Shown piece after piece: positions 1-28,841 of a stretch of DNA of 28,841 bases (within the stretch, counting starts at the first letter, position 1; each line of letters begins with the position of its first letter). Source of the stretch: a virus. The stretch lies in IMG/VR virus record IMGVR_UViG_3300009149_000199, positions 1 through 28,841 of that record, one strand, 5' to 3'. The notes under the pieces were generated by a model. That model did no database searches. It saw only the letters and a program-made list of their open reading frames with translations, and was not told the DNA's origin. The position numbers were made by a program, and so were the translations under genes.

Positions 1-60
1 AAAGGTCATGTAGAAGTGGTTAAGGTACTAAAGAGTTATATGAAACAAGGAGAAGTATGA
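1..60 (+). CDS. C-terminal end of a gene cut by the window edge
   Basis: An open frame runs from the first base to a TGA at 58-60 and encodes 19 residues ending KSYMKQGEV. The stop overlaps the next ATG (ATGA), the linkage used throughout this phage, so it is very probably the tail of a real upstream gene. The stretch GHVEVVKVL resembles the second helix of an ankyrin repeat, but 19 residues are too few to claim this. The function is unknown. Confidence 0.55.
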   Translation, partial: KGHVEVVKVLKSYMKQGEV

Positions 61-371
61 TGGTATTCTATTACTGTACTTGTACGGAGTTAAACGAACA
101 AAAAAGAGCAGAGTCAGCAGGTAGAACTCCATTCAGAGAAGTGAAAATAGACGAAGACGGTGTGTGCGTCAATTGTGGTTATTATGCTGTAGCATATTTT
201 GATAGAATTGATCCGAATAGAGTAAAGTTGTATGATAAGCTATATAACACAGGTACACCACCACCACTAAATCACAAGGGAGGGTTGAGTATTGAATGTT
301 CTATCAATAAAAAAAGAAGGGATGATCGTGAATCGAAAGGAAAAAATACTAATGGCAATATGGGTGTTTAA
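57..371 (+). CDS. Small protein with a possible zinc-binding Cys pair set, unknown function
   Basis: 104 residues. The start is ATG at 57, or the adjacent ATG at 60, behind an AAGGAG site at 46-51. The N-terminal half has a CTC pair at residues 7-9 and a CVNCG motif near residues 37-41, which together look like a small zinc ribbon. The C-terminal 25 residues are rich in Lys, Arg, Asp and Asn and look unstructured. The last 50 bases overlap the next small gene in another frame, more than elsewhere here, so the tail could be read differently. No family is recognised. Confidence 0.6.
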   Translation: MMVFYYCTCTELNEQKRAESAGRTPFREVKIDEDGVCVNCGYYAVAYFDRIDPNRVKLYDKLYNTGTPPPLNHKGGLSIECSINKKRRDDRESKGKNTNGNMGV

Positions 372-441
372 TGAATTAATAGATAAATACCCACAAATAT
401 ATCTTACATTAAAAGAAAACTACTTAAAGGAGAACAAATGA
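322..441 (+). CDS. 39-residue hypothetical protein
   Basis: A short frame of 39 residues (MIVNRKEKIL...) whose TGA overlaps the ATG of the next gene. A GTG at 328 behind AAGAAGG (314-320) is an equally good start and would give 37 residues. It has a short hydrophobic-aromatic segment (MAIWVFNELI) followed by a charged tail. The ATGA coupling at the 3' end is the main support. It overlaps the preceding gene by 50 bases. The function is unknown. Confidence 0.45.
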   Translation: MIVNRKEKILMAIWVFNELIDKYPQIYLTLKENYLKENK

Positions 442-644
442 AAATATTAATATTAATGATGTCACTAACAGGATGTGCTCATTCTAAATATCCGATAAGT
501 AGAGACTCTACCGAAAAAGTTTCTGAGAAAAAGAAGAATCACATTGATAGAATGTACGATTGTGTATTGCGGTTGATAGAACAAAATGGAGTGGAGGCTA
601 CTGTTGCACAAGATGTTTGTGCTAATACTTTGAGGAGGAAATAA
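438..644 (+). CDS. Small predicted lipoprotein
   Basis: 68 residues with a good AAAGGAG site. The N-terminus MKILILMMSLTGC is a short lipoprotein signal peptide with lipobox LTGC and lipidated Cys13. The mature part is about 55 residues, mostly charged and helical, with two further Cys (residues 42 and 61) that could form a disulfide in the periplasm. Phages use small lipoproteins as outer-membrane spanins or superinfection-exclusion proteins, but this one lacks the proline richness of Rz1, so neither role can be assigned. Confidence 0.7.
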   Translation: MKILILMMSLTGCAHSKYPISRDSTEKVSEKKKNHIDRMYDCVLRLIEQNGVEATVAQDVCANTLRRK

Positions 645-814
645 TGGAACCTGGTGAAATAGAACCTCTTATAAATGAAACTGAAATACAAAAGCTAGTA
701 GATGAGTTCTTGGAGAATAGGAATAAACCTTACAGTTGTGACCATAAATGGAAAACTACTATGATGGTGTTTAACAGTATTACATTTTGTGAACATTGTG
801 GAGAAAAGAAATGA
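644..814 (+). CDS. 56-residue protein with CxxH...CxxC zinc-ribbon pattern
   Basis: Starts at ATG 644 inside the TAATG junction with the previous gene, behind a GAGGAGG site, and ends in an ATGA overlap with the next. The first 30 residues are acidic and helical. The C-terminus has CDHKW near residues 32-36 and CEHCGEKK at the very end, a CxxH-x14-CxxC spacing that fits one zinc ion. Such mini zinc proteins are common in phage early regions. The function is unknown. Confidence 0.65.
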   Translation: MEPGEIEPLINETEIQKLVDEFLENRNKPYSCDHKWKTTMMVFNSITFCEHCGEKK

Positions 815-1008
815 GTTCTTACGAAGACATGTTAAGAGATTCTGTAAATCGTCTAGAAACAGAACTAACGGAGCTTAGGAAATGTAAAGAAGCACTAGAA
901 GCGATGAGAAAGTGCCCATTAATTATTGAAGCAGGATTTGTACCTTATATTGAAAGTGTGTTAGGTTTACGAGATGATTATGTAGTGAAGGAGAAGAACG
1001 GTGAATAG
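811..1008 (+). CDS. 65-residue coiled-coil protein, unknown function
   Basis: The start is ATG 811 in the ATGA overlap, behind GGAG (800-803). An upstream in-frame TTG at 796 would lie inside the previous gene and has no better site. Residues 5-35 form a heptad-like helix (SVNRLETELTELRKCKEALE), followed by a short globular-looking part. It overlaps the next gene by 8 bases. No known family. Confidence 0.65.
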   Translation: MSSYEDMLRDSVNRLETELTELRKCKEALEAMRKCPLIIEAGFVPYIESVLGLRDDYVVKEKNGE

Positions 1009-1384
1009 AATAGAAGAATTTAAAAAAGCTGATGAATATTATAAGAAATATGGAAAACATACTACTGATAGAATAAAGTATTTTCTAAAAGAAGTAGGAG
1101 ATACTCCAGAGAATAGAAAAAAATACAGTAACCTAGTTCATAATATGAATATGAAACGGTATTTAAAAAATGCCCCAGAAGAAGTAAAAAAGAAGGTAGT
1201 AGCTTGTCAGCTCAGATATCAGAAGTCTGACAAATATAAAGCATATCGTAGGAAGTATGAGAAAGGGTATAGAGCTGAACATAGAACTGAACATAACTTT
1301 AAGAGCTGGAAAAGTATGAGAAAATCTATTGGAAAACCTACTACTAAATCAGAAGAATTAAAATATCTAATGACTAGGTCATAA
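1001..1384 (+). CDS. Very basic 127-residue protein, unknown function
   Basis: GTG start at 1001 with an AAGGAG site at 988-993. The protein is extremely rich in Lys, Arg and Tyr along its whole length (for example KYKAYRRKYEKGYRAEH) and predicted mostly helical, which suggests nucleic-acid binding. It has no catalytic motif that I recognise. It might be a degenerate endonuclease-like or DNA-binding accessory protein, but that is inference from composition only. Confidence 0.6.
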   Translation: MNRIEEFKKADEYYKKYGKHTTDRIKYFLKEVGDTPENRKKYSNLVHNMNMKRYLKNAPEEVKKKVVACQLRYQKSDKYKAYRRKYEKGYRAEHRTEHNFKSWKSMRKSIGKPTTKSEELKYLMTRS

Positions 1385-1654
1385 ATGAATAAGAAACTAT
1401 GCACAGCACTTACTATTGGATATCACTTGCTTTTTCTCGGAGGATCGTCTACAATGATAAATGGATACCTTGATGAGATAACAGCTCTTAAGAACGAGAT
1501 CAAGACTCAAGGAGATCGAGCAGTTAAAGTAGTGGACGATGTTAAGAAAGTCGGTGAAGATGTGGATAAATCTGTCAAAGATTTAAACAGTACAGTTAAC
1601 AAAATATCAGGCGAGTTGAGCAAAGTGAAGAAAGCTTGTAAGAGGTTTTTATGA
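1385..1654 (+). CDS. Small membrane-anchored coiled-coil protein
   Basis: 89 residues directly after the previous stop. Residues 5-25 are hydrophobic (ALTIGYHLLFLGG) and could be a membrane anchor or signal segment. The rest is a long amphipathic helix with repeated V and L spacing and many Lys and Asp, typical of a coiled coil. The ATG at 1385 has no clear ribosome site. An in-frame ATG at 1454 has a GGAGG ten bases upstream and would give a soluble 66-residue protein, so the true start is uncertain. It overlaps the nuclease gene by 4 bases. Confidence 0.6.
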   Translation: MNKKLCTALTIGYHLLFLGGSSTMINGYLDEITALKNEIKTQGDRAVKVVDDVKKVGEDVDKSVKDLNSTVNKISGELSKVKKACKRFL

Positions 1655-2646
1655 AGAAGCTTTTTTTATCGAATTCTCAGATTTCAACTTACACAGATTG
1701 TCCTAGGAAATGGTGGCTCCAAAAGATAAAAAGATTGCGTCCTAATTATAAAGGTAGTGCATTACTGTTTGGCTCGGCACTGGACCAAGCTGTCGAGCAC
1801 ATACTACTGAAAAAAGAAGGATCATTCCACCAAGAGTTTCTTGACAGTATGAAGATTTTCGACGTAAACGGTACAGAAAAAGTACTTCCTCATGACATCT
1901 TAGATGTGAGGTTTTTTGCAGGTGACATAGATCCGACACTATTAGAGCAAGAGGTAGTTGACTATTATTGTGATGCAGTTTTTATTAAAAAAGTAGAAAT
2001 AAACGAGATGTTGGAATACTGTAAGCAACAAAGAAAAGCGAAGAAACCTTTATCTAGAGATGAACAGAGATTGTTCAATTACATGGCATATGAATCATTG
2101 CTTCAAAAAGGTTTGATGCTTCTAGATGCTCTAGATGAGTGGATAGAAGAGAATGTTACAGAAGTACATTCTGTGCAGAAGAAAATCGAGATTGAGAATG
2201 AGAATGGTGATAAGTTCATTGGCTACTTAGATTTTATCGTCACATTAAAGGACGGTAGGAAGGTGCTAATTGACCTTAAGACGAGTTCTAATCCTAATGC
2301 ATACTATCCGGCAACTTCAGCAGCAGATAGCGTACAGCTAGGTATATATTCGCAGGAAGAAGGGATTACAGATGTGGCTTATTTAGTGGCAGATAAGAAG
2401 ATTAGAAAGCGAGATCCAAAGGTGAGACTTAAGTTTGTAGAAGGTAAGATAACTGAGGAGCATTTAGATAAAGTGTTTGAAGATATTGAAAAGGTTACTA
2501 TAGAAATTAAAGAAAAGCTGAAGACTGGTGAAGAAGTATTTGAGAAGAACTTAGACTCATGTATGAAATTTGCAGGTTGCGAATTCTTCAATTACTGTAA
2601 AAAAGGATGTATGAAGGGATTAGAATACATTAATGATAAGAAGTGA
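1651..2646 (+). CDS. RecB/Cas4-like PD-(D/E)XK exonuclease with probable Fe-S cluster
   Basis: 331 residues. The N-terminal SNSQISTYTDCPRKWW with Cys17 and the helix GSALDQAVEHIL (41-52) are typical of the RecB/AddB/Cas4 nuclease fold. The active site is visible as D194 in GYLDFIV, D208 and K210 in LIDLKTSS, and Q229/Y233 in QLGIYSQ. Near the C-terminus C304, C310, C316 and C320 are spaced to close, with Cys17, a 4Fe-4S cluster as in AddB and Cas4. Proteins of this family degrade or resect DNA ends. The annealing-protein gene lies 1.4 kb downstream in the same run, so it probably makes the single strands that protein uses. The pairing is inferred from context. Confidence 0.85.
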   Translation: MKKLFLSNSQISTYTDCPRKWWLQKIKRLRPNYKGSALLFGSALDQAVEHILLKKEGSFHQEFLDSMKIFDVNGTEKVLPHDILDVRFFAGDIDPTLLEQEVVDYYCDAVFIKKVEINEMLEYCKQQRKAKKPLSRDEQRLFNYMAYESLLQKGLMLLDALDEWIEENVTEVHSVQKKIEIENENGDKFIGYLDFIVTLKDGRKVLIDLKTSSNPNAYYPATSAADSVQLGIYSQEEGITDVAYLVADKKIRKRDPKVRLKFVEGKITEEHLDKVFEDIEKVTIEIKEKLKTGEEVFEKNLDSCMKFAGCEFFNYCKKGCMKGLEYINDKK

Positions 2647-2652
2647 GGAACT

Positions 2653-2817
2653 ATGTCAAGTAATTATAAAAATAGTAAAAAAAGATTTGCATTATTACTC
2701 TTACAATTAGCAGGAATAGTGTATATTTTATCACATGGAAACTATGAAGCTAAGTTATTAGCAGCAATGATTTCTCCACTTTGGTTAATTGCAGCCATAT
2801 CTTGGAGATCTGAATGA
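2653..2817 (+). CDS. 54-residue protein with two membrane segments
   Basis: ATG at 2653 behind GAGGAA; the stop overlaps the next gene (ATGA). The N-terminus is basic (NYKNSKKR). Two hydrophobic stretches follow, RFALLLLQLAGIVYIL and LLAAMISPLWLIAAI, separated by a short polar turn. This is the layout of a small two-helix membrane protein with both ends inside. Small holins have this shape, but it sits in an early recombination block rather than beside an endolysin, so the role is open. Confidence 0.65.
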   Translation: MSSNYKNSKKRFALLLLQLAGIVYILSHGNYEAKLLAAMISPLWLIAAISWRSE

Positions 2818-3344
2818 CAAAAGTGATAAATCTTCTAGGTGGTTCAGGTTGTGGTAAGACTACAGTGGCAGCAGGATTATTCTATGAAATGAAACGTAAT
2901 GGCGTTAGTTGTGAGTTCGTTCAAGAATTTGTAAAGACATGGGTATATCAAGATAAAGTCATAGTACATGCTGATCAGAAAACTATACTAGAAGAGCAAT
3001 ATAAAAGAGAAAGTGTTTTATACGGAAAAGTGGAGTACATAATAACAGACTCCCCTTTCATACTTTCTCCAATATACGAGAAGTTTAATTATGAATTGAA
3101 TGAGACAGAAGATGGTGCTATTCAATTATTGAAAAATGCTAAAGAGCAAGGAGTGAGTCACATTAACTTCTTGTTGAATAGAACAATACCTTTTGATCAT
3201 TACGGTAGATATGAGGATGAGGAAACTGCAAAGAAAATAGATGTTGCAGTAAAAGATTTTTTAGTGTACAATGAATTAGATTATTATGAGATAACTCGTT
3301 TTGATCAAGATGCTAAGATATGTGAGATCATACAACAGCTATAG
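2814..3344 (+). CDS. P-loop ATPase/kinase (AAA_28/NadR-like fold)
   Basis: 176 residues with Walker A GGSGCGKTT at residues 9-17 and a DSPF motif near residue 80 (ITDSPFILSP), the usual acidic base/Walker B region of nucleoside-kinase-like P-loop proteins. The opening 'G-GSGCGKTTVAAGLFYEMK' is typical of a widespread phage ATPase family related to the NadR kinase domain. The substrate of this family is not settled. It could phosphorylate a nucleoside or act as a DNA-metabolism ATPase. It overlaps the previous gene by 4 bases within the recombination block. Confidence 0.75.
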   Translation: MTKVINLLGGSGCGKTTVAAGLFYEMKRNGVSCEFVQEFVKTWVYQDKVIVHADQKTILEEQYKRESVLYGKVEYIITDSPFILSPIYEKFNYELNETEDGAIQLLKNAKEQGVSHINFLLNRTIPFDHYGRYEDEETAKKIDVAVKDFLVYNELDYYEITRFDQDAKICEIIQQL

Positions 3345-3353
3345 GAGAAAACT

Positions 3354-3698
3354 ATGCAAATAGAAAAGCTAGAAGACATTTTAACAATTAACTTTGACAA
3401 ACTTAAGTCACCTGAAAAGACGAGACTTCTTGTTAAGATTAAGCAACTCATTAAGTCAGAGAACAAGACTGAAGCATTAGCTACTGAGAACGCTCAGGAT
3501 CTTCCGTATGAAGGTTTAAGCATCGTAGGTAATAAGTATGTAGAGCTTAGATTCGACCTGGATACGAAGCAAGCTAGAGTCACTGGTGTAAGACAAGATC
3601 CAAGGGATGTAAAAGGGCGCAATTATATGTCAGGAGCAGAGGCTTTGCTTAAAGTTAAAACATTGGCAAAAGATCAAAAGGAGATAGAAAATGAGTAG
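3354..3698 (+). CDS. Conserved-looking hypothetical protein in recombination block
   Basis: 114 residues with an AGGAG site 9 bases before the ATG. The N-terminal 40 residues are helical and charged. The C-terminal half looks like a compact alpha/beta domain (SIVGNKYVELRFDLDTKQARVTGVRQ). It overlaps the next gene by 8 bases. It lies between the ATPase and the annealing protein, so it may be an accessory of that set. I recognise no family. Confidence 0.7.
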   Translation: MQIEKLEDILTINFDKLKSPEKTRLLVKIKQLIKSENKTEALATENAQDLPYEGLSIVGNKYVELRFDLDTKQARVTGVRQDPRDVKGRNYMSGAEALLKVKTLAKDQKEIENE

Positions 3699-4068
3699 AA
3701 ATGTTGACACAAATTTAATTAATGCTCGATCAAGAGAAAAAGAGCAGGTCGTATTTGACGGAAGATTTATTGAGGGAATCCTAGCAGAAGGGAAAACTCC
3801 TGAAGGTTTGATAAGTGCAGCAAAAGATGAGCTTGGAATCGGAGAGGATGACCTCATATCGCTAAGCTTTACTGAAAAACTTGGGGAGTTAAACTTAAAG
3901 ACTAAAGCGTTTATCTCTCTAGCGAATTTTACTTCTAAAGCTGAGGGAACAAAACTCTTGACTGAGGAAGAGCTTTCCGGTATAAGATTAATAGAAGAAA
4001 AACTAGCTAAGCAAATTAGCGAAATTTATGGTATTGATTTGGAAGATCTTTACGAGGAGGAAGTATAA
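3691..4068 (+). CDS. Hypothetical protein upstream of the annealing protein
   Basis: 125 residues, ATG 3691 behind AAGGAGAT. Acidic and mostly helical, with no Cys and no visible catalytic motif. It ends in a TAATG junction with the Sak3-type gene, so the two are translationally coupled and probably made together. The function is unknown. A partner or regulator of the annealing protein is possible but is only a positional guess. Confidence 0.7.
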   Translation: MSRNVDTNLINARSREKEQVVFDGRFIEGILAEGKTPEGLISAAKDELGIGEDDLISLSFTEKLGELNLKTKAFISLANFTSKAEGTKLLTEEELSGIRLIEEKLAKQISEIYGIDLEDLYEEEV

Positions 4069-4595
4069 TGAGTGAAACTACGTTTGAAAAACTAAATAAG
4101 ATTAATATTAGCGATAAAACTGAAAAGAAGGGACAGTTCACCTACTTGAGTTGGGCATATAGTTGGGGAGAGTTAAAGAAAGTTGCCCCAAATGCCACAG
4201 TAATAGTCTATGAGAATGAAGCAGGACTACCCTACTTCCCCGATGGAAATGTTGGAGTGATGGTAAAGGTTGGTGTAGTAGTAGACGGGCTTGAGCACAT
4301 AAGTTACCTTCCAGTCATGAACTTTAGCAATAAGTCAATCGCTGCAGATAAGGTTAATATGATGGACATTAACAAAACGGTACAAAGAGCTACTGTTAAA
4401 GCAATCGGGCTTCATGGGCTAGGACTTTATATCTATGCAGGAGAAGATTTACCAGAAGAAGAAGCTAAGAAAGAGTCACCAGTTAAAGTTGTAGCTTCTA
4501 AAAAAGCAGTGAAAACTGTTACTAAGAAGTCTGGAAATAGCTTTAGAACTAGCAAGAAACCTAGTACATTAACAGTAGTTGAGGAGGAGTTATAA
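4068..4595 (+). CDS. Single-strand annealing protein, Sak3/DUF1071 family
   Basis: 175 residues. Family signatures in order: FTYLSWAYSWGELKK (24-38), where the W-containing helix is the hallmark; YLPVMNFSNKSI (80-91); and NKTVQRATVKAIGLHGLGLYIYAGEDLP (102-129). This is the core of DUF1071, a Rad52-superfamily phage recombinase (Sak3) that anneals complementary single strands. The last 45 residues are a Lys/Thr/Ser-rich tail, probably flexible. It is coupled by TAATG to genes on both sides. With the Fe-S nuclease upstream it forms a plausible exonuclease/annealase pair. Confidence 0.88.
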   Translation: MSETTFEKLNKINISDKTEKKGQFTYLSWAYSWGELKKVAPNATVIVYENEAGLPYFPDGNVGVMVKVGVVVDGLEHISYLPVMNFSNKSIAADKVNMMDINKTVQRATVKAIGLHGLGLYIYAGEDLPEEEAKKESPVKVVASKKAVKTVTKKSGNSFRTSKKPSTLTVVEEEL

Positions 4596-4942
4596 TGAGC
4601 GAACAAGAAGTAGAAAAGGGAACCTCCTCTGTAGACGAAAAAGCGGTAGATAATCTTGCTGATAACATCTATAGAGGCTTAGAATTGACTGTAGAGGATC
4701 TTCAATCTAAGTTACCTGACCAAGTGTCAGCTATGGGAGCAAATGCTCTTAGAAGAGTCCTAAAGGCTGTTATAATGTATCCTGCATTACCTGAAGAGGA
4801 AACATCTTTGACAGAAAGAGAGCAGAGATTCATGGCATCAATGTACGCACTACATCAGGCAGGAGTTCAGTTAGAGATTAGAGAGATTGGTAAATTACAA
4901 CAAGAGTATGACAAAAAACAACAACAAGAGCAAGGAGAGTAA
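4595..4942 (+). CDS. Hypothetical acidic helical protein
   Basis: 115 residues, coupled by TAATG to the annealing protein and preceded by GAGGAGG. The central part (DQVSAMGANALRRVLKAVIMYP) and 'REQRFMASMYALHQAGVQLEI' look like amphipathic helices, and the C-terminus is Gln/Glu rich. The repeat-poor helical make-up and position suggest a replication or recombination accessory protein. No family is recognised. Confidence 0.7.
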   Translation: MSEQEVEKGTSSVDEKAVDNLADNIYRGLELTVEDLQSKLPDQVSAMGANALRRVLKAVIMYPALPEEETSLTEREQRFMASMYALHQAGVQLEIREIGKLQQEYDKKQQQEQGE

Positions 4943-4943
4943 A

Positions 4944-5228
4944 ATGGCAGATTTTATTAATTTAGGTGCATTAATGACAAAGAAAGAAAAAGACGCAAAA
5001 GGTAAGCTTCAGTATTACATCAAGCTTGATAAGGATGTCAAGATTACTGTAAACGGTAAAGCTACTACTAGTGACTACGTTCAAGTTAAGAACCCACAAG
5101 CTAAATATGATGCAATGTTAGCTAAAGGGAAGATCACTGAGGAAGAGGCTGATATTGCAAAAGCTAGATTCGTTGGAGGGGGTGACTTGGCGTTCATTCG
5201 TCAAGAATTAACTATTGTTATAGATTAA
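4944..5228 (+). CDS. Hypothetical 94-residue beta-rich protein, last gene before the terminator
   Basis: ATG 4944 has AAGGAG at 4932-4937. The longer in-frame TTG start at 4887 is rejected because it would run inside the previous gene. The protein has alternating beta-type segments (LQYYIKLDKDVKITVNGK, LAFIRQELTIVID). A small OB-like nucleic-acid-binding protein is possible from this pattern and the neighbourhood, but no signature confirms it. A terminator follows 14 bases after the stop. Confidence 0.7.
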   Translation: MADFINLGALMTKKEKDAKGKLQYYIKLDKDVKITVNGKATTSDYVQVKNPQAKYDAMLAKGKITEEEADIAKARFVGGGDLAFIRQELTIVID

Positions 5229-5241
5229 ACTGTGTTATAGT

Positions 5242-5271
5242 AAGAGTGCGCTGATAAATGGCGCACTTTTT
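5242..5271 (+). terminator. Rho-independent terminator after the recombination block
   Basis: AAGAGTGCGC (5242-5251) pairs with GCGCACTTTT (5261-5270) around a 9-base loop; seven GC-rich pairs form the core and the 3' arm runs into five T. It sits between the stop at 5228 and the next gene's ribosome site, so it probably ends the 1-5228 transcript. Confidence 0.8.
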
Positions 5272-5287
5272 ACATCTGGAGGATGTT

Positions 5288-5614
5288 ATGAATAATAAAA
5301 TCACACAAGAGACATTGGAAAATACACTAAAACCTTTCGATATTGTGAGGACCAAAAGTGGAGAGATAGCTTTTATAACAGAGGTTAATCTAAATACATG
5401 TCAATCTAGTCCTGTTCATCAAGTATCTTACTCTGTTAAATTTATTACTGAAAATATCCCCAGAGATAGGTCAGCTTGGTATGAGAATGATGAACTAGAA
5501 CTACTAGGTAATATTTTTATAAAGATTGCAGAAAGTACAGCAAGTCATCAACAGAGCTATAATGTTCCTAAATTATTTAATAACATAAAGACTGAAAGAG
5601 GTAAATCTTGGTAA
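5288..5614 (+). CDS. Hypothetical 108-residue protein
   Basis: The chosen start is ATG 5288 with CTGGAGGA just upstream. An earlier in-frame ATG at 5258 lies inside the terminator hairpin and has no ribosome site. The N-terminal two thirds (FDIVRTKSGEIAFITEVNL ... HQVSYSVKFI) read like a small SH3/KOW-type beta barrel ending with 'SAWYENDELELLGN', a pattern seen in many short phage proteins of unknown role. Confidence 0.65.
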   Translation: MNNKITQETLENTLKPFDIVRTKSGEIAFITEVNLNTCQSSPVHQVSYSVKFITENIPRDRSAWYENDELELLGNIFIKIAESTASHQQSYNVPKLFNNIKTERGKSW

Positions 5615-5625
5615 AGGGATTATAA

Positions 5626-5844
5626 ATGTGGAAGGTTAAAGATTTCATATCACAAAAAGAAACTGTAATAAATCATTTTAAAAAGAATGGAGTATCACAA
5701 GAAAATATTGCTGAATATGCTTCTACGGCAGGAGTACCTATTGTTATAATATGTGAGTTTATAAAGCAAGATATTCCTGAACATACTGAAATGTGCAACA
5801 AAAAGATTCGAGATATTAAAGAATTTTTTGGAATAAAGGATTAG
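5626..5844 (+). CDS. Small helical protein, possible HTH
   Basis: 72 residues with only a weak ribosome site. The segment NGVSQENIAEYASTAGVPIVIICEFI has the helix-turn-helix-like spacing of a small DNA-binding domain, but key positions are not convincing. It opens the transcript that leads to the helicase. Regulatory function is possible and unproven. Confidence 0.6.
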   Translation: MWKVKDFISQKETVINHFKKNGVSQENIAEYASTAGVPIVIICEFIKQDIPEHTEMCNKKIRDIKEFFGIKD

Positions 5845-5845
5845 T

Positions 5846-5971
5846 ATGAGGGCTAATTTGGAACCTTCCGGTGAATATAATAAAGAGATTGGAATACGAT
5901 ATACGAAGTGCTTTAAGAGTGGCACAGTGGTGATAGGACTTTGGTACTATATAATAAGGATTGAACTATGA
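5846..5971 (+). CDS. 41-residue hypothetical protein
   Basis: ATG 5846 directly after the previous stop, with AAAGGA about seven bases upstream; its TGA overlaps the helicase ATG. The C-terminal 15 residues are hydrophobic (GTVVIGLWYYIIRIEL) and may lie in or on the membrane. The coupling to the helicase is the main reason to call it. Confidence 0.5.
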   Translation: MRANLEPSGEYNKEIGIRYTKCFKSGTVVIGLWYYIIRIEL

Positions 5972-6975
5972 ATTTAGATGAGAAACGTAAGCAGCAAAGT
6001 GGTATTAGAAGCTTAGGTGATATGAAAAGAAGTGGGCTGATTAGCGGTAAGATAGACCCTACTAAATTTGTTAATGGTCCTGCAAAAATGGATTGCTTAG
6101 TTAGACCTTGGCAGCGTGGTGATATAACTGGAATATTAGCTGGAGCTGGGTCTGGAAAAACTAGTAGTGTTTTATATATTCTAAAACATACTCTAATGAA
6201 CAATCCAGATGGAATAGTTATATTCGTGTCATTAGAAATGACAGCTTCTGAAATAGGAGAAAAATGGTATAAGGCTACAGAAACTTGTCCAGAATTAGCC
6301 GATAGGCTTTATATCATAGAAAATTATGATGAAAATGGAACTTCTAAGAACTTATCTATTAGTGATATAAAAGTTGAATTATTTAATATAAAGGATACAA
6401 TAAATACTACAGTACATGCTTTTGTTATTGATCATTTATTAGAGATAGATTTAAATGGTGGGGTTGATTATAACCCTGTATGTAAGAAAATTAAAGACAT
6501 ATCGGTCGAATTAGATGCCCACTGTTTTTTATTGTCACAAACAACAAAAGGAAAAGGACAAGGTGATGTTCCAGTAAATAAGGACGGTTGTTTTGGAACT
6601 TCTAGATTTGAATGGATTGTAACTAATATATTAACTGTTTTTCAACCATTAAAGCGTGTAGAAAAAGAATGTAATCTTGCTATTATGGGTTGGCAGTATG
6701 CAAAGATTCGTTATAAGAATAAAAACGATAAAGCAAAAGAAGGAATGAATTATTTAATGACGTTTGATTTTGATACTGAGGATTTAGTTGAACTTAATAC
6801 TGCTGAAGTTTCTACATTTAAAATGTATTATGAAAAAGTACTAGAACTTCGTCAAAATGAGGCTAAGTTTAAATCATACCAGTTCAGTCTAGATCGTACC
6901 ATAAAGGGTAAGGATGGAAAAGAAGTTGTATTAAAAGAAACATTTGGTGGAGGATCTCCTGACGATGAACTCTGA
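5968..6975 (+). CDS. Replicative DNA helicase, DnaB/RecA-like core
   Basis: 335 residues, a single RecA-fold domain without the DnaB N-terminal domain. Walker A GAGSGKTS at 59-66, the DnaB-type 'FVSLEMTASEIGEKW' (H1a) at 86-100, Walker B AFVIDH ending in D155, and FLLSQTTKGKG (H3) at 187-197 are all present. Proteins of this type unwind DNA at the fork as hexamers and work with the primase and polymerase found in the same run. Compared with bacterial DnaB (about 470 residues) it is short, as in many phage helicases. Its 3' end is overlapped by 11 bases by a homing-endonuclease gene. Confidence 0.85.
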   Translation: MNLDEKRKQQSGIRSLGDMKRSGLISGKIDPTKFVNGPAKMDCLVRPWQRGDITGILAGAGSGKTSSVLYILKHTLMNNPDGIVIFVSLEMTASEIGEKWYKATETCPELADRLYIIENYDENGTSKNLSISDIKVELFNIKDTINTTVHAFVIDHLLEIDLNGGVDYNPVCKKIKDISVELDAHCFLLSQTTKGKGQGDVPVNKDGCFGTSRFEWIVTNILTVFQPLKRVEKECNLAIMGWQYAKIRYKNKNDKAKEGMNYLMTFDFDTEDLVELNTAEVSTFKMYYEKVLELRQNEAKFKSYQFSLDRTIKGKDGKEVVLKETFGGGSPDDEL

Positions 6976-7531
6976 AAAGTGGAAAGATATTAAAAATTAT
7001 GAAGGGTATTATCAAGTATCTAATAAAGGAAAAGTACGAGGAGTAGCAAGACTGATAAATGGAGGGGGTTCTCAAAATAAAAGATTTATCAAGGAAAAAG
7101 TTCTAAAAAATCATGTAAAACAAAATGGATATTGTCAAGTTAGATTGACTAAAGATGGAATATCAAAAGATTTTTTAGTGCATAGACTAGTAGCTATTTC
7201 TTTTAAAGGTACGATTGAAGGAAGTCCTCATGTTAATCACATAGATGGAAATAAACAGAATAATAAATTAGATAATCTAGAATGGTGTAATACTTTTGAA
7301 AATATGCAGCACGCTTTTGACATTGGTCTAGTTGACAATAGAGGAATAAAAAGTCCCAATAATAAATACTCAGAAGCTCAGATATTATTAGTAAAAAAAC
7401 TCTTGCAAGAAGGTCACAGTAATGTTACAATATCTAAGATGACCGGAGTTAATAGAACTACAGTTTATCGAGTTAAGATTGGAAAACAATGGAGTCATTT
7501 ATTTCAACTCATAGTAGGACTTATTATATGA
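6965..7531 (+). CDS. HNH homing endonuclease with NUMOD4 and C-terminal HTH
   Basis: 188 residues; ATG 6965 sits behind GGAGGATC inside the helicase 3' end. Residues 5-25 (WKDIKNYEGYYQVSNKGKVR) are a NUMOD4 motif. The centre carries the HNH_3 core HRLVAISF ... HVNHIDGNKQNN ... NLEWC. The C-terminal 50 residues (ILLVKKLLQEGHSNVTISKM...) form a DNA-binding HTH. Such free-standing enzymes cut intron-less or endonuclease-free relatives and spread their own gene. No intron is visible in the helicase. It is a selfish insert whose target is probably in or near the helicase gene. Confidence 0.9.
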   Translation: MNSEKWKDIKNYEGYYQVSNKGKVRGVARLINGGGSQNKRFIKEKVLKNHVKQNGYCQVRLTKDGISKDFLVHRLVAISFKGTIEGSPHVNHIDGNKQNNKLDNLEWCNTFENMQHAFDIGLVDNRGIKSPNNKYSEAQILLVKKLLQEGHSNVTISKMTGVNRTTVYRVKIGKQWSHLFQLIVGLII

Positions 7532-7632
7532 AAAATATGACAGAGCTAATCTCTTGGTTTCAGCTCGAATATGCTAAGACTTCGGGGGGGATTCATCTAT
7601 TTACGTTGGGTAGTTTTAATTATGTGCTATAG
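7528..7632 (+). CDS. 34-residue ORF after the homing endonuclease
   Basis: ATG overlaps the endonuclease stop (ATGA) and the frame ends at TAG 7630-7632. The product contains ISWFQLEYAKTSGGIHLF and has no recognised relatives. It may be a real small gene or a fragment left when the endonuclease inserted. Support is limited to the coupling. Confidence 0.35.
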   Translation: MKNMTELISWFQLEYAKTSGGIHLFTLGSFNYVL

Positions 7633-7643
7633 GAGATAAAATT

Positions 7644-7973
7644 ATGAACAGATTTAAAGTAATAATAGACAAGCTTCTACTAGACTATTGGTGGCGTATT
7701 CCTTTCATGAGCTACGATATATCATTTAAGTACGATTTTCCAACTAAGAGACTAATTGACCACTGTTTTGATAATTATGCAGAATCTCAAGAAGAAGACA
7801 TTCTACATATAAGAGGGAAAGTTGCAAAAGTTGCTCACATGTATGCTTATGATTCTACAGTAACCAAGGAAGATCTGAGTTTAATTCATTTAGTATACGA
7901 TACTAGTAATAGAGAAAGAGTTCGACAGATATTATGCAAATTTGTAAGAATGTACTATAATAAAAGGAGTTAA
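7644..7973 (+). CDS. Hypothetical 109-residue protein
   Basis: Good AGGAG site 8 bases before ATG 7644. Rich in Tyr, Arg and Phe with a basic C-terminus (RERVRQILCKFVRMYYNKRS). Helical overall with no catalytic motif. It sits between helicase and primase in the replication run. Function unknown. Confidence 0.7.
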   Translation: MNRFKVIIDKLLLDYWWRIPFMSYDISFKYDFPTKRLIDHCFDNYAESQEEDILHIRGKVAKVAHMYAYDSTVTKEDLSLIHLVYDTSNRERVRQILCKFVRMYYNKRS

Positions 7974-7974
7974 T

Positions 7975-8142
7975 ATGGACTACGAAGATAAAGATGAAGA
8001 TGCTTACAATAAGATGAAAGGTACTTATACTATTCATGTAGAAGGGTGGTACAAATCATCACTTGAACCGTTTCCTAAATATTACGAAAAAGGAGATGAA
8101 ATATTTCTAGATAACGTTAGATACTTTGAGAGAGTAAAATGA
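7975..8142 (+). CDS. 55-residue acidic hypothetical protein
   Basis: AAAGGAG lies 6 bases before ATG 7975, and the TGA overlaps the primase ATG. The N-terminus is very acidic (MDYEDKDEDAY) and is followed by beta-type segments (GTYTIHVEGWYKSS; DEIFLDNVRYFERVK). Strong coupling to the primase gene supports it being real. Function unknown. Confidence 0.6.
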   Translation: MDYEDKDEDAYNKMKGTYTIHVEGWYKSSLEPFPKYYEKGDEIFLDNVRYFERVK

Positions 8143-8993
8143 AACTGAGCGTTTTTCCAGAATCTAAAGCTCACCCTAAAAGTAAGGAAGAAAAGAAGTC
8201 GAACAGCTTTAAAGTTTCTAAACCGTACAAACCACTACTTAAGGAGTTTTCTACTACTGACGAACTTATTGATATAGTGTGTAATAATACATGGTCACCT
8301 TTTGTTTTTAAAGACTATCGTAGAGAATCTGACTTCATTAGTACAGATTTTATAGCATTTGATATTGATTCAGGAATGAGAATAGAAGAATCTGAAAAAG
8401 TAGTACATCAGCTTGATATAGACTGTTTATGTCTTCCAAGTCCAAGCTTTACTGAAGAAGATCACAGGTATAGGCTGATATTCCCATTAGCGAGAACTAT
8501 CACAAATGTTGCCGACTACAAGCAAACGTATTACGACTTAGCCAAGAACTTTCCAGTAGATCCAGCATGCAAAGATGCAGCTAGATTTTACTATGGAAGC
8601 ACTCTAGAATCTGGGTATTTATATGAATCTAAGCTACTAGTACCAATACCTGCTGAGAAGCCTAAAAATAGCGAAATAAAGCGTTTTGAGCACAAAGCTA
8701 ACGTAGTGGTAGGAGAGGACATCGAAGGTCTTGTAGAGTCGCTATATGGCGAACCAAGAACTAAGATACCTGACACTATAGCGTATTTCTTTGAGCATAT
8801 AGGTACTGGATTTCCTGGTGAAATGTACGTAAGATCTAACAGTTTTTTATTCACTTGTGGGCTACTTGGATTAGAATCTGACAGAATTGAAGCTGTATTT
8901 TACGAACTTTATCCGTATGATGTTGACAGTAATGTAAGACATATGGTACAAAAGGTAATAGAAGAAGGTTATGAAGTTAGAGAGGAGATATAA
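8139..8993 (+). CDS. Archaeo-eukaryotic-type (AEP) DNA primase
   Basis: 284 residues. The three AEP motifs can be read: metal-binding D75-x-D77 in FIAFDIDSG; the Ser/His region SFTEEDHRYRLIFPL with H109; and DPACKDAARFYYGS (141-154) carrying the third acidic and Arg-aromatic positions. The C-terminal 100 residues are helical, as in phage prim-pol proteins with an accessory domain. The enzyme makes primers, and perhaps DNA, for the family B polymerase encoded 0.9 kb downstream. No zinc-finger DnaG features are present, so this phage uses AEP priming. Confidence 0.8.
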   Translation: MKLSVFPESKAHPKSKEEKKSNSFKVSKPYKPLLKEFSTTDELIDIVCNNTWSPFVFKDYRRESDFISTDFIAFDIDSGMRIEESEKVVHQLDIDCLCLPSPSFTEEDHRYRLIFPLARTITNVADYKQTYYDLAKNFPVDPACKDAARFYYGSTLESGYLYESKLLVPIPAEKPKNSEIKRFEHKANVVVGEDIEGLVESLYGEPRTKIPDTIAYFFEHIGTGFPGEMYVRSNSFLFTCGLLGLESDRIEAVFYELYPYDVDSNVRHMVQKVIEEGYEVREEI

Positions 8994-9370
8994 TGGGATT
9001 TCAAACAGAAGGACTAGAAGAAGAAATTGAGGTGCTAAAAGAAGCTAATGTTCAATTAGCCGATAAGATAAAGCTACTTAGTGCGCAAAAAGAAAATGCA
9101 GAATTAAAACTGAAGAGTGTTTTAGGAACTTACAGAAAGATAAAAGAAGAAGCTAAAGTTCTACAGAAGTCTTTAACCAGCTCTCTTCAGATACAAGCAG
9201 GACAAGGGTATTACGTTACTGATTTATCCGATAAGTTAGAGGACGAGATGGAGCAAATGATTATTAGTAATATTAAAATGAAAGAAGCACTTGAATACTA
9301 TGCTGACGAAGAACATTGTAATGCTAATTATCCAATGGAAGTGGCAAGAAAAGTACTGGAGAAGTTATAA
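8993..9370 (+). CDS. Coiled-coil protein with a common phage C-terminal motif
   Basis: 125 residues coupled by TAATG to the primase. Residues 5-65 are a continuous heptad helix (EEEIEVLKEANVQLADKIKL). The C-terminus ALEYYADEEHCNANYPMEVARKVLEKL resembles the 'ALEFYAD..' ending found on many phage coiled-coil proteins of unknown role. Probably an oligomeric early protein. Confidence 0.7.
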   Translation: MGFQTEGLEEEIEVLKEANVQLADKIKLLSAQKENAELKLKSVLGTYRKIKEEAKVLQKSLTSSLQIQAGQGYYVTDLSDKLEDEMEQMIISNIKMKEALEYYADEEHCNANYPMEVARKVLEKL

Positions 9371-9456
9371 AGGATTCATCATGTTTTTTACACGGTTTGT
9401 TCTTTTTTACACCACTTCACTTTGAAGTGCAAGGTATTAGAAAAGAAGTAGAAGGT

Positions 9457-9645
9457 ATGGATGACGACTATTTAGTAGACGAGGTGAACTTACTTTGTCC
9501 AGATGATAAGAAGCTTGACGATATAATCTACAGCTACATAACAACTAATAAGTTATCTTCAGGTGACAGAGAAGTACTTATTAATTATTACGTACTTTAT
9601 AATATTGAAGACTACTTGATGATTCTAGAAGAAGAGGAGGTGTAA
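9457..9645 (+). CDS. Small acidic protein, 5' end possibly frameshifted
   Basis: 62 residues from ATG 9457, which has only a poorly spaced AGAAGG in front. It is acidic with a patterned core (DREVLINYYVLYNIEDYLMIL), and its stop forms TAATG with the next gene. A much better start is ATG 9381 behind AAAGGATT, but that frame stops at 9423-9425 after 14 codons. Removing one base from the T6 run at 9403-9408 would join the two into an 87-residue protein starting MFFTRFVLFTPLHFEVQG. Either a sequence error, a real mutation or programmed slippage could explain this. Confidence 0.6.
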   Translation: MDDDYLVDEVNLLCPDDKKLDDIIYSYITTNKLSSGDREVLINYYVLYNIEDYLMILEEEEV

Positions 9646-9860
9646 TGCTATACATCGATGACCAAACTGCATATAATGACTATAAAGAATACCTGAGCAC
9701 TTCTCCAGAGATTATATCAGTAGAGGATAACGTCATTACTACGAGAGATTACATTGTAAAAGTTAACGATGAATACTCTGACATTATTGACTTAGTGAAG
9801 CCTAAAAGTACTCACAGTAATATTATAGAAAACTCAGGTTATAAATTCAAAACGTATTAG
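9645..9860 (+). CDS. Hypothetical 71-residue protein before DNA polymerase
   Basis: Starts in a TAATG junction behind GAGGAGG. Acidic, with mixed strands and helices (EIISVEDNVITTRDYIVKVN) and no motif. It ends 7 bases before the polymerase ATG. Function unknown. Confidence 0.65.
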   Translation: MLYIDDQTAYNDYKEYLSTSPEIISVEDNVITTRDYIVKVNDEYSDIIDLVKPKSTHSNIIENSGYKFKTY

Positions 9861-9867
9861 GAAACTT

Positions 9868-11937
9868 ATGGACGCTAAATACATAGACAATGATTATATC
9901 TACGACTTAGAAACTTACCCTAACTTATTTTCAATGTGTGTTATTTCATCAGACGGTAAAGATGGTCACATATTTGAGATATCTGATAGAAAGGATAATA
10001 GAGAACTACTGTTTGAATATCTAGACGATCTTGAAGAAAAAAGAGCAAGGTTGATTGGGTTCAACAATTTAGCTTTCGATTATCCAATCCTACATTTCAT
10101 TATGAACAATAGAGATTGTACCGTAACTCAGATTTACAAGTTGGCTCAAAAGATCATTGCAACTTTAAGAGAGGATAGATTTGCAAGTGGAATAAAAGAT
10201 GTAAAGATTGCTCAAGTAGATCTATTCAAATTAAACCACTTTGATAATGTTGCAAAGAGTACTTTTTTAAAGGTACTTCAGTTTAATATGAAGATAGATA
10301 ACTTACAAGAACTTCCTTATCCGTTCGATACGAATCTAACAATCCCTCAAATGCAGCATATTGTAGAGTATAACGCAAATGATGTAGTAGCTACATTAAT
10401 GTTCTATTATGAAAATATTGGAGCTTTGCAACTTAGAGCGTCACTTTCTGAAAAGTATGGTATGAACTTCACAAATGCTTCGGACTCTAAAATAGGTGGT
10501 GAGATATTCATTCAAGAGCTAGAGAGAGTGAAGAAGGGATCATGTTACACTTGGAAGAAAGGAAGACGTAGTATTAGACAAACAAAGCGTAAGGTCATTC
10601 ATTTACAAGAAGTCATCCTACCTTACATAAAGTTTGAACGACCTGAGTTCCAAGCTGTCCTAGATTGGTTTAAGCTTCAGAGTATCTCCGAAACAAAAGG
10701 TGTCTTCTCTGATATTCTAGAATCCGATCTTCATGATGTCGCAAAATATGCAAACCTAGTAACGAAGAAATCTAAGAAATTAGCTGGAGAACCCTCCGAA
10801 GAAGAGATCAAAGAGTTTATGAAGGAGAAGCCTTTTTGTGAGGTATTAAGGAATGAACTCAAAAGTGGAAAAGTGTCCTACTATTTCACATGGAAAGTAG
10901 CAAAAGCCCTAAATGTTGTCATAAACGATCATGAATATGTGTTCGGAGTAGGTGGTATTCACTCAAGTGTGGAACCTACACTGGTAGAATCAGATGATGA
11001 ATATGTTATAATTGATTTAGATGTAGCTTCTTATTATCCGAATCTAGCAATAAAAAATACGCTATATCCAAAACATTTAAGTGACCAATTTTGCAAGACA
11101 TATGAAGCGCTGTATGAAGAAAGAAAAACTCACGCTAAAGGTACGCCTGAGAACAGTAGTATAAAACTTGCTCTAAATGCAACGTATGGTAACTCGAATA
11201 ATCAATACTCACCTTTCTATGATCCTCAGTATACTATGGCTATAACGGTCAATGGTCAATTATCGCTATGTATGCTACTGGAACAGATATTGAAATTAGA
11301 CGGAGCAACTTCAGTTCAATCAAATACAGATGGTATCACATTCAGAGTAAAGAGATCGGACTCTGACACTGTCGATAGGTTGACGAGAGAATGGGAAGAG
11401 GTGACGAAACTTGAGATGGAACGAAACGATTACTCTAGAATGTATATAAGGGACGTAAATTCCTACGTAGCTGTATATGAAGGGTCAGGTAAGTCTAAAT
11501 CGAAAGGTGCTTATGAAATTACAGATCAGCATCATAAAAATCAATCTATGAGAGTTGTTCAGAAAGCAGTTAAAGCTTTCTTAACTTATGGTACACCTGT
11601 AGAAGACTTTATATATAGTCATGATGATAAATACGACTTTATGTTAAGAGTGAAGTTACCTAAAGCTTATAAATTAGTCAGCGTGGACGATGAAGGTGTT
11701 GAGCAAAAGGAGCAGAATGTTACTAGATATTATGTGTCAAATTCTGATAAGGCTAAGGTTCTGATTAAAATAATGCCTCCACTTAAGGATAAAACTGAAG
11801 ATAGACGAAATAATATTGAAGTAAACAGAAAGACAGTGGTTTGTAATGATATAAATGATTATATTGGTGAAATTGACTATGATTATTATGTCGAACAAGC
11901 ATCAAAACTAGTAGACATATTTTCTCCAGAAGAATAA
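9868..11937 (+). CDS. Family B DNA polymerase with 3'-5' exonuclease
   Basis: 689 residues, probable replicative polymerase. Proofreading motifs: Exo I YDLETYP (D13, E15), Exo II GFNNLAFDYPIL, Exo III EYNANDVV. The link region has GVGGIHSS, matching the YxGG-type motif. Polymerase motifs: A DVASYYP (D385-P391), B KLALNATYGN (K433-G441), and C SNTDGI (N486-T-D488). Motif C reads NTD where most family B enzymes have DTD; D488, the main metal ligand position, is kept. The length lies between protein-primed phage polymerases and T4-like ones. The presence of a primase and helicase argues for primer-dependent synthesis. A terminator hairpin follows the gene. Confidence 0.92.
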   Translation: MDAKYIDNDYIYDLETYPNLFSMCVISSDGKDGHIFEISDRKDNRELLFEYLDDLEEKRARLIGFNNLAFDYPILHFIMNNRDCTVTQIYKLAQKIIATLREDRFASGIKDVKIAQVDLFKLNHFDNVAKSTFLKVLQFNMKIDNLQELPYPFDTNLTIPQMQHIVEYNANDVVATLMFYYENIGALQLRASLSEKYGMNFTNASDSKIGGEIFIQELERVKKGSCYTWKKGRRSIRQTKRKVIHLQEVILPYIKFERPEFQAVLDWFKLQSISETKGVFSDILESDLHDVAKYANLVTKKSKKLAGEPSEEEIKEFMKEKPFCEVLRNELKSGKVSYYFTWKVAKALNVVINDHEYVFGVGGIHSSVEPTLVESDDEYVIIDLDVASYYPNLAIKNTLYPKHLSDQFCKTYEALYEERKTHAKGTPENSSIKLALNATYGNSNNQYSPFYDPQYTMAITVNGQLSLCMLLEQILKLDGATSVQSNTDGITFRVKRSDSDTVDRLTREWEEVTKLEMERNDYSRMYIRDVNSYVAVYEGSGKSKSKGAYEITDQHHKNQSMRVVQKAVKAFLTYGTPVEDFIYSHDDKYDFMLRVKLPKAYKLVSVDDEGVEQKEQNVTRYYVSNSDKAKVLIKIMPPLKDKTEDRRNNIEVNRKTVVCNDINDYIGEIDYDYYVEQASKLVDIFSPEE

Positions 11938-11950
11938 TAATGAATTAACT

Positions 11951-11983
11951 CTACATATAGAGGAGTCGCAGTAAGATATGTAG
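11951..11983 (+). other. 8-bp inverted repeat downstream of DNA polymerase
   Basis: CTACATAT (11951-11958) and ATATGTAG (11976-11983) are exact reverse complements around a 17-base loop that contains GAGGAG. It lies 14 bases after the polymerase stop and just before a stronger terminator-like hairpin. It may protect or shape the 3' end of the transcript. Confidence 0.5.
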
Positions 11984-11988
11984 TTATA

Positions 11989-12046
11989 TTCCCCATCCAG
12001 ATGCGCTTATGAGGCTGGGTCACCAGAGGAGGGTGGGGAACTTTTT
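11989..12046 (+). terminator. Long-stem terminator of the replication transcript
   Basis: TTCCCCATCC (11989-11998) pairs with GGGTGGGGAA (12031-12040), ten pairs with one T-G wobble, and is followed by CTTTTT (12041-12046). The 32-base loop holds a small inner hairpin CTGG-GTCA-CCAG (12015-12026). Its shape and place after the polymerase stop fit a Rho-independent terminator, although the loop is unusually large, so a structured RNA element is the alternative. Confidence 0.7.
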
Positions 12047-12057
12047 AAAGAACACTA

Positions 12058-12086
12058 TTGACAAGATTTAAGTAATATGAAATAAT
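12058..12086 (+). promoter_or_regulatory. Strong sigma-70-type promoter for the intergenic RNA
   Basis: TTGACA (12058-12063), a 17-base spacer, then AATAAT (12081-12086): a perfect -35 box and a 5-of-6 -10 box at ideal spacing. It starts 12 bases after the terminator T-run. The predicted start site near 12092-12094 falls at the 5' side of the stem TAAGGC/GCCTTA, so it would launch the RNA described next and probably the genes from 12367 on. Confidence 0.7.
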
Positions 12087-12091
12087 GAGTT

Positions 12092-12351
12092 AAGGCGTAA
12101 CCTGCCTGACAATAGGGATAGACCTGTGAAGCCTTATATTATGAGTTAATTCCATATAACGGTGAGATTAAGTGGTTAGTGGGGGGACCCTGCATGGGAA
12201 CATATTTTATCGGGCGGTATGCACGGATAGACAATAGGTAGATGCTTTCTAGATAATCTCTACTGACGATATTGAAGGGGCTGATACTAATGGCTAAAGA
12301 AGCACCAGTTAAAGACACTTCGAGGGGGTTCGAATCCTCTGGGTCCGACCA
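12092..12351 (+). ncRNA. Candidate structured non-coding RNA with tRNA-like 3' end
   Basis: The region has no convincing coding frame but a promoter at its 5' end and many stems: TAAGGC 12091-12096 with GCCTTA 12131-12136; TGCAT 12191-12195 with ATGCA 12219-12223; CAATA-GTAGA 12232-12242 with TCTAC and TATTG 12259-12274; GGGGCT 12277-12282 with AGCACC 12301-12306 (one mismatch); and the T arm near the 3' end. GGACCC 12185-12190 can pair with the acceptor strand GGGTCC 12341-12346, closing a cloverleaf-like domain. T6 follows CCA. The topology recalls tmRNA, but I find no tag frame ending in Ala-Ala and no tmRNA D-loop, so it is left unnamed. Confidence 0.4.
12322..12351 (+). tRNA. 3' half of a tRNA (T arm, acceptor strand, CCA); 5' half not found
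   Basis: GGGGG-TTCGAAT-CCTCT (12324-12340) is a T arm with a textbook TTCGAAT loop; two of five stem pairs are G-U. GGGTCCG (12341-12347) is an acceptor 3' strand, followed by discriminator A and CCA (12349-12351). A G72 implying C1, together with the ending CGACCA, is typical of bacterial tRNA-Pro. The matching 5' strand CGGACCC is absent; the closest is GGACCC at 12185, 140 bases upstream. It may be the tRNA-like end of a larger RNA, a tRNA remnant, or an attP-type copy of a host tRNA 3' end. Confidence 0.5.
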
Positions 12352-12366
12352 TTTTTTAGGAGAAGT

Positions 12367-12804
12367 ATGCTGCACAGAATGTACCTATTCATTACAAAGT
12401 TTTTCTACTACGGATACGCTGGAACTAAGTGCGTTGACTTTGATGCTAGTTGCATCCACAATCTTATATATGCGCACATGAATCGTGTCAATAAGTTCAT
12501 GAAGTCTGACAAAACACATCTAGTATGGAATGACGATCCAAATACTAAAGGTATGCGAAAGTTAGCAGAGTTTACGGAACTTAGTAGAAGGATGGCGGAG
12601 AATGAGATGCAAGATAATCACTACTTTGGAATAGTATGTGATAAATATAGAAGCGATACTGAGTGTTTCCTTGACAGAATTAATGATCCAGAATATCGTA
12701 AAGAATCTAGGATTGCAATGAAAAAAGATAGGATGAAGGTTGACCAATTAACAAAAAGGTATTATACTTTATTACAGGAAGAAGTGTCGGGATTTTGGGA
12801 TTAA
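12367..12804 (+). CDS. Hypothetical 145-residue protein
   Basis: ATG 12367 with AGGAGA just upstream, placed right after the T6 run that follows the tRNA-like CCA. The N-terminus is aromatic-rich (LFITKFFYYGYAG) and not a clear signal peptide. The rest is helical and charged (EFTELSRRMAENEMQDNHY). Four Cys are scattered. No family is recognised. The start decides against an overlapping TTG frame beginning at 12272. Confidence 0.7.
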   Translation: MLHRMYLFITKFFYYGYAGTKCVDFDASCIHNLIYAHMNRVNKFMKSDKTHLVWNDDPNTKGMRKLAEFTELSRRMAENEMQDNHYFGIVCDKYRSDTECFLDRINDPEYRKESRIAMKKDRMKVDQLTKRYYTLLQEEVSGFWD

Positions 12805-12805
12805 T

Positions 12806-13045
12806 ATGAAAGAAGGATATTACACAGCAACTCACAGTGACTTATTTGTACGAGTACATAAAGTATATCATATCAGCGAGAGAACTGGAAAGATAAAGAT
12901 GAGAGTCTCGATCTTCTACAAGAGCAACCATAACTTATGTGAGTGGCTGACTCCTAGAGGACCGAAGAACATGAGCTTCATATATGATGGAGTTAAGCAT
13001 TGGGAAAGTTACAATCCACATGGAGATAAAGATGAAGAGAAGTGA
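12806..13045 (+). CDS. Hypothetical 79-residue protein
   Basis: Starts one base after the previous stop with a weak ribosome site. Beta-rich (LFVRVHKVYHISERTGKIKM; MSFIYDGVKHWESY), possibly a small beta barrel. Its last 14 bases overlap the first MKRSE-family gene. Function unknown. Confidence 0.65.
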   Translation: MKEGYYTATHSDLFVRVHKVYHISERTGKIKMRVSIFYKSNHNLCEWLTPRGPKNMSFIYDGVKHWESYNPHGDKDEEK

Positions 13046-13232
13046 GATGGTAGACAGACTTGTAACTTTCTTAGATAAAAGAGGCTATTTACGTTTTGGG
13101 TATGGAGGTGATTATTTATACCCTGACGAAACCGATGCTAAATTTATTTTAAACTTCTTAGAGGATTCTGGTATGTTACCTCCAGATACATATTTATTAA
13201 ATGAACCAGATCATGAATGGGAGGACGAATAA
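13032..13232 (+). CDS. MKRSE-family small phage protein, copy 1
   Basis: 66 residues. ATG 13032 follows GGAGATAAAG. The longer frame from 12984 is rejected because the family start MKRSEM begins here. Shared marks with two other genes in this window: MKRSEM at the N-terminus, a helix ending in SGMLPP (about 46-51), and an acidic tail after a Trp (HEWEDE). This is a widespread family of short phage proteins without assigned function. Confidence 0.75.
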   Translation: MKRSEMVDRLVTFLDKRGYLRFGYGGDYLYPDETDAKFILNFLEDSGMLPPDTYLLNEPDHEWEDE

Positions 13233-13233
13233 T

Positions 13234-13320
13234 ATGGAGCATTACATAATACCTATTGTTATTTTTTTATATGTCATAATTAAAGCTTTTTTAAAGGGGT
13301 TTAACAATGAAAAGAAGTGA
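13234..13320 (+). CDS. 28-residue single-span membrane peptide
   Basis: ATG 13234 after a GGAGG-like site (GGGAGGAC). Residues 4-20 are strongly hydrophobic (YIIPIVIFLYVIIKAFL) and the C-terminus is basic. It overlaps the next MKRSE gene by 14 bases. Position and shape suit a tiny membrane effector, perhaps holin-like, but short ORFs of this size can arise by chance. Confidence 0.4.
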   Translation: MEHYIIPIVIFLYVIIKAFLKGFNNEKK

Positions 13321-13561
13321 GTACACCAAGGGTTTAGTTGACTATATCCTAAAAAAGGACCAACATCTTGCTTTAAATATAGTGCAAACTAAGCAATTAG
13401 TTAAGTATGTCAAAAAATACAATGATAAAGTGGGAATGTTACCCTCAGAGAAAACAGATGAGTCTCCTACTGGATACGGAGCAGCATACTTGGATGATAT
13501 AGAAGTAATGAAAAACTACTTTAAATTCAAACATTCATGGGAGCCAGAAGATGATAGCTAG
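13307..13561 (+). CDS. MKRSE-family small phage protein, copy 2
   Basis: 84 residues with AAAGGGGT before the ATG. It begins MKRSEYTKGLVDYI, has VGMLPS near residues 42-47 and ends HSWEPEDDS, the same layout as the copies at 13032 and 19850. The middle is more divergent and longer. It probably arose by duplication within the phage lineage. Function unknown. Confidence 0.72.
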   Translation: MKRSEYTKGLVDYILKKDQHLALNIVQTKQLVKYVKKYNDKVGMLPSEKTDESPTGYGAAYLDDIEVMKNYFKFKHSWEPEDDS

Positions 13562-13712
13562 AATACTAGAGTTCTTACTAAGCTTCTTCAAGAAAACGAC
13601 GAAGAAAGAAAGTGATCTTAATAAGAAAGTAAAAGATGCAGAGAAAAAACTAAGGGAGATAGAGAATGAAAATCCTACCGATGACGATATTGTGGATCAT
13701 TTTAATAAATAG
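13551..13712 (+). CDS. Membrane-anchored coiled-coil protein, candidate lysis accessory
   Basis: 53 residues; ATG 13551 overlaps the end of the previous gene by 11 bases, behind GGGAG. Residues 2-13 are hydrophobic (IARILEFLLSFF) and are followed by a Lys-rich coiled coil and an acidic tail (NPTDDDIVDHFNK). It overlaps the next gene, which has a signal peptide, by 47 bases in another frame. That resembles nested spanin pairs, but no Rz/Rz1 sequence signature is visible. Confidence 0.55.
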   Translation: MIARILEFLLSFFKKTTKKESDLNKKVKDAEKKLREIENENPTDDDIVDHFNK

Positions 13713-14016
13713 CACATTTGCACAAAATGCTGTAAAGCTTAATAAAGGTGATATAAGTCCTCATGATGGAATCCTCCTCACTACAGAAAGAGCTGAGAAA
13801 GCAATGAAAGCAGAGAAAAGAGAACTAGTACTGAGTGATCTTAGAATTACTCATGAAGAGTTAATTCAGTATCACAAAGAAGATGCTAGAATGCAACGTA
13901 GAAAGCTCTCAGAAGCAAAGTTTAAGAGTTTCTGGGTATCGACAGGTTACTTTATAATTGGTGTTTTAGTTACAGGATTTGCATTTAAAGTTAATCAGAA
14001 AATAGGAGATATTTAA
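13666..14016 (+). CDS. Exported protein with C-terminal membrane segment, possible spanin-like
   Basis: 116 residues, start behind AGGGAGATAGAGA. Residues 1-19 are a signal peptide (MKILPMTILWIILINSTFA then QNA). The segment KLNKGDISPHDGILLTTERAEK (24-45) matches a motif I know from envelope proteins of phages, followed by a 50-residue helical stretch and a membrane helix FWVSTGYFIIGVLVTGFAF near the end. It is thus periplasmic with C-terminal anchoring. Overlap with the anchored coiled-coil gene supports a shared envelope role such as lysis. This remains an inference. Confidence 0.6.
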   Translation: MKILPMTILWIILINSTFAQNAVKLNKGDISPHDGILLTTERAEKAMKAEKRELVLSDLRITHEELIQYHKEDARMQRRKLSEAKFKSFWVSTGYFIIGVLVTGFAFKVNQKIGDI

Positions 14017-14285
14017 TGAAAATAGAACATTTAGCGTTAGTTATGTATGGAATAATAGTCCTAATCGGAGTAGTTGCATTTAAGATGCAGAGTAAAACTA
14101 GAGCAAATAAATCATTGCAAACTAAGATTAAAAGAAAGAATAATATGGGCATAGATACGTACTTAGTTCCTTATGGTTCTAATATAATTTTTAAGTACAT
14201 CTCTGTAGAAGGGAAAGTATTTTACGATAGGACGAATAACACAATAATAGATGGAAATGATCTAGTAGAATTGGGAGATTTATAA
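14016..14285 (+). CDS. Single-span membrane protein
   Basis: 89 residues coupled by TAATG to the exported protein. Residues 5-24 form a membrane helix (HLALVMYGIIVLIGVVAFKM) followed by a basic stretch (KTRANKSLQTKIKRKN), so the C-terminal domain is probably cytoplasmic. That domain looks beta-rich (NIIFKYISVEGKVFYD). A part of the same envelope cluster. Function unknown. Confidence 0.65.
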   Translation: MKIEHLALVMYGIIVLIGVVAFKMQSKTRANKSLQTKIKRKNNMGIDTYLVPYGSNIIFKYISVEGKVFYDRTNNTIIDGNDLVELGDL

Positions 14286-14548
14286 TGGATAAAAAAGCAA
14301 GATTACTAGAAATTGTCATGGAGCTTCAAGAATTGTACCCTCATTTAGATAGACTGATGGTAAACGACATAGATCATCCTAACTCTATCATAGTAACGTC
14401 AGGAGAGAGATTGGAACAACTTGCCTCGGAAGAGGGTATCGAACTTGACTATAGTGATAATTTCTTTGACGAAGAAAGCGAGGAAGCTCTGATGTCTCTC
14501 ATAGGTTATGACGGAGATGATGATGAGGGTGGAGGGTTTATACAATGA
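14285..14548 (+). CDS. Acidic hypothetical protein
   Basis: 87 residues, TAATG-coupled at its start. Very acidic C-terminus (YDGDDDEGGG). No membrane segment or motif. It overlaps the next gene by 4 bases. Function unknown. Confidence 0.65.
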   Translation: MDKKARLLEIVMELQELYPHLDRLMVNDIDHPNSIIVTSGERLEQLASEEGIELDYSDNFFDEESEEALMSLIGYDGDDDEGGGFIQ

Positions 14549-14844
14549 TACTAAGTAACTCAGCAAAATGTTTACTGTGCGGAGATGAGATATTCTCAGC
14601 GAGTAGTCACGACTTTACAGAATGTTCTTGTGGCAACATATTCGTAGATGGAGGGATGTCCTACATACGACATGGATATAAGTCCAGTGAATCATATATG
14701 AACTTATCTATCGAAATAAGTGAACTTGAATTTGAGATGTGTATGAGTGCATTAGACTGGTGCGATGAGACTAGAAGAAACAATCTAGGAAGAGTATGTG
14801 CTATATTTAGAGCACTAAGGGATAGTGGGCATTTAGATGAATAA
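14545..14844 (+). CDS. Zinc-ribbon phage protein (DUF7695-like)
   Basis: 99 residues. The N-terminus has the pattern AKCLLCGDEIFS ... HDFTECSCGNIFVDGG ... YIRHG, that is CxxC and CxC pairs with a conserved HDF and VDGG, which I recognise as a common short phage zinc-ribbon family. The second half (EISELEFEMCMSALDW) is helical and appears to be an added domain. Probably binds zinc. Role unknown. Confidence 0.75.
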   Translation: MILSNSAKCLLCGDEIFSASSHDFTECSCGNIFVDGGMSYIRHGYKSSESYMNLSIEISELEFEMCMSALDWCDETRRNNLGRVCAIFRALRDSGHLDE

Positions 14845-15097
14845 TAAATTAATAGGCTACGATGAAGCTGTTGGAATGATACAGGACCTTGAGAAACAGC
14901 AGAAAGTTAATAAGAGAAGAAGACGATCGCTTGGTCAAATAAGAAGATCTAATTCACAATCACTGGTAGAACTTACTAAGAAAGAGATTAACATACTTCT
15001 ATCGCTAATTCACGCACATAAACAAGCTAGAAAGCTACATAAAGAAGCTAGACACTATAAAGATATTGCATTAAGCGGATGGGAAGCGGATGATTAA
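14837..15097 (+). CDS. Basic helical hypothetical protein
   Basis: 86 residues, 8-base overlap with the previous gene. A strongly basic stretch KQQKVNKRRRRSLGQIRR (21-38) is followed by two helices containing HAHKQARKLHKEARHY. The composition suggests nucleic-acid binding. No family is recognised. Confidence 0.65.
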   Translation: MNNKLIGYDEAVGMIQDLEKQQKVNKRRRRSLGQIRRSNSQSLVELTKKEINILLSLIHAHKQARKLHKEARHYKDIALSGWEADD

Positions 15098-15326
15098 TCT
15101 TATATCTGGAGGACATTGGTCCGAGAAAGGGTATTGTTATAGTATCTATATGATAATACCAAGTTTCACTATAAATAAAACAATAAGTATAGACAGTAGT
15201 GAGCATAAATCAATTAAATTGAGTTTTCCTTCAAAAATAGTCTTGACAACAAATTCACTTTACTTTAATATGGTATGTAGTATTCTTGGGTTCGGCTTCG
15301 GTCTAGAGATCCAAAGTAAAAGTTAA
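15090..15326 (+). CDS. Hypothetical 78-residue protein
   Basis: 8-base overlap with the previous gene. Beta-rich and Ser/Ile-rich (YSIYMIIPSFTINKTISIDSS); Ile and Ser content is unlike the Lys/Glu-rich neighbours. A promoter-like sequence lies inside its 3' half. Function unknown. The coding call rests on overlap and frame length. Confidence 0.55.
   Translation: MINLISGGHWSEKGYCYSIYMIIPSFTINKTISIDSSEHKSIKLSFPSKIVLTTNSLYFNMVCSILGFGFGLEIQSKS
15243..15271 (+). promoter_or_regulatory. Candidate promoter for the A1-like gene
   Basis: TTGACA (15243-15248), 17-base spacer, TAATAT (15266-15271): perfect -35 and 4-of-6 -10. The predicted start near 15278 lies about 60 bases before the metallophosphoesterase gene. 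It sits inside the preceding small gene. Confidence 0.55.
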
Positions 15327-15339
15327 CATTGGAGTTACA

Positions 15340-17190
15340 ATGAGTAGTAGTTTAAAAAACATTAAATCTAGATTCTTAGAAACAATAGTTGAAGTTTCTG
15401 AAATCACTTCTATTCCTATAGAGGATATTACTAGAGAAGATTATGTTAGAATTTCCGTAGATTGTGATCTTCTAGGAAGACTGAACAAAGAAGAATTAAA
15501 TCTTATGGGAGGGTTTTCTTTTTTAAAAGAGACTCTATTTGAGATAAAAACTCTCAAGAAAGCTCAAAAGCTGCAAGAAGAAGCAGAGACTACTCAGAAG
15601 ATTTACGATTTTATAGTGGAAACATTTATAGAAATATCTCAGAAGTCTGGGTTCTTACCAACGGTTAATGAATTAATACATCAAGGTATTTCTAATAAGA
15701 TGGTAAAGGACCATTTTGGATCTTACAAGAGGTTATATAAAGTAGCAAAAGAAACAGCAGGAGATACTTTATCTAACTTCATCACAGAACATTCTTTTTC
15801 TAAAGAAAAAAGAGATAATACTAAAAAAGCAGTAAAAAAACATAAAAAGTTTGTAGTTACTACTGCTGTTTCTGGAAAACCTGTAGATTCGGATTTTCTC
15901 AAGTCATTAGAGAATTACGCAGAAAAAAACAAAGCAGCTATAATGATAATGCCTTGTCAAGATGTGTCTAAAAGAAATAAAGAATTTCAATGGGAGCTTC
16001 ATCCGTCATTAGCTAATCATCATATTATATTTGAAGATGTTTATCTAAATGAAAAAATACATCTAAGTAGTATATTAGTAAGTGCTAAACAAATACACCC
16101 TCTCACAGGTCTTGATAGATTAGCCCAAAGAAAGGGAAGTATGGTTCTTGCCTCTCCTAAACAGGATTTAAAGTTCGTGGCAAATTCAAACAAAAAACTA
16201 CCAAAAGCTCTTATGACAACTGGAGCTTTAACTGTACCAGATTATTTTGAAGATTTCTATATGTCGAAAAGAACATCTTATCTAGCAGAATTTGACCATG
16301 TACTAGGTGCTATTATTGTGGAGATCGTTGATGATAAGTTGTATCACTTTAGACAATTACAATCAGGAGATTTAGGAGAAGTTACAGATCTTGGTAGACA
16401 ATATAACCCTGACGGATCTGTTAACAATGTAGACTGTATAGCAGTTTTCGGAGATACTCACATTGGAGCACATGATAAACTGGTCAATAATGAACTTATG
16501 AAATTAAGTAAATTAGTAAGAGTTAAAGAGGCTGTTTTTCATGATATTTTCGACGGAAGATTTAACAATCACCATGATGAAGGTAAACCTATAACTAAGG
16601 CTAAAATAGCAGAAAAAGGTCAAAATAGCTTAAAAAAAGAAGGAGAACTTGTTTCTAGTTTTCTTAATAAATGGTCAGATAAACTGGATAAACTTACTAT
16701 TGTAAAATCTAATCATGATGAAGTTCTTGATAGATTCTTAAACTCTCCTAGATTTGTATTTGATTCAATAAACTTAAGACTGTCTTGTGAGCTTGTATTA
16801 GATATGTTAGACGATAAAGACCCTTTAAAGTCTCTGATCGTAGATAAAATTTCATTAAAAAGTCCAGAAAAAGTAAACTGGCTAGAAAGAGATGAAGATT
16901 ATAAGGTATTTAAGTCGGAATTGAGCTGCCATGGTGACTTGGGAGCGAATGGATCTAGAGGATCTTTAAAATCATTAGAAAAAGCATATAACAATGCAAT
17001 AGTGGGACATTCTCATACAGCAGGGATATTGAGAGGAGTAAAGCAAGTAGGGACTTCTAGTTTGTTAAAATTAGGGTATAATAGAGGTCCTAGCTCTTGG
17101 ACTCAAACAGCTTGTATAGAATACCCTAATGGGTCTTTTCAGTTAATTAATTTTATAAAAAAAGACGGGAAAGTGATTTGGAAACTTTAA
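15340..17190 (+). CDS. Large metallophosphoesterase, T5 A1-like
   Basis: 616 residues. The last 260 residues carry every calcineurin-type metal motif: GDTHIGAHD (D372, H374), HDIFDG (402-406 region), NHDE (N458, H459), SCHGD (H531) and GHSH (H557, H559). The N-terminal 360 residues are helical with an HTH-like stretch (GFLPTVNELIHQGISNKMVKDHFGSYKRLYK). This architecture and length match phage proteins related to T5 A1, a metallophosphatase with nuclease function needed for host DNA breakdown and DNA transfer. The A1 link is by family resemblance. Its target here could be host DNA or a nucleotide signal. Its own promoter seems to precede it. Confidence 0.75.
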   Translation: MSSSLKNIKSRFLETIVEVSEITSIPIEDITREDYVRISVDCDLLGRLNKEELNLMGGFSFLKETLFEIKTLKKAQKLQEEAETTQKIYDFIVETFIEISQKSGFLPTVNELIHQGISNKMVKDHFGSYKRLYKVAKETAGDTLSNFITEHSFSKEKRDNTKKAVKKHKKFVVTTAVSGKPVDSDFLKSLENYAEKNKAAIMIMPCQDVSKRNKEFQWELHPSLANHHIIFEDVYLNEKIHLSSILVSAKQIHPLTGLDRLAQRKGSMVLASPKQDLKFVANSNKKLPKALMTTGALTVPDYFEDFYMSKRTSYLAEFDHVLGAIIVEIVDDKLYHFRQLQSGDLGEVTDLGRQYNPDGSVNNVDCIAVFGDTHIGAHDKLVNNELMKLSKLVRVKEAVFHDIFDGRFNNHHDEGKPITKAKIAEKGQNSLKKEGELVSSFLNKWSDKLDKLTIVKSNHDEVLDRFLNSPRFVFDSINLRLSCELVLDMLDDKDPLKSLIVDKISLKSPEKVNWLERDEDYKVFKSELSCHGDLGANGSRGSLKSLEKAYNNAIVGHSHTAGILRGVKQVGTSSLLKLGYNRGPSSWTQTACIEYPNGSFQLINFIKKDGKVIWKL

Positions 17191-17207
17191 ATTTATAAAG
17201 AGGTAAT

Positions 17208-17777
17208 ATGTCAGATAAATTAAAGGACTACATAGATCAATTTCACGATCATGATGTATTCATACCAACCAAAACTATAAATCTTTCTGGTGACGTTGAC
17301 GAGGACCTATATAACACTGCTCTCTGTAACCTCCACAGTCTTGATTCTACGCATGGGGAGATAACTATCAAGTTGATGTCTGACGGAGGATCTGTATCGA
17401 TCGCTAGAGGCATTTACGACCTCATAGTGTCCTGTAAAAATCGTGTTAGGATAATCACCTATGGAGAAGTTTCTAGTGCAGGGACAATAATACTTCAAGC
17501 TGCAGATCTTAGAGTTATGTCTAAAAACAGCAAATTGATGCTCCATATAGGAAGCGAAGGTGTACCTAGTGATCATCCTAGAAATGTAGATAAGGTCTAT
17601 GAGCAGCACCGGATTGATGAAAAATGGATAGAAGACATTTATATTGTAAGAATAAAAGAAAAAAAGAAAAGATACACTAGACAACAGTTAAAAAATCTGC
17701 TAACATGGGATACGAGTCTCAATCCAAAAGAAGCTTTGGAGTTGGGGATTATAGACGAGATTGGTGAAATACAGTAA
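17208..17777 (+). CDS. ClpP-like serine protease, cytoplasmic
   Basis: 189 residues without a signal peptide. ClpP/crotonase-fold landmarks: INLSGDVDEDLYN at the start, KLMSDGGSVSIARGIYDLI (55-73), nucleophile S90 in GEVSSAGTIIL, H113 in LMLHIGS and D168 in TWDTSLNPKEALELGIIDEI. All three catalytic residues are in ClpP positions. Phage ClpP-like proteins often act as prohead proteases, but no capsid gene is nearby, so cleavage of other host or phage proteins is also possible. No ClpX/ClpA-like chaperone is encoded in the window. Confidence 0.85.
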   Translation: MSDKLKDYIDQFHDHDVFIPTKTINLSGDVDEDLYNTALCNLHSLDSTHGEITIKLMSDGGSVSIARGIYDLIVSCKNRVRIITYGEVSSAGTIILQAADLRVMSKNSKLMLHIGSEGVPSDHPRNVDKVYEQHRIDEKWIEDIYIVRIKEKKKRYTRQQLKNLLTWDTSLNPKEALELGIIDEIGEIQ

Positions 17778-17789
17778 TGGAGGATAGGA

Positions 17790-18074
17790 ATGAGTAATTG
17801 TTTAATCACAGGCAAAGAGACTAAAGACAAAATTAAAAATGTTCCAGTATCTAGAGAAGGAAGAGAACTTCTTAAACAAATAACAGAGAGTCATAATGAA
17901 AAGATATTTGAAGTATATAAGAAAAAGAATAACGAAGCAAACAATGGTATCGATCTAGATGAGAAGACGCTTAGAAACTTTGCTCCTAAATTATCAACAA
18001 AAAGAATCATATCTCTTCTTCTTGAGGATGAAAAAGACATCATTGAAACTAGAGATGAGATTTTAGGAGCTTAG
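17790..18074 (+). CDS. Hypothetical 94-residue phage protein
   Basis: ATG with AGGAT 4 to 8 bases upstream. The N-terminus SNCLITGKETKDKIKNVPVSREGRELLKQI resembles the opening of several short phage proteins ('C-x-ITGK-T-x-N-P-SR'), and the rest is helical and charged. Function unknown. Confidence 0.65.
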   Translation: MSNCLITGKETKDKIKNVPVSREGRELLKQITESHNEKIFEVYKKKNNEANNGIDLDEKTLRNFAPKLSTKRIISLLLEDEKDIIETRDEILGA

Positions 18075-18075
18075 T

Positions 18076-18423
18076 ATGTACCAAGATAATGAAACACTCA
18101 TAACCACATTTCCTATTGGTAAAGAAGACATTGATAGTTATATTCCTAAAGGGACTACCGTAAAGTATATAAAGGTAATCCCTAACGATAACGACCTAGC
18201 TATGTCTATGATCGCTATAGAATATGGAGATAAAACTTTGATGACACTAGAGACTAATGTTAAAGTAAAGAGTTGGTGGAGAAGACGTAAGGCTTTTAAG
18301 CAGTTCAATAAGCAGATGATGATCAACAACCCTAGATTGCGCAGATATCACACTAATCCAATACTTAAGTTATATTACAGAACTTATTACTTTATTGTAG
18401 ATAACTTTGGAGAGAAAAAATGA
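18076..18423 (+). CDS. Hypothetical 115-residue basic protein
   Basis: Begins one base after the previous stop. The N-terminal half is mixed alpha/beta; the C-terminal half is very basic and aromatic (KSWWRRRKAFKQFNKQMM, YYRTYYFIVDNF), suggesting membrane-surface or nucleic-acid contact. It overlaps the next gene by 4 bases. Confidence 0.65.
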   Translation: MYQDNETLITTFPIGKEDIDSYIPKGTTVKYIKVIPNDNDLAMSMIAIEYGDKTLMTLETNVKVKSWWRRRKAFKQFNKQMMINNPRLRRYHTNPILKLYYRTYYFIVDNFGEKK

Positions 18424-18575
18424 GCAAGTTTGCAGTTGGAGATAGAATTATTTTAATCATTTTAACTTTATTATTATTTGCGTTTATTACAGGGCGCATG
18501 TCTGATAATAATAATCAGAGGGACATTCAATTAGACCGTTTAGAGAAAATTTTGAAGGATGAGAAATGCGCTTAA
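18420..18575 (+). CDS. 51-residue single-span membrane protein
   Basis: ATGA-coupled start. Residues 9-24 are a membrane helix (RIILIILTLLLFAFIT) followed by a polar, helical tail (NNNQRDIQLDRLEKILKDEK). The coding 3' end is part of a 102-base repeat shared with 21048-21149. The next small membrane peptide overlaps it by 10 bases. Confidence 0.6.
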   Translation: MSKFAVGDRIILIILTLLLFAFITGRMSDNNNQRDIQLDRLEKILKDEKCA

Positions 18576-18646
18576 CCAATCTATTAATATTAACCGCTGT
18601 AGGTTTTGCGATAATATACAGCATAGGAGCAAGTTATTATGTCTAA
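18545..18646 (+). repeat. 102-base direct repeat, copy 1
   Basis: Nearly identical (5 mismatches in 102) to 21048-21149, same orientation. It spans the last codons of the upstream gene (LKDEK), a whole 26-residue membrane-peptide gene, a GGAG ribosome site and the start ATGTCTAA of the following gene. The genes on either side of the two copies are otherwise unrelated. Confidence 0.9.
18566..18646 (+). CDS. 26-residue membrane peptide, copy 1 of a duplicated gene
   Basis: MRLTNLLILTAVGFAIIYSI... is almost entirely hydrophobic and long enough for one membrane span. The copy at 21069 differs at one residue only, while two codons differ silently, which suggests selection on the peptide. The stop overlaps the next gene's ATG by 8 bases. 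It is preceded by AAGGATGAG as a ribosome site. Function unknown. Holin-like, antiholin or superinfection roles are possible. Confidence 0.6.
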   Translation: MRLTNLLILTAVGFAIIYSIGASYYV

Positions 18647-18905
18647 GAAACTAGAGATTGATGTATGGGCAACAGTAAATGGTCTACATACTATTCAAGG
18701 TATTGACGATATTGTTGGGGATGTTATGTATAGACATAATGAAAAATACTTCAGAGCAAAGTTAATCATAGATATTCCAGAGCGTGAGAAGATGTTAGGT
18801 GAATATGAAGTTTTAGATGTTGTTCTTAGAGCATTAAATGGAGGTTACGAGTATAAAGAGCTATCAGAGTTAATCGTAGAAGAACTATTTGGAGATATAA
18901 AATGA
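18639..18905 (+). CDS. Hypothetical 88-residue protein downstream of repeat copy 1
   Basis: Its ATG lies within the repeat, with GGAGCAAG as ribosome site. Acidic alpha/beta protein (LEIDVWATVNGLHTIQGIDD; YRHNEKYFRAKLIIDI). No family recognised. Its first three residues (MSK) are shared with the gene after repeat copy 2. Confidence 0.65.
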   Translation: MSKKLEIDVWATVNGLHTIQGIDDIVGDVMYRHNEKYFRAKLIIDIPEREKMLGEYEVLDVVLRALNGGYEYKELSELIVEELFGDIK

Positions 18906-18925
18906 GTATTTCGTAAGGGGAAGTT

Positions 18926-19240
18926 ATGCTAATTAGACAATACAGCAGTATTAGTGTTAATTCTGGGAGTATCATTGAATTTGATGACGATCCAGGTGTA
19001 AAATACAAAGTTATCTCTTGTATAAGTCTAGAGTTACTTGACAAAGCAGGGTACCAATTAAACTTAAGGAGAATTTTGCAAAGTAGTTGAAGAGTCGGAT
19101 GTAAAAGTCATACTTTTAGTGAGTGGGAAGCTCATATTAAAAGCGATGAAACATATATTAGTGAATGTAGTGACGAACAATCATATAAAGATATGATAAA
19201 AATGATTAAAAGAATTATAAAAATGAACAAGAAGGATTAG
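18926..19240 (+). pseudogene. Gene interrupted by an in-frame TGA
   Basis: ATG 18926 behind GGGGAAG opens a frame of 54 residues ending KAGYQLNLRRILQSS, stopped by TGA at 19088-19090. The same frame continues open for 49 more codons to TAG 19238-19240 with protein-like content (GCKSHTFSEWEAHIKSDE) but has no start codon of its own near the stop. Together they make a 104-codon gene broken by one nonsense codon. TGA is an ordinary stop for many neighbours, so this is a mutation, readthrough or a sequence error. Function unknown. Confidence 0.6.
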
Positions 19241-19242
19241 TA

Positions 19243-19515
19243 GTGGAAAGATTCTTAAAAGATTACTTGTACTATAAATTAAGCCCTTATCTATATGAAT
19301 ACGATTGCGAAGGAATTGTGGATTTTAGTGATGATTCTAAATGGATAGAGATTGATGAAGGTGATACAGGTAGAAGAATGAATATGTATTCGATTAAAAT
19401 AGAATGGATAGTTCAAGGTAAGCAAGAAGCTCGTGAACAACTTAGTAGATCAAAGTACAGAAGACTATGTAAAAGAGTAGATGCAAGATTTAGAAAATTA
19501 AATAGGAGTTTATAA
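19243..19515 (+). CDS. Hypothetical 90-residue protein
   Basis: GTG start at 19243 with GAAGGA 7-12 bases upstream. The N-terminal half is acidic and Tyr-rich (YLYYKLSPYLYEYDCEG); the C-terminal half is basic (SRSKYRRLCKRVDARFRKLNR). Coupled by TAATG to the next gene. No family recognised. Confidence 0.65.
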   Translation: MERFLKDYLYYKLSPYLYEYDCEGIVDFSDDSKWIEIDEGDTGRRMNMYSIKIEWIVQGKQEAREQLSRSKYRRLCKRVDARFRKLNRSL

Positions 19516-19853
19516 TGGAGCCCAAGAAATACAACGACAACAAACCAATGATGTCACTAATCAGACCAGAATTCCAATTAGATCTTGCAAGGGCTCTCAC
19601 ATATGGGTATACTAAGTATGGCGAGCAAAGAGGCGATATTCAGAACTATTTAAAAGGTGATGGATTTCATTACAGCACAATACTGGATAGTCTCCAGAGG
19701 CATTTAAACGCATTTCAGAGTGGTATAGACATTGATGAGGAGAGTGGATTGAATCACTTGTCTTTGGCTGCAGCTAATCTGATGTTTTTGCATACATATC
19801 AAAATAGTGGTAAGGGTACTGATGATAGAGTTAACATAAAGGAATTGAAATGA
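19515..19853 (+). CDS. dATP/dGTP diphosphohydrolase N-terminal-type protein (DUF5664)
   Basis: 112 residues. The pattern KYNDNKPMMSLIRPEFQLD ... ALTYGYTKYGE ... DSLQRHLNAFQSGIDIDEESGLNHLSLAAANLMFLH is the signature of this phage family, an all-alpha MazG-like fold. The conserved acidic and His residues (E/D in IDEESGLNH) would bind metal. Members hydrolyse dNTPs or are linked to dNTP control in phages. Substrate here is unknown, and no PurZ-type gene is in the window to suggest base Z. It overlaps the next gene by 4 bases. Confidence 0.8.
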   Translation: MEPKKYNDNKPMMSLIRPEFQLDLARALTYGYTKYGEQRGDIQNYLKGDGFHYSTILDSLQRHLNAFQSGIDIDEESGLNHLSLAAANLMFLHTYQNSGKGTDDRVNIKELK

Positions 19854-20092
19854 AAAGAAGCGAAATGATTAAAGTTATGTTAGAATCATATTGTAAGGAG
19901 ATTCCATACAATGATGATGGAGGAGTTCAATTAATGTTGAAACTTGAGAGAATATTGACTGATATAGAAGAAGCTGGGATACTACCTCCTTTAACTGAAT
20001 CTGGAAAACAAGACTTCTATACATCAGACAGAGCTGCTCTAGATATATCTAGAGTACATAAAGTTCATGTATGGGAGCCCGAAGATGGATAG
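19850..20092 (+). CDS. MKRSE-family small phage protein, copy 3
   Basis: 80 residues, ATGA-coupled to the dNTP hydrolase gene with AAAGGAA upstream. MKRSEMIKVMLESY at the start, EEAGILPP near the middle and HVWEPEDG at the end match the copies at 13032 and 13307 about 6.5 kb away. This copy fits the common form of the family best. Function unknown. Confidence 0.75.
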   Translation: MKRSEMIKVMLESYCKEIPYNDDGGVQLMLKLERILTDIEEAGILPPLTESGKQDFYTSDRAALDISRVHKVHVWEPEDG

Positions 20093-20294
20093 TCTATTCT
20101 GTATAACAACAATGCTACTCAATCTATCAAGTGAACCAATGTTCGATGATAAAAGAGATAACAAGGCACTTGTAAGAGCATCTTATGTATGTTATAATGA
20201 CGATAGATACAAAGACCAACCATGCTTGAAATATTTTATTAAGAGTGACGTAGGTGTTTATAATGTGATCTGTGGATTTAAGGAGAAGAGATGA
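20085..20294 (+). CDS. Hypothetical 69-residue protein
   Basis: ATG 20085 is chosen because GGGAG precedes it. An in-frame ATG at 20067 has no site. The product contains VRASYVCYNDDRYKDQP and four Cys. Overlaps neighbours by 8 and 4 bases, consistent with the packed operon. No family recognised. Confidence 0.6.
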   Translation: MDSLFCITTMLLNLSSEPMFDDKRDNKALVRASYVCYNDDRYKDQPCLKYFIKSDVGVYNVICGFKEKR

Positions 20295-20452
20295 AAGGTT
20301 ATCTAATTATATCTTGGAACCCCTGGGATTGTGAAATTACATATAAAAAGGTGTTCCTAAGTAAAGAAGAAGCTGATGAGTATGTAAAGAAATATATATT
20401 TAATATGTCAGTACAAGAAGAATTAGAGATAATTGAGGTAGAGGTAGGATGA
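20291..20452 (+). CDS. 53-residue hypothetical protein
   Basis: AAGGAGAAG before the ATG, and both ends are ATGA-coupled. Short alpha/beta protein: GYLIISWNPWDCEITYKKVF, then a helix SKEEADEYVKKYIF and a final strand. Resembles the many small single-domain phage proteins of unknown role. Confidence 0.65.
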   Translation: MKGYLIISWNPWDCEITYKKVFLSKEEADEYVKKYIFNMSVQEELEIIEVEVG

Positions 20453-21072
20453 ACAATAGCAAAGCAATATATTTCACATCAGATCAACATTTTGGGCATG
20501 CTAACTCAATAAAGTTTGACAATAGACCTTTTCGTGATTTAGAACATATGCATAGAGTTCTGATAAATAACTACAATGCAGTTGTTCCTGAGAATGGAGT
20601 ATGTTATATTCTAGGTGATTTTAGTATGATGACTTCTGATAAAATAAAAGAGATAGTATCGCAGTTAAATGGTACTAAGGTGTTTGTTTTAGGAAACCAT
20701 GACAAGAAACACACTTCAATGTATAACATCGGATTTGATGTTGTAGTTAACTCAATTGACTTATATATAGCAGGAGAACGTGTTACAATAAGCCATTGTC
20801 CTTTACGTGGGATTAAACGTGAGGATGTTACTGGAATGAAAGGAGCAGTTGAAGGAGATAATTGGCATGGAGAATCTAGGCATTTACAGTTCAGTGTAGA
20901 GAATCAAGGGCAATTCTGCCTTCATGGACATCTTCATGCACCAAATGGAGGGAAGTCAAGTGTGAAGCAAGGAAGACAGTGGGATATAGGCGTTTGTGGT
21001 AATAATTACACTCCCATAAATATAAGTAAGATAGAATCGTGGATAGCGAAAACTTTGAAGGATGAGAAATGA
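20449..21072 (+). CDS. Small metallophosphoesterase
   Basis: 207 residues. All motifs of the calcineurin-like superfamily are present: SDQHFGHAN (D12, H14), LGDFSM, GNHDKK, SHCPLRG and HGHLHAPNG. Length and the 'FTSDQHFGHANSIKFDNRPF' opening match a widespread phage and bacterial phosphoesterase family of about 180-210 residues. The substrate is not known. It is a second phosphoesterase, distinct from the A1-like protein. Its 3' end encodes LKDEK within repeat copy 2. Confidence 0.88.
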   Translation: MNNSKAIYFTSDQHFGHANSIKFDNRPFRDLEHMHRVLINNYNAVVPENGVCYILGDFSMMTSDKIKEIVSQLNGTKVFVLGNHDKKHTSMYNIGFDVVVNSIDLYIAGERVTISHCPLRGIKREDVTGMKGAVEGDNWHGESRHLQFSVENQGQFCLHGHLHAPNGGKSSVKQGRQWDIGVCGNNYTPINISKIESWIAKTLKDEK

Positions 21073-21149
21073 GTTTAACTAATCTATTAATATTAACCGC
21101 TGTAGGTTTTGCTATAATATACAGCATAGGAGCAAGTTATTATGTCTAA
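21048..21149 (+). repeat. 102-base direct repeat, copy 2
   Basis: Matches 18545-18646 with 5 mismatches. In this copy the internal sequence reads TGCTATAAT (21110-21118), a perfect extended -10 element where copy 1 has TGCGATAAT, although no good -35 box lies 16-18 bases upstream. It ends in the overlapping start of the following gene. Confidence 0.9.
21069..21149 (+). CDS. 26-residue membrane peptide, copy 2
   Basis: MSLTNLLILTAVGFAIIYSI...; differs from copy 1 only at residue 2 (Ser for Arg). ATG overlaps the phosphoesterase stop (ATGA) and the stop overlaps the next ATG. Single membrane span with almost no soluble part. Function unknown; see the repeat entries. Confidence 0.6.
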   Translation: MSLTNLLILTAVGFAIIYSIGASYYV

Positions 21150-21309
21150 ATATACGTTTATATCAGAACAAAACGGTCTTAAAGTGACTGTTGAATTAGA
21201 GGATGAGCAACTGTCTGAGATTGTTGAATCATTTAAAGGTTTCTTATTAGCAACAGGGTTTCATCCAAAAACTGTTAAAGATGTATTAGTTCCAGAAGAT
21301 GAGGATTAA
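21142..21309 (+). CDS. Common small phage protein with GF C-terminal motif
   Basis: 55 residues. YTFISEQNGLKVTVELEDEQ, then LSEIVESFKGFLLATGF, is the layout of a very common short phage protein: a beta hairpin followed by a helix ending in F-L-GF. GGAG site from repeat copy 2. Function unknown. Confidence 0.7.
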   Translation: MSKYTFISEQNGLKVTVELEDEQLSEIVESFKGFLLATGFHPKTVKDVLVPEDED

Positions 21310-21311
21310 TG

Positions 21312-21340
21312 TTGACTAGATACTCAGTCTGAGTTAAAAT
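21312..21340 (+). promoter_or_regulatory. Promoter with a palindrome in the spacer
   Basis: TTGACT (21312-21317), 17-base spacer, TAAAAT (21335-21340): 5 of 6 in both boxes. The spacer holds ACTCA-GTC-TGAGT (21322-21334), a 5-bp inverted repeat placed where a repressor would block polymerase. It lies in the short gap before 21368 and probably drives the 21368-24929 genes. Confidence 0.65.
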
Positions 21341-21367
21341 TCATGTAACAGTCGAACAAAGGTGGAT

Positions 21368-21763
21368 ATGAAGTCAAAAAAAGGCAGCATTATAAAAGAA
21401 AATAAAGACGGGGAAGTAGACAAGTTACGAGCAAGGATTAGGAGATTAGAAACAGATAATAAGAGGTTAACAGCTAAGAATAAAAAACTACTATCTGAAA
21501 TTAAAACCTTAGAAGTATATAGAGAAGTTACTACAGGTCATATCGGGGATAAACTGAACGGGATACCAGTTGAAAAAGTAGTGAAGAGTGTAGAGAAAAA
21601 ACAAAAAGCAAAGAAAGAATCAAAAGAGAAAGAGGGTAAATCAAAAGAAGCTTGTCCAGTTTGCTATGGTCCAGTAAAAGAGATCAAGTTTATAGCTGGA
21701 AAAGTGAAGGTTTGCTCCAACTCGAAGTGTAAATTTAGAGAGACTGTAAATGAAAAAAAGTAA
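21368..21763 (+). CDS. Coiled-coil protein with C-terminal zinc finger
   Basis: 131 residues from ATG 21368, preceded by AAAGGTGG. GTG at 21362 is an alternative. Residues 15-50 form a basic coiled coil (DKLRARIRRLETDNKRLTAK), followed by a Lys/Glu linker and a C-terminal CPVCYG ... CSNSKCKF zinc ribbon (CxxC, CxxxxC). Such coiled-coil plus zinc-finger proteins are frequent in phages next to HNH nucleases. DNA binding is likely, role unknown. It overlaps the HNH gene by 14 bases. Confidence 0.72.
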   Translation: MKSKKGSIIKENKDGEVDKLRARIRRLETDNKRLTAKNKKLLSEIKTLEVYREVTTGHIGDKLNGIPVEKVVKSVEKKQKAKKESKEKEGKSKEACPVCYGPVKEIKFIAGKVKVCSNSKCKFRETVNEKK

Positions 21764-22187
21764 ATCATATGTCCCAGTTGCAAAACTGAAAAACAATCTA
21801 AGACGTATACATCAACATTGTCCTCAAAAAGCTAAAGCTAAAGCTAGAGCTAAGATAGACATAGCAACCTTTAAGTGTGAAGTTACTAAATGTAAGAATG
21901 GATATTATGAAGGAAAATCTGATAAAAGATTTGAAGAAATAAGAGATAAATGGAAAGATAGTGATGGGTTCATAATTGAAAAAGGTAAGATCGAGCTTGA
22001 CCATCAAAATCCGGTGGTTGATGTTAAAAGAGGATTTGGAACTTGGGACGATTATATAAATAGTCTATGGATAGCATCTGAAGATTACACTAATATGTGT
22101 AGATCTTGTCATGCTGAGAAGAGTGCAAAAGAAGCTGGAGAAAGAAAAGAATCAGGCAGCTTAAAGAGGAAAAATAATGGACACTAA
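21750..22187 (+). CDS. HNH endonuclease
   Basis: 145 residues. Basic N-terminus (LKNNLRRIHQHCPQKAKAKAR). Zinc-binding pairs CEVTKC and CRSC frame the HNH core: KIELDHQNPVVDVKRGF with the catalytic DH, WDDYINSLW supplying the N, and CHAEKSAKE as the last H. Unlike the homing enzyme at 6965 it lacks NUMOD motifs and resembles HNH nucleases that phages carry as regular genes. DNA cutting in packaging, recombination or host attack are possible roles. Confidence 0.82.
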   Translation: MKKSKSYVPVAKLKNNLRRIHQHCPQKAKAKARAKIDIATFKCEVTKCKNGYYEGKSDKRFEEIRDKWKDSDGFIIEKGKIELDHQNPVVDVKRGFGTWDDYINSLWIASEDYTNMCRSCHAEKSAKEAGERKESGSLKRKNNGH

Positions 22188-22422
22188 AACATTTCTAATA
22201 GAATCTTTGTTTCTAAAAATGGAAAAAGATGAGGATAACAATATATTCAATAATTTGAATAACTTCTCAAGAGATGAATTCGTATTTGAAGAAACAATAA
22301 AACATTGTGTTTATTTTTTTAAAGAAGTACTAGAGGATAAAGATAGGGTTCAAAAAGGAATGGATCATTTCTATCAGGAAATGGTAAAATTGCAGGACGA
22401 ACTAAAAAGGAAGGGAAAATGA
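22177..22422 (+). CDS. Hypothetical helical protein
   Basis: 81 residues; 11-base overlap with the HNH gene; GAGG upstream. Acidic and Asn-rich first half, amphipathic helices after residue 40 (VYFFKEVLEDKDRVQKGMDH). Its TGA is directly followed by the TTG start of the HTH peptide gene. Function unknown. Confidence 0.65.
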   Translation: MDTKTFLIESLFLKMEKDEDNNIFNNLNNFSRDEFVFEETIKHCVYFFKEVLEDKDRVQKGMDHFYQEMVKLQDELKRKGK

Positions 22423-22527
22423 TTGAAGAATGGAGAATACACACAGTCACAATTAGCCGATATATTCAAGATAAGATCTGGATATGTCTCTTTATTAATT
22501 AATAGAAAAACTTGGAAACATATATAG
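22423..22527 (+). CDS. Stand-alone 34-residue HTH peptide, homing-endonuclease-type
   Basis: TTG start with AAGGAAGGG 6 bases upstream, abutting the previous TGA. The product MKNGEYTQSQLADIF... continues IRSGYVSLLINRKTWKHI. The pattern 'YTQ-LA-IF-x4-S-V-INRKTWKHI' is the same as the C-terminal DNA-binding repeat of HNH homing endonucleases, here with no nuclease domain attached. It could be a trans-acting DNA-binding partner of the neighbouring HNH enzyme or a remnant. The overlapping ATG frame at 22419 gives 27 unremarkable residues. Confidence 0.5.
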   Translation: MKNGEYTQSQLADIFKIRSGYVSLLINRKTWKHI

Positions 22528-22535
22528 GAGAGTTT

Positions 22536-23219
22536 ATGAAAATTTATCAAGATAGAAATACGTTTTGGCATGATAAGGAATGTTTTAACGGAGAACCAAG
22601 AAGTAATAATAAGTTTATATATACAGCATATTCAAAATATTTAACTAAAGGTAGTATAAACATGAGTTCTATTTTAAAAGAATATAACAAATGTACAAGA
22701 TCTCTATCTCCTGTAATTATAGATAGAACAGCAGGAAGAACCGACTTTCCGATCAGTAAAGACGAAATTATAGGAACATGTTCGTTAGGATTATTGACTC
22801 GTAATGAGCTTCAGAATAGCCACTGGAACTTCTGTAATCTAGAAGGTAACTTTGATAGGAAGCTTACCTTTAAGAGTCTTATAACAGCAGCTAAGGCGTT
22901 ATACAAGATACGTAAAGAACATAGGAACTATTTCTGGCAAAATAAGATGGTGGAGACTTATCCTCTAGCTTTTTGGCTACCTTGGTGGGATCAGTACTAC
23001 ATTAATCGTCAATATAATAAGAAATCGTCATTAATTCAATACCTTGCATTTTATGCAAATGCTATAATGACGTTGACAAAGGGAAATAAGTCCGTTAAAA
23101 TGCTTTTATGGCTGCAACTGAGTGATATGAATCACTGGTTATTAAAATTTGTACCTAAGAAGAAATATGTGGAAGCTTATTTCGAGGAAGGTCATCCTTT
23201 TAGGGAGGGAAATGAATGA
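22536..23219 (+). CDS. Conserved-looking phage protein of 227 residues
   Basis: ATG 22536 with AGGAGAG upstream; the in-frame TTG at 22512 lies inside the HTH gene and is rejected. Rich in Trp, Tyr and Asn. The segment FPISKDEIIGTCSLGLLTRNEL (70-91) looks like a conserved catalytic or structural core, followed by W-rich helices (TYPLAFWLPWWDQYYINRQ). I recall similar 'PISKDEI' proteins in phages without assigned function. It contains a promoter-like site and overlaps the secreted protease gene by 4 bases. Confidence 0.65.
   Translation: MKIYQDRNTFWHDKECFNGEPRSNNKFIYTAYSKYLTKGSINMSSILKEYNKCTRSLSPVIIDRTAGRTDFPISKDEIIGTCSLGLLTRNELQNSHWNFCNLEGNFDRKLTFKSLITAAKALYKIRKEHRNYFWQNKMVETYPLAFWLPWWDQYYINRQYNKKSSLIQYLAFYANAIMTLTKGNKSVKMLLWLQLSDMNHWLLKFVPKKKYVEAYFEEGHPFREGNE
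23073..23101 (+). promoter_or_regulatory. Intragenic promoter upstream of the secreted protease
   Basis: TTGACA (23073-23078), 17-base spacer, TAAAAT (23096-23101): 11 of 12 consensus bases at ideal spacing, within the previous coding region and about 110 bases before the protease ATG. It could give the protease its own level of expression. Confidence 0.55.
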
Positions 23220-23986
23220 AGAAATTATTAGTAGCAATTATGCTTTTGCCAATGTTGGCTTTCGCAGGAAAGAAACCAAGAGTGTTAGAGTTAAACGAAA
23301 ACAACACCATTAATTTTAATGACGAGTTCAGTGCAATGTTTGTTGCATCAAAACAGTTAGAAGCTATCAGTTTGTGTTTTGCAAATATTGGAAAGGAAAT
23401 CAATATTGTGCTTTATACTCCAGGTGGAAGTATCTCAGCAGGTCAGCTATTCTTTGATACGTTAAACGCTTTGCCATGCACGTTTAATACTATCACTATT
23501 TTTAGCGCATCTATGGGATACCAAACCGTTCAAAACTTAGGTAAACGTTATATCCTTCCTTCAGGACGATTAATGTCTCACAGAGCAAGTATTAGTGGAT
23601 TAAGTGGAGAATTAGGCGGAGAACTTGACTCAATCATCTCACACCTAAACACTATGGTAACTGAAATGGAAACAGTTGCCGCGTCTAGAGCTGGACTATC
23701 TCTAGAGAATTATCGCAAAGAGATTAGCGATGAGTTATGGATGACAGGGGAAGAAGCTGTTACAAAGAAGCATGCAGATGAAGTAATAGTAGTTAAATGT
23801 GGCAAATCCCTGTTAGGAACACATATTCGCACAATAAACTCTATTTTTGGACAACTGAGTGTAGAGTTTTCTAACTGTCCGATCATCACAGCTCCTATCA
23901 GAATTCAGTCAATGAGACGATCAGATGCTATTAAATATGAAAGTAACTTTAATAATATATCAAATAGAATCAAAACAACTCTGTAA
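23216..23986 (+). CDS. ClpP-like serine protease with signal peptide (exported)
   Basis: 256 residues. Residues 1-17 are a clear signal peptide (MKKLLVAIMLLPMLAFA) with a likely cut before GKK. The mature part is ClpP-like: IVLYTPGGSISAGQLFFD (64-81), nucleophile S99 in FSASMGYQT, H122 in RLMSHRASI, and D172 in SDELWMTGEEAV, all at ClpP positions. A 60-residue Cys-containing extension follows the fold. An exported ClpP-type enzyme would act in the periplasm without Clp ATPases. Roles in envelope breakdown at lysis or blocking of other phages are guesses. Confidence 0.82.
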   Translation: MKKLLVAIMLLPMLAFAGKKPRVLELNENNTINFNDEFSAMFVASKQLEAISLCFANIGKEINIVLYTPGGSISAGQLFFDTLNALPCTFNTITIFSASMGYQTVQNLGKRYILPSGRLMSHRASISGLSGELGGELDSIISHLNTMVTEMETVAASRAGLSLENYRKEISDELWMTGEEAVTKKHADEVIVVKCGKSLLGTHIRTINSIFGQLSVEFSNCPIITAPIRIQSMRRSDAIKYESNFNNISNRIKTTL

Positions 23987-24330
23987 TGAACGATCTATCG
24001 TTACAGGAACTCCTCCAAATATTAGAGAGGGACCCTGAAAAGGGTCCTGATCTTGTACCATCAAAAAATGATTCAAAACTAAGTACATTCTACTCAGAAA
24101 AAAAGATAAGGTCAGGTGTTGATCGTATTGCTACTTTCATGGTATACTACCTATATAAAGAAGTGTGGGGTGGTGATATGTCAAAGATTGGGTTCTTTAG
24201 AGTTTTCAATAAAGACTTCATCCAGGTTAGAACTGGTAAGCAGCGGTACTATCTATTAGATGGTGATAGTTTCGATTTGAGCAGGGAAGGGAAGCTAGAA
24301 GCACAGTTTAAATGTAAGGGGAAAAAGTGA
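23986..24330 (+). CDS. Hypothetical 114-residue protein
   Basis: Coupled by TAATG to the protease. Mostly alpha then beta (GGDMSKIGFFRVFNKDFIQV). The first codons contain a stable hairpin. It overlaps the next gene, which starts with GTG, by 4 bases. No family recognised. The conserved layout with the downstream protein suggests a virion or packaging link, but this is weak. Confidence 0.65.
   Translation: MNDLSLQELLQILERDPEKGPDLVPSKNDSKLSTFYSEKKIRSGVDRIATFMVYYLYKEVWGGDMSKIGFFRVFNKDFIQVRTGKQRYYLLDGDSFDLSREGKLEAQFKCKGKK
24030..24047 (+). other. 7-bp hairpin with GAAA loop inside a coding region
   Basis: GGACCCT (24030-24036), GAAA, AGGGTCC (24041-24047): a perfect GC-rich stem with a GNRA tetraloop 45 bases after the ATG of the 23986 gene. 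There is no T-run, so it is not a terminator. It may slow translation or protect RNA. Confidence 0.55.
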
Positions 24331-24929
24331 GTAAAAAAAAGAAGAAAAATAGCAGAAGAGACAAACAAGAGTTTCCGAATCTAGACGTTAGTTACAATCT
24401 AAAAGCTAGAAGGGACTACCTTGACAATCGCTACTACATTAACGGAGTTAAACAAAATGGGGAATTGGTAATGTCGCCACTAAAAAAAGAAATAAAGCAA
24501 TATTTAAATGATTTCAATAAAGAGTACTACAACGCATCGTTTGATAGTAAGTATAACTACGATAAGATTCATATATGTCAAGTTGATGAGGCTACTATAA
24601 TGGACATCAAAGCTCAAATAAGAGATATTAAACTACTAAGGAAAAGAATCTTTAATAAATCACCTAATACTACTACTGATGAAGATAGAAAGATTGCAAA
24701 TGGATATAACGATCAGATAGAAGAGATGGAAGAGTTTTTGAATAAAATTCACCCTAGAAGAGAAGTAGAGCATGCTAATAATAAGAGAAACTATGATCTA
24801 CTTAATATGGCAAAAGCTTCAAATGAATACGATTTAGTGTCTTGGGAAGACTTAAAGGAAGAAACTATATCTGAAGAAGATATTGATAGTGATTACGTTT
24901 ATTTCGATAGAAAGGAAGATAAGTACTAA
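24327..24929 (+). CDS. Conserved phage protein, last plus-strand gene
   Basis: 200 residues; GTG start in a GTGA junction behind AAGGGG. The N-terminus is very basic (SKKKKKNSRRDK). The part FPNLDVSYNLKARRDYLDNRYY and the later NKRNYDLLNMAKASNEYDLVSW match a protein family I know from late-gene regions of marine phages, usually unnamed. Probably structural or packaging-linked, by neighbourhood of such homologs only. Its stop lies in a hairpin shared with the convergent gene. Confidence 0.7.
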   Translation: MSKKKKKNSRRDKQEFPNLDVSYNLKARRDYLDNRYYINGVKQNGELVMSPLKKEIKQYLNDFNKEYYNASFDSKYNYDKIHICQVDEATIMDIKAQIRDIKLLRKRIFNKSPNTTTDEDRKIANGYNDQIEEMEEFLNKIHPRREVEHANNKRNYDLLNMAKASNEYDLVSWEDLKEETISEEDIDSDYVYFDRKEDKY

Positions 24930-24942
24930 ATAAGATTTAGTA
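24924..24942. terminator. Possible bidirectional hairpin at the convergent gene junction
   Basis: TACTAAAT (24924-24931), loop AAG, ATTTAGTA (24935-24942): 8-bp perfect stem. It contains the stop codons of both converging genes. The stem is AT-rich and no clean T-run follows on either strand, so termination would be weak. Confidence 0.4.
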
Positions 24943-25240
24943 GCTTAATTACCCCATAAGCGGCTCCAGAAACGATCCCAATACCAGATGTAACACTTAC
25001 TATCAGTTTTAATAAATATCTTACTGTGAGCTTATTCTCGATAGTCTGAATGCGACTATTAGCTTCTTCACGGACAGTTAATGCTAAATTCTCTATAGCG
25101 TCTGATCGTCTCATGTGCTTTTCAAGATCTTGTCGATTTAGTGCGACATCAACTTTCATTTCAGAGATATCGTCTCGTATTTCTTTTACATCAACTCTGT
25201 TTTCTCTTAACAAATGAACTATTAGATCTTCTTTTTCCAC
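24926..25240 (-). CDS. Coiled-coil protein with C-terminal membrane helix, XhlA/holin-like
   Basis: 104 residues. The N-terminal 70 residues are a coiled coil (ENRVDVKEIRDDISEMKVD, QDLEKHMRRSDAIENLALTV). The C-terminus has a membrane helix (LIVSVTSGIGIVSGAAYGVI). The same layout is seen in XhlA-like hemolysins and small phage proteins near lysis or tail genes. It follows the lysozyme-bearing virion gene by 10 bases in the same late transcript, which fits a holin or membrane role but does not prove it. Confidence 0.65.
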   Translation of the reverse strand: MEKEDLIVHLLRENRVDVKEIRDDISEMKVDVALNRQDLEKHMRRSDAIENLALTVREEANSRIQTIENKLTVRYLLKLIVSVTSGIGIVSGAAYGVIKLLNLI

Positions 25241-25250
25241 ATCAGTACTC

Positions 25251-28200
25251 CTACCTTAGATTCGCTATTTTCGCTAGTAATTCTTTTACTCTAGCTCCGT
25301 CAGAAAAACCTGACATATTTATTGCTTCGTTTTCTATTTCATTCTTATCCATGTCGGATAGTTTAAGTGCATCAATCTTACCCATAAGATCTTCAATTTG
25401 ATCTACTGGAGTATAATCTCCAGAACTCTGTTGAGTATTAACTCTATCAATAGCGTTATTTACGTCATCAATATCTTCCTGATCTGGAGCGTCAGTTATA
25501 AGTTCTGGTTGTTCAGGCTCTTGTTCGGCATATCCTTGTAGAAGTGAATCTAAATCAACAGAACCAGCAAGCTCTCTTCCTGTTTTTTCCTGTACTATTT
25601 TATCTTGGAAATCTTTAACTCTTTCAGGTGTTTGCTTATTCCACTTACTCTTTGCTGCATTTTTAGCAGCTTCTTCAAACTTACCTTCTTTAATAAGCCT
25701 AAATGTGTTTTTAAAGTCCAAGACAGTTGTCATTCCTAGTTGATATACCATATCTTTTACACCATCTAGTTGTGTTTCCGATAGGTCACTTTCTGGAATG
25801 CCAAATTTAGCTAATACTTTACTAGCATCTTTATCATGAATTGGAATATCTTTTGATAGAAGCTCACTAGCTTGTTCTTCGCTTAGGTTAATAAAATCTT
25901 GTGGATCTTCATCTGATTTTATCTTATGCCCATATCCTGCAGTTAAGTACCCTTCGGAGTCATAATAAAGACCGTAATCAGAAGATCCTTCTATTCTACT
26001 ATTCTTTTTAGTTCTTTCAGTTTTATTTCCTAGAGGAGTTACTTTTTTTAAAAACCCTGAGCCAGCATATCCTTCTTTTTGTTTTATGTTAGATAGTCTA
26101 TCTTCAACTGAGGCTGGTGATCTACTGAGTTCTTGTTCCGGCACATAAGGAGAATCTACTGCTTCTGCTGAAGAAATAGGATTAGTAGTTTCTAAAGCAT
26201 CCATCATTTCATCTTCCATATTAGGAACTTCTCTTTTTACCAACTCTCTAAATGCTGGACTTTGAGATAATGCCCAAATAGCTTGAGACTTTGTTGGACC
26301 TTCCTGAGTTGCTGCGTTCATTAACTGTTGTCCTATTAGTTGAGATCCCTTTTTATCTGATGCTGATAATTTTGCTCCAAAAGCTTGAACCTGCTCTCCT
26401 GTCATAGTGTTTAACAACTCTATAGTATTCTTAACTGGACTAGTTATTGGTCTAGTTAAATCTGACGCTTTTTTTACAACTCTTCCTGCTATATTAGGAA
26501 CATCAGATACTATTTTACCGAAGATACCTACTCTTGAAATATTATCTCCTGAAGTTTCTCTTCCTGATATTTGGTTAAGTTTTTTAACTAAGTCTAATTG
26601 TTGTTTCATTTCTGGAGTAACAACTTTCTCTCCTAGTAGTTTTTTAGCTAAGTCACCTTCCTGTCTAGTCTTAAACCCTTGTTCAAAACCTAATTTTCCG
26701 CCTATCTTATTAGCAGCAAGTTCTTGATTTATATCTTTTCTTACAGAAAGTCTCTTGTTTATTCCGAGCATCTCTTCGGCACTGAATATATCTGAGAATC
26801 TAGCCCTCTTATTTATTAGGTCTTCTTGACCAGATTTAGCTACCACATCGTCAGTTAACTCTTTCAGTTCTCCTGCCAGTTTCTGTGCTCTCTGGATAAT
26901 AGGGTCATCAGACGCTCCTTGAGCTTTTGCAAGTTTTGTAGCAAGGTTAAGCTGCTTTCTTAATGACTCAACTTCACTTATTGACATTTTTTCTAAGTTT
27001 AAGCTAAGTTTATCTTCAACATTTCCAACTAATGCTGAAACTCTTCCAGTTCCTTTATCAACAGTTTTAATTATAGGTCTTCCTGCGTTATCAACTATTT
27101 TTGACATCTCTGGTTGATATGGAGTTGCATCAGATAATACACTCTCTACATACTCTTCACCTTGAGGGGATTTAAATTTACCTTTAGTCCCAGCAATAAC
27201 CCCTTCTTGAGTCTGCATGGGTATTTCTAGGGTATCTAGAGATCTTTCGACATCACGGATAGTCTCTAGAGGGTCACCCGATTCCATAGATCTTTTCGCA
27301 AGTTGTTTCTCACCTTTAATAATAGCTTGATCGACCTTACCTTGACTTTCGATTTGTTTTTTAAGAGCTTGTTTTTGAGCTGTTGCAGCTAATTTATCAC
27401 CTTGTACATCTTGACCTGCAAGTTGTCTTAGTTTTGGAAGAAGTTCTTTGTTCTGAAGATCAAGTACATCTTCTTTTGTAAGTTTTTTAAGGTCTTCAAT
27501 TGCATTATTAACTGACTTTTTAGTATCTACCACATATCCTAAAGCATCTAGCTTTTCTTTTACTTGTTTTAGATTATTAGCCTTTTTATCAGATTGAATA
27601 TTCTTTAATATCTTTTTAGAAATCGTAACTAAGTCCTCATCCAGAACCTCTTGTGCTACTTTCTTTCCTTGTGCACCGTACTTATAACTCGCTGTCGCTG
27701 TCTCTGCCCCTGGAAGACTTTTAAGTATCGACTGTGTTCCTTTTTTGAGTCCTGAAACACCTTCCTTAGCCCCTTTAACAGCCAATGGTAATGCTGCACC
27801 TAAAGTTCCACCTAATACTGTACCAGTTGCAGTATCAACTATATCTTCACCTATTGTTTCACCTTCTCCATAACCTAGCCCTGAGACTGCTCCATATTTT
27901 GCACCAAGCTTAGCTGCTTGCTTCATAGCTTCTTTTGATCCAGATTTAAGTACTCCAGCCGCTGCTGTACCACCTCCAGATAGAAGACCTGGTAATATAC
28001 CTCCGGCTATATCAGCTCCCATATATGTCAGTGGATTAGCTTCTTGTGCTAGCTTATCCTCTTTTCTGGAAATATCTCTTAACTCTTTGTATGTATCTTT
28101 TATTCCAGTCTCATCTAAACCTTTGAAACCCTTTTGACGAAGCTGCTCATCTATATTTTCTGGAGAATCGGGGATTAATTTAGCTATTTTTTGTCTTAAT

Positions 28201-28445
28201 ATTTCTATTGGGGTCAGTGCCGCTGCACCTAATTCTTCTCCAAAGCCTAAAGTAGCTCCTTGAGCTACACCACGACCTAGTGACTCTAATTGTGAAGGAG
28301 AGTTAGGATTCAGTTCTTCTTTAAGACTAAACGTATCTTCTGTTGACTCAGATTCTTGAATTGGTTCAAATCCAAATTCAGATAAGTCATCTAACTCGTC
28401 TAGAGGTTCAAATCCAAATTCTGATAAATCATCTTTATTTGCCAT
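25251..28445 (-). CDS. Large internal virion protein with GH24-type lysozyme domain
   Basis: 1064 residues. Two tandem copies of DLSEFGFEP open the protein (about residues 6-28). Glycine/alanine-rich hydrophobic stretches around 140-230 (DIAGGILPGLLSGGGTAAAG; TVLGGTLGAALPLAVKG) may insert in membranes. Long helical parts follow. The lysozyme domain lies near residues 800-950: E819 in RIEGSSD, D829 in YYDSEGYLTAGYGH, T835, matching the Glu/Asp/Thr triad of T4-type lysozymes (one residue longer between Glu and Asp). By analogy with ejected virion proteins it would open peptidoglycan during DNA entry. Start behind AGTAAT is weak but MANKDDL is convincing. Confidence 0.82.
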   Translation of the reverse strand: MANKDDLSEFGFEPLDELDDLSEFGFEPIQESESTEDTFSLKEELNPNSPSQLESLGRGVAQGATLGFGEELGAAALTPIEILRQKIAKLIPDSPENIDEQLRQKGFKGLDETGIKDTYKELRDISRKEDKLAQEANPLTYMGADIAGGILPGLLSGGGTAAAGVLKSGSKEAMKQAAKLGAKYGAVSGLGYGEGETIGEDIVDTATGTVLGGTLGAALPLAVKGAKEGVSGLKKGTQSILKSLPGAETATASYKYGAQGKKVAQEVLDEDLVTISKKILKNIQSDKKANNLKQVKEKLDALGYVVDTKKSVNNAIEDLKKLTKEDVLDLQNKELLPKLRQLAGQDVQGDKLAATAQKQALKKQIESQGKVDQAIIKGEKQLAKRSMESGDPLETIRDVERSLDTLEIPMQTQEGVIAGTKGKFKSPQGEEYVESVLSDATPYQPEMSKIVDNAGRPIIKTVDKGTGRVSALVGNVEDKLSLNLEKMSISEVESLRKQLNLATKLAKAQGASDDPIIQRAQKLAGELKELTDDVVAKSGQEDLINKRARFSDIFSAEEMLGINKRLSVRKDINQELAANKIGGKLGFEQGFKTRQEGDLAKKLLGEKVVTPEMKQQLDLVKKLNQISGRETSGDNISRVGIFGKIVSDVPNIAGRVVKKASDLTRPITSPVKNTIELLNTMTGEQVQAFGAKLSASDKKGSQLIGQQLMNAATQEGPTKSQAIWALSQSPAFRELVKREVPNMEDEMMDALETTNPISSAEAVDSPYVPEQELSRSPASVEDRLSNIKQKEGYAGSGFLKKVTPLGNKTERTKKNSRIEGSSDYGLYYDSEGYLTAGYGHKIKSDEDPQDFINLSEEQASELLSKDIPIHDKDASKVLAKFGIPESDLSETQLDGVKDMVYQLGMTTVLDFKNTFRLIKEGKFEEAAKNAAKSKWNKQTPERVKDFQDKIVQEKTGRELAGSVDLDSLLQGYAEQEPEQPELITDAPDQEDIDDVNNAIDRVNTQQSSGDYTPVDQIEDLMGKIDALKLSDMDKNEIENEAINMSGFSDGARVKELLAKIANLR

Positions 28446-28447
28446 TA

Positions 28448-28841
28448 TTACTCCGCGATCTTAGCTTTAGGATGTCTCTTTAAAAATGCTTCTACTCTAT
28501 CTCTAGGTATAGTTCCTATTCTACCATCAGCAGTCTGAACAGTAACCTTTTCTAATTCTTCTTTTAGTTCACCTTTTTTATTTATAACTTTCATAGTATT
28601 TTTATTTTTAGCTTTTAACGATTCTAAGTTAGTAAGCATTTTATTAAGTATATTCATGTTTACTTCTGGATAACTCCCCATAGAAACTTGAGATTGTTCA
28701 AAGAATTTTCTCTCTGCGTCTGAGTCAATCGCTTTTGACATACCTGCAAACATTTTGGTCATTTTATCTAATGATATCTCATTAAAAGTTTGTCTAAGTT
28801 TTTGACCTTTATTCCCTAATGGACTTATGTATTGATCAATA
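28448..28841 (-). CDS. 3' end of a probable virion protein gene (5' end outside window)
   Basis: The minus-strand frame is open from the window edge to the TAA at 28448-28450, so the ATG at 28760-28762 is probably internal. Visible product: IDQYISPLGNKGQKLRQTFNEISLD, then KMTKMFAGMSKAIDSDAERKFF and a basic C-terminus with DGRIGTIPRDRVEAFL. It is about 130 residues of a longer protein. Position directly upstream of the lysozyme-bearing virion gene suggests a virion structural protein; this is inferred. Confidence 0.6.
   Translation of the reverse strand, partial: IDQYISPLGNKGQKLRQTFNEISLDKMTKMFAGMSKAIDSDAERKFFEQSQVSMGSYPEVNMNILNKMLTNLESLKAKNKNTMKVINKKGELKEELEKVTVQTADGRIGTIPRDRVEAFLKRHPKAKIAE

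Follow-up and report, generated by a model that had tools for sequence, protein, structure and literature searches.

The preQ1-I riboswitch is a compact H-type pseudoknot. In phage HK022, the structured put RNAs (putL and putR, ~70 nt each, two copies per genome) lie after the early promoters, one of them just downstream of its promoter, and bind RNA polymerase (PMC9378689). In phages T4 and RB69, the gene 32 translational operator is a leader pseudoknot RNA near replication genes, with a stretch of weaker structure between it and the start codon; it controls one gene, encoding the SSB protein, and recruits that gene's own product (PMC535899). Here we describe an RNA with partial likeness to all three, located in a 28,841-nucleotide stretch of viral DNA (IMG/VR record IMGVR_UViG_3300009149_000199, positions 1 to 28,841; hereafter the window), where positions 12092-12179 appear to belong to a family of phage RNAs absent from Rfam 15.

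As in preQ1-I, the loop of a small hairpin pairs with a segment further along the RNA, and the element precedes metabolic genes, but this RNA matches no Rfam riboswitch model. It also shares with the gene 32 operator the position of a leader pseudoknot near phage replication genes and the less structured stretch that follows. Unlike that operator, however, it precedes many different genes, across phages with unrelated polymerases, and these differing downstream genes speak against an operator of the gene 32 type. The likeness to put lies in compact members of ~50 nt, in the position of some members at a promoter and in two contigs carrying two copies each. Whereas put consists of two stem-loops and a short triplex, the new family consists of an H-type pseudoknot and a hairpin with a GCUA loop. 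Our family model R1 found no match in HK022 (L219), and membership in put is therefore not claimed.

The locus lies between the polymerase stop codon and a 145-aa gene, an interval of 429 bases without a plausible gene (Table 1). An ORF scan detected no frame of at least 80 aa between 11937 and 12367, in agreement with the initial annotation, which had described the region as gene-free. The near-consensus promoter and the preceding polymerase terminator proposed there were both recovered, the promoter agreeing with the consensus at 11 of 12 positions. The region forms a GC-rich island (45%, versus 34% for the whole window) that ranks among the top 260-nt values of the window. The predicted transcription start, ~12093, falls where the conserved hairpin begins, a coincidence also seen in L217. 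The segment AATAATGAGTTAA, which covers the -10 region and the RNA start (12081-12093), is nearly repeated at 11936-11948, at the polymerase stop, and at 12138-12149, within the RNA.

Table 1. Features of the region downstream of the polymerase gene in the window
Feature	Position	Strand	Basis or remark
689-aa DNA polymerase gene	9868-11937		PHROG DNA polymerase, Pfam PolB-type exonuclease
Terminator-like stem CCCCATCC/GGGTGGGG with AACTTTTT T-run, 3' of the polymerase gene	11989-12046	+	consensus match only
Sigma-70-like promoter, TTGACA-N17-AATAAT	12058-12086	+	consensus match only, 11/12 positions
Conserved hairpin P2, AGGC-GUAACCU-GCCU, with invariant-type loop	12093-12107	+	model match and covariation
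UAACC, predicted pseudoknot 5' strand	12098-12102	+	
Variable domain within the pseudoknot loop	12108-12169	+	
Conserved 3' word AAGTGGTTAG; GGUUA at 12174-12178 is the pseudoknot 3' strand	12170-12179	+	
GGACCC, acceptor 5' strand of the initial annotation, can pair with 12341-12346	12185-12190	+	probably chance
tRNA-Pro-like 3' half: T-arm, acceptor 3' strand, A73, CCA	12324-12351	+	
T6, immediately 5' of AGGAGAAG, the ribosome site for the 145-aa gene	12352-12357	+	weak terminator-like match
145-aa gene of unknown function, common to the window, L004, L002 and L085	12367-12804	+	

At the same place in the related contig L004 we found a GC-rich non-coding stretch sharing the words AAGGCG..ACCTGCCT with the window, a similarity that is weak when taken alone (38 of 500 shuffles were equally good). 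Scanning IMG/VR with TWAAGGCGNNACCTGCCT returned 11 matches. Those in intergenic positions were L004 (recovered as L089), L090, L093, L096, L097 and L099, and all six share, 50-100 bases downstream, another word that reads AAAGTGGTTAGG or resembles it. A wider IMG/VR scan added L143, L188 and L158, and a pattern restricted to the 3' block (GTGGTTAGGNTGRYRRGCTAYYR) found L085/L086, which are the window's own relatives, together with L211, L213, L214/L215, L216, L217 and L218. All matches to this last pattern carry GUAACCU in the loop of an upstream hairpin, although the pattern did not require it. While members obtained with the first pattern were selected for the hairpin, the two independent patterns converge, the matches to the 5' word having the 3' word and those to the 3' block having the 5' hairpin, which supports a family. 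It comprises at least ~17 uncultured phage contigs, two of which contain two copies (one is the contig of L211, with L225 as its other copy). Among 50,697 phage records, none matched the 3' block convincingly, blastn searches of phages, plasmids and 86 loci with the entire region as query returned chance or tRNA matches only, and no description of this RNA was found in the open-access literature. The family appears to be undescribed both there and in Rfam 15, and to be known only from uncultured phages.

Several observations place the window in this family. A model built without the window matches it at 12088-12120 (22.3 bits, E = 5.8e-6), the 3' word alone reaching a non-significant 3.5 bits with the same model. 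A loose hairpin-plus-pseudoknot pattern occurs once in the window, at this site, against 0.0125 occurrences expected. Both elements that define the family are present, namely, a 4-bp covarying hairpin with the loop GNNACCU (12093-12107) and the word GUGGNNAG, whose GGNNA pairs with the loop at 5/5 positions (12170-12179); the UAACC of the loop can pair with GGUUA 72 bases downstream. The hairpin with a GCUA loop that follows the pseudoknot in most members is absent from the window, as it is from L004 and L225, and we therefore regard the window as a variant without it.

The helices vary among members while remaining paired. The P2 stem is GGC/GCC in most members and GGU/ACC, CUA/UAG, ACUU/AAGU or AGC/GCU elsewhere; the loops UGACC, ACACC and UCACC are matched by downstream GGCCA, GGUGA and GGUGA, respectively; and the stem of the GCUA hairpin occurs as GACGA/UCGUU, GGCGG/CCGCC or GAUAA/UUAUC. 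Double changes were observed at 4/4 pairs of the conserved hairpin, at 5/5 pairs of the GCUA hairpin and at one pseudoknot pair, where A-U is replaced by C-G or G-C in four members. Across the hairpin and the pseudoknot, 96-100% of alignment cells are paired; the pseudoknot has an A-C or A-A mismatch in L090/L093 and L004. None of 500 shuffles reached the covariation score, and slid versions scored far lower, in alignments that were joined by hand across the variable domain. This domain ranges from ~4 nt (L213) to ~110 nt (L217), and compact members occupy only ~50 nt between two genes. A long and distinct variable domain (CGAGAGTGTAAA..GATATCCGT.AGAGCGTTAGGAGA) is common to L085 (5140-5330) and L211 (840-1070), suggesting that the pseudoknot loop holds exchangeable or lineage-specific domains. 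Only about half of the members have a T-rich tail after the GCUA hairpin, and a CCUCC motif that could sequester a Shine-Dalgarno sequence follows the hairpin in some members only.

All inspected members lie between genes of the same strand, and replication or dNTP genes are frequent among these neighbours. The RNA directly follows polA in L004 and L225 and an unrelated polB in the window, a synteny that strengthens the assignment of the window to the family, and polA is next to it or neighbouring in L096, L099, L143 and L214. Other neighbours include genes for a ribonucleotide reductase small chain (L085), a dNMP kinase (L217), a dCMP deaminase (L004), a ParB/methylase protein (L216), an SSB-like protein (L188) and a holin (L090/L093), as well as unknowns. 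A good promoter stands 5' of the RNA in the window, L085, L211 and L217, while other members sit in mid-operon without one, and the distance from the RNA to the next start codon varies widely. The loci of the window and L004 share genes on both sides of the RNA, with an 82-aa ORF 76% identical and the 145-aa protein 69% identical. L002, which is the closest contig by its polymerase (80% identical), has small ORFs at this position and no such RNA. Between positions 9397-12804 of the window and 468-4438 of L004, a PolB-type polymerase faces a family A polymerase within related flanks, and, as judged from the sequences, unrelated replicative polymerases have been swapped at this one place. Elsewhere in the window (5968-8993), the end of a DnaB_C-like ORF is overlapped by an ORF for a NUMOD4/HNH homing-type endonuclease (6944-7531), and the ORF that comes next, 8139-8993, has a primase/helicase PHROG match, as if the helicase gene had been split or invaded.

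The initial annotation had proposed a single structured RNA with at least five stems, ending in a tRNA-like 3' half closed by GGACCC. Its 3' end was read correctly: 12324-12351 is GGGGG-TTCGAAT-CCTCT-GGGTCCG-A-CCA, followed by T6. The covariance-model test that it proposed, for tmRNA, tRNA, group I intron and RNase P, gave no match. At the gathering threshold, Rfam 15 has no family that matches the window or its relatives, and at E <=10 a single chance snoRNA match appeared and nothing else, which sets aside group I and group II introns, RNase P and every other Rfam 15 family. The full cloverleaf of a tRNA (D-arm, anticodon arm and 7-bp acceptor) is absent, with ARAGORN and the tRNA model both negative, and no tmRNA is recognised by Rfam or by ARAGORN at normal thresholds, so that "neither tRNA nor tmRNA" stands. 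With lowered thresholds, ARAGORN places a tmRNA or an intron-containing tRNA exactly at 12184-12351. When the interior was shuffled and the acceptor and T-arm were kept, however, the controls gave a weak tmRNA in 25-39 of 300 cases (8-13%) and an intron-containing tRNA in 164 of 300, and the cloverleaf-like domain is therefore no evidence of design. An intact, intron-bearing, permuted or low-scoring tRNA or tmRNA is accordingly not found above chance by ARAGORN, even with introns allowed and thresholds lowered. The many stems were not borne out by folding either, as 12092-12357 (-64.7 kcal/mol) is less stable than the mean of its dinucleotide shuffles (z = +0.81), and the proposed tRNA-like domain, 12180-12354, is at shuffle level (z = -0.54). 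Fold energy is nevertheless uninformative here, since z is near 0 for these segments and for family members alike. The annotation's covariation test in relatives, on the other hand, did reveal conserved covarying stems, but at 12092-12179, a hairpin and pseudoknot that it had overlooked. It thus located a real non-coding RNA on partly wrong grounds, the conserved part being the 5' 90 bases. A promoter-driven, non-coding, structured phage RNA is supported; the tRNA-like end as a part of it is not, as the 16 other members lack it.

What, then, is the tRNA-Pro-like end? A T-arm, acceptor and CCA in this arrangement are expected 0.0115 times per random window of this composition, and this improbability, together with the 6-bp helix that GGACCC and GGGUCC could form, speaks for a single RNA of ~165-260 nt whose functional tRNA-like end is processed by RNase P/Z. 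We consider such an RNA quite improbable. No T-arm lies within 500 nt of the RNA in any of the 16 other members, G would face G in the first acceptor pair, the fold energy is at shuffle level and controls with a shuffled interior are likewise called as tRNA or tmRNA; the pairing of GGACCC is possible, but the closure of a cloverleaf by it is not supported by an interior at shuffle level. RNase P/Z processing or aminoacylation would be favoured solely by the T-arm and CCA. The nearest look-alikes are tRNA 3' ends, all weak BLAST matches. Thus, 12324-12354 resembles GGAGGTTCGAATCCTCT...CCGACCATTT of a Paracoccus sequence, with an acceptor of the C1-G72 type, A73 and CCA; this weakly matching sequence is unannotated, lies on a plasmid and reads as an intact tRNA-Pro(CGG), whereas the window end lacks the 5' half, the D-arm and the anticodon arm of a tRNA-Pro. 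Among the phage sequences that match best is an annotated attachment site in tRNA-Pro(TGG), as would suit an attP core in a temperate phage that uses the 3' end of a host tRNA-Pro gene. This reading is improbable, as neither the window nor nine related contigs contain an integrase (although these records are fragments) and the exact end is absent from 84,980 species genomes. The tRNA-like end is probably not part of the conserved RNA but a remnant, left by a former tRNA gene or by a recombination junction. A short frame (MKGLILMAKEAPVKDTS..., 12272-12481) crosses it and enters the next gene out of frame; it is possibly a truncated gene start left by the event that imported the tRNA piece.

For the conserved part itself, a trans-acting phage small RNA of ~90-260 nt, binding a host protein or mRNAs and terminated by the GCUA hairpin and T-tail, would suit the promoters of the window, L085, L211 and L217, the T-rich tail in about half of the members and the strong sequence conservation in differing gene contexts. 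Many members, however, lie inside operons with neither promoter nor T-tail, compact members fill only ~50 nt between two genes and some contigs have two copies, which makes this reading unlikely. Coding of a short peptide by the conserved 3' block, in place of structure, can be considered very improbable. Frame 1 does read VVRLTSYR or a close relative in 12/12 members with the GCUA hairpin and, in L096, L085 and L099, continues in frame in the direction of the following gene. Yet 6/8 distinct codon changes are non-synonymous while the pairing of the hairpin is kept, the peptide is not kept in L090/L093, L004, L158 or the window, and most of the bases concerned are fixed by the search pattern itself. 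Same-strand neighbours, mid-operon members, contigs with two copies, varying distances and T-tails in only part of the members fit an element that acts in cis and needs no set spacing from a ribosome site. On balance, we favour as reasonably likely that 12092-12179 is a pseudoknot RNA of a new family, a cis-acting leader or an element between cistrons, with the tRNA-Pro-like end as a separate relic.

Under this cis-acting reading, the 7-base loop GUAACCU would pair with the downstream GGUUA and form an H-type pseudoknot that carries the variable domain in its loop. In the phage of the window, the RNA would have its own promoter and its transcript would begin with the first base of the hairpin, between the polymerase gene and the next operon, so that the RNA could condition in cis the expression of the genes that follow. 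The folded RNA may bind a conserved partner, for example the transcribing host RNA polymerase, and thereby allow read-through into these genes. We infer this mechanism by analogy with put RNA, which on its own suppresses pausing and termination via the zinc-binding domain of the RNA polymerase beta' subunit, and we place it, as a tentative choice, ahead of translational control, ligand sensing and mRNA processing. It is doubtful that the RNA represents an undescribed class, distributed among unrelated uncultured phages, whose compact pseudoknot binds the host transcription machinery or a nucleotide-related ligand to set the expression of replication and dNTP genes, with the tRNA-Pro end of the window acquired in addition as a processing or stability signal.

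Non-coding space is sparse in phages, and this RNA, conserved in sequence and structure, occupies the same position beside unrelated polymerases, of family A in some contigs and of family B in the window, and recurs close to replication and nucleotide genes in different phages, which points to a genuine regulatory function. Were it to sense a ligand, it would constitute a phage riboswitch class; if it acts as put does, antitermination by RNA alone would be far commoner than the few lambdoid cases.
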